A DNA stretch of 64,000 bases from Sulfurimonas sp. (GTDB lineage: Bacteria; Campylobacterota; Campylobacteria; Campylobacterales; Sulfurimonadaceae). The notes under the pieces were generated by a model. That model was not told the origin of the DNA. It worked only from the letters and a program-made list of their open reading frames with translations, and made no database searches. The DNA is taken from positions 1-64,000 of the forward strand of contig NZ_JBFHGL010000004.1 in the NCBI RefSeq assembly GCF_041583195.1. Direction: 5' to 3'. A program made the translations under genes and the position numbers. Below are positions 1-64,000 of this stretch, one piece after another. Every line of letters starts with the position of its first letter. Within the stretch, counting starts at the first letter, position 1.

Positions 1-480
1 GTATTCTTAGCAGAGTGTAAAGTTTGTCACGGTCTTACTGCTGATGGTATTGATGGTAAAGCAGCTAACTTAAACAAAAGAATTGATGAAGTTGCTGTTA
101 AACATGCTGTAATGAATGGTTCTAACAACATGTTATTAGGTATGGAAATGCCAATGCCAGATCGTAACGGTCTTTTCAATGCTAGTACTGGAAATCTAAT
201 TTCTGATGCTGAAATTGATACTGTTGCAGCTTACGTAGCTAACGGTTTCACTGGTGCTGGTGCTGATATCTTTGCTGGTACATGTGCTTCATGTCACGGT
301 GCTGATGGTAATGGTATGGATATGGTAGCTCCAAGTTTAAAAGCGTTTGATACTAAACTTGTTACTAACGTACTTAACCACGGTAAAAAAGGTGCTATCG
401 GTGCTATGCCTGCATTTAACAACTTAAATGCTAAACAAAAAGAAGCTGTAGCTGCATATATTAGCAGTTTAGCTAAGTAA
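1..480 (+). CDS. ccoP: cbb3 cytochrome c oxidase subunit III, 3' part
   Basis: This is the C-terminal part of the diheme subunit that passes electrons to the cbb3-type terminal oxidase in the inner membrane. The frame is open from base 1, so the start and the N-terminal membrane anchor lie outside the window. Two c-type heme motifs are visible, CKVCH at residues 6-10 of the visible part and CASCH near residue 95, each opening a cytochrome c fold of about 80 residues, which is the CcoP arrangement. The protein ends in a normal stop. A DUF4006 gene follows 13 bases later and fixH lies further down, which supports the last structural gene of a ccoNOP operon. An in-frame ATG at 112 would remove the first heme and is not the start. 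Confidence 0.93.
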   Translation, partial: VFLAECKVCHGLTADGIDGKAANLNKRIDEVAVKHAVMNGSNNMLLGMEMPMPDRNGLFNASTGNLISDAEIDTVAAYVANGFTGAGADIFAGTCASCHGADGNGMDMVAPSLKAFDTKLVTNVLNHGKKGAIGAMPAFNNLNAKQKEAVAAYISSLAK

Positions 481-493
481 GAAGGAGTCAGGT

Positions 494-703
494 ATGAATG
501 AAAATAGAAGCGTATTTGCTCTTGATGGTATTACAGGTATGTTAGTAGCTACTGTACTTTTACTTTCTATCCTTGCTGGTTTAACAGTATGGGGTTTAGG
601 TGTACAAAATGCTAACATGACAAAGTTCTATGAAATTAAAGACGCAGAACAAATTCAGATGATCAGTACTGAGAGTGCTAAGCATCGTGTTGTTGTAAAC
701 TAA
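494..703 (+). CDS. DUF4006 small membrane protein
   Basis: This 69-residue protein has a single hydrophobic segment at about residues 14-36 and a short polar tail. Size, sequence style and position directly after ccoP match the DUF4006 family, found in Campylobacterota cbb3 operons. By analogy with CcoQ it may stabilise the oxidase, but that is inference. A clear ribosome site (GAAGGAG) lies just before the ATG. It sits 13 bases after ccoP and 7 bases before the next small gene, so it is certainly cotranscribed. Confidence 0.85.
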   Translation: MNENRSVFALDGITGMLVATVLLLSILAGLTVWGLGVQNANMTKFYEIKDAEQIQMISTESAKHRVVVN

Positions 704-710
704 GGAGTAT

Positions 711-803
711 ATGATGGATAAATTAATTACAATTGCTTTAGTAATTTCGGCTATCGTTACTGCTTGGGCAGTTCTAACGCCTAATCACTTATATGTAGGT
801 TAG
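711..803 (+). CDS. 30-residue membrane peptide in the cbb3 operon
   Basis: This reading frame encodes 30 residues: MMDK, one hydrophobic helix at about residues 5-22, and a short tail ending in LYVG. A strong ribosome site (AAGGAG) lies 3-9 bases upstream of a tandem ATG-ATG, so either ATG could be used. It fills the exact space between the DUF4006 gene and the next gene, as a real operon member would. Single-helix peptides are common accessory subunits of heme-copper oxidases, and a CcoQ-like or assembly role is plausible but unproven. It is short enough for routine gene callers to miss. Confidence 0.65.
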   Translation: MMDKLITIALVISAIVTAWAVLTPNHLYVG

Positions 804-810
804 GTTTTTC

Positions 811-1497
811 TTGAACGTTTTACAAAGAGGGCTTTATGCCCTCATCCTCACATTATATTTTCAAAACACATTAGTTGCTGAGTATTTATATAAAGATGAA
901 GTTATCTTCAATCCTAAGTTTAACGAATCGGTTGAAGAATTAGGTTCAGAATTATATGAAAAAACTGGTATATCATTAAGACTTTTAATGTTAAAAGAGT
1001 TACCTGAAGGTATGAAAATAGCAGAGTATGAAAAAGAGGTTATGAAAAATTTCTCTACTCCGACAATACTTTTAACATTTTCAGAGATGGATGCAAAAGT
1101 GGATATATTAGCTTATCCTACATCTTTATACGAATACTTTGATAAAAAACAGATACTTAGTCCGATATCATCACCTATACAGGCTTTTGTAATCGCCTTA
1201 TTAAGTATGGATTTTTCTGACATGAGCAGTGGGGGGACTATTCTTCCTCTTTTAGCAGAAAAATCTAAAAAAGGTGAAGTTTTAGGAAAGTATAGCGGTG
1301 CAATGTTTAATGGTTATGCAGATATAGCTGAACAAGTGGCAGATTCAAAAGGAATTGAACTTGAACATGCTATTGGAAGCGCAAACCAGATCGCTATATT
1401 AGTAATTAAGACACTATTCTATGGTATTATCCTTATTGTAATTTTTATATATATAAAAAGAAAAATATATTCAAAATGGCAGGATAAAAATGAGTAA
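811..1497 (+). CDS. TPM-domain-like membrane protein
   Basis: This is a 228-residue protein with an N-terminal hydrophobic signal or anchor (about residues 7-22), a soluble domain and a C-terminal membrane helix (about 195-216) followed by a basic tail. The soluble part (FNPKFNESVEELGSELYEKT onward, about residues 32-115) resembles TPM-type domains, which occur in envelope proteins and photosystem repair factors. The assignment is by eye. The start appears to be TTG at 811, right after the small peptide gene. It overlaps fixH by 8 bases, so it belongs to the cbb3 operon and may help assembly or maintenance of the oxidase. Confidence 0.6.
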   Translation: MNVLQRGLYALILTLYFQNTLVAEYLYKDEVIFNPKFNESVEELGSELYEKTGISLRLLMLKELPEGMKIAEYEKEVMKNFSTPTILLTFSEMDAKVDILAYPTSLYEYFDKKQILSPISSPIQAFVIALLSMDFSDMSSGGTILPLLAEKSKKGEVLGKYSGAMFNGYADIAEQVADSKGIELEHAIGSANQIAILVIKTLFYGIILIVIFIYIKRKIYSKWQDKNE

Positions 1498-2002
1498 ATT
1501 ATTTGCTAGCGGTAGAATATGGCCTTATGCTATAGGTATATCTATTGTCTTTATTTTTGGTGCTTGTGTAGCTACGATTGTTGTAGCTTCAAAATTGCCT
1601 GTATCAAAAGCTGATACTTATATGATGGACTATCATCAAGCTGACGCTAATGCTAATGAACTTATTAATGCTCAAATAGCATTTGATAAAAAATATAAGA
1701 TAGAATATGTAACTGATGGTTTAAGTCAAGAAAATACTATTATTAAGTATAAAGTAACTGATCTTGATGGAAATGCAGTTGAAAATGCTGAGTTAAAAGT
1801 TGTTGTAACTAGACCGAATGTGCATGACTACAATCAAGAGTTATCAAGCTACAAGTTTGAAAATGGAGTTTATACATTTAATCCTATTAAGCTGGAACTA
1901 CCTGGAAGATGGGATGTGATGGCTAAAATAAATGTAGGAAAGCTTCAAAGATACTTTAACGTTAAAGCAGATACAAGAAAAAAAGAATATAAAATTTATT
2001 AA
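1490..2002 (+). CDS. fixH: FixH/CcoH-family cbb3 oxidase accessory protein
   Basis: The 170-residue protein has an N-terminal membrane helix at about residues 12-34 and a periplasmic beta-sandwich-like domain with phrases such as IIKYKVTDLDGNAVENAEL and PGRWDVMAKI. These are typical of the FixH/YtkA-like family, whose members assist cbb3 oxidase assembly and copper or membrane handling. The ATG overlaps the end of the preceding gene by 8 bases, indicating translational coupling. Its place at the end of the cbb3 operon supports the call. The exact partner is not visible from sequence. Confidence 0.75.
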   Translation: MSKLFASGRIWPYAIGISIVFIFGACVATIVVASKLPVSKADTYMMDYHQADANANELINAQIAFDKKYKIEYVTDGLSQENTIIKYKVTDLDGNAVENAELKVVVTRPNVHDYNQELSSYKFENGVYTFNPIKLELPGRWDVMAKINVGKLQRYFNVKADTRKKEYKIY

Positions 2003-2019
2003 ATAAAAAAAGGTAAAAC

Positions 2020-4371
2020 ATGAACAACTCTACAATTGTTTTACCTACTTCAAGATCAATTAGAGAACATCGTCTAAAAATTGACAATCAAACGCTTTTC
2101 CTTCCATCTTTTATTACTATGGGTGAGTTTATTTCTAAACTGACTATAGTTAAAGGGTTTAAACCTGTTGATGATGACACACGAGTAATACTGCTTCTAA
2201 AAGCAGCAGAGTTTAAATCTTTTGAAAACCTGCAGATAGATAGAAACTTTTTTACGTTTACAAAAAACAGCAGCTATATATTTAAATTTTTTGAAGAGTT
2301 AAGTGCGGAAAAATTTGAAATAGATAAATTAGCGTCTAGTGATGTGTATGCAGAGTTTGAAGAGCATATAGAGATTTTAACACAGCTATATAAACGCTAT
2401 GAAAAGCTATGTTTGGAAGAAAAAATACTTGATAAAATATTTTTACCAAAGATATATAAATTTAATGAAAACTATGCAAAGTCTTTAAAAAATGTAGAGA
2501 TAAAAATAGATGGACATCTTACAAATTTTGAATTTGAACTCTTAGAGGGAGCGAAAGAGTTTTGTAATATAGATATTATTTTTACCACAACTAACTTTAA
2601 TACAAAAATGCAAAAAAAGTTTGATGAGCTTGGAATTGAACTAGAGGTTGGATATGAGTATAAAATATCTTTGAATAACAAGAATATAATCTCGAAAAAT
2701 AAAATTGATTCAAACAAAAATATAAGTTGTAACTCTTTTAGCGAGACAGCACTTCAAGTTGCGTTTGTCAAGAAAAAAGTATATGAGTTGATTCACAAAG
2801 GTTACGCGGCAGACAAAATAGCAGTTGTAGTACCTGATGAGAAGTTTGCAACGATGCTTAAGAGCTTTGATAATATGAGAAATTTTAACTTTGCTATGGG
2901 TCATGCTCTTAATGAAACTTTGTTTTACAAAAAAATTGAAGCAACAGTTGATTATATAGATCAGGACTCAAAAGAGAATCTAGCTAGAATAAAAAGAGTC
3001 GGTGAAGAATTATATAGTGATCTTAGAGATATATTTTATAAAAAAGCGGTAGAAGTTGAATTGTTACAATACCTTCATTCACTAAAGGAGTATATTGAAG
3101 ATGATGAAGTTCTAAAAATATACGAAGATGAGTTATATAATTTTGATAGAGTTATAACCGTTATGAGTGATATGACTGTAAAGTCTGTTCTTTCTGTTTT
3201 TATGCAAAGATTAGCTGCTAGAAGCATAGATGACGTCTTAGGTGGTAAGATAACCGTAATGGGTGTTTTAGAGAGTAGAAGTATAGAGCTTGATGGTGTC
3301 ATAATAGTTGATTTTGACGATTCAAACGTTCCTAAAAAAAGTGAAAAAGATATGTTCTTAAATACTCAGATAAGAGAGATGGCTAATCTTCCTACATCAC
3401 TAGATAGACAAAATCTTCAAAAACATTACTACGAGATGCTTATAAACAACTCAAAAGAGGTAGCTATATCTTATGTAGCTTCTGCTGAGAGTTCTGCTTC
3501 TAGGTTTTTAAAACAGTTAAGGATCAAAGAAGACGAGAGTTATGATGAAAAGCAACTCTCTAATATACTTTTTGATAAAGCAAAAACAAAATATGTAAAA
3601 GATGAAAAAGATATAGTGGCTAAATATGATTTTAGAAGTTCACCTCTTTCTGCATCTAAGTTAAAAACGTACCTGACTTGTAAAAGAAAGTTTTATTATA
3701 AGTATATAGAACATTTAACACGCCACGATATTCCGACAGATATGATAGAACAGTACGAACTTGGAAATATTGTCCATACAGCTTTATATGACATATATAC
3801 TAAAAAGAGTAGCTACTCAAGTGCAGATGAATTGCAAAAAGATTTAGAAAAAGCACTTGATGAGAAAATAGATAAAAATAGCGAGATAGAACGATATTTT
3901 ATAGCTCTTCAAAAATCTAAAATGAAAGAGTTCTCACTCTTAGAGATCGATAGGTTTAACGAAGGCTGGGAAGTACAAGATTGTGAAGTGAGCATGAGTT
4001 GTGAGTTTGCAGGACTGCAGCTGATCGGTCAGATTGACAGACTTGATGCTAGAAAAAATGAACTCTCTGTCATAGACTACAAAACAGGAAACTATCCTAC
4101 ATACAATAAAAACAATTTTACTGAAGCTACAGACTTTCAACTGGAATTTTATTATCTTCTTGTTAAAGACAAAGCAGAGATAATAAACTGTGCTTATTAC
4201 GATTTAAATGAGAACAAGTTAGTAAAAGAGCCTTTTTTAGAAGAGAAGCTTGCAGTTCTAGAGTCAAACATAAAAGATATGTTAGCTCGTGAAGAGATAA
4301 ACTTTGAAAAATGTGAAGATGAGAAAAACTGTCTGTTCTGTGACTATAAGATCATCTGTGGTAGGGATTAA
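2020..4371 (+). CDS. addB: AddB-like helicase-nuclease subunit
   Basis: This 783-residue protein is the B subunit of an AddAB-type double-strand break processing enzyme, which resects broken DNA ends for recombination and degrades foreign linear DNA. The C-terminus carries a PD-(D/E)XK nuclease: GQIDRLD near residue 670, IDYKTGN near 685, and four cysteines for an iron-sulfur staple (CKRKF at about 554, then CLFC and a final Cys within the last 15 residues). The N-terminal half is a divergent helicase-like region in which I see no intact Walker A motif, as in other AddB proteins. Normally addA would follow directly, but here a KAP NTPase gene intervenes 2 bases downstream. Confidence 0.85.
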   Translation: MNNSTIVLPTSRSIREHRLKIDNQTLFLPSFITMGEFISKLTIVKGFKPVDDDTRVILLLKAAEFKSFENLQIDRNFFTFTKNSSYIFKFFEELSAEKFEIDKLASSDVYAEFEEHIEILTQLYKRYEKLCLEEKILDKIFLPKIYKFNENYAKSLKNVEIKIDGHLTNFEFELLEGAKEFCNIDIIFTTTNFNTKMQKKFDELGIELEVGYEYKISLNNKNIISKNKIDSNKNISCNSFSETALQVAFVKKKVYELIHKGYAADKIAVVVPDEKFATMLKSFDNMRNFNFAMGHALNETLFYKKIEATVDYIDQDSKENLARIKRVGEELYSDLRDIFYKKAVEVELLQYLHSLKEYIEDDEVLKIYEDELYNFDRVITVMSDMTVKSVLSVFMQRLAARSIDDVLGGKITVMGVLESRSIELDGVIIVDFDDSNVPKKSEKDMFLNTQIREMANLPTSLDRQNLQKHYYEMLINNSKEVAISYVASAESSASRFLKQLRIKEDESYDEKQLSNILFDKAKTKYVKDEKDIVAKYDFRSSPLSASKLKTYLTCKRKFYYKYIEHLTRHDIPTDMIEQYELGNIVHTALYDIYTKKSSYSSADELQKDLEKALDEKIDKNSEIERYFIALQKSKMKEFSLLEIDRFNEGWEVQDCEVSMSCEFAGLQLIGQIDRLDARKNELSVIDYKTGNYPTYNKNNFTEATDFQLEFYYLLVKDKAEIINCAYYDLNENKLVKEPFLEEKLAVLESNIKDMLAREEINFEKCEDEKNCLFCDYKIICGRD

Positions 4372-4373
4372 AC

Positions 4374-5609
4374 ATGGCTAATCAACACGATATAAAAAAC
4401 TATTTATTAGACAAAGAAGATGCATACTTTAAACAAGATAACCGTAATGGTGAGATTCTTATGCTTAGTGGTGTATGGGGAAGCGGTAAAACTTACTTTT
4501 GGAAAGAAGAGTTAGAAAACGAGCTTATTAAAACTTTGAAAGATAATAAAAGTTATGTATATATAAGTCTTTATGGACATGATTCATTAGAAGAACTTCA
4601 AAATGAGATTCAGCAGGTTTCATATCATTTTTCAAAAGAGAATAGAAAAGATGTAATAAGTTTTACATATAATGTCTTTACAAAAGTCGCTAGTTTTATT
4701 CCAAAAGTGTCTTTTAATGCATTTGGTATAGGAGTTGAAGTTGAAGCTGATAGAACAGTACAGCAACTAGAAGAAGAAAATATAAAACAGCAGATTAAAC
4801 AGGGTGTAGGTAGATTAGAAGACGGTGGAATAATATGTTTTGATGATTTTGAAAGAAAGTCTTCCAAGATAGACTTAAATGATTTGTTTGGTTTTATTAC
4901 AAATCTAACTGAGACCTTTAAAACTAAAACAGTGATTATCACAAACCAAGAGTTCTTTAAAGACAATGACAATGAAGTGTTTTCTAGAATAAAAGAAAAA
5001 AGCGTAAATAAATTTCTTCTTTTAGATCCCACTGTAGATGAGTTGTTTGAGACAATATATACTGAAAAATATTCTGATTTAGATGAATATAAAGAGAAAA
5101 TACTTGAAGCCATTAAAATAACAGAAGAAAAAAATGCAAGAATCTTTATTCAAGTTCTTGATAATTGTTTAGAGTATAAGGAACTAATAGAAGATAAACA
5201 AGACATGTTTTTATTAGTAATAGTGACTATATTATTTGTAAAATATAATATTATATTTGAGATGGAAAACTATAATAAAGGATTTGGTGAAGCATATTTG
5301 CCAAGAATTGTAAAACATGCATCTGAAAATATAGTTTATCATATGTGGAGAATGAAAAGAGTACAAAGTTTATTTGCAGAATCAAAACACCAATTTGTTA
5401 ATATTCTGATAAAAGAAGTGGAATCTAATTCAAAAGATGCTCAAAGAGAAAGCGTCAAAAAAGATATTATTTTTATAGAAGAAAACCAAAATAAATTTTA
5501 TCAAGTCTATAAATATGCATTTATAAAAAATTATTTCTACGATTGTAACCAAAGAACATTAGAAAAAATGAATAATTTTGTTGAAAGTGGAATCTTACCA
5601 AATGAGTAA
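4374..5609 (+). CDS. KAP-type P-loop NTPase inserted between addB and addA
   Basis: A 411-residue P-loop ATPase with Walker A GVWGSGKT at residues 33-40 and Walker B IICFDDFER at 153-161. The DD-x-ER form of Walker B and the 'GxWGSGKT' loop are typical of the KAP family, many members of which are membrane-associated or linked to phage exclusion and defence islands. I see no clear membrane helices, only a hydrophobic stretch near residue 270. The ribosome site lies inside the end of addB, and its last 8 bases overlap the addA start (ATGAGTAA), so translation is coupled to both neighbours. A role regulating or protecting AddAB is inferred from this position only. Confidence 0.75.
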   Translation: MANQHDIKNYLLDKEDAYFKQDNRNGEILMLSGVWGSGKTYFWKEELENELIKTLKDNKSYVYISLYGHDSLEELQNEIQQVSYHFSKENRKDVISFTYNVFTKVASFIPKVSFNAFGIGVEVEADRTVQQLEEENIKQQIKQGVGRLEDGGIICFDDFERKSSKIDLNDLFGFITNLTETFKTKTVIITNQEFFKDNDNEVFSRIKEKSVNKFLLLDPTVDELFETIYTEKYSDLDEYKEKILEAIKITEEKNARIFIQVLDNCLEYKELIEDKQDMFLLVIVTILFVKYNIIFEMENYNKGFGEAYLPRIVKHASENIVYHMWRMKRVQSLFAESKHQFVNILIKEVESNSKDAQRESVKKDIIFIEENQNKFYQVYKYAFIKNYFYDCNQRTLEKMNNFVESGILPNE

Positions 5610-8325
5610 ATTTATAAACAACCTAGCATACGAAGCAAGCGCGGGAAGCGGTAAGACATTTATGCTTGTTGTGCGCTATCTTTCCTTACTTTTTCAAGGT
5701 GCTTCAGCTTCAAAGATCCTAGCACTTACATTTACAAATAAAGCTGCAGCAGAGATGCAGGAGCGTGTAGTGTTAACTCTTGAAGAGCTTGAAAAACGTG
5801 GTGAACTAGATGTTATAGCAGAGGTTACAGGTTATTCAAAAGAACACCTGTTAAGTGAGCGTAGTAAGATTTTAGCCGAGTTTTTAAACTCAAACACTAA
5901 GATCATGACAATCGATGCTTTTTTTACTCAGATCCTTCGTAAGTTTTCACTATATGCATCACTTATGCCAGACTTCTCAACTATGAGTTCTCAGCACGAA
6001 CTTAAACTACTCTCACGCTTTTTAAAAGAGGTAGAGGTAGCTGGCAAAAAAGAGACACTTATAACACTTTCTTTACAGTCAAAAAAAAGACTAAATGATA
6101 TTTTCTTGCTACTTGATCAGTTTTACACAAAACGCCAAGAGCTATCGCACATCAGTTTTAAAAAACAACCATTAGAGGAGCATGAAGCAAAAGCACTTGA
6201 AGCATTTAAAAAGATGCAGGAGATCGTAAACTCATGTGAAGTTGCATCTCAAACGGCACTAAACGGTGTATCGGGTGAGAGTTTTGAAGATGTGATCGCA
6301 AAGAGCTGGATTGGTCGTGAGACTATGGAGTATAGAACATTTGCTAAGTGTTTTACTCCTGATATGGACAGATGTCTTACAGATATACAAGATGCTATAA
6401 AAGAGCATAGTAAGGCTCGTGAGCAAAACTTTTTCTATGCGCTAAATGAACTAGTAGATATATACGAGAAGAGTAAAAAAGCACTCTATATGGATGATAG
6501 TGAACTTAGTTTTAACGACGTGACTGTTCTTGTGCATTACCTGTTAAAAGAGCGTGTAGACAGTGAGTTTTTATATTTTCGTTTAGATTCACAGATCGAG
6601 CATATGCTTTTGGATGAGTTTCAAGACACATCGATCATGCAGTATGAGATCTTAAAACCTCTGATCAATGAGATCACATCAGGTAAAGGTGTATTTGAAA
6701 ACGGAAGTTTCTTTTTTGTAGGTGATGTTAAGCAGTCGATCTACCGTTTCCGCGGAGGTGTTAGTGCACTTTTTGGTGAAGTCGCGCGTGAGAATTCAAC
6801 TCAAACAGAGCCTCTTTTAACAAACTATCGCTCGCAAAAGCAGGTTATAGAATTTGTAAACCGTGTGTTTGAACATAAGATAAAAGATTACAAAGCTCAA
6901 CTGGTGCGTAGTGAAGCTAATGGTGGTTATGTTGAAGTTATTCAAAATGACGGTGTTTTAGAAGAGGTGTTAAAGCAGGTTAAAAACCTTCTAAGTCTTG
7001 GTGCCAAAGCAGATGATATAGCTATACTTTGTGCGACAAATGGTGATGGTGAAGAGGTAAAACTACACTTAGAACATGAAGGCATAGAGGTTGTAACCGA
7101 AACAACCACAAAGCTTATAAACCAAAGAAGTGTAAAAGCAGTACTAGAGTACTTGAAATATCTTTATTTTAACGAAGATATTTACAGATACAACTTCTTT
7201 TCTTTGATCGACAGAGAAGTTGAAACGCTAGATAGAGTCGATCTAAATAAAAACACTCTTTTAAATATTGTAAAAAACGTTATAAAAAAATACTCTCTTT
7301 TTGATGCAGATGCAAACTTGCTTCGTTTCTTGTCGACGGTTGATAGAACTAAAGATATTGAGGCACTTCTTTTTGAGTATGAGCGTATAGATACATCTGC
7401 TGCTGCAAGTGAGTTAATCGGTGTTAGAGTTCTAACGGTTCATAAGTCAAAAGGTCTTGAGTATGAACATGTAATAGTGATGGACAGACTGAAAAAAGCA
7501 CCGCCGAATAAAGATGCGATCATATATGAATATGATGGTATTAAACTGCAGAATATTTATCTTCGTATAAAAGGCAGGGATGATCTTGACAACAACTATG
7601 CACTTGCACTTAAAAAAGAGAAACAGCTTGTTATGGAAGACTCGCTCAATGCTCTTTATGTTGCATTTACAAGGGCTAGAGAAAATCTGTTTATAGTAAA
7701 AAAGTCAAAAGATTCTACATTTGATATACTGGATCTCTCAGTTTCAAAACACGGTGTTTTAAAAGTTCAAAAAGCACAGCAGGAGATCAAGAAAGACAGC
7801 CTGCAAGAGTTAAAATATGAAGAGGAGTATTATGGTCCTCAAAGTGATATAGTTAAGATAGAAGATGATGAGTTAGAGGCTGATATAAAAGCTCAAAACT
7901 TTGGAACGGCTCTTCACTTCATGTTGGAGATGATTAGTGAGTTTTCTACTGAGTATATCTCCGATGCTAAAGATATGATGATAAATAAGTTCGGTCATAC
8001 TTTGGAAGATGACGAGATAGAAGATATAACTAATCGCGTAAGTTTAATGCTAGAAAATAAAGAGTTTTTAGAGCTATGTGATGGAGAGTGTTTTAAAGAG
8101 CAGTCTTTAAGGTTCAATAATAATTTAAAATATATAGATCTATTGGTAAAACATAAAGATGGTTCATATAAGATTATCGACTATAAAAGTTCTACAAAAT
8201 ATAGTGACCATCACGTAGGACAGGTAGAAGAGTATATAGAAGCAGTTGAAGAGATTACAGGCAAAACGGCTCAAGGACATCTGTGTTACTTATTAAAAAA
8301 TGAAGTTAAAATTGTTAAGTTATAA
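5602..8325 (+). CDS. addA: AddA-like helicase-nuclease subunit
   Basis: This 907-residue UvrD/Rep-type helicase carries a C-terminal nuclease. Visible motifs are Walker A ASAGSGKT at residues 12-19, motif Ia LALTFTNKAAAEMQ, Walker B LLDEFQDTS, GDVKQSIYRFRGG, NYRSQ, and LTVHKSKGLEY. The C-terminal nuclease is marked by GTALHFMLE and IIDYKSS. I chose ATG 5602, which gives the usual AddA beginning (MSKF...AYEASAGSGKT) just before the P-loop; an upstream start at 5578 lies inside the KAP gene. The 8-base overlap with the KAP gene indicates coupled translation. G+C looks higher than in addB and the KAP gene. Confidence 0.9.
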   Translation: MSKFINNLAYEASAGSGKTFMLVVRYLSLLFQGASASKILALTFTNKAAAEMQERVVLTLEELEKRGELDVIAEVTGYSKEHLLSERSKILAEFLNSNTKIMTIDAFFTQILRKFSLYASLMPDFSTMSSQHELKLLSRFLKEVEVAGKKETLITLSLQSKKRLNDIFLLLDQFYTKRQELSHISFKKQPLEEHEAKALEAFKKMQEIVNSCEVASQTALNGVSGESFEDVIAKSWIGRETMEYRTFAKCFTPDMDRCLTDIQDAIKEHSKAREQNFFYALNELVDIYEKSKKALYMDDSELSFNDVTVLVHYLLKERVDSEFLYFRLDSQIEHMLLDEFQDTSIMQYEILKPLINEITSGKGVFENGSFFFVGDVKQSIYRFRGGVSALFGEVARENSTQTEPLLTNYRSQKQVIEFVNRVFEHKIKDYKAQLVRSEANGGYVEVIQNDGVLEEVLKQVKNLLSLGAKADDIAILCATNGDGEEVKLHLEHEGIEVVTETTTKLINQRSVKAVLEYLKYLYFNEDIYRYNFFSLIDREVETLDRVDLNKNTLLNIVKNVIKKYSLFDADANLLRFLSTVDRTKDIEALLFEYERIDTSAAASELIGVRVLTVHKSKGLEYEHVIVMDRLKKAPPNKDAIIYEYDGIKLQNIYLRIKGRDDLDNNYALALKKEKQLVMEDSLNALYVAFTRARENLFIVKKSKDSTFDILDLSVSKHGVLKVQKAQQEIKKDSLQELKYEEEYYGPQSDIVKIEDDELEADIKAQNFGTALHFMLEMISEFSTEYISDAKDMMINKFGHTLEDDEIEDITNRVSLMLENKEFLELCDGECFKEQSLRFNNNLKYIDLLVKHKDGSYKIIDYKSSTKYSDHHVGQVEEYIEAVEEITGKTAQGHLCYLLKNEVKIVKL

Positions 8326-8340
8326 GTAATTTTAAACGTT

Positions 8341-8346
8341 TATAAT
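8341..8346 (+). promoter_or_regulatory. -10 element upstream of rubredoxin
   Basis: A perfect TATAAT sits 45 bases before the rubredoxin ATG in an A+T-rich stretch after the addA stop. Campylobacterota housekeeping promoters often show a strong -10 with little -35. This suggests rubredoxin has its own transcript. Confidence 0.45.
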
Positions 8347-8390
8347 ATGTATATAAATTTAGAAACATTTCCATTATAAAAGGAGATATT

Positions 8391-8564
8391 ATGTCTAAGA
8401 AATATATATGTGAATTATGTGATTGGATATACGATCCTGAAGTAGGTGATCCTGATGGTGGTATAGAACCTGGGACTCCATTTGAAAAGATTCCTGATGA
8501 TTGGACTTGCCCTGAGTGTGGAGCAACAAAAGATGACTTTATAGAGTACAAAGAGGATACTTAA
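8391..8564 (+). CDS. Rubredoxin
   Basis: A 57-residue electron carrier with the two rubredoxin iron-binding knuckles, CELC at residues 7-10 and CPEC at 40-43, and the conserved core [19 protein letters not shown] and IPDDWTCP. It binds one iron through four cysteines and likely acts in the cytoplasm, often in oxidative-stress detoxification with rubrerythrin-type partners. It is preceded by AAGGAG and a TATAAT box. The next gene is convergent, so it is probably monocistronic. Confidence 0.97.
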
Positions 8565-8582
8565 AATAGATAGTTAATGTAT

Positions 8583-10109
8583 CTAAATCTTCTTATTGTA
8601 AACTTCAACTCTATTGCGTCCATTGGCCTTGGCACTATACAGTGCTTCGTCAGCCTCAGCAAAAATCATTGAATAATTAAGATGTTCTGGACTCATATTA
8701 CTAATACCAATACTAGTTGTAACTTCAATAGTAAAAGACTCAAATAACACAGGTTCTTTAGCAATTGATTTTAATATTGTATCTGCTATTTCAGTAGCTG
8801 TTTTTATATCAGTTTCAGGCAGTATCACAACAATCTCTTCACCACCATAACGAGCGACAAAATCTGTTTCACGTTGACACCCTTTAATTCTAGAACTCAT
8901 TTGTCTGAGTACTTCATCACCGGCCATATGACCATATGTATCATTTATATGTTTAAAATGATCCAGGTCAATCATCATTATTGAGATATCGTGGTTATAG
9001 CGTTTTGCACGTTTAAATTCTGTATCAAGACTCTCTTCTAAATATCGTCTATTCCATAAACCAGTTAATTCATCTGTTTTACTTAGTAGTTCTATCTCTT
9101 TTGTACGAATACTTACCAACTCTTCAAGACGCTCTCTTTCTTTGCGAGACTGCTCAATTGCAGTGTAGTAAATTAATCTAGAAGTAAAAAGTGCAAATAA
9201 AAGAGCGATTATACTTGTAATTAAAGCTGTTGTAAGCAATTGTTTCTCATGGTGAGCGTAATTTGTGGCATCTGTTAAAAGCATAAGTTTCGTTAAATAA
9301 TTATCGTCAAATAGGTGAGAATTAACGACAGTAAGGTATGTTAACTCTCCATCTATCATGTTCATACCTGGTTTTGGAGAATCTTCATCAGTTAATTTTT
9401 TTCCGATTAAATACTTACTACTACTAATAAATATTTTGTCTTCATTATTAACAATTGAGATTTGTTTTATATCTTTTGCTGTATCAATATATGCGTGTAA
9501 AAAGTCATTTATATCTGTTTTATTTAGTATTGTAATAGAGTTTGTAATAGAACCGTTGATTGCTTTTAACAGATTTAATATATCTGTTTGTCTATGTAGT
9601 ATAGCGGCATTGTTGATTAAGCTTTTAGTTAAGTCGTATTCAGACATATCTACAGCAAGATCAATAATACCTATAAGTTTATTATTACTATATATAGGAT
9701 AGTAAATTGACATTACATCAACATAGTCTCTAACTTCAAAAAAGAAACTACTAATTCTGCGTTCACCTTGTAGTGTTTCTATAAAACTTTTACTAGTTAA
9801 TACTGTACCTATCTCCTCTTTAAACATAGAGTTTCTTATAATACCATCTGCTTCCAAATATCTAAACTCAAAGATATCTAGTCCAAAGGATACATCATCA
9901 ACTAGTTTTTGAAGGTTCATAGTAGATTTAACATCATGAAAACGCTCTATTGCTGAAGAGACAGAACTAACAATATTCAAAGAATTACTTTGTACCTGCT
10001 TGAGCAAAAGCTTCTTTTGTGTAGTATAGTTGTAGTATGATAGATAAGATATACACAACACAAGAGATATTAATATAAGGGGTATAGTATATTTTTTATA
10101 AGTCTGCAC
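8583..10109 (-). CDS. Membrane-bound GGDEF diguanylate cyclase
   Basis: A 508-residue sensor cyclase with an N-terminal membrane helix (about 8-27), a large periplasmic sensor region of about 250 residues of double Cache-like layout, a second helix (about 288-312), a short coiled coil and a C-terminal GGDEF domain. The active-site loop reads YGGEEI and the c-di-GMP inhibitory site RETD lies five residues before it, so the enzyme should be active and product-inhibited. It makes c-di-GMP from GTP in response to a periplasmic signal. The start lies 3 bases after the stop of a tetraheme cytochrome gene, so the two share a transcript, which hints at redox or electron-acceptor sensing. Confidence 0.92.
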   Translation of the reverse strand: MQTYKKYTIPLILISLVLCISYLSYYNYTTQKKLLLKQVQSNSLNIVSSVSSAIERFHDVKSTMNLQKLVDDVSFGLDIFEFRYLEADGIIRNSMFKEEIGTVLTSKSFIETLQGERRISSFFFEVRDYVDVMSIYYPIYSNNKLIGIIDLAVDMSEYDLTKSLINNAAILHRQTDILNLLKAINGSITNSITILNKTDINDFLHAYIDTAKDIKQISIVNNEDKIFISSSKYLIGKKLTDEDSPKPGMNMIDGELTYLTVVNSHLFDDNYLTKLMLLTDATNYAHHEKQLLTTALITSIIALLFALFTSRLIYYTAIEQSRKERERLEELVSIRTKEIELLSKTDELTGLWNRRYLEESLDTEFKRAKRYNHDISIMMIDLDHFKHINDTYGHMAGDEVLRQMSSRIKGCQRETDFVARYGGEEIVVILPETDIKTATEIADTILKSIAKEPVLFESFTIEVTTSIGISNMSPEHLNYSMIFAEADEALYSAKANGRNRVEVYNKKI

Positions 10110-10112
10110 TAA

Positions 10113-10742
10113 TTACCTTTTATTTGGATTGGCTTTCTTGTAACGGTTATATGCTTTGTCTAAGTCATGATAAGACTTATCCCATCTCTTTGTATGGCAG
10201 CTTGAGCACATTTTTTTTAGTTTATCTGGACTGTCTTGTCCAGCGAGAAATCCACCACCGACAAATACTTTATTCTTATTTCTAAGAGCATCTTTTGCTA
10301 GTGTAATGTGAATATTACCAGGACCATGGCACCCCTCACACTGTACATTAGCCAGACGAGGTGTTTGTTGCATATTTACAAAACCCGTTTCAATACCATG
10401 CCCAGTAGAGTGGCAAGTCAAACAACGTGAGTTGTCCTCATGACCTGTTGATTCCAAGCTTTTCATTGCAAAGTCATGTGGATCATTTTTACGGCCTAGA
10501 AAAAACTTTCTGTGACATAAACGACATTTTGTATTTCCAACATAACGATATTTTCCTGATTTAATAGCCGTGCTATATTCTTCTTCTCCTAGAGCATTTT
10601 TAAGCGGAATTGTAAGAGTTGGCGATGCAAGCTCATCAAGAACACGTTGGTTATCACCAGCTACTAAAACTGTTACTAAAAACAGTGATATAAAAGTCAA
10701 TACTTTAAATAAAATATTTAGACCACGTAAGCTTTTAACCAT
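10113..10742 (-). CDS. Periplasmic tetraheme cytochrome c
   Basis: This 209-residue protein has a hydrophobic signal or anchor at about residues 11-29 and four heme motifs: CRLCH (73-77), CLTCH (107-111), CEGCH (135-139) and CSSCH (179-183). The pattern C-x2-CH...STGH...CEGCHGPG and the size resemble the cytochrome c554 family, which carries electrons or binds small nitrogen compounds in the periplasm. The actual substrate cannot be told from sequence. It is the first gene of a two-gene unit with the downstream diguanylate cyclase. Direct repeats upstream may regulate it. Confidence 0.88.
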   Translation of the reverse strand: MVKSLRGLNILFKVLTFISLFLVTVLVAGDNQRVLDELASPTLTIPLKNALGEEEYSTAIKSGKYRYVGNTKCRLCHRKFFLGRKNDPHDFAMKSLESTGHEDNSRCLTCHSTGHGIETGFVNMQQTPRLANVQCEGCHGPGNIHITLAKDALRNKNKVFVGGGFLAGQDSPDKLKKMCSSCHTKRWDKSYHDLDKAYNRYKKANPNKR

Positions 10743-10771
10743 AAACTCTCTCTTTTATTAAATATTATATG

Positions 10772-10806
10772 TGCAGATATTATTATAATTTTATTGCAGA
10801 TACTAT
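10772..10806. repeat. Two direct repeats upstream of the cytochrome-cyclase pair
   Basis: TGCAGATATTAT at 10772-10783 and TGCAGATACTAT at 10795-10806 match at 11 of 12 bases and start 23 bases apart, about two helical turns. They lie 30-64 bases upstream of the minus-strand tetraheme cytochrome start, in the divergent region shared with rplM. The spacing suits a dimeric or tandem regulator, for example a response regulator, but no regulator is identified. Confidence 0.35.
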
Positions 10807-11023
10807 ATATGATTTATTATAGCATAAATATAAAATTTTTTAATTATTAGTTATTAGTTTTTATGTCAGTAACAAGATAAAAAGGTACAATTTGTGAATA
10901 AATTCAAAACCTTAAAAAAAACATAAATTCAGTTGATTTTAATTAAAATAACCTTAATTTAAGTGGTTTATAAGTTTATATGACTATACTTCCACCACTA
11001 AATAAAAACGAAAGGTTCATTCA

Positions 11024-11446
11024 ATGAAATTTACTAAAATTGCAACTGAAGAACAAATCGATAGAAAATGGATTCTAATCGATGCAGAAGGTAAAACTTT
11101 TGGTCGTATGATTACTGAAGTAGCTACTGCTCTTCGTGGTAAAAATAAGGCATGTTTTACTCCAAATATTGACTGTGGTGACTACGTAGTTATCATCAAC
11201 GCTTCTAAGGCTAAATTTAACGGTCTTGGTAAAATCAACAATAAAGAGTATTTTTCACACTCAGGTTACTTCGGTTCAACTAAAAGTGTTAAAATGACTG
11301 AGCTTTTAGAGAAAAACCCAGAGAAACTATACAAATTAGCTACTCGCGGTATGCTTCCTAAAACTAAGCTTGGTGCTAAAATGCTTAAAAAATTAAAAGT
11401 ATATGCAGGTGCTGAACACCCTCACACTGCACAAATAGCTAAGTAA
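11024..11446 (+). CDS. rplM: Ribosomal protein uL13
   Basis: A 140-residue large-subunit ribosomal protein, full length for the family. It shows the conserved WILIDAEGKTFGRM start region, the D-YVVIINA core and the GMLPKTKLGAKMLKKLKVY segment. It precedes rpsI by 10 bases, the universal bacterial rplM-rpsI order. The 281-base divergent leader contains a weak inverted repeat (AGTGGT 10962-10967 with ACCACT 10994-10999) that might be a leader structure. I cannot show that it is one. Confidence 0.98.
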   Translation: MKFTKIATEEQIDRKWILIDAEGKTFGRMITEVATALRGKNKACFTPNIDCGDYVVIINASKAKFNGLGKINNKEYFSHSGYFGSTKSVKMTELLEKNPEKLYKLATRGMLPKTKLGAKMLKKLKVYAGAEHPHTAQIAK

Positions 11447-11456
11447 GGATAGATAG

Positions 11457-11849
11457 ATGGCAAATAAAACATATGCAACAGGACGTCGTAAAGCGTCAAT
11501 CGCAAAAGTATGGTTAACTCCAGGATCTGGTAACATCACTATCAACGGTCTTTCAATTGACGCTTGGTTAGGTGGACTAGAAGCTAAAAAACTTCGTGTT
11601 AAACAACCACTTGTTTTAACTAAACAAGATACTTCAGTTGATATCGTAGCTACTACTTTAGGTGGTGGTTTTGGTGGTCAAGCTGATGCACTACGTCACG
11701 GTATTTCTCGTGCACTAGTTAAATTCAATCCAGAATTAAAAGCTATCCTTAAACCTGAAGGTATGATGACTCGTGATTCACGTGTTGTTGAGCGTAAGAA
11801 ACCAGGTAAGCGTAAAGCTCGTCGTTCTCGCCAATTCAGTAAACGTTAA
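11457..11849 (+). CDS. rpsI: Ribosomal protein uS9
   Basis: A 130-residue small-subunit protein with the family hallmarks: [14 protein letters not shown] near the N-terminus, [19 protein letters not shown] in the middle, and the basic tail ending in FSKR that reaches the P-site tRNA. The ATG follows a ribosome site AAGGATAG. It is cotranscribed with rplM. Confidence 0.98.
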
Positions 11850-11870
11850 TCGTTGCTGCTTCATTTTATC

Positions 11871-11885
11871 AGTGCCTTTGGCATT
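11871..11885 (+). terminator. Weak terminator after rpsI
   Basis: AGTGCC, TTT loop, GGCATT gives a six-pair stem including one G-T pair, followed 17 bases later by a run of T. It is short but relatively GC-rich for this region and stands 21 bases after the rpsI stop. Confidence 0.4.
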
Positions 11886-11963
11886 GGTAAAAGCTTTCTT
11901 TTTAAAAATCAAAAATTAATCTTATTTATATATAATACTCCCTAACAAAACTAAGGGAAAAAT

Positions 11964-13337
11964 ATGAAAAAATTACTCGTTATTGTTTTAATAATTATTG
12001 CTACTATAGCTGCATTACCATTTTTAGGAAACCAGATTATTGAATCTGAACTAAAAAGCAATATTGAATTTTTAACTTCAAATGGAATAGAAGTAAATGA
12101 CAAAGGTAGTAAATCATCATATTTTAAAACTTCAAAACATTATGAACTTACAATAAAAAATGCAGACAAGTTTTCAAAATATTTAGCAAAATTTTCAGAT
12201 TCTCAAATCCCTCCGTATGTGACAGAGATGCTGGAAGGAACTAAGCTAGCAACAGATTTAAAGTATTGCAACATGCCTATAAACAGTGAAGTTAATATTG
12301 AAGTTTATCCTCTTGCACTCTCAACTAGCCTGATGGATGAGATGAAAAAAAACAATGCAAAATTTGCTTCATATGTAAAAAACTTCTTACAAAAAGGCGG
12401 ACTTAAATACAATATAAATTTAGATGTAAGAACAAAAGAGTTTGAGGGATATATCTATGATATTGATGAGACATATACAACGAGTGAAGGTCTGGAATTA
12501 AAAACTGCTCTTAAAGGTGTGACGTTCTCTGGAAAAGGAAATGTCTTCATGCCTGAATCTATCGATATGAATATGGATATGTTATCGATAGACTTGAATG
12601 ACAAGATTGAAAATGTAAAGATTGTACTTAAAAACATATCTACTAAATCAACATTTGAGTCTCGTACAAATTATATGAGTGATTTAAAATTTAAGAATAT
12701 AGTTGTTAAAACTACAGGCGGGGTCAAAGGCAATTTTGATCTATCTTTAGACGATTTGATTGTAAACTCTGCTTCAAATTCTAAAGGGCAAAAGATAGAG
12801 ATATTACTCAAAACAAAGGTTGGAAGTTTAGACATTAGCTCTACGCAAAACAAAGTTGTGTTAAATAAACTTGCTTACGATATGGCAATTAAAGATATTG
12901 ACAAAGATGCCTTTGAAAAACTTTTAGACTCTTTCAATAAAGCAAGAGGTAATAACTCTGTAGAGATACAACTAGAGATAAAAAAAGATATGGAAAAACT
13001 AGTTGAGAGAGGAGTAACTATTGAGTTACCGGAGTTTTCTCTAAAGAGTGTTTCATATGACAATGTAAAAGATTTAAAAGGTTTTAATTCAAATATAAAT
13101 TTTGTTTTACCTCCAAATGTTTTGACACCTAAATTAATAAATCCTATACAGGCATTAGATAAGATCAAGCTTGATATTTTTCTAAAAATATCAAAAGAAC
13201 TTTTTACAAATATAAGTAGTTCAACACCTATGGTTGCAATAACTAAAGGTTACGCAAAAGATTCAGGTGAAGATTTGGTATATGATCTTAAACTTGAGAA
13301 TGGTTCATTAACTGTAAACGGGGAGGTTATTAGATAG
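11964..13337 (+). CDS. DUF945/YdgA-like envelope protein
   Basis: A 457-residue protein with one N-terminal hydrophobic segment (about 4-22) that acts as signal or anchor and a long beta-rich body with regular alternating strands. The opening (LPFLGNQIIESEL, then GIEVNDKGSKSSYFKTS) is like YdgA-type DUF945 proteins, whose members contribute to envelope functions or motility in some bacteria. I do not recognise catalytic residues. A GGGAAAA ribosome site precedes the ATG. It is followed 2 bases later by a peptide-binding protein with a TTG start, so the two are probably cotranscribed. Confidence 0.6.
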   Translation: MKKLLVIVLIIIATIAALPFLGNQIIESELKSNIEFLTSNGIEVNDKGSKSSYFKTSKHYELTIKNADKFSKYLAKFSDSQIPPYVTEMLEGTKLATDLKYCNMPINSEVNIEVYPLALSTSLMDEMKKNNAKFASYVKNFLQKGGLKYNINLDVRTKEFEGYIYDIDETYTTSEGLELKTALKGVTFSGKGNVFMPESIDMNMDMLSIDLNDKIENVKIVLKNISTKSTFESRTNYMSDLKFKNIVVKTTGGVKGNFDLSLDDLIVNSASNSKGQKIEILLKTKVGSLDISSTQNKVVLNKLAYDMAIKDIDKDAFEKLLDSFNKARGNNSVEIQLEIKKDMEKLVERGVTIELPEFSLKSVSYDNVKDLKGFNSNINFVLPPNVLTPKLINPIQALDKIKLDIFLKISKELFTNISSSTPMVAITKGYAKDSGEDLVYDLKLENGSLTVNGEVIR

Positions 13338-13339
13338 TT

Positions 13340-14839
13340 TTGAAAACATTAGTATTAACCATTTTACTTAGCACATTTGCATTTGCATCAACACTTCATC
13401 TTGCTACAAGTGCGAACCCTTCAAGACTAAATCCAATTTTAGCAACGGATTCCAGTTCGTCTGATATAGCCGGACACATATTTAACGGACTTGTTAAGTA
13501 TGACAAAGACTCTCGTACGATAATAGGTGATCTTGCTAAGAAGTTTTATTTTGAAGATAACAAAACTTTGGTTTTTGAACTGCGGGAAGATGTAAAGTGG
13601 CAAGACGGTGCAGAGTTCACAAGCAAAGATGTTCTATTTACATATCAGGTACTTACATCAAACAAGATATCTTCACCATATAGTGCAGGCTTTAGATTTG
13701 TTAAGGCAGTTAATACTGTAGGAAAATATAAAATAAGAGTTTTATACAAGCAGGCTTATTTTAAAGCAGTTGAGACTTGGATGATGGGAATTATTCCAGA
13801 GCATATTCTAAAAGATGAAGAAAATCTTATGAATTCAAAGTTTAACACAAATCCGATCGGAACAGGTCCATATAAACTTCACCAGCTAGAGCACTCAAAA
13901 AATATAATTCTTAGGGCTAATGATGATTATTTTGAAGGGCGTCCAAAGATAGATGAGATCTCTTACCATGTTATAGCAGATCCAATGACGAGATTTTTAA
14001 TGCTGAAATCCGGGCAGTTAGATGTTGGCGGAGTTGAGCCTATGCAGTTTGAACGTCAATTAACACCTGAGTTTTTTGATATGTTTGATATTTATGAGAA
14101 GATGTCACTATCATATACGTACCTTGGATTAAATCTTAGACGTGATAAGTTTAAAGACCAGCATGTTAGAGAAGCACTATCTTTGGCAATAGACAGAGAT
14201 GAGATTGTAAAAATTTTATTTTTTAAGCATGCAGAAGTTTGTAAAGGGCCTTTTCATCCAAGCTCAATCGCATTTAATGAGAATGTGAAAAAACCAAAAA
14301 GAGATCTGCAAAAAGCTAAAGAACTATTGCGTGAAGCAGGATATGATGAGTCAAATCCATTTACGTTTGAAATAACTACCTCAAACTCATCTCCCGTAAG
14401 ACCGTATGCAGCGCAAATATTGCAACACCAGTTAAAAAAAGCAGGTGTTGTCGTAAACCTGCGTGTTATGGAGTGGCAGGCATTTTTAAATATGGTTGTA
14501 TTTCCTCATAAGTTTGATAGTGTACTTCTAGGATGGGGACTTTCACCTGCACCTGATCCTTATATGTTTTGGCATAGTGACAATGATGTGCGAGGTGGAT
14601 TTAATCTGATAGGTTACCATAATAAAAAAATGGATAAGATGATAGAAGAATCACAAAGTATAGTCGATAAAAAGATATTGTCAAAAATGTGGAAAGATAT
14701 GTTTAAAATAATAGTTGATGATAACCCTTATCTGTTCTTGTACATACCTAATTCAATAACTGTAATAAATAAAAAAATAAAAAATGTAGAAAATTCACCA
14801 AGTGGAATTTGGCATAACTACATTAAGTGGGAGAAATGA
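13340..14839 (+). CDS. Family 5 peptide/nickel-type solute-binding protein
   Basis: A 499-residue periplasmic binding protein of the OppA/DppA class. A signal peptide (about residues 1-16) is followed by the family opening NPSRLNPILATDSSSSDIAGH, the LRDDVKW-like LREDVKWQDGAEFTSKDVLF segment and NPIGTGPYKLHQ. The start is TTG 13340, 2 bases after the preceding stop. Such proteins deliver oligopeptides or metal chelates to an ABC importer, but no permease or ATPase gene lies nearby, so it is an orphan here. The ligand cannot be inferred. Confidence 0.9.
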   Translation: MKTLVLTILLSTFAFASTLHLATSANPSRLNPILATDSSSSDIAGHIFNGLVKYDKDSRTIIGDLAKKFYFEDNKTLVFELREDVKWQDGAEFTSKDVLFTYQVLTSNKISSPYSAGFRFVKAVNTVGKYKIRVLYKQAYFKAVETWMMGIIPEHILKDEENLMNSKFNTNPIGTGPYKLHQLEHSKNIILRANDDYFEGRPKIDEISYHVIADPMTRFLMLKSGQLDVGGVEPMQFERQLTPEFFDMFDIYEKMSLSYTYLGLNLRRDKFKDQHVREALSLAIDRDEIVKILFFKHAEVCKGPFHPSSIAFNENVKKPKRDLQKAKELLREAGYDESNPFTFEITTSNSSPVRPYAAQILQHQLKKAGVVVNLRVMEWQAFLNMVVFPHKFDSVLLGWGLSPAPDPYMFWHSDNDVRGGFNLIGYHNKKMDKMIEESQSIVDKKILSKMWKDMFKIIVDDNPYLFLYIPNSITVINKKIKNVENSPSGIWHNYIKWEK

Positions 14840-14870
14840 TTTTTTTATATATCTGATAAATTTAACAATC

Positions 14871-14904
14871 TATACATAATATTTGTTATTTTAAATTATG
14901 TATA
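14871..14904. terminator. 10-bp inverted repeat before the small lipoprotein gene
   Basis: TATACATAAT (14871-14880) and ATTATGTATA (14895-14904) are perfect inverted arms around a 14-base loop, followed by AGTTATTTTTAC. It could end the solute-binding protein transcript or serve as an operator for the lipoprotein gene 43 bases downstream. A+T richness makes it a weak terminator. Confidence 0.35.
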
Positions 14905-14947
14905 AGTTATTTTTACATAGAATACATTAAATTTAAGGAGATAAATA

Positions 14948-15301
14948 ATGAAAAAAATAGTATTAGTTTCATCGGCTTTAGTTATGGCACTTACTTTTAG
15001 CGGTTGTTCTCAGCATATGGGTAATTTTACAGCAATGTCTACGGATGCATATAATCCTGAGAATATTAAAAACTCACATAAAGTGAAAACAAATGTAGAC
15101 ACAAATGTTGCAAGTACAATAATTTTAGGAATACCAATAGGTGGTCGTACAAAATTGGATCAAGCTGTTTCAGAAACGGCTCATAAAAATGGTGGAGATT
15201 TCTTGAAAAATGCTCAAGTACATGCATATGGTTGGTATTTCCTATTATTTGGTCAGCAAGGTTACAAAATAAAAGCTGATGTATATAATACTCAAGAGTA
15301 A
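14948..15301 (+). CDS. Small lipoprotein of unknown function
   Basis: A 117-residue protein with a classic lipoprotein signal: MKK, hydrophobic core, and lipobox FSGC with the acylated Cys at residue 20. The mature part has a Gly-rich stretch (ILGIPIGGRTKLDQAV) and an aromatic segment (YGWYFLLFGQQGYKIKADVY), somewhat like TRL-type lipoproteins, but I cannot assign a family. A good AAGGAG site precedes it. Its 3' end overlaps the start of the following gene by 23 bases, and a strong hairpin follows its stop codon. Confidence 0.75.
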   Translation: MKKIVLVSSALVMALTFSGCSQHMGNFTAMSTDAYNPENIKNSHKVKTNVDTNVASTIILGIPIGGRTKLDQAVSETAHKNGGDFLKNAQVHAYGWYFLLFGQQGYKIKADVYNTQE

Positions 15302-16334
15302 TTACATACTTAAAGAAGTTATATCTTCTTTAAGTATTTCTTCTTTAAAACTTCTTTTTATCTTATCTATTACATATTTTTTTCTTGGTTGTTCGGTTAC
15401 AACTGTTAAACCTAATGAAATTGAAATAAAAATTCCAAAGACTTTAAATCTTAATGGGGAGAATAAATTTCCTGCACAGCCTAAGAAAGTTTTGCTTTAT
15501 AATAACAGTTTAGTTATCGGCTTTGATAACGGCGTTATAGCAAAGTGGGATTTGAACTCCTCTAAACTAACAAAGGTTTTTCAAACAACGGATAACTATC
15601 CAATAAAATCTTTTTTTAAAAATGAAAATAAACTATTTGTCGGCTCAAGTAGTATGAAGTTATCAAGCTATTCATTGGATAGCGGTGGAAGACTTAATGA
15701 GAAAAAATTCTCTCAAGGTTCTTTGATGGATATTATACAAGTAAAAGATAATTTAGTAGTTGCATTTGGAAATAGTGAGATATTAATTATTAAGTCAAAA
15801 AACTTTGAGAACATGGATACAAAAAAAGAGCATAATTATCTAGTTTATACGCTGTATTATGATGAAAAAAATAATATACTATTTTCCGGATCTGATGATA
15901 ATACTATTATTGTTTGGGAATTAGTTGATAACTCTTTAAAAAAAATATCACAGATAAAAGAATTTGATAACTCAGTGCGTCATATATTAAGATCACCTGA
16001 TAATATTATTGTTACAAGTGGCAACGGGAAAATATATATGTTCGATCACTCATTAAAAGATGTTTTAGTTGAGTCTACATTTCATAAGTCCTCTATTGTA
16101 AGTGCCAAAGTATATAACAACACATTAATTGTTGGTGATTCAAGTGGAATAGTTTCTTCGTGGTGTATAGCAAATAACTCTATGCAGCTAAATAAAACAT
16201 TGCGAATGAGTGCTTCAATCCGAAGTATTAATTTTATAGACGATAAAGTATTGATTTTTTCTAAGGATGGAAAAATTATAACAAACGATCTTTTTTGTAA
16301 ATCTGATAGTTTAATACTTAGTCTGGAGAAATAG
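15279..16334 (+). CDS. Beta-propeller (WD40-like) lipoprotein
   Basis: A 351-residue protein with a hydrophobic stretch and lipobox FFLGC (Cys at residue 38), followed by repeated blades such as LLYNNSLVIGFDNGVIAKWDL and NNILFSGSDDNTIIVWEL, typical of WD40/PQQ-type propellers. Such lipoproteins scaffold envelope complexes, but the partner is unknown. The only ATG/GTG/TTG before the signal peptide is ATG 15279, inside the previous gene, which leaves an unusually long 20-residue extension before the hydrophobic core. Codons 10-20 coincide with a 12-bp hairpin. The real start may be a rarer codon such as ATT 15336, which would give a compact signal peptide. It is followed directly by a HAD gene. 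Confidence 0.7.
   Translation: MYIILKSNYILKEVISSLSISSLKLLFILSITYFFLGCSVTTVKPNEIEIKIPKTLNLNGENKFPAQPKKVLLYNNSLVIGFDNGVIAKWDLNSSKLTKVFQTTDNYPIKSFFKNENKLFVGSSSMKLSSYSLDSGGRLNEKKFSQGSLMDIIQVKDNLVVAFGNSEILIIKSKNFENMDTKKEHNYLVYTLYYDEKNNILFSGSDDNTIIVWELVDNSLKKISQIKEFDNSVRHILRSPDNIIVTSGNGKIYMFDHSLKDVLVESTFHKSSIVSAKVYNNTLIVGDSSGIVSSWCIANNSMQLNKTLRMSASIRSINFIDDKVLIFSKDGKIITNDLFCKSDSLILSLEK
15307..15336 (+). terminator. Terminator-like hairpin inside the next gene's 5' coding region
   Basis: TACTTAAAGAAG (15307-15318) and CTTCTTTAAGTA (15325-15336) form a perfect 12-bp stem with a six-base loop, starting 5 bases after the lipoprotein stop and followed by TTTCTTCTTT. It would serve as the lipoprotein terminator, but it also lies inside codons 10-20 of the downstream reading frame. 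Confidence 0.55.
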
Positions 16335-16964
16335 TTGATAATACTTTTTGATCTAGACGGAACTTTAATAGAGTCGACCGAAGCTATTACTTCGACTTTT
16401 CATCATGCATTTAATGTTCACGGTGTAAATAACCCTAGTGATGCAGATATACAAGCTTTGATCGGACATCCATTGGATGTAATGTTTGCAAGACTTGGAG
16501 TAGATGAAGACAAAGTATGGGATTTTGTAGATACCTACAAGCAAAGGTACCGTACAATATCCAAGATAAAAACAGAGCTTTTGCCAGAGGCACAAAAAGC
16601 AGTTGAACTTGCAAGTACATTCGCAACACTTGGAATTGTTACTACAAAGACAGGTCTTTACTCACAAGAATTAATGGAGCATTTTGGAATTATGCATCAC
16701 TTTAAAGTGTTGATCGGTCGTGAACATGTTGAATTCCCTAAACCTGATGCTGAGCCTATATATAAAGCTTTGGAAAAACTGCCAAAAGATGATAATATAT
16801 GGATGATAGGTGATACGGAACTAGATCTGATCTCTGCTAGAAATGCTAGAGTTGGTGCCATAGGTGTTTTAGGCGGTTATGGAACTAAACAGAGTTTAGA
16901 GGCGTACACAAATAAAATATTTAAAAATGCATATGAAGCGGTGGAATATCTAAAAACAAAATAG
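16335..16964 (+). CDS. HAD-family phosphatase, phosphoglycolate phosphatase-like
   Basis: A 209-residue HAD hydrolase with all four motifs: DLDGTLIES at residues 6-14 with the nucleophile and acid Asp, a helical cap, the Thr of IVTTKTG, the Lys of FPKPDAEPI, and MIGDTELDL with the acidic pair. Cap type and length match Gph/PpaX proteins, which hydrolyse phosphoglycolate, pyrophosphate or related small phosphates. The substrate is not fixed by sequence. The start is TTG 16335 directly after the previous stop, indicating coupled translation. The antiporter gene follows after 13 bases. Confidence 0.88.
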   Translation: MIILFDLDGTLIESTEAITSTFHHAFNVHGVNNPSDADIQALIGHPLDVMFARLGVDEDKVWDFVDTYKQRYRTISKIKTELLPEAQKAVELASTFATLGIVTTKTGLYSQELMEHFGIMHHFKVLIGREHVEFPKPDAEPIYKALEKLPKDDNIWMIGDTELDLISARNARVGAIGVLGGYGTKQSLEAYTNKIFKNAYEAVEYLKTK

Positions 16965-16977
16965 TTAAGGATCTAAG

Positions 16978-18990
16978 ATGCATGGTGTCGGTTTTTCTAC
17001 TTTAATATTTGTAGTTTTCGCATTTTTAGTTGGCGCACTTGTAAAAACTCTTATGAGAAACTCACGTATGCCCTACACTGTGGTGTTATTACTGATCGGA
17101 CTCTTTATAGGTTTTCTTGATCACTTGAGTTTTTTTGCAAATCATTCAATGGCTTCTGAGATTGTTCATCAAGTCGGGACAATTGATCCACATCTTATTT
17201 TATTTCTTTTCCTTCCAACTTTGATTTTTGAGTCTGCTTATTCAATGGAATCACATCTGTTTTTTAGAATACTTCCGCAAATTGCACTGCTTGCCGTAGT
17301 AGGTCTTGTTATATCAATGGTGCTTAGCGCACTAGCAGTTCATTGGCTCTTGTCTTGGAGTTTTGGAGTAGCACTTCTTTTTGGAGCACTTATAAGTGCA
17401 ACTGACCCTGTTGCAGTTGTAGCACTTTTAAAAGAGAAAAGCTCACGTAAACGTTTAGAGACTTTGATTGAGGGTGAATCACTTTTGAACGACGGTACTG
17501 CGATCGTCTTTTTCTCGCTTTTTTACGGTTTTGCAATCGGTAGCAGTGTTGAGGTAAATGCTCTTAGTGTAGTTGGTGAGTTTATATGGGTTGTTTTAGC
17601 GGGACTTATAGTTGGACTTGTTGTTGCATGGAGTAGTTTATGGGTTATTGGAAAACTAGTTGACCAACCTCTTATAGAGATAACACTCTCCGTAGTTGCA
17701 GCATATATAACATTCGTTATAGCAGAATCACTTCACGTAAGTGGAGTTGTGGCATTGGTTGCGCTCGCACTTATGTACTCAACCATAGGAAGAACAAAAA
17801 TCTCTCCCGAGATATCTCACTTTCTTCATCAGTTTTGGGAGATGCTGGCTTATCTTGCAAACACACTTATCTTTCTTATTGTTGGTATAGTGATCATCTC
17901 AACTGCTAAATTTGATTCAGCAGAGTTGTGGATAACTCTTATAGTGTTGTATGTAGTGCTTGTTGTTATACGTTCTATATCTGTGATCGTACTAATGCCT
18001 GTTTTGGAGAGAATAGGTGTGGGGATTACCAGAGAGAAAGCCACTGTTTTGGTTTGGGGTGGTCTTAGAGGTGCAGTCTCACTTGCACTTGCTCTTACAA
18101 TAGTTCAAGATACCAACATTCCAGAAGCCTTACGTGAGCAGATACTCTTCTTAACTGCGGGTATAGTGTTCTTAACTATTGTAATTAACGGTTCAACTAT
18201 GGAGTATCTTCTTAAACTACTTAAGTTAGACAGGTTTCCACCCGCAAAAGAAGCTTCGATTATTAAGGCTGAAAAAAGTATAACCGCCCAGATGAAAGAG
18301 TATTTTAAAACACTTGTTCATAATCCTTTTTTTGACAAAATTAAAATGGATTCTCTGGATAATTATATAGAAGAGTTCGATACAAACCATAAAATAAAAA
18401 ATGTAGATGAAGAAGAGATTGACATAGCATTTATGAGAAGACTCTTGGAGATTGAACGCAGCGATTATTGGAGACAGTTCGAAGAGGGTCGTATAGGTCG
18501 TCATGCTACCACTATACTATCAAAGTCTGTTGAGAGTGCACTTGATAACTCACCATCAATTTATCCAAGACCTGTTTTAGAGGAATTGTTTAAAATACCT
18601 GAACCTCCAAGGTGGCTAAGTAATGTACCTCTAATGGGTGTATCTATTGATGGATGGATTTTAACCCACCTCTCATTAAGTTATGATATTGCGCGTGGAT
18701 TTGTAGAGGCGCAAGAAGAGATACGTTTACACATAAAAAAGCTTCAGCCAAGTGAAGATATAGCAAAACAGGTAGAAGATATGGTTGATAAAAATATCTC
18801 AAAAGCTTTTGCATTTGTCAGAGAATTGAATAAAATTTACCCTGAGCTTATCACAAAACTTCAATCACTCTCAGCAAGAAGGTTACTTTTAAACCATGAG
18901 CGTTATTTAATATGGAAAATGGAGCATGATGGTGTTTTAGAGTCTTCTGAAGCTGGACACCTAATTGATAAAATAGAGAAACAGATGTAA
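16978..18990 (+). CDS. CPA1-family Na+/H+ antiporter
   Basis: A 670-residue protein. The first 420 residues form about 12-13 membrane helices with CPA1 signatures: DPVAVVALLKE, the ion-site Asp in GESLLNDGTAIVFF, and the conserved VLVWGGLRGAVSLALAL. The remaining 250 residues are hydrophilic and helical, a cytoplasmic regulatory tail like that of NhaP-type exchangers. It swaps Na+ or K+ for protons to hold pH and salt balance. It is the last gene of a unit with the propeller lipoprotein and the HAD phosphatase. Confidence 0.9.
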   Translation: MHGVGFSTLIFVVFAFLVGALVKTLMRNSRMPYTVVLLLIGLFIGFLDHLSFFANHSMASEIVHQVGTIDPHLILFLFLPTLIFESAYSMESHLFFRILPQIALLAVVGLVISMVLSALAVHWLLSWSFGVALLFGALISATDPVAVVALLKEKSSRKRLETLIEGESLLNDGTAIVFFSLFYGFAIGSSVEVNALSVVGEFIWVVLAGLIVGLVVAWSSLWVIGKLVDQPLIEITLSVVAAYITFVIAESLHVSGVVALVALALMYSTIGRTKISPEISHFLHQFWEMLAYLANTLIFLIVGIVIISTAKFDSAELWITLIVLYVVLVVIRSISVIVLMPVLERIGVGITREKATVLVWGGLRGAVSLALALTIVQDTNIPEALREQILFLTAGIVFLTIVINGSTMEYLLKLLKLDRFPPAKEASIIKAEKSITAQMKEYFKTLVHNPFFDKIKMDSLDNYIEEFDTNHKIKNVDEEEIDIAFMRRLLEIERSDYWRQFEEGRIGRHATTILSKSVESALDNSPSIYPRPVLEELFKIPEPPRWLSNVPLMGVSIDGWILTHLSLSYDIARGFVEAQEEIRLHIKKLQPSEDIAKQVEDMVDKNISKAFAFVRELNKIYPELITKLQSLSARRLLLNHERYLIWKMEHDGVLESSEAGHLIDKIEKQM

Positions 18991-19184
18991 ATCGATGAAA
19001 AAAATAGTTATATGATGTTATAAAAAATTATTATAACAGAAGTCCTAGTAATATAAGTGAGTCGAAACATAAAAATAATATTGTAAAATTCCTATCCACA
19101 GAAGTAAAAAGCTTACTTTAAGAGCAACTTCCCTAAAATACATAAACTAAATTAGAGATAATTCCTAGAATTTAAGGAGAATTT
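18991..19184. other. Intergenic region before porG with weak hairpins
   Basis: This 194-base A+T-rich gap holds a 7-bp inverted repeat GTTATAA (19017-19023) / TTATAAC (19031-19037), possibly ending the antiporter transcript, and a second weak hairpin AAGTAA...TTACTT near 19102-19119. The porG ribosome site AAGGAG lies at its end. I see no small gene or RNA gene here. Confidence 0.4.
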
Positions 19185-19742
19185 ATGCTAGAAATTAGAT
19201 GGCATAGCCGTGCTGGACAGGGTGCTGTAACAGGTGCTAAGGGGTTAGCAGATGTTATTTCGACAACTGGTAAGCATGTTCAAGCATTCGCATTTTATGG
19301 GTCTGCAAAACGTGGAGCTGCTATGACAGCGTATAATCGTGTTGATGATAAAGTGATTATGAATCACGAAAAATATATGGAGCCGGATTACGTTTTCGTA
19401 ATTGACCCTGCTTTAGTATTTACATCAGACGTTACTATAAACCACAAAGATACTACAAAGTATATCATTACTACTCACTTATCAACTGAGGAATTAATTA
19501 AAGAGCAACCTAAATTAGAAGGGAAAGAAGTTTATACAGTTGACTGTATTAAAATAGCTCAGGAAACTATTGGTCGTCCTATTCCAAATACTCCAATGCT
19601 TGGAGCATTTATGAAGATTTCTGGTATGTATGATATAGAGTTTTTTAAAGATAGTATGCAAAGAATTCTTAAAAAACTACCGCAAAAAATTATCGATGCG
19701 AATATGGTTGCAATCCAACGCGCATATGATGAAGTGAAATAG
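19185..19742 (+). CDS. porG: Pyruvate:ferredoxin oxidoreductase gamma subunit
   Basis: A 185-residue gamma subunit of the four-subunit enzyme that interconverts pyruvate + CoA with acetyl-CoA + CO2 using ferredoxin or flavodoxin. Hallmarks are RWHSRAGQGAVTGAKGLADV at the N-terminus and the middle VIDPALVF strand. It is first in a gamma-delta-alpha-beta operon, the order usual in Campylobacterota. In an autotroph with the reductive TCA cycle, the reverse direction would fix CO2 onto acetyl-CoA. Confidence 0.96.
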   Translation: MLEIRWHSRAGQGAVTGAKGLADVISTTGKHVQAFAFYGSAKRGAAMTAYNRVDDKVIMNHEKYMEPDYVFVIDPALVFTSDVTINHKDTTKYIITTHLSTEELIKEQPKLEGKEVYTVDCIKIAQETIGRPIPNTPMLGAFMKISGMYDIEFFKDSMQRILKKLPQKIIDANMVAIQRAYDEVK

Positions 19743-19751
19743 GGGGCTGAG

Positions 19752-20150
19752 ATGGCAAATAAAGGATGGGATGAATTTGAAATCGGAGCTATGCTTCGCT
19801 CATTTGATGGTAAAGCGGCAGATGTAATTGCTGAAACTCACCAAGAAGATCGTAACTATTCTGCAAGTAACTCATTTACTGCGAGTGTTGCAGACTGGAG
19901 AATTTTAAAGCCTGTATTTAACAAAGACTTTTGTATAGATTGTCAATTTTGTTGGGTATATTGTCCGGATATGTCTATCATTTCTCGTGATAAGAAAATG
20001 GTTGGTGTAGATATGGATCACTGTAAAGGGTGTGGTATCTGTGTTGAGGTTTGTCCTACAAACCCTAAATCACTTTTAATGTTCGACGAGCATGTGGACG
20101 AAGAGACTGAAATAGCTCAGTGGCCTGCTAAAGATGAGGAGAAAAAATAA
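19752..20150 (+). CDS. porD: Pyruvate:ferredoxin oxidoreductase delta (ferredoxin) subunit
   Basis: A 132-residue iron-sulfur subunit with two 4Fe-4S motifs of bacterial ferredoxin type: CIDCQFCWVYCP and CKGCGICVEVCP. It carries electrons between the alpha-beta core and the external carrier. An N-terminal extension of about 55 residues precedes the clusters, as in related Campylobacterota proteins. Its stop overlaps the porA start by one base (TAATG), so translation is coupled. Confidence 0.96.
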   Translation: MANKGWDEFEIGAMLRSFDGKAADVIAETHQEDRNYSASNSFTASVADWRILKPVFNKDFCIDCQFCWVYCPDMSIISRDKKMVGVDMDHCKGCGICVEVCPTNPKSLLMFDEHVDEETEIAQWPAKDEEKK

Positions 20151-21373
20151 TGGCATTTGATAAAATGGAATTAAGAGATGTTGAAGTATGGGATGGAAAT
20201 ATGGCAGCAAGCCAGGCAATGCGCCAGGCACAGATTGATGTTGTTGCTGCATACCCAATTACTCCATCAACACCTGTAGTTGAAAACTATGCTGGTTTCT
20301 TAGCTAACAACTATGTTGAAGGTGAATTCGTAATGGTTGAGTCTGAGCATGCTGCAATGTCAGGATGTATCGGTGCTGCTGCTGCTGGTGGTCGTGTTGC
20401 TACTGCAACAAGTTCACAAGGTTTTGCTTTAATGGTAGAGACTCTTTACCAAGCATCTGGTATGCGTTTACCAATCGTACTAAACGTAGTTAACCGTGCA
20501 CTTGCTGCACCGCTTAACGTTAATGGTGATCACTCAGATATGTATCTAGGTCGTGATTCTGGTTGGATTCAGTTTGACGCTTATTGTCCTCAAGATGTAT
20601 ATGACTTAAATCTTATTGCATTTAAAGTTTCTGAAGATCATGATGTAAGATTACCTGCTATGGTTCACCAAGACGGTTTCATGACTTCACACACTGCACA
20701 AGGTGTTTCAACTTTAGATGATGATACTGCTTACGGGTTCGTTGGTGAATATAAGCCGATGAATGATATGCTCGATTTTGATCACCCTGTAACTCACGGT
20801 GTACAAACTGAAGAAGATTGGCACTTTGAGCATAAAGCTCGTCAACACAACGATCTTATGACTAAAGTTTTCCCAAAAATTCAATCTGCATTTGATGAAT
20901 TTGAGAAATTAACTGGTCGTAAATACAATATGGTTGAGTCTTACGATATGGATGATGCTGATGTAGCTGTTGTTTGTATGGGTACATCTGTTGAGACTGC
21001 TCGTGAAGTAGCAACTGAGATGAGATCTAAAGGTGTTAAAGCTGGTGTTGTAGGTTTACGTGTAGTTAGACCATTCCCGTTTATGGAAGTAGCTGAAGCT
21101 CTTAAAGGTGCAAAAGCTATAGCAGCACTAGACAGATCAAGTCCTAATGGTGCTCCAGGTATGTTATTTAACGAATTAGCTGGTGCTATGTATAACTTAG
21201 AGACTCGTCCAATGATTTCTGGTTATGTATATGGTCTAGGTGGACGTGACTTAACTAAAGTTCATTTAACTGATCTTTACAATGAGCTTCAAGCAAATGT
21301 AGATGCAGGTAAAATTTTAACTCCTCTACAACAGTTTATCGGTGTTCGTGGACCGAAACTATCATTTTTATAA
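20150..21373 (+). CDS. porA: Pyruvate:ferredoxin oxidoreductase alpha subunit
   Basis: A 407-residue alpha subunit containing the pyrimidine-binding half of the thiamine diphosphate site. The motifs VVAAYPITPSTPVVE near the N-terminus and VESEHAAMSGCIGAAAAGGR mark the family. The C-terminal domain with VGLRVVRPFPF and IAALDRSSPNGAPG is the transketolase C-terminal-like part. It sits between porD (1-base overlap) and porB (10-base gap). Confidence 0.97.
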   Translation: MAFDKMELRDVEVWDGNMAASQAMRQAQIDVVAAYPITPSTPVVENYAGFLANNYVEGEFVMVESEHAAMSGCIGAAAAGGRVATATSSQGFALMVETLYQASGMRLPIVLNVVNRALAAPLNVNGDHSDMYLGRDSGWIQFDAYCPQDVYDLNLIAFKVSEDHDVRLPAMVHQDGFMTSHTAQGVSTLDDDTAYGFVGEYKPMNDMLDFDHPVTHGVQTEEDWHFEHKARQHNDLMTKVFPKIQSAFDEFEKLTGRKYNMVESYDMDDADVAVVCMGTSVETAREVATEMRSKGVKAGVVGLRVVRPFPFMEVAEALKGAKAIAALDRSSPNGAPGMLFNELAGAMYNLETRPMISGYVYGLGGRDLTKVHLTDLYNELQANVDAGKILTPLQQFIGVRGPKLSFL

Positions 21374-21383
21374 GAGGTGACTT

Positions 21384-22340
21384 ATGAGCGAAATGAAAAA
21401 AATTAAAAACTTAAAAGAGTTCTCAACTTCTGCAGACAGATTTGAAGGTGCTAACCTTCTTTGTCCTGGTTGTGCTCACTCAATTATTGTTCGTGAAGTA
21501 TTAAATGCTACAAACGACGACTTAGTACTTTCAGCTTCGACTGGATGTCTAGAAGTTTGTACGGCAGTTTATCCATATACTTCATGGGATGCATCTTGGA
21601 TTCACATCGGATTTGAGAATGGTTCAACTGCAGTAGCAGGTGCAGAAGCAATGCATAAAGCTTTAGCTAAAAAAGGTCGCCTAAAGCAACCTGATCGTAA
21701 TCCTAAGTTTGTATCTTTTGCAGGTGATGGTGCTTCATACGATATCGGTTTCCAATGGATATCTGGTTGTATGGAACGTGGTCATAACATCATGCACGTT
21801 GTACTTGACAACGAAGTATATGCAAATACTGGTGGTCAGCGTTCATCTGCAACACCTATCGGTGCTAGTGCTACAACTTCTCAGGCTGGTTCACACTCAT
21901 ATGGTGAGAAGAAGAACAAAAAAGATATGGTATCTATCATGGCAAGTCATGGTATTCCATATTCTGCACAAGTATCTCCAAACAAATGGAAAGATATGGT
22001 TAAGAAGATCCAGCACGGTTTTTCAGTTGATGGTCCGGTGTTTATTAATGCTGCATCACAATGTACAACTGAGTGGAAATTCGATCCTAAAGATACTATG
22101 CATATAGCTGATCTTTCAACTGATTCACTTGTATGGCCTCTTTATGAGATCATCGACGGTCATGAGTTAAACATTACTTACCGTCCTAAAAACGTAATTC
22201 CTGTTGAAGAGTACTTAGCTGCCCAAGGACGTTTCAAGCACTTATTTAAAGATGAGTATAAGTACTTAATTAAAGAGTGGCAAGACAGAGTAGATGCTAA
22301 CTGGGCATATCTACAACGTCGCGAAGAAGCAAGAGTATAA
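21384..22340 (+). CDS. porB: Pyruvate:ferredoxin oxidoreductase beta subunit
   Basis: A 318-residue beta subunit holding the diphosphate-binding half of the thiamine diphosphate site, GDGASYDIGFQWISGC, with the following ...LDNEVYANTGGQRSS. Cluster-type cysteines are present in LLCPGCAHS near the N-terminus, in STGCLEVC and near AASQCTTEW. It completes the porGDAB operon. A structured hairpin in the region after its stop probably marks the transcript end. Confidence 0.97.
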   Translation: MSEMKKIKNLKEFSTSADRFEGANLLCPGCAHSIIVREVLNATNDDLVLSASTGCLEVCTAVYPYTSWDASWIHIGFENGSTAVAGAEAMHKALAKKGRLKQPDRNPKFVSFAGDGASYDIGFQWISGCMERGHNIMHVVLDNEVYANTGGQRSSATPIGASATTSQAGSHSYGEKKNKKDMVSIMASHGIPYSAQVSPNKWKDMVKKIQHGFSVDGPVFINAASQCTTEWKFDPKDTMHIADLSTDSLVWPLYEIIDGHELNITYRPKNVIPVEEYLAAQGRFKHLFKDEYKYLIKEWQDRVDANWAYLQRREEARV

Positions 22341-22368
22341 TATTAGAAGCTTTTAGCTTCACGCAATC

Positions 22369-22428
22369 TTGCACAAAAATCTGGAAATGGCAGACTTTAA
22401 GTCTAGCCTTGTTCCAGCTTTTGCACAA
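22369..22428 (+). terminator. Long imperfect hairpin flanked by 8-bp direct repeats, after porB
   Basis: At 22381-22417 the arms CTGGAA, GGC and AGACTT pair with AAGTCT, GCC and TTCCAG around a single-base centre, with small internal bulges, giving about 15 pairs; opening the centre leaves a normal loop. CTTTTG follows. The hairpin is bracketed by TTGCACAA at 22369-22376 and 22421-22428. A shorter hairpin GAAGC/GCTTC lies at 22346-22360. It may be the por terminator, a mobile REP-like palindrome or a structured RNA. The rest of the 223-base gap shows nothing else but A+T-rich sequence before luxS. Confidence 0.45.
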
Positions 22429-22563
22429 CCTCACATAAATCTAAACCCTTTTTACTCTAGAAGAACATTTTCAAATTAAAAATTAAACTTTCAATTTCAA
22501 CAAACCTAAATTTTTTAACGATAAAATATCCATAATAATTAGAAATAAAATTAAGGATATTGC

Positions 22564-23067
22564 ATGCCATTATTAGATTCGTTTACAGTAGACCATACAA
22601 TCATGCCTGCACCAGCAGTTCGTAAAGCAAAGGGGATGAAAAGTCCAAGTGGAGATGCTATTACAGTTTTTGATTTACGTTTTGTAAGACCAAATAAAGA
22701 TACTTTGTCTAGTGAAGGTATTCATACATTAGAACACCTTTTTGCAGGTTTTATGCGTGACCATTTAAACTCTAAAAAAGTTGAGATAATTGATGTATCG
22801 CCTATGGGTTGTCGCACAGGTTTCTATATGTCGGTACTTGGTAAGCCTAAAGAGAAAGAAGTAGCAGAATCTTGGGAAAAATCTATGAAAGATATTTTAA
22901 AAGTTAAACGTAAAAAAGATATTCCAGAGCTTAATAAATATCAGTGTGGTACATATAAAATGCACTCATTAAAAGATGCTAAAAAAATCGCTCAAAATGT
23001 TTTAGACTCAGGTATCGGGATAATGAATAACAAAAAGCTAAAGCTAGATATGAAAAAGGTTAAGTAG
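22564..23067 (+). CDS. luxS: S-ribosylhomocysteine lyase
   Basis: A 167-residue metalloenzyme that splits S-ribosylhomocysteine into homocysteine and the autoinducer-2 precursor DPD, recycling methyl-cycle waste. The metal-binding HTLEH motif is at residues 58-62, and the downstream catalytic and metal Cys segments [13 protein letters not shown] and [11 protein letters not shown] are present. The start [11 protein letters not shown] is typical. It heads a three-gene unit with two small genes of unknown function. Confidence 0.98.
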
Positions 23068-23370
23068 ATGTTACTTCTTCTTCCTGTAGACTCTACAAAC
23101 CAAGAAGAAGCAAAGCTTACAAAGGTTTTTGAAGCTAAATCTTGGGCGCAGATAGATGTAGAAGACGGAATGATCAGAAGTGTTAAGTTTAATGATGCAT
23201 ATGACGGTTTTGATGATATCAGCGAGGCAGTTATATTAGAAAATGACGGTGAAAATCCTATGATGTTTATGGACTATAATATGATGCCGCTTGTTGCTCA
23301 TACTCAAAGATCAATTGATGATATTGTAGAAGCATACCTATTTAGAGAACTTCACGATTTGGCTTACTAG
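23068..23370 (+). CDS. Small NifX/NifB-like-fold protein, unknown
   Basis: A 100-residue soluble acidic protein beginning LLLLPVDSTNQEEAKLTKVF and continuing with alternating strands and helices. The opening and layout recall dinitrogenase iron-molybdenum cofactor-binding (NifX/NifB C-terminal) domains, but it lacks enough landmarks for a firm call. Its ATG follows the luxS stop directly (TAGATG), so the two are translationally coupled. No nif genes are in the window. Confidence 0.55.
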   Translation: MLLLLPVDSTNQEEAKLTKVFEAKSWAQIDVEDGMIRSVKFNDAYDGFDDISEAVILENDGENPMMFMDYNMMPLVAHTQRSIDDIVEAYLFRELHDLAY

Positions 23371-23378
23371 GATATATT

Positions 23379-23876
23379 TTGGCAGAACTATCTCAGTTTT
23401 TAGAGCTATTTAAAGTTCAGCCTGGATACAAATATATTCAGGTTACAACTGAAGTAGATGAAACCACTACTGCTTTGTACGAACTATTAACAAACAACAA
23501 AGCAGAGATGCGTATAGCGTATTATACTGAAGAAGAAATGCCAAATTTAAGTGAAGACTATCCTCTTGCTACTATTCAGCATATAAAAAACTTCAATCTT
23601 CCATACAGAGCTTTGCCACGGGACAACGATATCGTGATATATAAAGATATATTCTCTAAACACAATAAGCAAAGTTTACTTTTAAAAACAGCATACAAAA
23701 CACTTGCAAATACAGCTGATATAATAATTATGGAGAAAAAAGGTGTACTAGACATTCAAGAGATGATAGAACTTTTTGAAAAGTTCGAATATCGTGCACC
23801 CAACTATATAGATATACTGGATGGTTATGATATTTTTATGGCAAAGAAACTTCATATGTGGGGTAATGGGCTGTAG
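23379..23876 (+). CDS. Conserved-looking protein of unknown function
   Basis: This 165-residue soluble protein starts at TTG 23379, eight bases after the previous stop. It contains a repeated strand-helix pattern with LPYRALPRDNDIVIYKDIFSK and a helical stretch KTAYKTLANTADIIIMEKKG, which might form a small Rossmann-like fold (a methyltransferase-domain remnant is one possibility). I cannot name it. It ends the luxS unit at a convergent terminator. Confidence 0.5.
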   Translation: MAELSQFLELFKVQPGYKYIQVTTEVDETTTALYELLTNNKAEMRIAYYTEEEMPNLSEDYPLATIQHIKNFNLPYRALPRDNDIVIYKDIFSKHNKQSLLLKTAYKTLANTADIIIMEKKGVLDIQEMIELFEKFEYRAPNYIDILDGYDIFMAKKLHMWGNGL

Positions 23877-23881
23877 TAATA

Positions 23882-23902
23882 AAAGCTATATAGCTATTTT
23901 TT
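23882..23902. terminator. Convergent terminator between luxS unit and cytochrome gene
   Basis: AAAGCT...AGCTATTTTTT forms a short stem with a bulged A and a run of six T, 6 bases after the plus-strand stop. It overlaps the last codons of the convergent minus-strand cytochrome gene (stop at 23894-23896). Confidence 0.4.
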
Positions 23903-24181
23903 GATATCAAATTTATAGTATTCATAATTTAGGTAGTGTACGACGTCGTCTCTGTCTTCATCAAACCATTCTGCATTAGTTTTGTATCTACAATCTTCTA
24001 CTCTATTATGAAGTTGCTGAAAGTTTTTGGCCTTTCTGTCTTCATGTGTAAAGTGACTTGATTCATGGCATTCATAGCATTTAGAATAATTATACATATC
24101 GTTTCCGTTTTGTAGATCATAAGCAAAAGTACACTCAAAAGAGATAGGTAAGAGAAAAAATAGTTTGTTTATACTTTTCAT
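23894..24181 (-). CDS. Small monoheme cytochrome c
   Basis: A 95-residue secreted protein with a signal peptide (about residues 1-18, ending before YDLQNG) and one heme motif CYECH near residues 33-37, preceded by YNYSK. A perfect ribosome site AAGGAGG places the start at ATG 24181; an upstream frame extension has no such support. The mature part is short and charged (about 76 residues), too small for a full class I cytochrome c with a clear Met ligand, so it may be a specialised electron carrier. The ribosome site could pair with an upstream CCTC. Confidence 0.7.
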   Translation of the reverse strand: MKSINKLFFLLPISFECTFAYDLQNGNDMYNYSKCYECHESSHFTHEDRKAKNFQQLHNRVEDCRYKTNAEWFDEDRDDVVHYLNYEYYKFDIKK

Positions 24182-24293
24182 TTTTTTCCTCCTTATGAGG
24201 TATAATTTCATAAATAAATTCAATAATATATAATAAATACTTATAGTAATATTATTTATAAATGTTAAAAATTGATTTAATAAAGGAACTACT

Positions 24294-25055
24294 ATAGAGT
24301 TTAATAGTGATGCACATAAAATAGTTAAAAGCGAAGACGGAACTTTCACGGCTTATTCAAAAGAGTATGATGAACATTACCACTCTACAAAAGACGGAGC
24401 TTTAAAAGAATCTCTCTTAAAGCATGTTATCCCTGCTTATGAATTAACTAAAGGTCTGCAAGCAGTTAATATCTTAGATATCTGTTTTGGTCTTGGTTTT
24501 AATACACTTTCAACAATTTATTTTTATAAAAAAAACAATATTAATAAAAAGATAAATATTTATTCTCCAGAACTCGATGCAAAACTTATAGAATCACTTA
24601 AAAACTTCACATATCCAGATGAGTTTAGTGGATTAAAAAATATAGTAGATACTCTAAGTAAAGATGGAGTTTATAAAGATGAGGATCTTTATATAGAACT
24701 TTTTATAGGTGATGCCAGAGAATATGTTAAAAACTTGGATGTTAAGTTTGATATAGTTTATCAGGATGCATTTAGTCCAAGTGCAAATCCTATTCTTTGG
24801 ACTAAAGAGTATTTTGAAGATATAAAAGAGCTTATGTCTGAAGATGGGATCTTAACTACTTATTCAACAGCATTAAAAACACGTTTAGCACTATTTGAAA
24901 ACGGTTTTAAAGTATATATAAACAAAGGTGAAAAGTTTAGAAATGCAACTTTGGCATCATTTAAAGAGTTAGACGGTTATGAAAAGGTTGATATGGAGCA
25001 TAAAATAAAGTGTAATCCAGATGTAAAAGCACTAACTGATAAAGAGATTTTGTAA
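24294..25055 (+). CDS. MnmC/MnmD-type tRNA methyltransferase with an apparent ATA start
   Basis: The 253-residue frame from 24294 carries the SAM-binding motif LDICFGLGFNTL, a DGAL.ESLLKH segment and YQDAFSPSANPILWTKEYF. These match the MnmD domain, which methylates the wobble uridine side chain of certain tRNAs after MnmEG action (mnmG lies nearby). No ATG, GTG or TTG occurs in frame between the stop at 24273 and TTG 24735, and that late start would delete the SAM motif. An AAAGGA site sits six bases before ATA 24294, making ATA the best start candidate. A mutated start codon is the alternative. No FAD-domain (MnmC1) half is present. Confidence 0.75.
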   Translation: MEFNSDAHKIVKSEDGTFTAYSKEYDEHYHSTKDGALKESLLKHVIPAYELTKGLQAVNILDICFGLGFNTLSTIYFYKKNNINKKINIYSPELDAKLIESLKNFTYPDEFSGLKNIVDTLSKDGVYKDEDLYIELFIGDAREYVKNLDVKFDIVYQDAFSPSANPILWTKEYFEDIKELMSEDGILTTYSTALKTRLALFENGFKVYINKGEKFRNATLASFKELDGYEKVDMEHKIKCNPDVKALTDKEIL

Positions 25056-25119
25056 GTTAGTTTAAGAAGATATATTATAAAATATTATTAAGTTTAAATC
25101 AGTAGTTTAAGGTACAACT

Positions 25120-26244
25120 TTGTATAAGATATTAGTCATTGATGATGTAGAATTGAATTTAATGTTGATGAGAGAGATACTCACACCTGATTATGAGGTA
25201 ATAACTGCATCTAGTGCAAAAGAGGGTTTAGCTATGTTGCAGGCATTCAATATTGATTTAATCCTTTTGGATATATCGATGCCTGATATGGATGGCTACG
25301 AGCTTATTAAAATTTTAAAAGCAAATGAAAGTACGAAAAATATACCTGTAATATTTGTTTCCGCTCTTAGAACTGATGAGCATGAAGTTCTGGGGCTTGA
25401 GTTGGGTGCTGTTGATTATATTCTAAAACCAATAGTAGAGCCACTTGTAAAAGCCCGTGTAGCAACTCATATACAACTAAACGAATATAAAAATATGCTT
25501 GAGAAGAAGGTAGAAGAAGAGATACAAAAAAGGGAAGATCAAGAGAAGTTAATGATACAGCAGTCAAAGCTTGCAGCAATGGGTGAGATGATGGATGCTG
25601 TAGCTCATCAGTGGTCTCAACCCTTGACGATAATAGGTCTAAAAACAAAGATGCTGCCATCTGATTATGAGCATAATGAAGTTGATTTAGAATACTTAAA
25701 AGAGTACGAAAAAGAGGTCTCTGGACAGATCACACACCTTACAGATACATTAAAAGACTTCAGAAACTTTTTTAGACCAAACAAAACATCTGAAGTATTT
25801 GATATGAAAAAAATGGTTGAATCCTCATTGAACCTTATGAAAGATGAAATAGTCTCAAACGTTATAAAAATCAGTGTAAACGATGTAGATAATTTTAAAA
25901 TAAATGCTATTGAAAATGAGATGAAACATCTTGTCTTAAACTTAGTGAATAATGCAAAAGATGCATTTAATGAAAACAGTATTAAAGATAGAAAAATCGA
26001 TATAAATATATATAAAGACGAGCATTACAACTATCTTGAAGTGATCGATAATGCCGGAGGGATACCTAAGAATATTATCAATGAAATATTTAAAGCTCAT
26101 GTTACAACAAAAGAAGATGGCAAGGGAACAGGAATAGGTCTATATATGAGTGGGCAGATCGCTCAAAAATATGGAGCGATTTTAGATGTAAAGAATGTAG
26201 ATAGCGGTGCTAAATTTATTGTAAAGTTTCCTATAAAACTTTAG
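25120..26244 (+). CDS. Response-regulator/histidine kinase hybrid
   Basis: A 374-residue cytoplasmic signalling protein. Residues 1-118 are a receiver domain with acceptor Asp51 (LILLDISMPDMDGYE) and Lys103 in LKP. A coiled coil (about 121-148) leads to the kinase core with His163 in VAHQWSQPLT, N-box LVNNAKDAF, G1 DNAGGIP and G2 GTGIGLYM. The receiver-first order means the kinase is controlled by another kinase rather than by its own sensor. The start is TTG 25120. It overlaps convergent ribE by 4 bases. No partner regulator lies next to it. Confidence 0.92.
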   Translation: MYKILVIDDVELNLMLMREILTPDYEVITASSAKEGLAMLQAFNIDLILLDISMPDMDGYELIKILKANESTKNIPVIFVSALRTDEHEVLGLELGAVDYILKPIVEPLVKARVATHIQLNEYKNMLEKKVEEEIQKREDQEKLMIQQSKLAAMGEMMDAVAHQWSQPLTIIGLKTKMLPSDYEHNEVDLEYLKEYEKEVSGQITHLTDTLKDFRNFFRPNKTSEVFDMKKMVESSLNLMKDEIVSNVIKISVNDVDNFKINAIENEMKHLVLNLVNNAKDAFNENSIKDRKIDINIYKDEHYNYLEVIDNAGGIPKNIINEIFKAHVTTKEDGKGTGIGLYMSGQIAQKYGAILDVKNVDSGAKFIVKFPIKL

Positions 26245-26858
26245 TATCTAGCACTTATACTGTCTACTTCATCCCACGTTAGTGAGTTTGCTTTTGATTG
26301 GTGCGATATGATATGTGCAACGTAACGTGCGAACATATCTGTTTCAATATTTACCCTGTAACCTTTTTTATAGTTACGAATGAGAGTCTCTTTCATAGTG
26401 TGAGGGATAATCGTAAGGCGGAATCTATCATCAAATACCTCGTTCACGGTTAAACTTACTCCATCAATAGTTATAGAACCTTTTGGAACTACGTACGGTA
26501 TGAATTTTTTTGGCAGTTTTATAAAAATATCGTAAGAGTTTCCATTGTTTTTCACTTCTGTTACTTCTCCGATACAGTCAACATGACCTTGAACCACATG
26601 CCCGTCAAACCTGTCACCCATCATCATAGCAGGTTCTATATGAACCTCATTCTTATAATTTTCAATCGCAAGAAGCTTCTGACTTTCAGGTGATAGCTCA
26701 ACACTAAAGCCGTCATTTAAAACATCAGTAACAGTAAGACATGCACCGTTTATTGCAATCGAATCACCAAGTGCACCTTTGTACTTAGCTTTTATACTCA
26801 GTGTTGAACCTACAAAGTTTTTAACAGTAGCTATTTCACGTATTAAACCAGTAAAAAT
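26241..26858 (-). CDS. ribE: Riboflavin synthase, apparent ATT start
   Basis: A 205-residue enzyme that dismutates two 6,7-dimethyl-8-ribityllumazines into riboflavin. Both lumazine-type barrels are present: FTGLIREIATV and GACLTVTDV in the first, and GDRFDGHVVQGHVDC and DGVSLTVNEV in the second. The universal MFTGLI beginning is encoded as ATT TTT ACT GGT at 26858, with AAAAGGA six bases upstream and no ATG in the proper place. The first in-frame ATG (26627 or just after) would remove the whole first barrel. ATT is therefore the likely initiation codon. It follows the Sel1 gene by 19 bases. Confidence 0.88.
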   Translation of the reverse strand: MFTGLIREIATVKNFVGSTLSIKAKYKGALGDSIAINGACLTVTDVLNDGFSVELSPESQKLLAIENYKNEVHIEPAMMMGDRFDGHVVQGHVDCIGEVTEVKNNGNSYDIFIKLPKKFIPYVVPKGSITIDGVSLTVNEVFDDRFRLTIIPHTMKETLIRNYKKGYRVNIETDMFARYVAHIISHQSKANSLTWDEVDSISARY

Positions 26859-26877
26859 AATAAATCCTTTTATCTAC

Positions 26878-27564
26878 CTAGAAAACGATTTTACCGTCTT
26901 CTTGAAGCCCTTTGATAATCGCCTTAGCTTTCTCATGACCTTTATAAGCTGCTTGTCTACAATAATCAAGTGCTTTGTCATGATCCATCTCACAACCTAT
27001 ACCTTGATCGTAAAGTTGACCTAGATTGTAAAGCCCCTCTGCCAGACCACCTTCAGCAGCTTTGCTGAAACATATAAAAGTTCTTGCATCGTCTTGGATA
27101 ACGCCATGTCCTTCTTTATAAAGTACACCAAGGTTATTAAAACTCTCTAAATGTCCGCGTTTAGCACCTTCTTCGTACCAAAAAGCAGCCTCTGAATAGT
27201 TTTGAATACATCCAAGACCGCGTTCAAACATTAAAGCTACTTCATACATAGCCTGAGGAACTTCTTTTATAGCAGCTTCTAAAAATAGCTCATGCGCTTT
27301 AAACTGGTTATGCTCTACACCACCAAGTCCGTTCATATAAAGAATAGCAAGGTTAAAAAGTGCGTATGGCTGTTTAGATTCTGCTGCTTTTTCATAAAGC
27401 TCTAGTGCTTTTGCATCGTTTTGTTCACATCCTTGAGCATTTTGGTACATAAAGCCAAGAGATGTTTGTGCATCTGCATCACCTTTATTAGCTAAATCTT
27501 CATATAGTTTAAATGCTGTATTAAAATCTTGTGAATTATATGCATTGTGTGCATTTTGGATCAT
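26878..27564 (-). CDS. Sel1-repeat protein
   Basis: A 228-residue alpha-helical solenoid of about six Sel1-like repeats of about 36 residues, with repeated units such as DADAQTSLGFMYQNAQG and HLESFNNLGVLYKEGHG. It starts MIQNAHNAYNSQDF without an obvious signal peptide, so it is probably cytoplasmic or leaderless. Sel1 proteins mediate protein-protein contacts, and in related bacteria some Cys-rich forms are secreted. Cysteines are present in several repeats (GCEQN, GCIQN, GCEMD) and could be paired. It overlaps the upstream small gene by one base (TAATG). Confidence 0.88.
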   Translation of the reverse strand: MIQNAHNAYNSQDFNTAFKLYEDLANKGDADAQTSLGFMYQNAQGCEQNDAKALELYEKAAESKQPYALFNLAILYMNGLGGVEHNQFKAHELFLEAAIKEVPQAMYEVALMFERGLGCIQNYSEAAFWYEEGAKRGHLESFNNLGVLYKEGHGVIQDDARTFICFSKAAEGGLAEGLYNLGQLYDQGIGCEMDHDKALDYCRQAAYKGHEKAKAIIKGLQEDGKIVF

Positions 27565-27779
27565 TATTTTTCGTTTTCCGTTCTTATGTTTTGTCTAAAA
27601 GTTGTTTGGTTGCCTTTAGCTTTGGCTTTGGCTTTTCGTATTTTTTCTAAAGCATCTTCTTTATGATCAAGATGTTCATCTCTTTCTTTATAAACTTCAC
27701 CGCCATCCACTTCAGGATCATACTCTACAACTTCTGGTTTATAATCTGCAAATATATCTTTTTTGTCTTCTTTTGACAT
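27564..27779 (-). CDS. Small charged protein of unknown function
   Basis: This 71-residue highly charged protein is acidic in the first half (DIFADYKPEVVEYDPEVDGG) and lysine-rich in the second (KIRKAKAKAKGN). The start at ATG 27779 is chosen because GGAG lies six bases upstream; a TTG further up is part of that ribosome site. It is coupled to the Sel1 gene by a TAATG overlap. I cannot assign a function. Confidence 0.65.
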   Translation of the reverse strand: MSKEDKKDIFADYKPEVVEYDPEVDGGEVYKERDEHLDHKEDALEKIRKAKAKAKGNQTTFRQNIRTENEK

Positions 27780-27866
27780 AAAAAACTCCAACTAATAGTT
27801 CTATTTAGGCAAATTATACATTAAAATGATAAAATTCCATTTAATAAACTATTCAGTGGATGTATA

Positions 27867-29753
27867 ATGAATTATGATGTAATAGTAGTCGGTGGTGGTC
27901 ATGCTGGTGTTGAAGCTGCACTTTCTTCGGCTAGAATGGGCAATAAAACACTTCTGATCTCTATGCTTGCAGAAAATGTAGGTGCTACTTCTTGTAACCC
28001 AGCGATTGGCGGACTTGCGAAGGGACACTTAGTGCGTGAATTAGATGCACTTGGCGGTGAGATGGGACTTATAACAGATAAAGCTGGTATACAGTTTCGC
28101 ATACTTAACCATACAAAAGGTCCTGCAGTTCGCGGTAGCCGTGCTCAAATTGATATGGACAAATACAAAGTTATAGCAAGAAATAAGATTTTAAACACGC
28201 CTAATTTGGATCTTGTTCAAGAATTAGCTGAATCACTAATTGTAGAAAATGCAGAAGTTAAAGGCGTTAAAACGCACCTTTTAAATGAGTATATTGCTAA
28301 AAAAGTGATCATTACATCGGGTACATTTTTAAACGGACTTATCCACGTAGGTGAGATCAAGCAAGAGGGTGGGCGTTTTGGTGAGCAGACATCAAAACTT
28401 TTGAGTGCATCACTAAAAGAGTGTGGGCTTACAATGGATCGTTTAAAAACAGGAACTTGTGCACGTATTGACAGTTCATCTATAGATTTTTCTGTTATGG
28501 AAGAACAAGGTGGTGATGAAATCCCAAGCCCGTTTTCATTTCGTACCAATAGAGACGAGTTTGCAAAAACTAAAAAACAGATCCCTTGTTTCATAGCATA
28601 TACAAATGAAACTACGCATGAAATAATTGAGTCAAATTTTTATCGTGCTCCGCTTTTTACAGGTCAGATTGAGGGGACTGGTCCACGTTATTGTCCATCT
28701 ATTGAAGACAAGATTAACCGCTTCCGTGATAAAGACAGACACCATCTTTTCATTGAACCACAAACTATGGAAAATACAGAATGTTACATAAACGGTATGA
28801 GTACATCTCTTCCACCTGATGTTCAGCAAGATATGATTCACTCTGTAAAAGGTTTAGAGAACGCAAAGATAGTACGCTATGGATACGCTATAGAATACGA
28901 TTATGTAGATCCGCGTGAATTAAAACATTCGTTAGAGACTAAAAAGGTCAAAGGTCTTTTCTTAGCAGGTCAGATCAACGGTACAACAGGTTATGAAGAA
29001 GCTGCAGCACAAGGTTTGATGGCCGGGATTAATGCATCACTTAGTATTGCCGGAAAAGAGCCGTTAGTTCTTCGCCGTGATGAAGCATATATTGGTGTTT
29101 TAATAGATGATCTTGTTACAAAAGGTACTAAAGAGCCGTACCGTATGTTTACAAGTCGTGCTGAATACAGACTTCTTCTGCGAGAAGAATCGGCAGATAC
29201 TAGACTTAGCCACTATGGACATGAACTTGGTCTTTTAAGTGATGAGGTTTACGAGAAAGTACAACTTAAAGATAAGCAGATCAAAGAGGGTGCACAGCTA
29301 CTTGAAGATACAAAATTCACACCAAACAAAGAATTTAATGCACTTTTAGAATCTATGGATGAAGAGCCAATAAAAGATGTTCAATCAGCTCAGCAGTTGG
29401 TGGCTAGAAAAACTTTTGATGTGGAAAAGATGTTAAAACTTGTACCTGAATTATCTGAACTTGATCCGTATATCCAAGAGGAGATCCTGGTAGAGGGTAA
29501 ATACGCTCGCTACATCGAAAAACAAGCCCAAGAGATCGAGAAGATGAAAAAATATCTTAAAATCGCTATTCCTGAAGGGTTTGATTTTACAGTCGTGAGT
29601 GGTTTAAGTAAAGAGATTCAGGAAAAGCTTGCAACGTTTAACCCACCAACTCTTCAAGCTGCTTCTCAGATCTCGGGGATTACACCTGCGGCTATTGAGA
29701 TCTTACATATTTATATTAAGATAGAAAGTAAAAAACAGTCTAAAATTTCTTAA
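27867..29753 (+). CDS. mnmG: tRNA modification enzyme MnmG (GidA)
   Basis: A 628-residue FAD-binding enzyme that with MnmE installs carboxymethylaminomethyl groups on wobble uridine 34 of tRNAs. Hallmarks are the dinucleotide site [19 protein letters not shown] at residues 7-25, the [20 protein letters not shown] block, GTCARID, and the C-terminal helical domain ending in [11 protein letters not shown]. The length is normal. Its last 14 bases overlap the end of convergent thpR. The nearby MnmD-like gene acts later in the same pathway. Confidence 0.98.
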
Positions 29754-30240
29754 TAGAACTGTATACGGCACCTCCTGGGTGTCGTATTTCACTCTCCATC
29801 AACTCTAAATTAGTTTCAACACTGCCGAGTTCTTCATTTTTATAACTATCAATCATCTTTTGAAAACCATTTCTATCTGTAATGTTTTTTATTCTCATTA
29901 GAGTGACATGTGGGATAAACTCTTTTGCCTGTTTCAAAGAAAACTCTTTGTTGATAAGATTGCTCAAATTATCAAGCCCACCTATTTCACTTTTTGAATA
30001 TAAAATATTATTTTTTTCAAAATATCCTAAACCATATAAGTTCAATGGCTGGATAGGAATGATCAGCGGCGGCAGTTTTTGAAGCAACTCATCTTTGCTA
30101 TACTTATCTCCAAAGTAATTGATCGTTATATGTAAGTTCTCATCTGCGACCCATTTTCCCTGTATAAGTGTGGAAAAGTCAGACTGTATTTTGTCGTAGT
30201 TATTTAGTTTGGCTCTTAAGGCTAAAAATAGAGGTTTCAT
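29740..30240 (-). CDS. thpR: RNA 2',3'-cyclic phosphodiesterase (2'-5' RNA ligase family)
   Basis: A 166-residue 2H-phosphoesterase. Both catalytic HxT motifs are visible, HITINYFGD near residue 38 and HVTLMRI near residue 110, separated by the usual distance. The family start is [11 protein letters not shown]. Such enzymes hydrolyse 2',3'-cyclic phosphate ends of RNA and can ligate 2'-5' bonds in vitro. It is convergent with and overlaps mnmG by 14 bases. Confidence 0.9.
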
Positions 30241-30246
30241 TAGTTA

Positions 30247-30296
30247 TTATAGCTAAAAGCTATAACAAGACTGCTTTTAATTAAAAATAGTATAAT
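30247..30296. promoter_or_regulatory. Divergent promoter region with inverted repeat
   Basis: TTATAGCT (30247-30254), AAA loop, AGCTATAA (30258-30265) is a perfect 8-bp inverted repeat next to the thpR start, and TATAAT at 30291-30296 is a good -10 for the plus-strand gene at 30340. The repeat could be an operator or a hairpin in an RNA leader. Confidence 0.4.
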
Positions 30297-30339
30297 CGCA
30301 TATATAATTAAATAGCTTCTAAAAAGGAAAAAGTTTAAA

Positions 30340-31131
30340 ATGAATAACTACTATTATGTTCATACAGGCCATAGAATAGGTCTTGACAGATTTAGAAGAT
30401 CTGTTGTTATTATAAAAGAGCTGCAAAAAAGAGGTGTTGATATTACACTTTTATGTTCAGATTTTCGTATAGCACATGAAGCTAGAAATTTTGGTATTGA
30501 GAAAAGTGTAGGTATAGATGTAGTAAGAAACATACCTCAAATAGCTCATCACGGAGACAGACTTATATTTGATTCTGATGAAGCTAATCCAATTATGCTT
30601 GAAGATATGAAAGAGTTTTTCTCTACATTTGATCATATAAAAACAGATGAAATAGTTGTAGATGAGAAGTATTTTAATAAATTTGATAAGAAAATTCCAC
30701 TAGGATTCTTCTTTGGTGATGATGATTATGAAAAAGATTTAGAAAAACTAATTCCAACATTAACAGAATTAGATCCAGCTTTACTTCTTGGTTATTATTA
30801 CTTTTTAGATTATGAAGATATGTTAAAAGAAAAGTTCAAAAATAATTATGAATTTGAAGAATATGATGATTTTATAACATCATGTGATGTTCTTATAACA
30901 GCTTCACCTCAGGCTGCTTTAGAATGTTTGGCATCTGGTGGAAAACCAATTTTCTTAAAAAGAGAAGACTATTTTGATTCTTTTGACGAGGAATTTCAAA
31001 AATTAAATATACCTATTATTAACACTCTTGATAAAGATCAAATAAATGTGATATTAAAGAATGTTAATAATAACAATTATGTACATTTTAATAAAAATTC
31101 ATTATTTTTTTTAAGTTTTATAGATAATTAA
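30340..31131 (+). CDS. PseG/MurG-like GT-B-fold protein, unknown substrate
   Basis: A 263-residue soluble protein. The opening YYVHTGHRIGLDRFRRSVVI and the later SCDVLITASPQAALECLASGGKPIFLK resemble the donor-binding half of MurG/PseG-like glycosyltransferases and hydrolases (compare the usual D-VI--G--T--E----G-P----). The family is not certain. The ribosome site AAAAAGG precedes the ATG. It lies 49 bases upstream of the bc1 operon without an obvious terminator, so it may share transcription with it. No polysaccharide genes are nearby. Confidence 0.5.
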   Translation: MNNYYYVHTGHRIGLDRFRRSVVIIKELQKRGVDITLLCSDFRIAHEARNFGIEKSVGIDVVRNIPQIAHHGDRLIFDSDEANPIMLEDMKEFFSTFDHIKTDEIVVDEKYFNKFDKKIPLGFFFGDDDYEKDLEKLIPTLTELDPALLLGYYYFLDYEDMLKEKFKNNYEFEEYDDFITSCDVLITASPQAALECLASGGKPIFLKREDYFDSFDEEFQKLNIPIINTLDKDQINVILKNVNNNNYVHFNKNSLFFLSFIDN

Positions 31132-31180
31132 AATAAGTTTGGTATATAATAAGCCGGAAAATTCACAAAAGTGAGAAAAT

Positions 31181-31711
31181 ATGAAAGAGAATAGCCGTAG
31201 AGGTTTTATGGGAAAAGCGTTTGGAGCTGTTGCCGGTTTGGGTGCAATAGGTTCATTAGTAGCTATGAAAAAATCTTGGGACCCACTTCCAAGTGTTAAG
31301 GCTGCAGGTTTTACAACTTTAGATATGAGCATATATCCAGAAGGTGAAATGATTACTGAAAAATGGCGTGGGAAGCCAATTTTCGTACTTAAAAAAACTG
31401 CAGAAATGTTAGAAGCTGAGAAAAGTGATCCAGCTGCTCAAGCTAGAAATATAAAAGTTGGTAATGACAACTTTATGGTATGTATAGGTTTATGTACACA
31501 CCTAGGTTGTATTCCAGCATTTAGAAAAAAAGAAGGTAACTTCTTATGTGCATGTCACGGTGGTATGTTTAATGCTGCTGGTGATGTTATAAAAGCTCCA
31601 CCGCCACGTGGATTTGATATCCCTCCTTTTAGAATCGATGGAAACAAAATGATTCTTGGTGAAGTTGGTCCTGAATATCAAGCAATGAAAGATAACGGCG
31701 TTACGCTGTAA
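31181..31711 (+). CDS. petA: Rieske iron-sulfur subunit of cytochrome bc1
   Basis: A 176-residue Rieske protein that takes electrons from ubiquinol or menaquinol at the periplasmic side. The N-terminus carries a twin-arginine signal (SRRGFMGKA) and one anchor helix (about 11-30). The 2Fe-2S ligands are in CTHLGC and CACHGGMF. It is the first gene of a petABC operon in which cytochrome b and a diheme c1 follow. Confidence 0.96.
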   Translation: MKENSRRGFMGKAFGAVAGLGAIGSLVAMKKSWDPLPSVKAAGFTTLDMSIYPEGEMITEKWRGKPIFVLKKTAEMLEAEKSDPAAQARNIKVGNDNFMVCIGLCTHLGCIPAFRKKEGNFLCACHGGMFNAAGDVIKAPPPRGFDIPPFRIDGNKMILGEVGPEYQAMKDNGVTL

Positions 31712-31727
31712 ATTTAAGGGAGGATTA

Positions 31728-32942
31728 ATGGCACATTTTACAAAAGCAACAAGTGTTAAAGATTGGTTAAACCAAAGATTAGCAGTTGAGACAGTTGAAA
31801 AAGTAATGGCATCTGAGTATTGGATTCCTAAAAACATCAACTTTTTATGGGCAATGGGTATGATTTTAGCAGTAACTTTCACGTTGCTTACAATATCAGG
31901 TATATTTTTACTTATGTATTATCAACCACATGTAGATCATGCGTTTTACAGTGTAAACTTTACAATTATGAGAGAAGTTGATTTTGGTTGGTTATGGAGA
32001 CACATTCACGGTGTAGCTGCATCTGTAGTATTCTTGGTTATATATATTCACATGTTTACTGGTATTTACTACGGTTCTTATAAAAAGGGTCGTGAGATGA
32101 TCTGGATCTCTGGTATGTTATTGTTCGTAACATTCTCAGCTGAGGCATTTTCTGGTTATATGCTTCCATGGGGTCAAATGTCTTACTGGGCTGGTATGGT
32201 TATTACTAACATCTTCTCTTTAGGTTCATTACATTTAGACGGTTTAGTTGAATGGATTCGTGGTGATTATGTTCCTGCACAAGCTTTCTTAAACAGATTC
32301 TTTATGTTACACGTATTCTTATTACCATTAGTTATTATGGGTCTTATAGGGCTTCACTTTGCAGCTTTAAGAATCCCACACGTAAATAACCAAGACGGTG
32401 AAGAGATTGATTTTGAAGAAGAATCTAAAAAATATTTAGCTGATGATACTAAAAACTCTAAAGTTATGAGATTTGCAAACGACTTCTTATCTAAAGATTT
32501 AATGGTAGTTGGTTTCTTCTTAATCTTTTTCTTTTATTTAGTATTCTGGCACTATAGTTTTGCACTAGATCCGGTAAACTTCGATCCTGCAGATGGACTA
32601 AAAACTCCGGCACATATCTATCCTGAGTGGTATTTCTTATGGTCGTATGAGATACTGAGACCGTTCCCTGTTGATATTGGCCTAATCGCATTTGGTTTTG
32701 CTCAAGTTATCTTTATGCTATTACCATGGTTAGATAGAAGTGAAAATACTGTTCCTGCTAATCGTCGTGGTAAATTTGCTATCTGGTTCTGGGTAATGTT
32801 AGTAGATATGGTTGTATTAACTGCTATGGGTAAATTACCTCCTGAAGGTATCTTCAGTACAATTGGTTTAGTTGCTTCACTATTATTTATAGCGATGTGG
32901 ATTATTCTACCATTTATCACTAAAAATGAAAAAAAAGCGTAA
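31728..32942 (+). CDS. petB: Cytochrome b subunit of cytochrome bc1
   Basis: A 404-residue membrane protein with the eight-helix cytochrome b layout. The four heme-ligating histidines fall in WRHIHGVAAS (helix B) and the FFMLHVFLLP helix D region. The Qo-site PEWY motif appears as HIYPEWYFLWSYEIL. It holds both b hemes and the quinone sites. It starts 16 bases after petA and ends 10 bases before petC. Confidence 0.97.
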   Translation: MAHFTKATSVKDWLNQRLAVETVEKVMASEYWIPKNINFLWAMGMILAVTFTLLTISGIFLLMYYQPHVDHAFYSVNFTIMREVDFGWLWRHIHGVAASVVFLVIYIHMFTGIYYGSYKKGREMIWISGMLLFVTFSAEAFSGYMLPWGQMSYWAGMVITNIFSLGSLHLDGLVEWIRGDYVPAQAFLNRFFMLHVFLLPLVIMGLIGLHFAALRIPHVNNQDGEEIDFEEESKKYLADDTKNSKVMRFANDFLSKDLMVVGFFLIFFFYLVFWHYSFALDPVNFDPADGLKTPAHIYPEWYFLWSYEILRPFPVDIGLIAFGFAQVIFMLLPWLDRSENTVPANRRGKFAIWFWVMLVDMVVLTAMGKLPPEGIFSTIGLVASLLFIAMWIILPFITKNEKKA

Positions 32943-32952
32943 GGAGACATAG

Positions 32953-33891
32953 ATGAAAGAATTAAAAATATTAGCAGTAGTTGTTTTCTTTACACTTTTA
33001 ACATACTTTTTAGTTGAACCGTATGCTCACTCACAAATGCACAAGCATGTTGAGAGTGAAGGTTTTGCTTATAAAGATCTGCCTGAACTTACAAAAACTG
33101 GAGATGCTGCAAAAGGTCAAGAGTTAATTATGAGTGCAGGTTGTGCTGGTTGTCACTCTATAGATGCAGCAAATATGCCTGCTCCTATGGATGGTGTTAT
33201 GGCAGCTCAGTCTTACGGTGTTAACCCACCTGATTTAAGTAATGCAGGTGCTATTTATGAAGCTAAGTTTTTGGCAGATCTAATTAAAAATCCTGCTCAT
33301 GCACTTAAAGTTGAGCACAAGTATACTCCTGAGAGTGGTAAAATGCACCCAATGGTACCTTTTTACGGAATGGGTGGAGATTTAGATCAAGAAGTTGCTG
33401 ATATAGTAGCTTACTTACGATCAATTGCTGTTAAACCGGAAGAAGTTACTCCTGCTATGGCATTTGAGAATGCTTGTGGTAGATGTCACTCAGTTGGTTA
33501 TGAAAATTGGACGCAACTTGGTACTAAACCTAAGTTCAAACATAAAAAAGATTCTTTAGCATACGATATTAAAGTAATGGAATATCAAGATTCTTTAAAA
33601 GCTTATATGGGTAAATTACCACCTGATTTAAGTATGTACTACCGTTCTCGTAGTGAGCACTTCTTAAGTACGTTTATTGAAAATCCTCAAAGCCAGTTAG
33701 CTGGAACTGCTATGCCACGTGTTGGTGTTACTGCAGAATCTGCTGAGAAAGTTATTGAGTACCTAGCTGATTCAGCTGATACTAAACGTCATGAGAGACA
33801 CCAAATAGGTCTTTACGTTATGGCATTTATGTTTATATTTGCTATTTTCGCAGTTCTTTGGAAAAAACAAGTGTGGAGAGATTTACACTAA
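32953..33891 (+). CDS. petC: Diheme cytochrome c1 subunit of cytochrome bc1
   Basis: A 312-residue protein with an N-terminal helix (about 5-20), two c-type heme sites CAGCH (near residue 65) and CGRCH (near 176), and a C-terminal membrane anchor (about 282-303). The diheme form is characteristic of Campylobacterota rather than the classical single-heme c1. It relays electrons from the Rieske protein to soluble cytochromes and on to the cbb3 oxidase encoded at the left end of the window. It is followed by a strong hairpin. Confidence 0.95.
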   Translation: MKELKILAVVVFFTLLTYFLVEPYAHSQMHKHVESEGFAYKDLPELTKTGDAAKGQELIMSAGCAGCHSIDAANMPAPMDGVMAAQSYGVNPPDLSNAGAIYEAKFLADLIKNPAHALKVEHKYTPESGKMHPMVPFYGMGGDLDQEVADIVAYLRSIAVKPEEVTPAMAFENACGRCHSVGYENWTQLGTKPKFKHKKDSLAYDIKVMEYQDSLKAYMGKLPPDLSMYYRSRSEHFLSTFIENPQSQLAGTAMPRVGVTAESAEKVIEYLADSADTKRHERHQIGLYVMAFMFIFAIFAVLWKKQVWRDLH

Positions 33892-33901
33892 CACTTTCCT
33901 G

Positions 33902-33922
33902 ATTCCCAGATTTTCTGGGAAT
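33902..33922. terminator. Terminator after the petABC operon
   Basis: ATTCCCAGA, TTT loop, TCTGGGAAT is a perfect 9-bp stem located 10 bases after the petC stop and 5 bases before the convergent RDD stop. Downstream sequence is A/T-rich with short T runs. It probably serves both strands. Confidence 0.75.
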
Positions 33923-33927
33923 TAAAA

Positions 33928-34392
33928 TTATTCTTTAATTTCTATAACAACACTTCCACAAATTAAATCATGTAACATACGATTATCTTTTCTGTAAAAC
34001 TGAATTAGTAGACCTATAATAATAGAAGCAGAAAATAAAAACATAACAAATCTTAAGAATGAACGCCAAAAATTAAGAAGCTCACCTGTCTTTACATCTA
34101 CTATTTTAATCTCATAAGCTTTTTTACCTGGAGTTTGACCAAATCTACTTACTAATATAGTATATATAAAAGCATATAGACTAACGCCAATCAGCGGAGC
34201 TAAGTTTGAATTTTGGAAATCATCTTTTCCATCCATGAAAATATATGTAATTATATATAGTATAGGAGCATAGATCATAAAAAGGTCTGTTATAAAAGCT
34301 TTTACTCTTGAAGTAGTTTTTGCAAGTTTGAATTTTGTTTGTTTTTGTTTAGGCTTTTCTTTTGTTCTATTTTTAAGATTTCTGAAGCGCAT
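33928..34392 (-). CDS. RDD-family membrane protein
   Basis: A 154-residue protein with a basic N-terminal tail (residues 1-30, many Lys and Arg) and three to four membrane helices. The RDD signature is visible as SRVKAFITDLFMIYAPIL (Arg and Asp pair) and the later GQTPGKKAYEIKIVDVKTGE. RDD proteins may exchange ions such as Na+ for protons, but most are uncharacterised. It converges with petC. Confidence 0.85.
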   Translation of the reverse strand: MRFRNLKNRTKEKPKQKQTKFKLAKTTSRVKAFITDLFMIYAPILYIITYIFMDGKDDFQNSNLAPLIGVSLYAFIYTILVSRFGQTPGKKAYEIKIVDVKTGELLNFWRSFLRFVMFLFSASIIIGLLIQFYRKDNRMLHDLICGSVVIEIKE

Positions 34393-34735
34393 CTACTAAT
34401 CCTTGAATCAAATATATAAAATTATACCAAAACAAGCACCTTAAATAACTATAAGAAATAGTAATATTAAAAGAATTTATTATTTAAAATATAAGATTAT
34501 CTGAATAAGAAAAATAAATATATCAAAAAAGTGTGATAAAAAAACTTTTTTCTACCTTAATTTTATGAAATAAAGTACAAAAGTAAACAAATTGCAAATA
34601 TTATGCAGATTTTAAGACTAAATTTATTTTTGCTGATATACAATATTCCCGATATTAGTAAATCATATAAAACTTTTTTAGCAAAAACAGGGCTAAAAAT
34701 GTAGTATGGGTTACTATATAAAACAGGAGAATTGA
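34393..34735. other. 343-base divergent region with porin leader hairpin
   Basis: Between the RDD gene and the porin I see no reading frame worth calling. Features are an 8-bp A/T hairpin AAAAAAGT/ACTTTTTT (34525-34551), an extended -10-like GATATACAAT near 34635, and a leader hairpin TTTTTAGC (34675-34682) / GCTAAAAA (34692-34699). The porin ribosome site CAGGAGA lies near 34724. The last hairpin may stabilise an abundant mRNA. Confidence 0.4.
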
Positions 34736-36040
34736 ATGAAAAAAATTATTGTATCGGCTGCTGTAGCAGCAATGGCTTTATCTACAACAGCTAGTGCTTT
34801 AGAAGACATTAAAGTAAATGGTCAAGCAAAAGTTTGGTATGAAACAAACGATGCTAGTGTTAAAACTGCTACTAATAGTAATGATATGTTCCATAAAGAT
34901 AGATCATCTGCTGAAGTTGCAATGAAACTAGGTGCAACTGGTAAACAAGGTAATGTATCTTTCGAAGGTGAAATGACTTACGGAACTACTATGGGTCTTG
35001 AAAATGAATTAGTAATGGCTGCTCGTACTAATGCAGTACAAAATGACTTATTTATTAGTAAGTTTAATGTAACAGTTCCTTTAATTGCAGATACTGCAGT
35101 TAAATTAGGTCGTCAAGAGTTAGATACTCCATTAGCATTTACTGAAAAATGGAATGCTATTCAAAATAACTTTGATGCAGCAGTACTTGTAAATAGTTCA
35201 GTTACTAACTTAACTTTAATCGGTGCATATGTTGGTCAAACTAATGCTAATGCTGATGCTACAGCTAATCCTTATGCTAATGCTTGGAGAGCTGAGAGTA
35301 CATTTGAACAAATGCATGGTGGTGCTTTTGCAGCAGCAGCATTATATAATGATAAAACTGTAGCAGTTAATGCTTGGTATTACCATGTTAATGATACAGC
35401 GGCAACTACTGGTGCTCGTGGTTTAGGTCTTACAGCATTAGGTGCAGTCGAAGGTATCGGTACTACTACAGCTATGTGGATTGATGCTGGTGTAACTATG
35501 GGTGATTTTGGTGTAAAAGCTTATTATGCTTCATTAAATCCTGATTTCAAGCAATATGATGACACTACAGCATTAGCAGTATCTGCAAGTGCTAAGGTAG
35601 CTGATTTTACAATTTCAGCGGCTGCTTCTCAAGTATCTGACTATGACTCAAATGTTAAACTTGGTGCGTTACCAGTAGGAAACGTTGCAACAGGTTTCAA
35701 GAAAACTAAACTTCCAACAGCGGGTGTATATACAGATGGTCTTTATGTAGCTCAGCCTGATTCAACTGCAATTAAAGTTAAAGCTGCAGGTAAAATTGCT
35801 GCAACTGGAACAGGAATTGCAATCCAAGGTATTATGAATGAAAATGATTCTAACAAAGCTGTATTAGCTTATGGTACTCATAACCCATTAAATACTACAG
35901 AGATAGATTTAATTATCACACAAAAATTAGGTGATTTCGACGTAAAAGCTATCCTAATGAATCGTGATTTTGAAGACAAAACTACAGATAAAGCAAGTGG
36001 TGGTAACTACGTACGTTTAATCACTTCTATCAACTTCTAA
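34736..36040 (+). CDS. Major outer-membrane porin
   Basis: A 434-residue outer-membrane beta-barrel with a signal peptide (about 1-21, ending ASA before LEDIKVNGQAKVWYE), then alternating amphipathic strands and a C-terminal aromatic residue (ITSINF). The layout and the phrase VKLGRQELDTPLAFTEKWNAI are like the Campylobacterota OprD/MOMP-type porins that pass small solutes. Codon use is rich in GCT/ACT/GTA, as in highly expressed genes. A long leader and a 10-bp terminator frame it, so it is monocistronic. Confidence 0.88.
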   Translation: MKKIIVSAAVAAMALSTTASALEDIKVNGQAKVWYETNDASVKTATNSNDMFHKDRSSAEVAMKLGATGKQGNVSFEGEMTYGTTMGLENELVMAARTNAVQNDLFISKFNVTVPLIADTAVKLGRQELDTPLAFTEKWNAIQNNFDAAVLVNSSVTNLTLIGAYVGQTNANADATANPYANAWRAESTFEQMHGGAFAAAALYNDKTVAVNAWYYHVNDTAATTGARGLGLTALGAVEGIGTTTAMWIDAGVTMGDFGVKAYYASLNPDFKQYDDTTALAVSASAKVADFTISAAASQVSDYDSNVKLGALPVGNVATGFKKTKLPTAGVYTDGLYVAQPDSTAIKVKAAGKIAATGTGIAIQGIMNENDSNKAVLAYGTHNPLNTTEIDLIITQKLGDFDVKAILMNRDFEDKTTDKASGGNYVRLITSINF

Positions 36041-36059
36041 GAAATATTAAGTTCTTAAT

Positions 36060-36083
36060 TTTTCCAAGCTTAGGCTTGGAAAA
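36060..36083. terminator. Terminator after the porin gene
   Basis: TTTTCCAAGC, TTAG loop, GCTTGGAAAA is a perfect 10-bp stem beginning 20 bases after the porin stop. The following plus-strand sequence is only moderately T-rich. Confidence 0.75.
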
Positions 36084-36174
36084 CCTTACATTCTTGTATA
36101 ATAAAAAACTATTTTAATAAACTTTCTGTATAATGTCTCAATAAAAAAGCATATAGCTTTTAAAAAGGTTGAGT

Positions 36175-36795
36175 ATGAAAAAAACTTCTATATTATTCAT
36201 TTCATTTATAATATCTATTATTTTTATTGGATGTACAAAGACTCCTTATAAAGCAGAAGAACCACTAAAAGGCGCATCTTTAGTGTATGTGTATGTAGTA
36301 ACTGGTAATAATATAAATGATACTGATAGAATTCCATATTATGAAGTAGAGATTGATGGCCATTTGATGGAAGACAAAGTATATCCGCAAGAGTTTTTAA
36401 AATATAATTTAAAAACAAATAAAGTTGAAATAAGTGCAATAAGAAGCCAACTAGAGAAACAAACACTTAATTTAAATCTAATTCAAGGTAAAACATATTA
36501 TTTAAGAGTGACTAGTTATGATGAAGGATTTGGAAAATTTGACTTTGAACTTGTTCCAGACATTCAAGCACTTAAAGAGATCAAAAATACAAGATACGCA
36601 ATACCTGAAGAAGGCAAGCCACTTGATATATTAATAACTAAAGAAAAATTAGAAAAAGAGGAAGAGAAAAAACAACCTGTAGTTTCAAAATCAAAAACTG
36701 AAAAAATAAGAGATGCTCATAAACTAAAAGAAGATGGGATTATAACTCAACAAGAGTTTGAAAAGTTAAAGGCCGAAATTATTAATGCTGATTGA
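36175..36795 (+). CDS. Lipoprotein with C-terminal SHOCT-like domain
   Basis: A 206-residue lipoprotein. The signal ends in lipobox IFIGC (Cys near residue 20). ATG 36175 is preferred over TTG 36169 because AAAAAGG lies six bases upstream. A soluble domain of about 120 residues binds or displays something unknown. The C-terminus ([28 protein letters not shown]) matches the short SHOCT oligomerisation motif. Its last 11 bases overlap moaA, so translation is coupled, although no link with molybdopterin is evident. Confidence 0.7.
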
Positions 36796-37750
36796 TTCTT
36801 ATGATAGGGTAGTTGACTATCTACGTATCTCCGTAACTGAAAGATGTAACTTCAGATGTAATTATTGTATGCCTGAAAAGCCATTTTCATGGGTTCCTAA
36901 AGAGAATTTATTAACCTTTGAAGAGCTTTTTGAATTTGTTAAAGTTTGCATAGATGAGGGCGTAAAAAAAATTCGTATAACTGGTGGTGAACCTCTACTT
37001 CGCGAGGGTTTGGATCAGTTTATCAAGATGATATACGATTATGAACCTGCTGTTGATCTAGCAATGACTACTAATGCGTACCTTTTAAAAGATGCTGCAC
37101 AAAAACTTAAAAATGCAGGACTTAAACGTATAAATGTAAGTATAGATACGCTAAAGCCTGAAGTAGCTCAAGAGATAGCCGGAAAAGATGTTTTAAAAAA
37201 TGTTTTAGAGGGTGTTGAGGAAGCTTTAAGGGTTGGGCTTAAAGTAAAAGTGAACATGGTACCGATGAAGAGTGTTAATGCAGATGAGATCATAGATGTA
37301 TTAGAGTATTGTAAAAAAAGAGATATGTCTATTAGGTTTATAGAATATATGGAAAACAGCCATGCAAAAGCTGAGATTAAAGGCTTAAAATCAGCAGAGT
37401 TGTTAAAAATATTAAAAGAAAAATACAACTTTACCGATCATGGTTTTGACGGTGCCAGCCCTTCTCATTATTATGTTATGGATGATGGATATAAATTTGG
37501 GATCATTGAACCGTATGAAGATGATTTTTGTACAAAATGTAACCGTATTCGCCTAACTGCTGAAGGACATCTTATACCTTGTTTATATTTCGATGAGGCT
37601 TTAAGTATAGGTGAAGCAATCAAACGTGGAGATATAAGACGAGCAACACTTATTTTGAAAGAAGTAGTAAAAAATAAACCGGAGAAAAATCGCTGGGGTG
37701 GTGAAGACGGAGAGTCTTCTAGTCGTGCTTTTTATGAAACTGGTGGCTGA
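36785..37750 (+). CDS. moaA: GTP 3',8-cyclase
   Basis: A 321-residue radical-SAM enzyme that performs the first step of molybdopterin synthesis on GTP. The N-terminal SAM cluster motif is CNFRCNYC (CX3CX2C), the GGE motif reads ITGGEPLLR, and the C-terminal cluster is [18 protein letters not shown]. The protein ends in the functional GG tail. It begins inside the preceding lipoprotein gene and is followed after 2 bases by queE. Confidence 0.97.
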
Positions 37751-37752
37751 TT

Positions 37753-38511
37753 TTGTTGTATTTAGTAGAGCATTTTTATAGTATCCAAGGTGAGGGAGCT
37801 TATGTTGGAACTCCAAGTCTTTTTTTTAGATTTGGCGGATGCAATATGAAGTGTGAGGGCTTCGAATGTACACAAGAACTTGAAAACGGCACGCTGATAA
37901 AAGGGTGTGATACTATTTACGCTGTAGATAAAGAAAATTTTTCACACACTTGGGCAGAGATTACAAAAGTAGATGAACTTTTAAATATATTTGATATATA
38001 TGAGCTTCCTGAAGATGTAGATGTTGTAATAACAGGCGGGGAACCTCTAATAAATATCAATGATGATATATTCATCTCTTTTATAAAAGAGTTGGTTAAA
38101 AACAGACACAGAGTTACATTTGAGACAAATGCTACTTTAGCTCCAAATTTTGAAAAATATCCGTTTTTTAAAGAGTGTGTCTATGCACTTTCTGTAAAGC
38201 TTTCAAACTCTGGTGAGAGTTACCAAAAAAGGATTAACCCTAAAGTTATAAGTTCTATTGTAAGTAATTCAAGGGACGCTTTTTTTAAATTTTCTATAGA
38301 CTCTGAGTCTATAGATGCATCACTAGATGATGAGATAGAAGAGATCATATCTTACGGACTAGGCTCTAAAGTTTATTGTATGCCTGTAGCACAAGATAAA
38401 AAAGAACTAGAACAAAATACTCCTGCATTAATTGAGTATTGTAAAGATAAAGGTTATAATTTTTCAGATAGATTGCATATGCGTGTCTGGGATAAAGAAA
38501 AAGGAGTATAA
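37753..38511 (+). CDS. queE: 7-carboxy-7-deazaguanine synthase, variant cluster loop
   Basis: A 252-residue radical-SAM enzyme that forms the deazapurine ring from carboxytetrahydropterin in queuosine synthesis. The start region LVEHFYSIQGEGAYVGTPS and VVITGGEPL are diagnostic. The cluster motif is unusual: CNMKC is followed by a 17-residue insert before the GCDT cysteine (a further Cys lies in GFEC), instead of CX3CX2C. The start is TTG 37753 or TTG 37756. It sits between moaA and queD, whose product is its substrate. Confidence 0.9.
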   Translation: MLYLVEHFYSIQGEGAYVGTPSLFFRFGGCNMKCEGFECTQELENGTLIKGCDTIYAVDKENFSHTWAEITKVDELLNIFDIYELPEDVDVVITGGEPLININDDIFISFIKELVKNRHRVTFETNATLAPNFEKYPFFKECVYALSVKLSNSGESYQKRINPKVISSIVSNSRDAFFKFSIDSESIDASLDDEIEEIISYGLGSKVYCMPVAQDKKELEQNTPALIEYCKDKGYNFSDRLHMRVWDKEKGV

Positions 38512-38512
38512 G

Positions 38513-39094
38513 ATGATAATTCGTAAACTATTTAAATTTGAAAATACTCATATTGTAAGAGATTGTTCAACTATTAGATGCAGAAGCTCTATACACGGAC
38601 ACTCATACAAGATAGAACTTTTGTTTGAATCTGATTTTTTAGACAACGGACAGATGGTTTATGATTTTGGACTGATGAAAAACCATATGAAAGCACTTGT
38701 GGATTCTTTTGATCATGGTATAACTTTATGGAATCAGGATTCAAAAGAGTATATAGAAGATATGAAAAAGCACTCTGATCGTTGGGTTGTACTGCCTGTA
38801 TCTCCATCATGTGAGCAGTTTAGCCGTGTAATATTTTTAATGATAGACAAAGTTCTAGAGTGTACACGCGGAGTTAACGGTGAGAGAAATGTAGAGCTTT
38901 ATAGTATTATAGTCCATGAAACAGACACTGGATACGCTCAATGTTTCCGCGAGGATGCATACTCTGAAAAAATGGGAAATATTAATCTTGACGATATTAT
39001 TTTCTCAGATGCCATTAGGAATGAGTGGCCAGATAAAGATCTGTTTGATAAGTTAAAAAAAGGTGTTGAATTTACTAATCCGGATGCTGTATAA
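38513..39094 (+). CDS. queD: 6-carboxytetrahydropterin synthase
   Basis: A 193-residue zinc enzyme that converts dihydroneopterin triphosphate into carboxytetrahydropterin for queuosine. Visible are the early FENTHIVRDC strand, the zinc-binding HGHSYKIEL near residue 34, DFGLMK, and a Glu/His-rich end (VHETDTGYAQC). The ATG follows AAGGAG, 1 base after the queE stop; a longer upstream frame is not used. It may share the pterin pool with MoaA. Confidence 0.93.
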   Translation: MIIRKLFKFENTHIVRDCSTIRCRSSIHGHSYKIELLFESDFLDNGQMVYDFGLMKNHMKALVDSFDHGITLWNQDSKEYIEDMKKHSDRWVVLPVSPSCEQFSRVIFLMIDKVLECTRGVNGERNVELYSIIVHETDTGYAQCFREDAYSEKMGNINLDDIIFSDAIRNEWPDKDLFDKLKKGVEFTNPDAV

Positions 39095-39104
39095 ACAGCA
39101 GTCC

Positions 39105-40325
39105 TTAACAGCTGATCAACTCTTTTTTTGTATCTGTATTAAATGAAAACCTTATAGGTAAAATTTTTACCGTACTTCCAGCGCTAATACCACTGCATTC
39201 TTCGCTTATAACAATATAACTGTTTGCGTTTGATAGAGGTTTTATCATTCCCGGAGCAAAGTTTTTTGTCGGTGTAAAAGTTGTCCCGTTATAGTACCCT
39301 GGAAGAAGTGTACGTCTTCCTGCTCTTAGTTTACACTCATCTGCCATCTGAGCATCTATGGTATTTAAAAATTTTTCATTAGCACCACTCATAGCAAGTA
39401 GTATGCTTTGTCCAAAAAGCTCGAAGTTTAAAGATGCTGCCATTGGATTACCAGGTAGATTTAATACCATTGTATCTTCTATGCAACCAAAAGTCGTAGG
39501 TTTTCCTGGTTTTATCTGGATCTTGTCAAAATGTGTATGCATCCCGAAGCCATCAAAAACCTCTTTCGTATGATCTGCATCTCCAACACTAACACCACCG
39601 CTTGTAATTATAAGATCACTGTCAAGTGCGCTTTTTAGATGTTCTTTTAGATCATCTACAGAATCTTTTGCAGTACCAATAAAGTCAACTTTGCATCCAA
39701 GTTCTTCACATCTAGCTTTGAGTGCAGGTGCATTTGTATTATAAAGCTGATAACTGTCTACAACAGACTCAAAGTGCATTTTTAATTCACTACCACTTGC
39801 AAATATAGCTACGCGAATCTGTTTATATACTTTGATGTGACTTATACCTTGAGAGGCTAAAAGTGTTATCTGGTGGGCTTGAAGTTTAACACCTTTACTC
39901 AGTAGCAGATCACAGCATTTTATATCTTCACCGCATCTTCTTATATGTTTGCCCTCACACAGTTCATCAGGAAGTTTTACGCCGTTTTCACATTCTGTAG
40001 TGTCTTCTTTAGGAACAATTGCTTCAGAGCCTTCTGGAATCTTTGCACCAGTCATTATTTTAATAGCACAGCCATCTTCTAAAACAGCATCTGAATTATC
40101 TCCTGCAAATATAGTATCAGTTACTTTTACACATTTGGATGCATCAGAAATTTTGACTGCATATCCATCCATTGCGGAGTTGTCATACGGCGGTAAATTG
40201 TGTGTAGCTTTTATATCTTCTGATAAAATGTATCCAAGTGCCTGTTCAATCGGTAAAATTTTTGTTGATTTTTTTGGTGTGTGTTTGTATATAAGTTCAA
40301 GTGCCTCAGTTGTTGTTACTTCCAT
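39105..40325 (-). CDS. moeA: Molybdopterin molybdenumtransferase
   Basis: A 406-residue enzyme that inserts molybdate into adenylylated molybdopterin. Family motifs are LPPYDNSAMDGYAV near residue 50, KIMTGAKIPEG, SGGVSVGDADHTKEV and LPGNPMAASLNFELF. The start is ATG 40325 (MEVTTTEALELI), as the upstream frame extension is not conserved-looking. It is convergent with queD and lies beside moaA, so molybdopterin genes cluster. The formate dehydrogenase-like enzyme at 52 kb would use the cofactor. Confidence 0.95.
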   Translation of the reverse strand: MEVTTTEALELIYKHTPKKSTKILPIEQALGYILSEDIKATHNLPPYDNSAMDGYAVKISDASKCVKVTDTIFAGDNSDAVLEDGCAIKIMTGAKIPEGSEAIVPKEDTTECENGVKLPDELCEGKHIRRCGEDIKCCDLLLSKGVKLQAHQITLLASQGISHIKVYKQIRVAIFASGSELKMHFESVVDSYQLYNTNAPALKARCEELGCKVDFIGTAKDSVDDLKEHLKSALDSDLIITSGGVSVGDADHTKEVFDGFGMHTHFDKIQIKPGKPTTFGCIEDTMVLNLPGNPMAASLNFELFGQSILLAMSGANEKFLNTIDAQMADECKLRAGRRTLLPGYYNGTTFTPTKNFAPGMIKPLSNANSYIVISEECSGISAGSTVKILPIRFSFNTDTKKELISC

Positions 40326-40374
40326 ATATTGTTGCCCTAATAAAAAATAATAATAATTATAGTAAAATTCCATT

Positions 40375-40791
40375 ATGAATGAAATGTATAGTATGAGTAT
40401 TGTAACACACAACTATAGTGTGTTGGCTGTTTTATTGGCTGTTGGTATAAATTTTTATAAATTGATGAGTACAAAAGGCGTTCAAGAGTATAGGAAATTT
40501 ATTATGCTGTTTAATGCAGTAGGTGCTACTTTCTTGGCTGCTGTTATATTTACAGGTGTTATTATGATGGCTGCCAAACATCTTGAATTTACATTAGAAA
40601 ACCTTGTTATGATCATCTTTTCTATAGTGTTTATAATCTTAGAAGGCAAACGTGCCAAAAAATTTAAGTATATAAAAAATGATGATATGGAAGGTTTCTT
40701 AGTCTTTAGAGAATGGGCTAAAAAAATCTTTGCTTTTGAATTTATAGTAACAGTTATAATATATATTTGGATGGTAAGCATAGCTAAATGA
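40375..40791 (+). CDS. Four-helix membrane protein of unknown function
   Basis: A 138-residue integral membrane protein with about four hydrophobic segments (roughly residues 10-28, 43-65, 73-90 and 114-134) and a basic loop (LEGKRAKKFKYIKNDD). I do not recognise a family. It overlaps rsmE by 4 bases (ATGA), so the two are translationally coupled. Confidence 0.6.
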   Translation: MNEMYSMSIVTHNYSVLAVLLAVGINFYKLMSTKGVQEYRKFIMLFNAVGATFLAAVIFTGVIMMAAKHLEFTLENLVMIIFSIVFIILEGKRAKKFKYIKNDDMEGFLVFREWAKKIFAFEFIVTVIIYIWMVSIAK

Positions 40792-41459
40792 TCTACATAT
40801 TTGATGAAAATGCCGGCGATGATGTATTAGTCTTAAAAGGGGAGCTTTTTAAGTACATTATAAAAGTGCGCAGACACAGTGAAGGTGATATGATCGCCTT
40901 TAGAGATGAAGATAATATTAAAATACTTCATACGTATAAGTTAGATAGTATTGAGCCAAAAAAAGCTGTTTTGTCATTACAGGACTCAAAAGAGCTGGAA
41001 GTAAAAGCCAAAAAAGATCTACACATAGGTTGGTGTAAGATTGATTCTAAAAGCATAGAAAAAGTACTGCCTAGTCTTAGTGAGATTGGGGTAAATAAAA
41101 TTACATTTATTGATTGTAAAAGAAGTCAAAGAAATATAAAATTAGACTTTAAACGCTTTGATAGAATTTTACATGCTTCTATGCAACAATGCGGATCAAC
41201 TCAAAAGATAGAGTTTGAATTATGTGACTCACTGGAGAAGTTTCTAAAACAGTATCCTAATGCGAAAGTGTTTGATTTTGTAGAAAAAACTTTGGATGAA
41301 GTTGAGAATATATCTACGGTTATTATTGGCTGTGAGGGTGGTTTTTCATCAGATGAAAAAGAATTGTTAAGCTCACAAGAAGTGTTTAGATTAGATACTC
41401 CAATGGTGTTAAGAAGTGAGAGCGCAGTGATGGCAGTAGCTTCAAAAGTTTTACTTTAA
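40788..41459 (+). CDS. rsmE: 16S rRNA m3U1498 methyltransferase
   Basis: A 223-residue SPOUT methyltransferase acting on 16S rRNA U1498. The N-terminal PUA-like part contains the YIIKVRRHSEGD motif. The C-terminal knot shows the KSIEKVLPSLSEIGV segment, CGSTQK, IIGCEGGFSSDE and LRSESAVMAVASKVL, all typical. The start overlaps the upstream membrane-protein gene. Confidence 0.94.
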   Translation: MIYIFDENAGDDVLVLKGELFKYIIKVRRHSEGDMIAFRDEDNIKILHTYKLDSIEPKKAVLSLQDSKELEVKAKKDLHIGWCKIDSKSIEKVLPSLSEIGVNKITFIDCKRSQRNIKLDFKRFDRILHASMQQCGSTQKIEFELCDSLEKFLKQYPNAKVFDFVEKTLDEVENISTVIIGCEGGFSSDEKELLSSQEVFRLDTPMVLRSESAVMAVASKVLL

Positions 41460-41471
41460 GAAAAATTTAGG

Positions 41472-41546
41472 TATAATCCCATTTCCAAAATTCCGCACCC
41501 ATACGGAATTAAAAAATATATAGATATACGCACACAAACGTGTATC
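41472..41546 (+). promoter_or_regulatory. Promoter and two-hairpin leader of rpmE
   Basis: TATAAT at 41472-41477 is followed by hairpin AATTCCG (41489-41495) / CGGAATT (41504-41510), and then GATATACG (41523-41530) / CGTGTATC (41539-41546), eight pairs with one U-G. The second ends directly before the ribosome site AAAAGG. Ribosomal protein L31 genes often have autoregulatory leaders, so this may be one. Confidence 0.45.
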
Positions 41547-41559
41547 AAAAGGCAAAATA

Positions 41560-41760
41560 ATGAAAAAAGATATCCACCCAACGTTAGTAACTTGTACTGT
41601 AACATGTGCATGTGGAAACACTTTTGAAACTAAAAGTGAAAAAGAAACTATGAAAATTGATATTTGTAATGAATGTCACCCATTCTTTACAGGTTCTGAG
41701 AGAATGGTAGATACTGCTGGACGTATCGATAAGTTCAAAAAACGTTACAACATGGACTAA
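41560..41760 (+). CDS. rpmE: Ribosomal protein bL31 (zinc form)
   Basis: A 66-residue large-subunit protein starting [10 protein letters not shown]. It keeps zinc-type cysteines (CACGNTF and [10 protein letters not shown]), so it is the C+ form. The C-terminal [13 protein letters not shown] is typical. It is followed after 14 bases by rsmI. Confidence 0.97.
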
Positions 41761-41774
41761 GCAGGAAATACTCC

Positions 41775-42590
41775 TTGCTTACTCTAGTTCCAACACCGAT
41801 TGGAAATATCGGCGACATATCGCTTAGAGCCATAGAGGCACTAAGCCAAGCCGAAGTACTACTTTGCGAAGATACTCGCGTTACAAAAAAACTAATCCAC
41901 ATTTTAAAAGAGCGTTATAACACTGATTTTAGAGAAAATCAAGAGTTCATCTCTCTACATTCACACAATGAAAAATCTTTTGTTGAGAAACTTGAATTAT
42001 CATTTTTTGAACAAAATGTTATCTATGTGAGTGACGCGGGTATGGCTGGTATTAGTGACCCTGGTCAAATGCTGGTACGTTACTGTATAGACAACAATGT
42101 AGAATACGACATACTGCCAGGTGCAAATGCACTATTAACCGCTTTTGTAGCTAGCGGTTTTGTTGAAACTCAGATGCTGTTTTGGGGCTTTTTACCACAT
42201 AAAGGAAAAGACAGAACTGCGTCACTTCAAGGTGCATTAAACAGCGGTTATACCACTATTGTATATGAATCCCCTCATAGGCTTGAAAAACTACTAAATG
42301 AACTTAATGAGGAAGATTCAAGCAGAGAGATCTTTTTGGCAAAAGAGCTTACAAAAAAATACCAACGATATGTAAGTGGAAATGCTTCTGAGTGTTTAAA
42401 CAAACTTGAGGGAAATTTCAAAGGCGAATGGGTCGTTGTTATTAAAGCGGGCGAAGCTCAAAATTCAAGTGCCATAACTCAAAAAGATATATTAGCCCTA
42501 GATATCCCTAAAAAACAACAAGCAAAGCTGATCTCCAAGATCACAGGAGAAAATACCAAAGCTTGTTATCAAAGATTGTTGGAAGTTTAA
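41775..42590 (+). CDS. rsmI: 16S rRNA 2'-O-ribose C1402 methyltransferase
   Basis: A 271-residue SAM-dependent enzyme with the tetrapyrrole-methylase fold. Motifs include LVPTPIGNIGDISLRA at the start, LLCEDTRVTKKLI, YVSDAGMAGISDPG and LPGANALLTAFVASG. It acts on 16S rRNA C1402. The start is TTG 41775, as the conserved opening LTLVPTPIGN begins there. Confidence 0.96.
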   Translation: MLTLVPTPIGNIGDISLRAIEALSQAEVLLCEDTRVTKKLIHILKERYNTDFRENQEFISLHSHNEKSFVEKLELSFFEQNVIYVSDAGMAGISDPGQMLVRYCIDNNVEYDILPGANALLTAFVASGFVETQMLFWGFLPHKGKDRTASLQGALNSGYTTIVYESPHRLEKLLNELNEEDSSREIFLAKELTKKYQRYVSGNASECLNKLEGNFKGEWVVVIKAGEAQNSSAITQKDILALDIPKKQQAKLISKITGENTKACYQRLLEV

Positions 42591-42613
42591 TATATTTTGG
42601 GTAAAATATCCCC

Positions 42614-43300
42614 ATGTTAATTTATGCTAAACAACCGGTTAATTATATAATTCAAAATTACCCTACAAAAATCAAAACACTATACCTAGCTAAAGATATA
42701 GACAAAAAAGAATACTCGCGTCTTATGAAGATGGGCTTCGAAGTAAAAAGAATCCCTGCAGACGCAGCGGGAAAGATGTGCAAGAATGCTTCACATCAAG
42801 GTATGCTGGCTGAGGTTGATGAGTATAATTTACATGATTATAAAACGTTTTTAGATAAAGATTTTGTTTTAGTTTTATCTTCTCTTACCGATGTTGGAAA
42901 TATAGGTGCAATTATTAGAAGTGCATATGCCCTAGGTGTAGATGCAGTAGTAGCATGCGGAGTTAAAAAATTACCGCTTGAAGCTATTATGCGTACAAGT
43001 ACTGGTGCACTCTATGATATGCCTTTTTCAATTGAGCAAAATATACATAATGTTTTAAATGATTTTAAAACATCCGGTTTCACTTCATATGGTGCAGATA
43101 TGGGTGGAGTTGATATAAGAGATGTTAAAGTAAAAGAAAAAAGAGTGTTGGTTTTAGGCAGTGAGGGTGAAGGTTTAACTAATAGAGTTAGTTCAAAACT
43201 TGATGAAATAGTTAGTATAAATATGGCACATGAGTTTGATAGTTTAAATGTAAGTGTAGCCGGTGCAATTTTGATGGACAGGATGAGATATGAGCGATAA
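42614..43300 (+). CDS. rlmB: TrmH/SpoU-family 23S rRNA 2'-O-methyltransferase
   Basis: A 228-residue SPOUT enzyme. Motif 1 reads LTDVGNIGAIIRSAYALG, motif 2 LVLGSEGEGLTNRV, and motif 3 ISINMAHEFDSLNVSVAGAI-like. It most resembles RlmB, which methylates G2251 of 23S rRNA, but the SpoU family has several targets. A short N-terminal substrate-binding domain is present. Its last 11 bases overlap the next gene. Confidence 0.85.
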   Translation: MLIYAKQPVNYIIQNYPTKIKTLYLAKDIDKKEYSRLMKMGFEVKRIPADAAGKMCKNASHQGMLAEVDEYNLHDYKTFLDKDFVLVLSSLTDVGNIGAIIRSAYALGVDAVVACGVKKLPLEAIMRTSTGALYDMPFSIEQNIHNVLNDFKTSGFTSYGADMGGVDIRDVKVKEKRVLVLGSEGEGLTNRVSSKLDEIVSINMAHEFDSLNVSVAGAILMDRMRYER

Positions 43301-44111
43301 TCTGGATTTGAATGTAGAAGAGTCAGGCAATCAAGAAATTGAAAATAAAAAGCTAAAAGATAACTATGAAGCACTGAAAAAAATCGGTGCCCAAAAAATT
43401 CATGAACAGACACATATACCAAAAATTCAATGTGAAGATCTGGTAAACGGCTATTTTGAGTCTATGAATAAGATTCAATTTACTGGTTTTGTGTCAATAC
43501 TTGAACGTGAATATTCACTTGACTTGAGAGCATTAAAAGCTGAGGGATTGAGCTTTTTTGAAGGTAAAGATATGCCTGATATAGCTGAATCAAAAGTTTT
43601 TATTACACCTAAAAAAACTAAAAATTATACAACTTTCTATATCATCGCTGCTATTTTAATCTTTTTGGTTGTTCTTTTTGGACTCTCATCAGATAATAAA
43701 AAAATCGAACCAAAAATTGATAATAAAAAAATTGAACAAGTAACATCTAAAATAATACCAAAAGAGATTCCAGACGAAAATACTACGGTAGAAGTAAAGG
43801 AAGAGCCACAAGTACAAAAGGAATTAAGTCCGTTAAAAATTATCCCAAATGTTAAGTTATGGGTTGGATACATAAATCTAAATACAGGAAGAAAATTACA
43901 AAAAATAGTACCTGAGTTCGAAGCGCTAGAATTAGATCCAAAAGGTCATTGGTTACTTTCACTTGGTCACGGTGACGTTACGTTTGACGTAAACGGAGAA
44001 GTAGAAAAGTTTAAAGAATCTAGAAATATCCGTTTATTATATAAAGACGGAGAGTTGAAAAAGATAACTTACAGAGAGTTTTTAGCATTAAACAAAGGTA
44101 GGGAATGGTAA
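43290..44111 (+). CDS. Single-pass membrane protein, unknown
   Basis: A 273-residue protein with a cytoplasmic N-terminal helical domain (about 1-105, with QKIHEQTHIPKIQCEDLVN), one membrane helix (about 111-130, FYIIAAILIFLVVLFGL), a Lys/Glu-rich linker and a periplasmic C-terminal beta-rich domain (LWVGYINLNTGRKLQ, SLGHGDVTFDVNG). The topology recalls RodZ-type cell-shape proteins, but I see no proof. It overlaps both neighbours (11 and 7 bases), pointing to coupled translation with the periplasmic protein that follows. Confidence 0.6.
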   Translation: MSDNLDLNVEESGNQEIENKKLKDNYEALKKIGAQKIHEQTHIPKIQCEDLVNGYFESMNKIQFTGFVSILEREYSLDLRALKAEGLSFFEGKDMPDIAESKVFITPKKTKNYTTFYIIAAILIFLVVLFGLSSDNKKIEPKIDNKKIEQVTSKIIPKEIPDENTTVEVKEEPQVQKELSPLKIIPNVKLWVGYINLNTGRKLQKIVPEFEALELDPKGHWLLSLGHGDVTFDVNGEVEKFKESRNIRLLYKDGELKKITYREFLALNKGREW

Positions 44112-44986
44112 AACTCTTTTTATCATTTTTAGTTTTATTTTCTTTCACCTTTGCTGAACAAACTCAACTTGAAAATAGTGAGCCAATAGTAGAGATTGAA
44201 GAGATAAGTTCTGCAATTGAAGAGTTGGATATAAAAATAAAATCACTCTTGAATGAAAAAACATATAAGAAAAATGAAGCATATATAAATATCATTTTTT
44301 CACCAAAATCTGATTTTATAGTAAATGACAGAGTTGACTGTGTAAAAGTTGTCCAGACACTTAAGGATAACGGATTATTAAATCTGTATTTTGACAAGCC
44401 TAAAGAGCTAAGGCTCAATTTTCATACGAGTGACAGTCCATTGTTTTTTGTAAAGATTATGGGTGATGCGCTTCGAAATATGGGATATTATCGTTATGTA
44501 ACAAAAGAATCAAATCTTAACGAGAGTGGATTTACATGGTCTATAACACTAAAAGCTGAATATGTAACCGATCCGCAAGTTCTTCAAAGAGAACTTTACA
44601 ACAGCGGTTCAAAAGTTGTAGATGTTACAAGGGTTAGTGAAACAGAGTGGACTTTCGATGTAGATATGCGAGATTCTTTTTTAGCTGTTGATGCACTTAG
44701 TGATGGGGAACAAGTTGAACTAAGTCGTTCCTTATATGCATACTGGTTAGACGTATCTGCAATACAAAAGTTAAAAATAGAGAGCAGCGGAAGAAATTCT
44801 TGGTATCCTCACATTACATATTTTGATTCATCTCTACATCTTTTAAAGGTGGTAAAAAGAGATACAAAAAGAAATGCACTTTATTTAACTATTCCTCAAA
44901 ATGCTAAATATATAAAAATCTCAGATATTTATACTCTTAAAAATATTAAAGGAAGCCTCTTCCTAACGCCGATTGGAGAGAGGTAA
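44105..44986 (+). CDS. Exported protein of unknown function
   Basis: A 293-residue secreted protein with a signal peptide (about 1-17, ending FAE), an acidic helical stretch (EIEEISSAIEELDIKIKSLL) and a beta-rich body. I do not recognise the family. It overlaps the preceding membrane protein by 7 bases, so the two probably act together at the periplasmic side. The next gene, alaC, follows after 57 bases. Confidence 0.6.
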   Translation: MVKLFLSFLVLFSFTFAEQTQLENSEPIVEIEEISSAIEELDIKIKSLLNEKTYKKNEAYINIIFSPKSDFIVNDRVDCVKVVQTLKDNGLLNLYFDKPKELRLNFHTSDSPLFFVKIMGDALRNMGYYRYVTKESNLNESGFTWSITLKAEYVTDPQVLQRELYNSGSKVVDVTRVSETEWTFDVDMRDSFLAVDALSDGEQVELSRSLYAYWLDVSAIQKLKIESSGRNSWYPHITYFDSSLHLLKVVKRDTKRNALYLTIPQNAKYIKISDIYTLKNIKGSLFLTPIGER

Positions 44987-45043
44987 GTCCTTCTTTAACT
45001 TTTTTTGATAAAATGTCAAAAAATTATATAAAAGGAAACTTCC

Positions 45044-46267
45044 TTGTTTGATGAGATAAGATTTAACAGAGTTGAAAGACTCCCTAAGTATGTATTTGCT
45101 GAAGTTAATGAAATCAAAATGGCCGAACGTCGTGCCGGTAAAGATGTCATAGATTTTTCTATGGGTAATCCAGATGGAGATACACCAGAACACATTAGAG
45201 AGAAACTTATTGAGTCGGCCCAGAAGACTAAAACTCATGGGTATTCTACATCAAAAGGTATTCCTAAACTTCTTAAAGCAATAGCTGACTGGTATGAGCG
45301 TCGCTATGATTGTAAGCTTGATCCTGAAACTGAATGTGTAGCTACTATGGGTTCAAAAGAGGGTTATGCTCACCTTTCATACGCTATTACAAATCCTGGT
45401 GATGTTGTAGTAGTACCGGATCCAACTTACCCTATTCACGAATACGCTTTTATTTTAGCTGGTGGAAATGTAGCTAAGTTCGGTATTAAGTTTGATGAAG
45501 ATTACAATGTAGATGAAGATAAGTTCTTTGAAGATCTTGTTAAAGTTTTTCAAGAAACTTCACCTAAGCCAAAGTATGTACTTGTAAACTTCCCTCACAA
45601 TCCATCTACTGCTACTGTAACACCTCAATTTTATGAGCGTTTAGTTGCACTTGCTAAAGAGATGAGATTTTACGTAATAAGTGATATCGCTTATGGTGAT
45701 ATAACTTTTGGCGATTACAAGACACCGTCTATTATGTCGGTTCCTGGTGCAAAAGATGTTGCAGTTGAGTCTTTTACACTTTCAAAAAGCTATAACATGG
45801 CTGGTTGGCGTGTAGGTTTCTTTGTAGGGAACAAAAAACTGATCGGTGCACTTCAAAAGATTAAGTCTTGGTTAGACTATGGTATGTTTACACCGATCCA
45901 AGTTGCAGCTACTGTAGCACTAAACGGTGATCAGCAGTGTGTACAAGATATAGTTGATAAGTATGACCACCGTCAAGATGTATTGATCGAAGCATTTGGT
46001 CGTGCAGGTTGGCATATTCGTAAAAACCAAGCTAGTATGTTCTCATGGGCTAAGATCCCAGAGTGTGCAGCTCACCTTGGTTCACTAGAGTTTTCAAAAA
46101 GACTTTTAACTGAGGCAGGTGTAGCAGTAGCTCCGGGAATTGGTTTTGGAGCTTATGGTGAAGGCTATGTTCGTATAGCTTTAATTGAGAATGACAACCG
46201 TATTCGTCAAGCGGCACGTAATATAAAAGAGTTTTTAAAGCAGTTTCAAGAAGAGGAAGCCAAGTAA
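45044..46267 (+). CDS. alaC: Class I/II aminotransferase, AlaC-like
   Basis: A 407-residue pyridoxal-phosphate enzyme. The opening RVERLPKYVFAEVNEIKMAERRAGKDVIDFSMGNPDG, cut here by its first phrases, resembles AlaC and LL-diaminopimelate aminotransferase relatives. The PLP-lysine lies in SFTLSKSYNMAGWRVGF, and the NFPHNPS motif is present. It likely transfers amino groups between glutamate and pyruvate or a related keto acid. The start is TTG 45044 with AAAAGGA upstream. It is followed directly by hom. Confidence 0.88.
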   Translation: MFDEIRFNRVERLPKYVFAEVNEIKMAERRAGKDVIDFSMGNPDGDTPEHIREKLIESAQKTKTHGYSTSKGIPKLLKAIADWYERRYDCKLDPETECVATMGSKEGYAHLSYAITNPGDVVVVPDPTYPIHEYAFILAGGNVAKFGIKFDEDYNVDEDKFFEDLVKVFQETSPKPKYVLVNFPHNPSTATVTPQFYERLVALAKEMRFYVISDIAYGDITFGDYKTPSIMSVPGAKDVAVESFTLSKSYNMAGWRVGFFVGNKKLIGALQKIKSWLDYGMFTPIQVAATVALNGDQQCVQDIVDKYDHRQDVLIEAFGRAGWHIRKNQASMFSWAKIPECAAHLGSLEFSKRLLTEAGVAVAPGIGFGAYGEGYVRIALIENDNRIRQAARNIKEFLKQFQEEEAK

Positions 46268-47527
46268 ATGATAAAAGTCGGGATAATCGGTGTCGGAACA
46301 GTAGGAGCAAGTGTTGCAAATATTTTAAAAGACAACGCTGATGTTATCACTGCACGTGCAGGTGTAGAGATAGTAGCTAAAAGCGGAGTTGTAAAAACAC
46401 TTGGACGCGACCGTGGTGTAGATATTGCACTAACAGATAATCCTGATGATGTTTTAAATGATCCTGAGATCGATATAGTTGTTGAGCTTATGGGTGGTGT
46501 TGAAGAACCGTATGCTGTTGTAAAAAAAGCACTTGAAAACGGTAAAGCTGTTGTAACTGCAAACAAAGCACTTCTGGCATACCATCGTTATGAGCTTCAA
46601 GACTTGGCTAAAGATCAGGCATTTGAGTATGAAGCTGCAGTTGCAGGCGGTATTCCGATTATTAATGCTCTTCGTGATGGACTTTCTGCAAACCATATAG
46701 AATCAATTATGGGTATACTAAACGGTACATGTAATTATATGATGACTAAGATGGCAAACGAGGGTGTAGCATACGATGCAATTTTAAAAGAGAGTCAAGA
46801 TTTGGGTTATGCAGAAGCTGATCCGACTTTTGACGTTGGAGGATATGACGCTGCACATAAACTTCTGATCTTAGCTTCTATCGCATACGGAATTGATGCT
46901 AAACCTGAAGATATTTTAATCGAGGGTATTGAGAACGTATCTAGCGAAGATGTAGCTTTTGCCAAAGAGTTCGGATATGCGATCAAACTTCTTGGAATTG
47001 CTAAAAAAGACGGTGATGAAGTTGAGCTTCGCGTACATGCTTCTATGATCAGCAAAGATGAGATGATCGCCAAGATAGACGGTGTTATGAATGGTGTAAG
47101 TGTAGTTGGCGATAAAGTTGGCGAGACACTTTATTATGGTCCTGGTGCAGGTGGTGATGCAACGGCAAGTGCAGTTGTAGCAAATATTATAGATATTGCA
47201 CGTCGTGGTAAGGGTGCACCGATGCTAGGGTTTGATAAACCTCTGGAGGGTAAACTTACTTTAAAAGCACCTGGAGATATTGAATCTAAATATTATCTTC
47301 GTATTAACGTAAATGATAAAGCTGGTGTCCTTGCCAAGATAACTAAGATCTTTGAGAATAACAATATCTCTGTTAAAACAATGATCCAAAAATCAACTTC
47401 TGAAACAGCAGCAAATCTTTTAATGTCTACACATGTTGCAAAAGAAAGTGATATTCAGACTATGATGGCTGAAATCGAAGCACTGGATTTTGTAAACTCT
47501 AAACCTGTAATGATTAGGATGGTTTAA
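46268..47527 (+). CDS. hom: Homoserine dehydrogenase
   Basis: A 419-residue enzyme that reduces aspartate semialdehyde to homoserine for threonine and methionine. It has the NAD(P) site VGIIGVGTVGASVANIL at the start, ANKALLAYH, the catalytic region GGIPIINALRDGL and GILNGTCNYM, and a C-terminal ACT domain (LRINVNDKAGVLAKITKIF) for feedback control by threonine. The ATG follows the alaC stop. Confidence 0.97.
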   Translation: MIKVGIIGVGTVGASVANILKDNADVITARAGVEIVAKSGVVKTLGRDRGVDIALTDNPDDVLNDPEIDIVVELMGGVEEPYAVVKKALENGKAVVTANKALLAYHRYELQDLAKDQAFEYEAAVAGGIPIINALRDGLSANHIESIMGILNGTCNYMMTKMANEGVAYDAILKESQDLGYAEADPTFDVGGYDAAHKLLILASIAYGIDAKPEDILIEGIENVSSEDVAFAKEFGYAIKLLGIAKKDGDEVELRVHASMISKDEMIAKIDGVMNGVSVVGDKVGETLYYGPGAGGDATASAVVANIIDIARRGKGAPMLGFDKPLEGKLTLKAPGDIESKYYLRINVNDKAGVLAKITKIFENNNISVKTMIQKSTSETAANLLMSTHVAKESDIQTMMAEIEALDFVNSKPVMIRMV

Positions 47528-47567
47528 GAATTACCTTTAAATAATAACTAAGCACACTTTTATTTGT

Positions 47568-47595
47568 TAAGTTCTATAATTATTCATAGAACTTA
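47568..47595. terminator. 10-bp inverted repeat between hom and the Slam-like gene
   Basis: TAAGTTCTAT-type arms (47568-47577) pair with ATAGAACTTA (47586-47595) around an 8-base loop. It lies 41 bases after hom and just before the ribosome site of the next gene, so it can be a hom terminator or an operator or leader hairpin of the downstream unit. Confidence 0.45.
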
Positions 47596-47613
47596 TAATA
47601 AAAAGGCTTTTGA

Positions 47614-48933
47614 ATGAGGTGGTTTTTTCTTTTTTTGTTCCTACCTGTAAGTCTTGTCTTTGCCTCTGTAAATAGTGATAATTCTACACTTTATAATCAA
47701 GCACTAGAATATTACAAGAATAAGAATTTTGAGCAAAGTTACAAGATTTTTTCAAAAATATATCTTGACAACCTATCTGATGGAAGATTGAATTTTTATT
47801 TTGGAAAGTCAGCTTACGAGACAGGCCGTTATAATGTCGCATTGGCAGCATTTGAAAGAGTTGATCTAATAGACAGCTCTAATATAAGAAATAAGTTAGA
47901 GATGGCTCGAACATATTACATGTTAAAGATGTTTGAAGATGCACAAGCCATTTATGAAGAGATTTTAACTAAACCAGAATTACCTCAAAACATTAGAACA
48001 AGTATAGAATTTTCACTTTCAAAAGTATCAAAGGCACAGAAAAGATCTTTCACATACTCTAGAATTATGCTTGATATGGTATATGATTCAAACGTAAATT
48101 ACGGTTCAGATGAAGATTTTATGCTATTTGGTATGTTGTTTGATAGACCGGATGAACGTTCAGATGTAGCTACACAAGTGTATGCTGATGTTACAAATAT
48201 ATATGACATTGGTCAAAAAAATAGTTTTGCTATAAAAAATAATTTGTCATTCTTTTCAAAAAACTACTCAATTCAAGATAGTTTAGGTAATGATATATAT
48301 GACATGTTGTATTATTCTTACAAGCCAAGCCTTTTATATCAAGACACAGACTTTTTGATAGATGTAACTTTAGGTTTTGATATGCTTGAATTAGACAGTA
48401 AAAAGTATTTAACAACATATTATATAAATCCAAAATTTGAATATAAGCATATGCCAACTTTAAAAAGTTTAGTTCATATGAAATATCAGCCAAAAAAATA
48501 CGCTAACAGTGCTCAAAAAGATTTAGACGCAAATAGAATGGAACTTTCTTATGGATTACAAAATATTTTATCACCACGTTCTTATATACAACCTTCATTA
48601 TTGCTGGCAAATGAGAAAAAAGTTAGAGGTAGAAATATATATGTAGATTTTGATGAGTATAAATTAAATATAAACTATGCAAATCAAATAGCATCAAGAT
48701 ATACCATTGATTGTTTTGCTCAAGCTAGAAGAAGAGACTATAAAGATTATAGCACTCTGTTTAGTTCAAAAAGAGTTGATAAAGGTTATATGGGTAATTT
48801 GGGTTTAAGTGTCAAAGTATATAACACTTTGTTGTTAAAACTAAAAGGAAGTTATGAAAAAGTTGATTCTAATCAGGATAGATTTTCATATGATAAATAT
48901 ACGACCAGTATCGGTATTGTAAAGAATTTTTAG
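47614..48933 (+). CDS. TPR plus outer-membrane barrel protein, Slam/DUF560-like
   Basis: A 439-residue protein with a signal peptide (about 1-17), three to four TPR-type helical repeats (about 24-140: YNQALEYYKNKNFEQSYKIF and following), and a C-terminal barrel of about 290 residues with alternating strands and a terminal Phe (SIGIVKNF). This two-part layout matches surface-lipoprotein assembly modulators (Slam, DUF560; type XI secretion), which move TbpB-like cargo across the outer membrane. The gene immediately downstream ends in such a cargo-like barrel. The call is by architecture, and a generic TPR-porin remains possible. Confidence 0.65.
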   Translation: MRWFFLFLFLPVSLVFASVNSDNSTLYNQALEYYKNKNFEQSYKIFSKIYLDNLSDGRLNFYFGKSAYETGRYNVALAAFERVDLIDSSNIRNKLEMARTYYMLKMFEDAQAIYEEILTKPELPQNIRTSIEFSLSKVSKAQKRSFTYSRIMLDMVYDSNVNYGSDEDFMLFGMLFDRPDERSDVATQVYADVTNIYDIGQKNSFAIKNNLSFFSKNYSIQDSLGNDIYDMLYYSYKPSLLYQDTDFLIDVTLGFDMLELDSKKYLTTYYINPKFEYKHMPTLKSLVHMKYQPKKYANSAQKDLDANRMELSYGLQNILSPRSYIQPSLLLANEKKVRGRNIYVDFDEYKLNINYANQIASRYTIDCFAQARRRDYKDYSTLFSSKRVDKGYMGNLGLSVKVYNTLLLKLKGSYEKVDSNQDRFSYDKYTTSIGIVKNF

Positions 48934-48942
48934 GAGCTTATT

Positions 48943-50076
48943 ATGAAAGCTATTAAATTATTTATTGTTTTGTTTGTTTTATTTGGAGCATCTGCTTATG
49001 CAAGCAGTGTAGCAACAATTACTGCTATAAAAGGAAGTGCGTATATAAAAAGAGACTCAACAAATATTGAAGCAAATCTTGGCGATAAACTCCAAGAAAA
49101 AGACACAATCTTAACAAAAGACAATACTAAGGTTCAACTCATTTTTAAAGATGACACAATCATCAGTATAGGTAAAAACAGCAACTTCTCAATTAAAGAG
49201 TATCTATATGAAGAAAATCAAGAAAGTGTTGCTAAATTTGGAATGATTTCTGGTGCTATGCGTACAATTACAGGTGAGATTGGAAAAATTACACCTCAAA
49301 AGTTTAGTGTAGAGACAAAAACTGCAACTATAGGTATACGTGGTACTAACTTTAGTATAGTAATGGGTGAAGACGGTTTATTTAATGCCTATTGTACATA
49401 CGGGGCTATCAGTGCTCGTGTAAATAATGACGTTTATGTTATCAGACAAGGGTTTTTAATATCAGTATTACCAAGTGGAGATGTTAAGATAGATGAATTT
49501 AATTCGGATGATTTAAAAAATATGAAAAATCAACACTTCGGTACTTTAAAAAAGAAAAAGTCTTCTGAAGTTGGATTGGCTAAGTTAGAAGATGAATTTC
49601 AAGGTCAGTTAAATTTAACAGATGAGGATATAAGCTCTATAGTAATACAGGATGTGTCAAATTTAAATACTGATGCTATATTAAGTGATAGTAGTTTAAA
49701 TGAAGATATTGTGTTAACAGCACAACAACAGTTTAACGCACTTTTAGCTTCATATACAATGGCTGATGCTTATTATACAGGTAGTGTAATATCAACCACT
49801 AATGCCAATATGGTTTTCACTGGAGCACTTGTTGATTTGTATATAGATTTTGGAGCTGATACAGCATCTTTAATATTAAACGAAGGGACTATTGTTTTTG
49901 ATCAAAATCCTGTTTTTACAGATGATAAGTTTAGTGTTGAGAACCAATTTGGAACAGCAAGCGGTATATTCCAAAAACCTACAGGCAACACAGTTAAGGG
50001 TGACTATTATCATGATGATGGGTTATATATAGATTCTGGAGCTTATCAAGTAAATACATTTCAGGTATTATATTAG
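48943..50076 (+). CDS. FecR-domain protein with TbpB-like C-terminal barrel
   Basis: A 377-residue exported protein with a signal peptide ending AYA (1-20) and no lipobox. Residues about 28-140 are a FecR domain, including the hallmark TIGIRGTNF at 129-137. A helical linker (about 190-270) leads to a C-terminal beta domain of about 100 residues (FGTASGIFQKPTGNTVKG, with many Gly and alternating hydrophobics) that resembles the TbpB-type small barrels used as cargo signals by Slam proteins. It lies 9 bases after the Slam-like gene and 2 bases before a CHASE2 cyclase, so the three genes form one unit. Confidence 0.75.
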   Translation: MKAIKLFIVLFVLFGASAYASSVATITAIKGSAYIKRDSTNIEANLGDKLQEKDTILTKDNTKVQLIFKDDTIISIGKNSNFSIKEYLYEENQESVAKFGMISGAMRTITGEIGKITPQKFSVETKTATIGIRGTNFSIVMGEDGLFNAYCTYGAISARVNNDVYVIRQGFLISVLPSGDVKIDEFNSDDLKNMKNQHFGTLKKKKSSEVGLAKLEDEFQGQLNLTDEDISSIVIQDVSNLNTDAILSDSSLNEDIVLTAQQQFNALLASYTMADAYYTGSVISTTNANMVFTGALVDLYIDFGADTASLILNEGTIVFDQNPVFTDDKFSVENQFGTASGIFQKPTGNTVKGDYYHDDGLYIDSGAYQVNTFQVLY

Positions 50077-50078
50077 TT

Positions 50079-52217
50079 ATGTTGAGTAAATATAAAGTAT
50101 TATTTTTATTCTTTATATTTATTAACACAGTTTTAATCTCCTCCTATTTGTTTTTACCTAGTTATTTACACTCTATAGATAATAGAATAAGAGATTTTTA
50201 CTTTAATTATCGTGGTCCTTCTGAAGCAAGTTCTGACATAGTAATAATTGATATAGATGAGAAAAGTATCAAAGAACTTGGTCAGTGGCCATGGGGAAGA
50301 GATAAATTTTCAAAAATACTAGAAAATTTGACACTAAATGGTGCTGGTATAATAGGTTTAGATATAGTTTTTGCAGAAGCAGATAGAACATCACCAAAAC
50401 AGTTTGCCAAAAAATGGAAACTAGACTATTCTAAAATGCCTGATTTTGACTTAGAACTCTCAAAAAGTATAGCCAATACACCAACAATATTGGGATATAT
50501 TTTTGACTTTGATAAAAACAATAATAATCAAAAAGATGCACCGCAGATACCGGCTATATTTATAGAAAAAGATAAAACAGATAAAGAATTTTTACCTCAA
50601 GCAAATGGTGTGTTGACAAATCTAGAGATTATTCAAGGTGCTAGTTATTCTAGTGGATATATGAATAATATACCAGATGAATCCGGAATTATTCGTAGTG
50701 TACCATTACTGATCAAGTATGACGAAATTGTTTATCCATCCCTGGCATTTGAGATGTATAGGATCGCTACAAATAATAAAAAAGTTAAGGTTCTATATTC
50801 AGAAGCCGGTATCTCCGGTATAGATTTGGGTGAGCAAAAAATAAATACAGATAGATTTGGAAGACTGTATTTAAACTTTAGAGGACCATTTAAAAGTTAC
50901 AAATATATTTCCGCTGTTGATGTATATAAAAACAAGATTTCCAAACAGGATGTAGCAGGAAAATTTGTTTTGGTTGGAACATCTGCATACGGTCTTTTAG
51001 ATTTGCGTTCAACCCCTATGGATAGTGTTATAGCTGGTGTTGAAATACATGCTAATATAATTGACAACCTTTTAAAAAACGATATGCTGGTAAAACCGTC
51101 ATGGAATGAACTTGCTGATATATCCATAATTATATTGATTTCATTTATTGTCATCTTTATTTATTCCAGATTATCTTTATTACAATTAATCTTAGTCTTT
51201 TTGATAAGTTTGAATATGGTACTTTATTTTAATTACTACTTGTTGTTTTCAAAGTATTTAATACTTAATATAACATTTCCAATATTATCACTGTTTTTAT
51301 CACTACTCGGTGTTTTAGGCATAGATTATTTATTTGAATCACGCCAAAAAGAGCTGGTTAAACGTATGCTGGGTAAAAAAGTATCTCCTGGAGTTATGGA
51401 GTATCTTCTTGAACACTCTGCAGAGGAGCTGGTGTCATCCAAAGAGCTTGAAGCAAGTATATTTTTTAGCGATATTAGAGGTTTTACAACTATCTCTGAG
51501 ACGATCGGTTCACCTGATAAGCTGATACATATGTTGAACAACTATATGACTCCAATGGTAGACAATATAGTCTCACATCACGGAACGATCGACAAGTTTA
51601 TCGGTGATGCGATCATGGCATATTGGAATGCCCCTGTACCTATAAAAGATCATGCAGATGAAGCTGTCAAGTCGGCAATAGAACAGATAAATATGTTAGA
51701 GGAGATCAACAAAAAGATCAAACCTGTTTATGATGTTGAGATCGGTATTGGGATTGGTATACATACAGGGGTTGTAACTGCAGGAGACATGGGTAGTGAG
51801 GGTAGGAGTGATTACACGATAATAGGTGATAATGTAAATCTGGCTTCAAGAATGGAGGGGCTTACAAAACAATACGACGCGCAAATTTTGATATCTAAAC
51901 ATACGTATGAAAGCCTAAAAGGTAAGTATAAAATAAGACCTATAGATCTGGTAGAGGTTAAGGGTAAACATAAAGCTGTTGAGATCTATGAAGTATTGGC
52001 TTCAAATAAATTAGTATCTGATGAAGAGTTAGAACTGTGGGCTGAAGCTACCAAGCTGTTTAGAGATTCTAAAGTACAACAAGCTTATGAGATCTTTGAA
52101 AAACTTCAATCAATAAACCCGTGTAAACTGTATGATCATTATGTAGGAAGAAGTCTGCACTTTTTGGAAAATCCGGATATAGAATTTACTCCGGTTTTAA
52201 AAATGACGACAAAATAA
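50079..52217 (+). CDS. CHASE2 sensor class III nucleotide cyclase
   Basis: A 712-residue membrane signalling protein. After an N-terminal helix (about 7-27) comes a large periplasmic CHASE2 domain (about 30-335) with the family phrases IVIIDIDEKSIKELGQWPW and GADIV-like GLDIVFAEADRTS. Three membrane helices (about 343-420) follow, then a class III adenylate/guanylate cyclase domain (about 455-640) with metal-binding Asp in FFSDIRGFTT, GDAIMAYW, and DYTIIGDNVNLASRME. It makes a cyclic nucleotide, probably cAMP, in response to an envelope signal, which the upstream FecR protein may relay. Confidence 0.92.
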   Translation: MLSKYKVLFLFFIFINTVLISSYLFLPSYLHSIDNRIRDFYFNYRGPSEASSDIVIIDIDEKSIKELGQWPWGRDKFSKILENLTLNGAGIIGLDIVFAEADRTSPKQFAKKWKLDYSKMPDFDLELSKSIANTPTILGYIFDFDKNNNNQKDAPQIPAIFIEKDKTDKEFLPQANGVLTNLEIIQGASYSSGYMNNIPDESGIIRSVPLLIKYDEIVYPSLAFEMYRIATNNKKVKVLYSEAGISGIDLGEQKINTDRFGRLYLNFRGPFKSYKYISAVDVYKNKISKQDVAGKFVLVGTSAYGLLDLRSTPMDSVIAGVEIHANIIDNLLKNDMLVKPSWNELADISIIILISFIVIFIYSRLSLLQLILVFLISLNMVLYFNYYLLFSKYLILNITFPILSLFLSLLGVLGIDYLFESRQKELVKRMLGKKVSPGVMEYLLEHSAEELVSSKELEASIFFSDIRGFTTISETIGSPDKLIHMLNNYMTPMVDNIVSHHGTIDKFIGDAIMAYWNAPVPIKDHADEAVKSAIEQINMLEEINKKIKPVYDVEIGIGIGIHTGVVTAGDMGSEGRSDYTIIGDNVNLASRMEGLTKQYDAQILISKHTYESLKGKYKIRPIDLVEVKGKHKAVEIYEVLASNKLVSDEELELWAEATKLFRDSKVQQAYEIFEKLQSINPCKLYDHYVGRSLHFLENPDIEFTPVLKMTTK

Positions 52218-52322
52218 AGTGTGAATCTGTAAGTAAGCTGAAGTAAATTCAGATATAAAAAAAATTATAAAATTTAAGAGTTAATTGTGTAAAATTCAAG
52301 CATTAAAGTATGGGTGGATTTT

Positions 52323-54392
52323 ATGGAAAATATAGAAACTATAGATAGTGTATGTACATATTGTGGAGTTGGTTGTGATATAGCGGCGAATGTAGATGTT
52401 AATGAAAATAAAATAACAAAAATATTTGCTCATCCAGACGGTGTGGTTTCACAAGGTAAACTTTGTATAAAAGGTAAATACGGTTACGACTTTGTAGATT
52501 CACAAGAACGTCTAAGAAAACCAAGAATTAAAAAAAGTTTCTTAGAAAAAAATCCAGCTATAAAAAATGCAATAGGTTCAAAGTTAAAAGAGTTTGATGA
52601 TACTTGGTATGAGTGTGATTTAGACACTGCTACAACTACAGCATCTATAAAACTAAAAGAGATCCAGGAAAAATACGGTCGCAAATCCGTATGTTCGATC
52701 GGCGGGGCTAGAACTTCGTGTGAGAACTCTTACTTTTTTCAAAAATTTACACGCCATACGCTAAATTCTCCGCACGTTGACAACTGTGCGCGTGTATGTC
52801 ACTCTCCATCATTAAAAGGTATGCGTGAGACAATAGGTGAGGGTGCCGCTACAAACCCATACAACGATATTTACAATGCCGAGTTTATGATAGTTATAGG
52901 CTCAAATACTACAGAAGCCCACCCGATCATTGCAAACAGAATTTTAGATGTAGCACGTGAACATGATAATCTAGCTGTATTTGATGTTCGTGAGATCAAG
53001 CTTCACCGTTTTGCAAAGTACAAGGCAATCATGCCTCATGAAGCAAATTTAATGGTTTTAAATATGCTTGCATATGTGATCATCGATGAAGAGTTATATG
53101 ATGAGAGTTTTCTTGCTGAGAGAACAAAAGGGTTTGATGAGTTTAAAGATAAGATTCTAAACGATCCATATGCTAATCCAGATTATTTTAAAGAGATAGC
53201 TGGCTATGAGGATATGGCAAAGATTATTCGTAAAGTTGCACGTGAGTACGCGCTTAAAAACTCTATGATCTTCTGGGGCCTTGGTATAACTGAACATCTT
53301 GACGGCTCATACGCAGTTATGGCAATTACACACTTGGCACTTATGACAGGTAATGTTGGTAAAAGCGGAACAGGGCTTATGCCTCTTCGCGGTCAAAACA
53401 ATGTACAAGGTACTTGTGATATGGGTATGCTTCCATATTATGATCCGGATTATCAGGAGCCAAAAGAGGTTGGTCTTATGACTCCTCAACTTGTAGATGA
53501 GATGATAGAAGGTCGTGTAAAAGCAGTCCTAAATATGGGTGAAGATTTAACTCATATACATCCTAATCTAAACAAGATGGAACGTGCGATATCTAACTTG
53601 GAATTTATAATGGTTCAAGAGTTGTTTATGACAGATATCGCATCTAAGGCTGACATAGTTGTAGGTGTAAAATCTGCTTATGAAAAAACAGGTGTATACG
53701 TAAATGCAATGCGTCGTCTTCACCTATCACAACCACTTGTAAAATCAGACTTACCTGATGACTGGGAAGTTTTAAAACAGCTTGATAACAAGATGGGTGG
53801 GGACGCAAGTTATACTTCTACAAAAGATATATGGGAAGAGGTTCAAAAAGTTGCATATAGACGTTTTAGCGGAGCAGATTACCATAGACTCGAAAAACAC
53901 CGTAAACGCGGATTACAGTGGCCGGTTCATACGGAAGATACACCAATACTTCATCAATTAGATTTTAGAACTGAAGACGGATACGGAAGATTTCACTACA
54001 AACAATATGAACTACGTGGAATGATAGATGAGATCACTAAAAACTCTTTAACAGGTTATCATCTTACAACAGGTCGTACTTTGGCACACTACAATAATGC
54101 TGCACAAACAAAACAAACTGATAATCTGATGGATAGATACCCTGAAGATATCTTACTTGTTTGTGAAAATGATGCAAAAGATTTTAGCAGTGAAAAAGTA
54201 ATTCTTAAAACTGAGTACGGTCAAACTAATCCACTTACAATAAAACTGACTGACAAGGTAAAACCAAAAACTTTGTTTACGACTTTTCACCATGCAGACT
54301 CACGCATAAATGCACTTTTTGGAGACAAGTGTGATGAGCTTATACTAACAGCTGCATTTAAATCTATAAAAGTTGAGGTTATTAACTGCTAG
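52323..54392 (+). CDS. Formate dehydrogenase-like molybdopterin oxidoreductase
   Basis: A 689-residue molybdenum or tungsten enzyme. An N-terminal 4Fe-4S site uses Cys11, Cys14, Cys18 and Cys48 (CTYCGVGC). The metal ligand is Cys159 in RVCHSPS, not selenocysteine. GIGSNTTEAHPI-like VIGSNTTEAHP and RGQNNVQGTCDMG are formate dehydrogenase hallmarks. I prefer ATG 52323, with GGTGG upstream, over GTG 52314. It has no signal peptide and no iron-sulfur or membrane partner gene beside it, so it may be a cytoplasmic formate dehydrogenase or a related assimilatory enzyme using a distant partner. Confidence 0.85.
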   Translation: MENIETIDSVCTYCGVGCDIAANVDVNENKITKIFAHPDGVVSQGKLCIKGKYGYDFVDSQERLRKPRIKKSFLEKNPAIKNAIGSKLKEFDDTWYECDLDTATTTASIKLKEIQEKYGRKSVCSIGGARTSCENSYFFQKFTRHTLNSPHVDNCARVCHSPSLKGMRETIGEGAATNPYNDIYNAEFMIVIGSNTTEAHPIIANRILDVAREHDNLAVFDVREIKLHRFAKYKAIMPHEANLMVLNMLAYVIIDEELYDESFLAERTKGFDEFKDKILNDPYANPDYFKEIAGYEDMAKIIRKVAREYALKNSMIFWGLGITEHLDGSYAVMAITHLALMTGNVGKSGTGLMPLRGQNNVQGTCDMGMLPYYDPDYQEPKEVGLMTPQLVDEMIEGRVKAVLNMGEDLTHIHPNLNKMERAISNLEFIMVQELFMTDIASKADIVVGVKSAYEKTGVYVNAMRRLHLSQPLVKSDLPDDWEVLKQLDNKMGGDASYTSTKDIWEEVQKVAYRRFSGADYHRLEKHRKRGLQWPVHTEDTPILHQLDFRTEDGYGRFHYKQYELRGMIDEITKNSLTGYHLTTGRTLAHYNNAAQTKQTDNLMDRYPEDILLVCENDAKDFSSEKVILKTEYGQTNPLTIKLTDKVKPKTLFTTFHHADSRINALFGDKCDELILTAAFKSIKVEVINC

Positions 54393-54722
54393 ATGTCTAG
54401 AGCAAAAGGCAATGTTGCTGAAGAACTGGCAGTAAAGTACCTTTATGACAATGGCTATGAGATAATAGAGAGAAATTTTTACAGCCGTTTTGGAGAGATA
54501 GATATTATTGCCTTCAAAGATGAAACTTTACATTTTGTAGAGGTAAAAAGTGGTGAAGATTATGAAAAAGCCATTCAAAATATAACGCCTACAAAACTCT
54601 TACGTCTTATAAAAACGGGCGATGTTTATATGAAAAAAAATGGCACCAATATAGATTATGAATACGACGCATTGGTTGTCGTTGAAGATCAAGTTTGGTT
54701 TATTGAAAATATAACACTCTAA
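54393..54722 (+). CDS. YraN/UPF0102 endonuclease-like protein
   Basis: A 109-residue protein with the Holliday-junction-resolvase-like fold: GNVAEELAVKYLYDNGYEIIERNF at the start, then GEIDIIAFKDETLHFVEVK with the catalytic Asp and E-x-K. The cellular role of this family is not established. The ATG follows the previous stop immediately. Its end overlaps the convergent small gene by 4 bases. Confidence 0.9.
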   Translation: MSRAKGNVAEELAVKYLYDNGYEIIERNFYSRFGEIDIIAFKDETLHFVEVKSGEDYEKAIQNITPTKLLRLIKTGDVYMKKNGTNIDYEYDALVVVEDQVWFIENITL

Positions 54723-54943
54723 GCATAAACATCAAGTTGATTAGACGAACTTACAGTAGGTTTAACCTCACTTGTTTGAGTGGTTTGGAAGTTTTGTGCA
54801 TCTTTTAGCGTTGTATTCGTTGCGTTATTGATACCATTTAAGTCGTTTTGCGTTTTTTCTTGGTTTTGACTTGATGGATCTACTCTACCAAACTGTACTT
54901 GTGAATGATAAGGTGATTGAAACAAGTATTTTACAGTGTTCAT
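54719..54943 (-). CDS. Small soluble protein of unknown function
   Basis: This 74-residue protein is polar and low-complexity, rich in Asn, Gln, Ser and Thr, and begins MNTVKYLFQSPYHSQVQFGR. The start at ATG 54943 follows a very strong ribosome site (GAGGAGG); a longer frame upstream is out of reach of it. It has no signal peptide or membrane segment. Composition suggests a disordered, possibly exported or flagellum-related protein, but nothing supports a specific function. Confidence 0.6.
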   Translation of the reverse strand: MNTVKYLFQSPYHSQVQFGRVDPSSQNQEKTQNDLNGINNATNTTLKDAQNFQTTQTSEVKPTVSSSNQLDVYA

Positions 54944-55023
54944 AACATCCTCCTCATGTATACATTGTTCACAATGATAACACAAAAAATAAAAGCTTAA
55001 AATAAAAAAAATATATTAAATGA

Positions 55024-55040
55024 TATAATCTAGAATTATA
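55024..55040. promoter_or_regulatory. Palindromic -10 region upstream of aldehyde dehydrogenase
   Basis: TATAAT, CTAGA, ATTATA at 55024-55040 makes a 17-base palindrome in which the plus-strand TATAAT is a good -10 for the gene at 55063 and the other arm reads TATAAT toward the small minus-strand gene. A divergent promoter pair is a reasonable reading. Confidence 0.4.
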
Positions 55041-55062
55041 CAAATTATTTTAAGGTAAGTTT

Positions 55063-56481
55063 ATGAACAGTGCAAAGATTTTTTTTGGATCAGAGGAAGC
55101 TACAAAAGATTCTCTAAGTGAGAGAAAAAGCCCATATAATCAAAGGGTTGTTTCATATGCACCCGTTTGTAATGCAGAAGATACAAAAAAAGCTCTAAAC
55201 ATTGCAAAGGCTGCAACTAAAGCTGCAAAAGTATCTACACTCTCTCAAAGATGTAACTGGCTTTTAGATGTAGCTAATAACTTGGCTATTAACAAAGAAG
55301 ATATAGCTATGACTATAACGGATGAGGTTGGAAAGCCTTTGGCATTTTCCCGCGTAGAAGTGGATCGTGCTATTGAGACTCTTACACTAAGTGCTGAGAC
55401 TATGCGTACAATGGGTGGTGAGACGATAAATACCGATGCTATGGCTAGCGGTAAAAAAACTATGAGTTTTTTCCGCCGTGAACCTGTCGGTGTTGTAGCT
55501 GCGATCACGCCTTTTAATTTCCCGCTAAATCTTGTTGCTCATAAGCTTGGTCCTGCACTGGTTGCAGGTAATACAGTTGTATTAAAACCAACACCAGAAG
55601 CACCATTAACTGCTTATAAATTTGCAAAACTGTTTATTGAGAGCAGGTTTGCAGTAAAAGATGCTCTTAGTGTAGTCTACGGAGATGTAGAAGTTGGCTC
55701 GACACTAGTAAGTTCAGATATTCCACGTGTAATTAGTTTTACTGGAAGTGTACCTGTAGGGGAGATCATTACAAGAAGTGCAGGTATTAAAAAAATAGGA
55801 TTGGAACTTGGCGGAAATGCAGCAACTTATATAGATAAATCAGCTGATCTTGATCTTGCAGCGAGCAGATGTGCATTAGGTGCATTTGTGAATTCAGGTC
55901 AAGTATGTATAAGCTTACAGCGTATATATGTAGATGCAGAGGTTTACGATGAGTTTGCATCGAAAATAGCACAGGAGACTAAAAAGCTTAAAGTTGGAAG
56001 CCCGTATGATGAAGAGACTTTTATGGGACCACTTATAGATGAAGAAGCATGTAATAGAGCACTAGGCTGGGTTCAAAGTGCTATAGACGAAGGTGCACGT
56101 GCACTGCTTGAACCTAAAGTTGAAGGTAGAATGTTTTATCCTTGTGTTATGGCAGATGTGCGCGATGATATGGCAATAGTTTGTGAAGAGGTATTTGCTC
56201 CAATCGTTTCTCTTGTGAAAGTTGATGGTTTTGATGACGCACTTCCTAGAATGAACAACTCTCCTTATGGACTGCAATTCTCTGTATTTACAAACAATTT
56301 AAAATTAACAAACCGCGCTATAGATGAACTTGAAGCAGGTGGAGTTGTTATAAACGATATGCCTACACTTCGTTTTGACATACAACCTTATGGCGGTGTA
56401 AAACTAAGCGGAGTAGGACGTGAGGGTCCTAAATTTGCTATAGAAGAGATGACAGAGATAAAAAGTATTGTTATCTGCTAA
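55063..56481 (+). CDS. NAD(P)-dependent aldehyde dehydrogenase
   Basis: A 472-residue enzyme of the aldehyde dehydrogenase superfamily. The catalytic Cys lies in NSGQVCISLQRI, the Glu in LELGGNA, and the cofactor phrases ITPFNFPLNLVAHKLGPAL and FTGSVPVGEII are intact. The C-terminal end YGGVKLSGVGREGP is typical of lactaldehyde and glyceraldehyde-3-phosphate (GapN-like) branches. The substrate aldehyde is not determined. The next gene encodes an HD-GYP-like protein, with no obvious functional tie. Confidence 0.9.
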   Translation: MNSAKIFFGSEEATKDSLSERKSPYNQRVVSYAPVCNAEDTKKALNIAKAATKAAKVSTLSQRCNWLLDVANNLAINKEDIAMTITDEVGKPLAFSRVEVDRAIETLTLSAETMRTMGGETINTDAMASGKKTMSFFRREPVGVVAAITPFNFPLNLVAHKLGPALVAGNTVVLKPTPEAPLTAYKFAKLFIESRFAVKDALSVVYGDVEVGSTLVSSDIPRVISFTGSVPVGEIITRSAGIKKIGLELGGNAATYIDKSADLDLAASRCALGAFVNSGQVCISLQRIYVDAEVYDEFASKIAQETKKLKVGSPYDEETFMGPLIDEEACNRALGWVQSAIDEGARALLEPKVEGRMFYPCVMADVRDDMAIVCEEVFAPIVSLVKVDGFDDALPRMNNSPYGLQFSVFTNNLKLTNRAIDELEAGGVVINDMPTLRFDIQPYGGVKLSGVGREGPKFAIEEMTEIKSIVIC

Positions 56482-56511
56482 AGGTATGGCTTTTGGCTAA
56501 AAGGGGTAGTT

Positions 56512-57474
56512 ATGATAACCAAGGTACAAAAAAAACTACGCTATGATGTAGATTTTAACAAACTAGATCTCGAACTTATAGAGATAGATACAGTTATACC
56601 ATATAACATGTATATAAGACAAGATGACGGTTATGTGATCATTGTTAAAGCCGGTACACTAATTGATGAAAAAGTATATAAAATATTACTTGGTCACAAC
56701 ATATACATATCACGAAAAGATCGTGGCAAAGAGAATATGCAGTGTAAAAATATTCTTGAATATATATCTGCTGCCAAGGATGACTCTAACTACTGCATAA
56801 AACTTCTTTACAAGATGAACGATAAGTTTTTTGAAAAATTTTTAAATTCAAAAAATTATAACCTTGATCCTGAAGATGTAGACGGTTTGGTAAAAAGTAT
56901 AGTACTGTTAGTAAGACATAATATTGGATTTGTAAAAGATAATATGGTCAATTTTAGAAATGACAGTGATCTAGCTCATCACTCTTTACATGTATGTATA
57001 TATGCGGTAAATTTAGGAGCAGTACTCGGTTTAAATGATCAGCAGTTATTGGATTTGGGAATCGCGGGTTATATTCAAGATTTAGGTCTAAAAAAGATTG
57101 ATAACAGTGTGGTATCAAAAGATTCACCTCTATCTAAAGAAGAGGTTGAAAGTATACACAGACATACAATATTAAGTGTACAAATTGCTCAACATAATAA
57201 AATTCATAGACCTGATATTATAGATGCAATAAGGCATCATCATGAAAATTATGATGGGAGTGGATATCCTGATCAGTTAAATTCTGATCATATAAGTAAA
57301 TATGCTGCAATACTCTCCATATGCGATGTATTCGATGCTTTAACAAGTGTTAGACCTTACAGGGAAGGAAAAACCAGTTTTGAAGCACTCACTTTTATGA
57401 TGAAAGATCCAAGTATGATGCATAGATTTAATCATCAGTATATAAAGGTATTTATTAGAACGCTACTTAAGTGA
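56512..57474 (+). CDS. HD-GYP-type protein with altered HD motif
   Basis: A 320-residue protein with an N-terminal domain (about 1-140) of unknown type and a C-terminal HD-GYP domain of the c-di-GMP phosphodiesterase family. HHSLHVCIYAV, RHHHENYDGSGYPD, and DVFDALTSVRPYREG are intact, but the usual HD of the metal site reads QD (GYIQDLGLKK). One metal ligand is therefore missing, and it may be a weak phosphodiesterase or a c-di-GMP receptor. It lies directly upstream of the cytochrome block and ends at a terminator. Confidence 0.85.
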   Translation: MITKVQKKLRYDVDFNKLDLELIEIDTVIPYNMYIRQDDGYVIIVKAGTLIDEKVYKILLGHNIYISRKDRGKENMQCKNILEYISAAKDDSNYCIKLLYKMNDKFFEKFLNSKNYNLDPEDVDGLVKSIVLLVRHNIGFVKDNMVNFRNDSDLAHHSLHVCIYAVNLGAVLGLNDQQLLDLGIAGYIQDLGLKKIDNSVVSKDSPLSKEEVESIHRHTILSVQIAQHNKIHRPDIIDAIRHHHENYDGSGYPDQLNSDHISKYAAILSICDVFDALTSVRPYREGKTSFEALTFMMKDPSMMHRFNHQYIKVFIRTLLK

Positions 57475-57506
57475 ATAAAGAATTATTAAAAGATGAGTTC
57501 TTTATT
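57474..57506 (+). terminator. Terminator after the HD-GYP gene
   Basis: AATAAAGAA (57474-57482) pairs with TTCTTTATT (57498-57506) across a 15-base loop, starting at the stop codon. It is A/T-rich but symmetrical, and separates the regulator from the cytochrome operon. Confidence 0.5.
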
Positions 57507-57559
57507 TAAAAATAAGAAAAAGTTATGTATAATCCGCAATTATTATAAAAGGTAGTTAT

Positions 57560-57910
57560 ATGAAAAAATTAATTTTAGCTTTATATATGGCTGTATTGTT
57601 TGTTTCTGATGGGTCTGCTCAAAGTCCAATAGCTGAAAATGGTAAGGGTATTTTTGAATCTAAAGGTTGTGCTTTATGTCACAAACAAGATATAGATACA
57701 GTTGGACCATCACTACAGAAAATTGCAACAGCATACTTAGGTAAAGAGGCTTCTCTACTAAGCTATCTTAGAGGTCAAGGGGCACCGATAGTTGAACCTG
57801 CACGTGCTCCTGTTATGAATCCTCAATTAGTGAAAATCAGAGCACTGTTTGATGAAGATATGCAAGCTTTAGCTACATATATAATCTCGGCTAACGATAG
57901 ACCATTTTAA
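57560..57910 (+). CDS. Periplasmic monoheme cytochrome c
   Basis: A 116-residue secreted cytochrome with a signal peptide (about 1-20, ending SAQ) and one heme motif CALCH near residue 38. A candidate Met axial ligand is in ARAPVMNPQ. The size and the LATYIIS end match class I c5/c551 carriers. It is the first gene of the cytochrome block and would shuttle electrons in the periplasm, perhaps between the bc1 complex and the multiheme proteins that follow 15 bases later. Confidence 0.9.
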   Translation: MKKLILALYMAVLFVSDGSAQSPIAENGKGIFESKGCALCHKQDIDTVGPSLQKIATAYLGKEASLLSYLRGQGAPIVEPARAPVMNPQLVKIRALFDEDMQALATYIISANDRPF

Positions 57911-57925
57911 AAATAAAGGCAAAAA

Positions 57926-59131
57926 ATGAAATATATTAGTTCTTATGTTGCAAGCTTTGCAATTATTTTATTGCTAGGATCTGTTAATATGTTTGCAGCA
58001 GAAGTTCCAGTTAAAGAGAGAGTTTTAACCGAAAGTGAAAAGTTTTACGGAACTGAATTAAGATCAGGTAAAAAAACTGTCCATCCACCATTTGAATGGG
58101 GTGACTGTACAGTCTGTCATACTGATGCAAAGGGTGAAGATGGACTTATTATGGATCCACCTGATTTGTGTTCTATGTGTCATGAAGCTAAAGACAATAA
58201 AAAATTTATACATGGGCCGGTTGCTGCTGGTGCATGTACTGCATGTCACGATCCTCATGAGTCTGAGAACGCGAAACTTTTAGTTGCTTCAAGTATAAAT
58301 GAACTTTGTACATCATGTCACCAAGCTAAGGATGAGTTTTTACATAAAACTAAAAATATTCACCCTCCGGTAAAAGATCAGTGTACAAACTGTCATGATC
58401 CACATACTGAAGATCACCTATACCAGTTAAAAGCAGATGGTAAAAAAGATCTTTGTGTTATGTGTCACGTTGACAAAGAGGTTTGGACAAGTACTGTTAC
58501 AGATAAACATGGAGCACTAGATAGACCAAGAAAATGTCTTGAGTGTCATGATCCGCATGGTTCAGAAAACCCTAAATTCTTGGTAAAAGATACATCTAAA
58601 GAACTTTGTTTGACATGTCATAGTGAGACATTAGTTACTGATGAGACAGGAACTAAAATTCAGAACATAGGAAAACATCTTGATAATAACCCGGATTGGC
58701 ATGGTCCAATTCTATGGGGTGACTGTGCAGCATGTCATAATCCGCATGGTTCCAACAATTTAAGAATGTTAAAGAAACCATTTCCTAGAACTTTTTATGA
58801 GAAGTTTGATGAAGATAACTATATATGTTTTGAGTGTCATGAAAAAGAGAAAATTCAAGATGAGTTTACAACAACTATGACAAATTTTAGAAATGGTGAC
58901 AAAAATATGCACTTCGTACATGTAAATAAAGACAAAGGGCGCTCTTGTCGTGCTTGTCATGATTTTCATGGTACAAAAGAGTATCCACACCATTTAAGAA
59001 AGAAAACGAAGTTTGGTAAAATTAATTTCCCAATTCGTTTTATTGAAACAGAAAATGGTGGTTCATGTGCACCGGCATGTCACGCTAGACGTCACTATGA
59101 TAAAGTAACACCTAAAATAAATTTAAAATAG
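57926..59131 (+). CDS. Multiheme cytochrome c, 11-12 hemes
   Basis: A 401-residue secreted protein with a signal peptide (about 1-24). Eleven CXXCH motifs are visible: CTVCH, CSMCH, CTACH, CTSCH, CTNCH, CVMCH, CLECH, CLTCH, CAACH, CFECH and CRACH. A final CAPACH is a CX3CH variant, so the heme count may be 12. Repeated CHDPH and CHNPHGS phrases mark the doubled CXXCH family. Such proteins act as periplasmic or surface electron relays. It is cotranscribed with the small cytochrome and the octaheme protein. Confidence 0.92.
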   Translation: MKYISSYVASFAIILLLGSVNMFAAEVPVKERVLTESEKFYGTELRSGKKTVHPPFEWGDCTVCHTDAKGEDGLIMDPPDLCSMCHEAKDNKKFIHGPVAAGACTACHDPHESENAKLLVASSINELCTSCHQAKDEFLHKTKNIHPPVKDQCTNCHDPHTEDHLYQLKADGKKDLCVMCHVDKEVWTSTVTDKHGALDRPRKCLECHDPHGSENPKFLVKDTSKELCLTCHSETLVTDETGTKIQNIGKHLDNNPDWHGPILWGDCAACHNPHGSNNLRMLKKPFPRTFYEKFDEDNYICFECHEKEKIQDEFTTTMTNFRNGDKNMHFVHVNKDKGRSCRACHDFHGTKEYPHHLRKKTKFGKINFPIRFIETENGGSCAPACHARRHYDKVTPKINLK

Positions 59132-59138
59132 TGTTTGT

Positions 59139-60167
59139 TTGAAACTGATATACATATTTATAATTCTACTTGCCGCTTCAAGCGGCAACGCAGAAAAACT
59201 AAGCTCATCTATAAACATAGTTCAACCTTTAAACAAAACACGATACATTGGTGAACATTGTACATTAGTTATTGATACTAATTTTAAACTAGCCGATAAG
59301 ATAGTAATAACACAAGAAAATAATATAACAACAACTATAGATATCAAAGCAGGTAAAGATACATACTGTAAGACAATCAAACTTCAACCTGCACAAAATT
59401 CTGTATATGTCCATTCCTACAAAGATGGAAAACTGGTGGATAAAGATGAACGTGATTTTTATTTTTTATCTGAGCTGTTTGAAGGTGTAGATGAAGATGA
59501 TGCAGTTGATTACGAATTAAGATACTACCATACAGATGAAAAAGAACAGAAGTGTAAGTCATGTCATAATATGACATCAAATGTTCCCACAAACGGTAAA
59601 GTATTTGAAGATGTTAAACAGACAACATGTTATGAGTGTCATAGTGGTATGTTAGATACAAAAAACACACATGCTCCTGCAGCCAACTGGTTATGTTTGG
59701 ATTGTCATAATGGGGAAGTCGGTGGTTATAATATGGTAGATGCTTCTGCTACAAAATATTTAGCCCCTGATCCAATATCTAAAACTTGTGGAACTTGTCA
59801 TGATACAGTTGATGATTGGCAGTTAAATAAATATGGACATGGACCAGTGGATAATGGAAGATGTGAGAGGTGTCATAACCCTCATGGTTCTGAAAACGAA
59901 TTTTTTCTTCGAAAACCTGTTTGGGATCTTTGTACAACATGTCATTTAGAAAAAGCAAAAGGGATGCATGTAATACCTGCGATTGGTTTTGGATCAAGAA
60001 CAAAAAGTGGTGGACATCCAACAAGAGATAGAAAAGATCCTTCTCGACCGGGAAGAGATCTTTACTGTAGTAGTTGTCATAATCCACATGGATCAAACGG
60101 TACAAAACTTCTAAGAATGAAAGGTTCCTTTGCTTTTGGTGTGTGTCAGAGATGCCATCCAAAATAA
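59139..60167 (+). CDS. Octaheme cytochrome c with N-terminal beta domain
   Basis: A 342-residue exported protein starting at TTG 59139. A signal peptide (about 1-18) precedes a domain of about 110 residues that lacks hemes and looks immunoglobulin-like (SINIVQPLNKTRYIGEHCTL). The C-terminal part carries eight heme motifs: CKSCH, CYECH, CLDCH, CGTCH, CERCH, CTTCH, CSSCH and CQRCH, several followed by NPHGS. A GC-rich palindrome lies within the signal-peptide codons. It is 7 bases after the 11-12-heme gene. The non-heme domain may dock to a partner. Confidence 0.9.
   Translation: MKLIYIFIILLAASSGNAEKLSSSINIVQPLNKTRYIGEHCTLVIDTNFKLADKIVITQENNITTTIDIKAGKDTYCKTIKLQPAQNSVYVHSYKDGKLVDKDERDFYFLSELFEGVDEDDAVDYELRYYHTDEKEQKCKSCHNMTSNVPTNGKVFEDVKQTTCYECHSGMLDTKNTHAPAANWLCLDCHNGEVGGYNMVDASATKYLAPDPISKTCGTCHDTVDDWQLNKYGHGPVDNGRCERCHNPHGSENEFFLRKPVWDLCTTCHLEKAKGMHVIPAIGFGSRTKSGGHPTRDRKDPSRPGRDLYCSSCHNPHGSNGTKLLRMKGSFAFGVCQRCHPK
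59170..59188 (+). repeat. GC-rich perfect palindrome in a signal-peptide region
   Basis: TTGCCGCTT and AAGCGGCAA are perfect inverted arms around one base. As RNA it folds as TTGCCGC, loop TTCAA, GCGGCAA, a 7-bp stem that is unusually GC-rich for this A/T-rich window and sits about 30 bases after the TTG start. It could tune translation or bind a protein. Confidence 0.4.
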
Positions 60168-60295
60168 ATCTCATATAACTTTTTTTAATAAATATGTTAC
60201 TTAATGTAACCAAAATGAAATAAAACAAAATAAAATTGAAATATTAAAAATTTTTATAATAAAAACTTAAGTTTATGATATACTTTTGGACATGA

Positions 60296-60318
60296 GTGTA
60301 TAACTATTTATTATACAC
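60296..60318 (+). promoter_or_regulatory. Inverted repeat in the leader of the tetraheme cytochrome
   Basis: GTGTATAA (60296-60303) and TTATACAC (60311-60318) are perfect arms around a 7-base loop, 22 bases upstream of the ATG and just before the AAGGAGAG ribosome site. A TATACT -10 candidate lies upstream near 60280. The repeat may be an operator or an mRNA-stabilising leader hairpin. Confidence 0.45.
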
Positions 60319-60339
60319 AATCATTTCAAGGAGAGATAA

Positions 60340-61113
60340 ATGATTAAAAAGAAACTGAGCATAGTCTTAGCAACATTAGTTCTAAGTGTTGGTTCTGCGT
60401 ATGCTGAAACTGTTGCAACTGCAGGTGGTGCATGGGCAGTTGATGGTACAATTGCTGGTACTCCACACGATTTAAGTGGTACAGTTGCCGGAGATAACGG
60501 TGAGATATGTGTATACTGTCATACGCCTCACGCCGCTAATACAGCTTTTGATGGTGCACCACTTTGGAATAAAAAAACTATGGCTGATACTACTAGTTTT
60601 CAGATGTATGGAGCTACGGCTACAAATACAGCTGGTAGTACTATTGCCGGTACTGCAACTTCACAAACACCTGAGAGTCCATCTTTAGCATGTTTAAGTT
60701 GTCATGATGGTGTAAGTGCGATTGATTCTATTGTTAATGCACCTGGTTCTGGAATGGGTAGCTTAATAGATGGTACTCCAACAACTATTACAGCAAATAC
60801 TACAGATGTTGATAATGGTAATATTGGTCAGGATTTAACTAACGATCACCCTGTATCTATTGTTTATACTGAGGGTACAGCTAGTTTAAGACTAAAAACT
60901 ACAACTTTAAATACTATCACTGGTGGTGGTGACTGGGTTGGGGCATCTACTGTTGGAGACCTGCTTCGCGGTCCTGGTAAAGATATGGTTGAGTGTGGTA
61001 GCTGTCACGATCCGCATAATGGTTATGCATCAGATCAAGGAGGAACTCAGGTTAATTACCTTCGTAGAACAAATGCAGGAAGTCAGCTTTGTCTAGGCTG
61101 TCACGCTAAATAA
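60340..61113 (+). CDS. OmcE-like tetraheme cytochrome c, candidate filament subunit
   Basis: A 257-residue exported protein with a signal peptide ending AYA (1-22). Four heme motifs lie at residues 57-61 (CVYCH), 118-122 (CLSCH), 219-223 (CGSCH) and 251-255 (CLGCH). The whole protein has exactly eight Cys and exactly eight His (43, 61, 64, 122, 170, 223, 226, 255), enough for four bis-histidine hemes with none left over. The PHDLS...ICVYCHTPHAA opening, the Gly/Thr/Ala-rich body and the tetraheme count resemble OmcE-type cytochromes that polymerise into extracellular nanowires. It has its own leader and a strong terminator, suggesting high separate expression. Filament formation is inference. 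Confidence 0.8.
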   Translation: MIKKKLSIVLATLVLSVGSAYAETVATAGGAWAVDGTIAGTPHDLSGTVAGDNGEICVYCHTPHAANTAFDGAPLWNKKTMADTTSFQMYGATATNTAGSTIAGTATSQTPESPSLACLSCHDGVSAIDSIVNAPGSGMGSLIDGTPTTITANTTDVDNGNIGQDLTNDHPVSIVYTEGTASLRLKTTTLNTITGGGDWVGASTVGDLLRGPGKDMVECGSCHDPHNGYASDQGGTQVNYLRRTNAGSQLCLGCHAK

Positions 61114-61117
61114 AAAT

Positions 61118-61150
61118 AAAACAAGTGGATAGGAGAGATCCACTTGTTTT
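61118..61150 (+). terminator. Strong intrinsic terminator after the tetraheme cytochrome
   Basis: AAAACAAGTGGAT (61118-61130), loop AGGAGAG, ATCCACTTGTTTT (61138-61150) is a perfect 13-bp stem with a T-tail, 4 bases after the stop codon. It insulates the cytochrome gene from the NHL gene and would allow the subunit to be made in excess. Confidence 0.9.
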
Positions 61151-61209
61151 AACTTCATTAGTTTTTTTATGTAAATATACTAATACTATATAAATCTCAA
61201 AGGTCCTGC

Positions 61210-62292
61210 ATGATGAAAGCTATTCTCCCTCTTTTTGCCTTAATAATTGCTATTTTATTTCAAGGATGCACCACTAAAGCTCCAAAACCAAAACAGACTA
61301 TAGTATTTCCATCTTATCCTGAAGAACCAAGAATATTATACTTAGACACATATAGAGGTGGACTTGAAGAAAAAGAATATAATGCATTTGATGTTTTTAT
61401 AGGTGAAGAAAAAATAGATAGAGCGCAGTCAAATATAATTAAACCATATGGGGTTGGGCTACTTAATGGCAAAGTATATGCAGTTGACACGGGTTCTAAA
61501 TTAGTATTTGTAATGGATGAAAAAACAAGAGAACTGGATTTGATAGGTACAAGTGCAGTAGGGAGTTTGAGCGCGCCGGTATCTATAGCATTTGATGCTA
61601 ATAATACTATATACGTTAGTGATTCAAGACAAAAAAGGATACTAGGATACGATAGTCAGGGTAAATTAAAGTATTCACTTGGAGATAGGCTTGAGTTTGC
61701 AAGACCAACCGGTATTGCAATAAATAAAAGTTTAAATCGACTTTATGTAGTAGATACAAAAGCACATCATTTTAAAGCTTATGAGCTTAGCACTAAAAAA
61801 CATCTTTTTACTGTGGGTAAACGCGGAAAAGGTGATGGAGAATTTAACTTTCCTACTAATGTTGCAGTAGATCAAAGAAATGGTCATGTAGTTGTAGTGG
61901 ATACTCAAAATTTTCGTGTTCAAATTTTTGATCAAGACGGAAATTTTATAAGCAAATTTGGAAGTATTGGTAATAAGTCTGGTACTTTTGCCAGACCTAA
62001 AGGGGTTGGCATAGACAGTGACGGTAATATCTACGTTGCAGACGGTGCTTTTAACAATATTCAAATATTCGATGAAACTGGTACAAAATATCTCATGTAT
62101 TTTGGTGGAGCAGGATATACAGAAACAAGGTTTCGTTTGATAGCAGGTATGTATATTGATGAAAATGACAAAATAGTAGTAGCAGACGGATTTAGCGGTA
62201 GGGTGCAAACTTTTCAATATTTGAGTGAAAAATGGAAAAAAGAAAATCAACAGAAATACAAAGAGCTTAAAGAATTTAAGCCAGAGATGTAA
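61210..62292 (+). CDS. NHL-repeat beta-propeller lipoprotein
   Basis: A 360-residue lipoprotein with lipobox ILFQGC (Cys near residue 20) and six NHL-type blades (about 70-345), for example PKGVGIDSDGNIYVADGAF and PTNVAVDQRNGHVVVVD. NHL propellers are protein-interaction platforms. Genes for NHL proteins recur next to multiheme cytochrome genes in metal-reducing bacteria, where their role is not settled. Here it may help secretion or assembly of the tetraheme cytochrome. The start is ATG 61210 or ATG 61213. It lies 19 bases before the PPIase gene. Confidence 0.88.
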   Translation: MMKAILPLFALIIAILFQGCTTKAPKPKQTIVFPSYPEEPRILYLDTYRGGLEEKEYNAFDVFIGEEKIDRAQSNIIKPYGVGLLNGKVYAVDTGSKLVFVMDEKTRELDLIGTSAVGSLSAPVSIAFDANNTIYVSDSRQKRILGYDSQGKLKYSLGDRLEFARPTGIAINKSLNRLYVVDTKAHHFKAYELSTKKHLFTVGKRGKGDGEFNFPTNVAVDQRNGHVVVVDTQNFRVQIFDQDGNFISKFGSIGNKSGTFARPKGVGIDSDGNIYVADGAFNNIQIFDETGTKYLMYFGGAGYTETRFRLIAGMYIDENDKIVVADGFSGRVQTFQYLSEKWKKENQQKYKELKEFKPEM

Positions 62293-62311
62293 GAATAAGT
62301 AAGGGTATAAA

Positions 62312-63241
62312 GTGAGAGTATTATTTTTGTTGTTCTTAGCGACAATATTATTATCAAAAGATGTATATTTACCGGAAAACACCGTAGCTATTGTTAATGG
62401 AATAGCAATTTCTGAGGATGAATTAAACAGAGAAGTAACGAAACTAATACCTCGTTCATATGTACACACAACAGTAGATGAAAAAAAGAGAAACAGCTTA
62501 AAAGAGAAGGCATTAGATACTTTAATAAAAAAAACGCTTATGTATGATCATGCAATTAAAAGCAATATAACAGCTAGTGACGAGGAAATTAAATCTCAAT
62601 TATCTGTAATAGTAAATAGATACAGTTCGGCTGAACTTTTCAATAAAGCATTAATAGAATCAAACTTTACAGTTGACACGCTAAAAAGCTCAATAAAAAA
62701 AGATGTAATACTTAATAAGTTGTATAAAAAAGAGATAGAGTTTATACTAAGTGATGAAGAACTTAAAAATAACTATGAAAAAAACAAGCACAAGTTTCTT
62801 GAACCTGAGAAAATCAGAGTTAGCCTGATCTATATAAAAAATGATCCACAAGATCCAAAAGGAAAAGAAAAAGCGATAAAAAAGGCAAAAGAAGCAGAAA
62901 AAATGTTAGCAGATGGTGAAAACTTTGAATATGTTGCACAAACTTATTCAGATGATCCCACGCGTGTTATGGGTGGAGACCTGGGCTTTATCCATAGGGG
63001 AAGATTGCATCCATCTATTGAAGATATAGCCTTTTCACTCGACATAAACAAAGTAAGTAATGTTATTGTAAACGATATAGGGTATTTTATTGTAAAGGTA
63101 AAAGAAAAAAAGAAGCAAAACCAACTAGCATTTGAAACTGTTAAAGATAGCTTGGGAAAAAAATTAAAAAACAAAGAAGAGGATCTGCGAAAGGACAAAT
63201 TACTTAAAAGGTTAATGCTTAAAGCGGTAATAATCAAGTAG
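62312..63241 (+). CDS. Periplasmic parvulin-type prolyl isomerase
   Basis: A 309-residue SurA/PpiD-like chaperone. A signal peptide (about 1-16) precedes an N-terminal helical chaperone domain (AIVNGIAISEDELNREV and onward) and a PpiC-type rotamase domain (about 165-270) with GGDLGFIHRGRLHPSIEDIAF. The start is GTG 62312 with AAGGG upstream. It could fold the multiheme cytochromes or the outer-membrane protein encoded next. It is 7 bases upstream of the truncated last gene. Confidence 0.9.
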   Translation: MRVLFLLFLATILLSKDVYLPENTVAIVNGIAISEDELNREVTKLIPRSYVHTTVDEKKRNSLKEKALDTLIKKTLMYDHAIKSNITASDEEIKSQLSVIVNRYSSAELFNKALIESNFTVDTLKSSIKKDVILNKLYKKEIEFILSDEELKNNYEKNKHKFLEPEKIRVSLIYIKNDPQDPKGKEKAIKKAKEAEKMLADGENFEYVAQTYSDDPTRVMGGDLGFIHRGRLHPSIEDIAFSLDINKVSNVIVNDIGYFIVKVKEKKKQNQLAFETVKDSLGKKLKNKEEDLRKDKLLKRLMLKAVIIK

Positions 63242-63248
63242 TAATTAA

Positions 63249-64000
63249 ATGATAAAAAAAAAACTTTGTTTAAATTTATATCTATTGTTAATAGTAACAT
63301 CAATCCTATCAGCGAAAACTTATTCTGATAAAGGTCTATACGGTAGTTTAGGTTTTTCATATTCGGAACAAGAACTTTCTTCAACATCATACTATTCTTC
63401 AAGAGAAAGTCTTGAACAAATATATATGCTTGGCTATCAGGGATTTGTTTATAGCCCTCTCTTTCTAGACTATACACTAGAAGGTTTATTCAGATTAGAT
63501 GATGAAAATGTTAACAGTGATGGATTAAAGACAAAAAGAACAAATGATAGTAAAGGGTATAAAGCGAATTTGGATTTTTTAAAAAAAACAAGATATCCTT
63601 TTTCGATATTCGCTAACACACAACAAAGCCCGATTTCTATCATTAGTTACAATAATAATATTTATCAGACGTATGATCTTGATAGAAAAGGTATTAACGG
63701 TTCTATTGATTTAGATTCACTAAAATTGACTTATGGGGCACTTAAGACTGAAGGTATTTCAGAAAGTAACACTGCATCCCGCTCTATAGAGACAGATATA
63801 TACAACAGTAGTCTTAAATATACCAATGATCAACACAATGTTCAACTAAATTATCAGCATCGTAAAGAAACAATAGCACAACAATATATAGAAAATAATG
63901 AAAGTTTAAATAATGATTCTAAGCAGATTCAGAACAAGTTTGATATTCGTTACCTATGGGATGTTTCAAAAGACTTTAAATTTAGTTCCAATGCATCTTA
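63249..64000 (+). CDS. Exported beta-rich, probably outer-membrane protein, cut by window end
   Basis: An open frame from ATG 63249 to the window edge, 250 residues so far with no stop. A signal peptide (MIKKK, then a hydrophobic core to about residue 24, ending SAKTYSD) precedes a Gly/Tyr/Ser-rich series of alternating strands (GLYGSLGFSYSEQE, VYSPLFLDYTLEGLFRL, NVQLNYQHRKE), which fits an outer-membrane beta-barrel. In a cytochrome block it could be the conduit porin that holds a heme protein, as MtrB-type barrels do. Only the start is visible, so this is tentative. Confidence 0.6.
   Translation, partial: MIKKKLCLNLYLLLIVTSILSAKTYSDKGLYGSLGFSYSEQELSSTSYYSSRESLEQIYMLGYQGFVYSPLFLDYTLEGLFRLDDENVNSDGLKTKRTNDSKGYKANLDFLKKTRYPFSIFANTQQSPISIISYNNNIYQTYDLDRKGINGSIDLDSLKLTYGALKTEGISESNTASRSIETDIYNSSLKYTNDQHNVQLNYQHRKETIAQQYIENNESLNNDSKQIQNKFDIRYLWDVSKDFKFSSNAS

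Follow-up and report, generated by a model that had tools for sequence, protein, structure and literature searches.

Does a bacterium of the genus Sulfurimonas (Campylobacterota) carry the genes for a cytochrome wire? We analyzed a window of 64,000 nucleotides that opens contig C4 of a host genome of 2.38 Mb (99.91% complete). An earlier note had proposed that a tetrahaem protein encoded at its far end forms a conductive filament of the OmcE type, which would extend such wires to this phylum or lineage. Sulfurimonas is described as dominating the microbial communities of marine redoxclines (PMC10066037); Campylobacterota have been named among potential electroautotrophs, and multihaem proteins have been noted in genome bins of the phylum. 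As judged from sequence, we consider that the protein is probably an OmcE-type wire subunit of a Sulfurimonas-type bacterium, exported and polymerizing, and served by its own assembly and conduit genes. Homology, ligand conservation, synteny and a barrel model underlie this reading. The gene lies in the following cluster:

57560..57910, plus strand: monohaem cytochrome c, 116 aa (Pfam Cytochrom_C, E 2e-9)
57926..59131, plus strand: MtrA/DmsE-like protein, 11 haem (11 CXXCH and one CX3CH by motif count; match to 6r2q_A; Paired_CXXCH_1)
59139..60167, plus strand: 8-haem cytochrome, 342 aa (8 CXXCH; Paired_CXXCH_1, E 1.9e-30)
60340..61113, plus strand: OmcE-like tetrahaem cytochrome, candidate wire subunit, 257 aa (matches to 7tfs and 9yuq; motifs)
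61210..62292, plus strand: NHL beta-propeller with a lipobox, LFQGC, read by eye (Pfam NHL, E 8.3e-30)
62312..63241, plus strand: PpiC/SurA-type prolyl isomerase (Rotamase_3, E 1.3e-21; SurA_N_3, E 1e-13)
63249..64000, plus strand: start of a putative outer-membrane beta-barrel of 586 aa, which runs on to contig position 65009 (orthologue model; MtrB ranking)
past the window end, downstream of the barrel gene: second NHL protein
past the window end: 10-haem protein, 708 aa, beginning with an OmcE-like domain
past the window end: 181-aa protein without Pfam match
past the window end: ResB/CcsA fusion, 1049 aa

The last four genes follow the barrel in the order given. Between neighbors, the cluster ranges from an overlap of 4 to a gap of 172 bases. 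Its G+C content is 0.337 against 0.336 for the rest of the window; composition thus shows no recent import.

The OmcE-like frame opens with ATG and runs for 257 codons to a TAA stop. Residue positions confirm the motif count of the earlier note: four CXXCH start at residues 57, 118, 219 and 251, the protein has exactly eight Cys (57, 60, 118, 121, 219, 222, 251 and 254) and exactly eight His (43, 61, 64, 122, 170, 223, 226 and 255), and the His at 43, 64, 170 and 226 lie outside the motifs. A signal peptide without membrane anchor had also been claimed, and both reading by eye and a hydrophobicity scan bear this out: cleavage is placed by eye after AYA, hydrophobicity over 19 residues peaks in the stretch beginning with residue 8 (KD 1.67), and stretches of that length starting past residue 30 stay at KD 0.99 or below. 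Given this low later hydrophobicity and an N-terminus with no lipobox Cys, we see no further anchor in the protein. The body is rich in Gly, Thr and Ala, as the note had it, these residues making up 39% of the mature part.

Kinship with OmcE, also asserted at the outset, holds over nearly the whole mature protein. A phmmer search against all solved chains returned four matches up to E 10, two of them significant. The first is 7tfs_A (E 3.9e-23, residues 26-257 against 18-232), from the entry 'Cryo-EM of the OmcE nanowires from Geobacter sulfurreducens'; the second is 9yuq (E 1.2e-20, residues 32-257), whose 16 chains share one sequence and are named 'putative multiheme cytochrome c'. All 16 haem-binding positions (four CXXCH and four distal His) align with both. 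Aligned in this way and conserved in relatives, they predict a bis-His ligand set as in OmcE, in agreement with the note. Identity is about 39% with 7tfs and about 36% with 9yuq, and while OmcE has been seen as a filament in 7tfs, the Sulfurimonas protein is known here from its sequence. The authors of one study caution that, outside a genus, genuine OmcS wires cannot be recognized from sequence profiles (PMC12977616); our OmcE-like wire call is subject to this limit as well.

OmcS chains are absent from the four phmmer matches, and the protein does not fit an OmcS-type hexahaem wire, having four CXXCH and not six haems. The archaeal tetrahaem wires 8e5f and 8e5g are likewise missing from these four entries (E up to 10); a haem arrangement common to these wires and the window protein may exist. 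Comparison of folds is weak, since the AF2 monomer model was built without haems, reached pLDDT 59 and gave no Foldseek match up to E 10. Compared with a single chain of 7tfs in VIA-align, the model scored Z 6.5 (rmsd 4.2, 152 residues), within the range of unspecific matches.

How well are the ligands kept? We aligned the window protein with 69 of the 71 OmcE-like frames from L070-L148, leaving out L107 and L138:19746 and trimming long N-terminal extensions. H170 and H226 are present in all 70 sequences, H43 in 68/70 and H64 in 61/70; the two H43 misses resemble alignment shifts, with a His next to the expected place. H64 occupies the same CHxxH place as H16 of OmcS, which we take to be a shared axial ligand. 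By analogy, H64 would be the ligand that a subunit lends to its neighbor. In OmcE and OmcS wires, one haem is reported to be ligated across the subunit interface (PMC12954529; PMC9473688; PMC12307469). The rise given for the OmcE filament is near 34 A (PMC12954529).

The nine sequences without H64 (in L087, L101, L105, L117, L124, L125, L138, L144 and L146) come from Beta- and Gammaproteobacteria and Persephonella, and each adjoins a copy that keeps CHxxH; in L105, this partner has only three CXXCH. Loci with several copies do not as a rule lose H64: among 12 loci with two aligned copies, one copy lacks H64 in six and both keep it in the other six. A quickly built tree of 111 rows implies at least four changes in the state of H64. 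No H64-less copy occurs among the 18 Sulfurimonas OmcE-like frames; L046 and L053, which come from the same taxonomic order, hold one each. Such a second copy is a candidate end piece capping the wire.

The neighborhood agrees with the OmcE-type reading. G. sulfurreducens was not found among the 277 genomes of its class that we surveyed (best identity to 7tfs 65%), and Geobacter-like relatives were used instead. In four such genomes (L169-L172), whose OmcE is 60-65% identical to 7tfs, genes for ResB, CcsA, a 10-haem protein, an 8-haem protein, an NHL protein and OmcE follow each other in this order on one strand (4/4). The 10-haem gene upstream at these loci is a relative of the Sulfurimonas 11-haem gene, and the 8-haem gene lies near OmcE in all four, with the NHL gene in between. 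The upstream half, that is, CcsBA parts, 11-haem relative, 8-haem and NHL genes, is therefore common to the Sulfurimonas cluster and to loci close to a proven wire. To these companions, the Sulfurimonas cluster adds downstream genes for the barrel, isomerase, second NHL protein and 10-haem protein. Barrel, isomerase, second NHL and OmcE-domain 10-haem genes are absent at the four Geobacter-like omcE loci, so wires there would be built without the downstream half at that place. The downstream half (a barrel-sized frame, second NHL and 10-haem genes) is found in other Desulfuromonadia, for example in L173, L174, L176 and L177.

Several companions look like parts of an outer-membrane conduit. In relatives, too, the cluster opens with the monohaem cytochrome gene, which is conserved there. 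Residues 91-217 of the 11-haem protein match chain A of 6r2q (E 4.2e-12), which we take to be MtrA; by sequence, the protein is a candidate haem core of the conduit, and the 8-haem cytochrome is a candidate periplasmic carrier. At E 1e-6, the 11-haem protein has a sole homologue in the genome, the adjoining 8-haem gene, and 10 of the 11 Paired_CXXCH_1 matches in the genome fall inside the cluster. Queried with the first NHL protein at E 1e-6, the genome shows two members of this family, the protein itself and the second NHL gene, both again inside the cluster. The first propeller is a candidate factor in wire assembly or morphology, and the isomerase a candidate folding chaperone.

For the 586-aa barrel, Pfam gave no match and a profile of ten barrels found no relative among PDB sequences up to E 1. 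We modeled an orthologue from L078, which is 23% identical to the in-window part; the model has 28 strands and a pLDDT of 88.5. Both fold rankings of this model are topped by chain B of 6r2q ('Structure of the Mtr complex'): in Foldseek at E 3.1e-9, level with a TonB-type receptor, and in VIA-align at Z 18.3 (rmsd 7.4, 421 aligned), the next score being 16.5. The model supports a barrel wide enough to house a multihaem protein, with descent from MtrB not implied, and makes it a candidate conduit or secretion barrel.

The likeness to MtrCAB (6r2q) lies in the match of the 11-haem protein to chain A and, for the barrel model, in the top ranking of chain B; the cluster barrel differs in having no sequence relationship to that complex and, in the model, 28 strands. 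No MtrC homologue was seen for the cluster, and its 10-haem protein has no lipobox at the N-terminus. The osc cluster, the omcS companion in G. sulfurreducens, presumably also includes a prolyl isomerase and a propeller. It is described as a set proposed for wire folding, secretion and morphology (PMC13194489; PMC12977616), but it serves the hexahaem OmcS, and its likeness to the Sulfurimonas cluster is one of described function. In syntrophic sulfate reducers, the OetABI conduit likewise shares a cassette with candidate wire cytochromes, OmcX/OmcS (PMC10553843); the main text of that study has no mention of OmcE. A study of cable-bacteria sediment described one Sulfurimonas with only incomplete conduit genes and supposed an undetected porin (PMC11748539). 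The cluster analyzed here is a complete candidate conduit set, porin-like barrel included, together with a putative wire.

From these genes, we infer polymerization, an extracellular location, conduction and roles for the helper proteins, as well as possible paths of electrons. The OmcE-like protein would be exported to the periplasm, where its four c-haems would be loaded by the CcsBA of the cluster, and the isomerase and NHL propellers would aid its folding and secretion. Outside the outer membrane, it would polymerize into a thin wire. Every haem there would be bound by two His, and one haem per subunit would take a His of the neighbor. Electrons would enter or leave the wire through the MtrB-like barrel and the 11-haem MtrA-like protein inside it, and the 10-haem protein, with its domain like a wire subunit, would join conduit and wire.

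Other readings of the locus have to be weighed. The probability that the CXXCH motifs reflect chance, or a degraded frame without function, is close to nil. Nothing was found in its favor, and when the residues of the protein were shuffled 20,000 times, the motif occurred 0.0073 times per sequence on average and never more than twice, so that four are not due to chance; moreover, the open frame, the ligands and the gene order are all kept in relatives, and we reject this explanation on both counts. A more serious alternative is that this OmcE relative remains a monomer, a tetrahaem protein in the periplasm or on the surface that shuttles between the conduit and its partners, whether soluble or minerals. 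A signal peptide followed by a soluble body suits a periplasmic cytochrome, and there are three-CXXCH relatives without haem 1 (L058:6782-7258; L179, L180) for which polymerization in the manner of OmcE is unlikely. However, H43, H64, H170 and H226 are kept in the window protein and in 18/18 Sulfurimonas frames, among them the His presumably shared between subunits, and a free shuttle would not need the barrel, isomerase and propeller genes that adjoin it. We therefore regard a monomeric shuttle as unlikely.

A further possibility accepts the filament but reverses its use, the cluster taking up electrons from partner cells, minerals or cathodes. The genes themselves would allow flow either way. 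Against uptake, OmcE has been linked to the reduction of insoluble acceptors (PMC12307469), and a Sulfurimonas isolate, a different strain, is reported to reduce manganese oxide with sulfide (PMC9122950); we hold uptake to be rather doubtful, though less so than a monomeric shuttle. A polymerizing OmcE-type subunit with its own conduit thus remains our preferred reading.

How would such a wire be attached to the cell? A review calls the secretion and anchoring of OmcS wires speculative (PMC12307469), and a 10-haem protein with a wire-subunit domain makes this question directly testable. In its OmcE-like domain, all 16 haem positions are kept in 27/27 frames (26 distinct), a set restricted to 10-haem frames longer than 450 aa, without shorter ones such as truncations at contig ends. 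On the tree, 26 rows of this domain fall in one group and one very long row stands apart. The protein spans Campylobacterota, Aquificota, Nitrospirae and Proteobacteria, and is the best match for 18 frames in 16 of the 79 loci kept from a wider scan (described below). Because a complete wire-subunit domain is present there, the first subunit of the wire could dock on it, possibly by exchange of axial His, and the other six haems would reach the MtrA/MtrB-like conduit. We thus read the sequences as pointing to two specialized relatives of the wire subunit: a haem-fused candidate base and a candidate end piece lacking a single ligand. As a tentative idea, the wire may be hard-wired to the cell, with the 10-haem protein docking the first subunit and the H64-less copy capping the other end in some lineages. 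Counting against a universal anchor role, seven OmcE-bearing Desulfuromonadia genomes have no full-length 10-haem protein at E 1e-6; matches there cover the OmcE domain, or the C-terminal part only (G564, G625).

Two possible variants of the 10-haem protein deserve mention. In G564, a Geobacter-like genome, a 1927-aa frame on contig 118 (34697-47468, part of it in L207) matches residues 383-647 of the 10-haem protein and lies about 12 kb from an OmcE-like gene; it is perhaps a rearranged counterpart. A second, variant module at L057:6595-13331 (G358 contig 41) combines an 11-CXXCH relative of the 10-haem protein with an isomerase, a 506-aa frame and an 8-haem gene.

Does the cluster extend wires to a new phylum, as the earlier note supposed? 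Campylobacterota do have OmcE homologues, but relatives already occur in many phyla (Aquificota, Nitrospirae, Proteobacteria and others), so that only part of this claim stands. OmcE-like genes are found in 11/397 Campylobacterota genomes and, within the genus, in 18 of 135 genomes (13/79 of those of good quality). A 7tfs query detected OmcE relatives in 152 of the 277 genomes of the class Desulfuromonadia, a set taken around a Desulfuromonadales genome. In a scan of named genomes, at least 563 of at least 588 candidate stretches were confirmed and 79 loci were kept, including Campylobacterota, Aquificota, Nitrospirae, Nitrospinota, KSB1 and Alpha-, Beta-, Gamma- and Deltaproteobacteria. Ten of the 79 were matched by tblastn with no OmcE frame called. 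Among the other 69, many of them short stretches, an NHL gene lies on the same stretch in 44 and an isomerase gene of the cluster type in 32.

According to a review, homologues of OmcS, OmcE and OmcZ were already known from across the bacterial and archaeal domains (PMC12307469). The literature searched, with subscription papers and supplements outside its scope, gave no account of OmcE-type wires in Campylobacterota among the matches listed, and an earlier report of such homologues, for instance in supplements, may exist. One paper names both Sulfurimonas and OmcE, though in separate contexts; otherwise none of the matches listed joins OmcE with Sulfurimonas or Sulfurovum. The Sulfurimonas protein would join an already known family of wire cytochromes; its interest is in the complete, conserved cluster and the anchor idea.

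The full cluster order is present on one stretch each in L009 (the genome studied here), L040, L043, L051 and L052; L043 and L051 have three extra genes after the 8-haem gene and before OmcE. Contig ends or insertions break up the order in the other relatives of that set. Of 11 additional main-cluster stretches from the genus (L196-L206), seven are complete and in order, L196 having a second 10-haem gene besides the complete set; two lack nearby 11- and 8-haem genes and two are cut. Among the carriers of the cluster are two genus genomes that consist of a single contig, G681 and G686. In the tree of 111 rows, a quick tree with some very long branches, the window protein falls in a Sulfurimonas group of five (support 94), and the Campylobacterota rows do not form one clade. 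The OmcE of another Sulfurimonas locus, L078, groups with Nitrospirae and Nitrospinota rows (L084, L094; support 95), a hint of cluster transfer between phyla.

Variants of the OmcE-like gene itself were also encountered. On contig C2 of the host genome, near position 174784, a 158-aa OmcE-like protein (L058:6782-7258) has three CXXCH; it lacks the site of haem 1 together with H43 and H64, and has Tyr in place of H226. OmcE relatives with three CXXCH also occur in G358 (L179, L180). Outside the main cluster, six genus genomes hold seven frames for OmcE-like proteins of 220-228 aa with five CXXCH (L190-L195). A tandem pair of OmcE-like genes, identical in the parts compared, is found at L085:9923-11501. 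Finally, what appears by eye to be a two-component-like regulator pair lies directly 5' of the OmcE-like gene at L043:6330-8148 and L044:2043-3879, and such a pair precedes the OmcE-like gene at L051:13105-14938 and L053:14216-16037.
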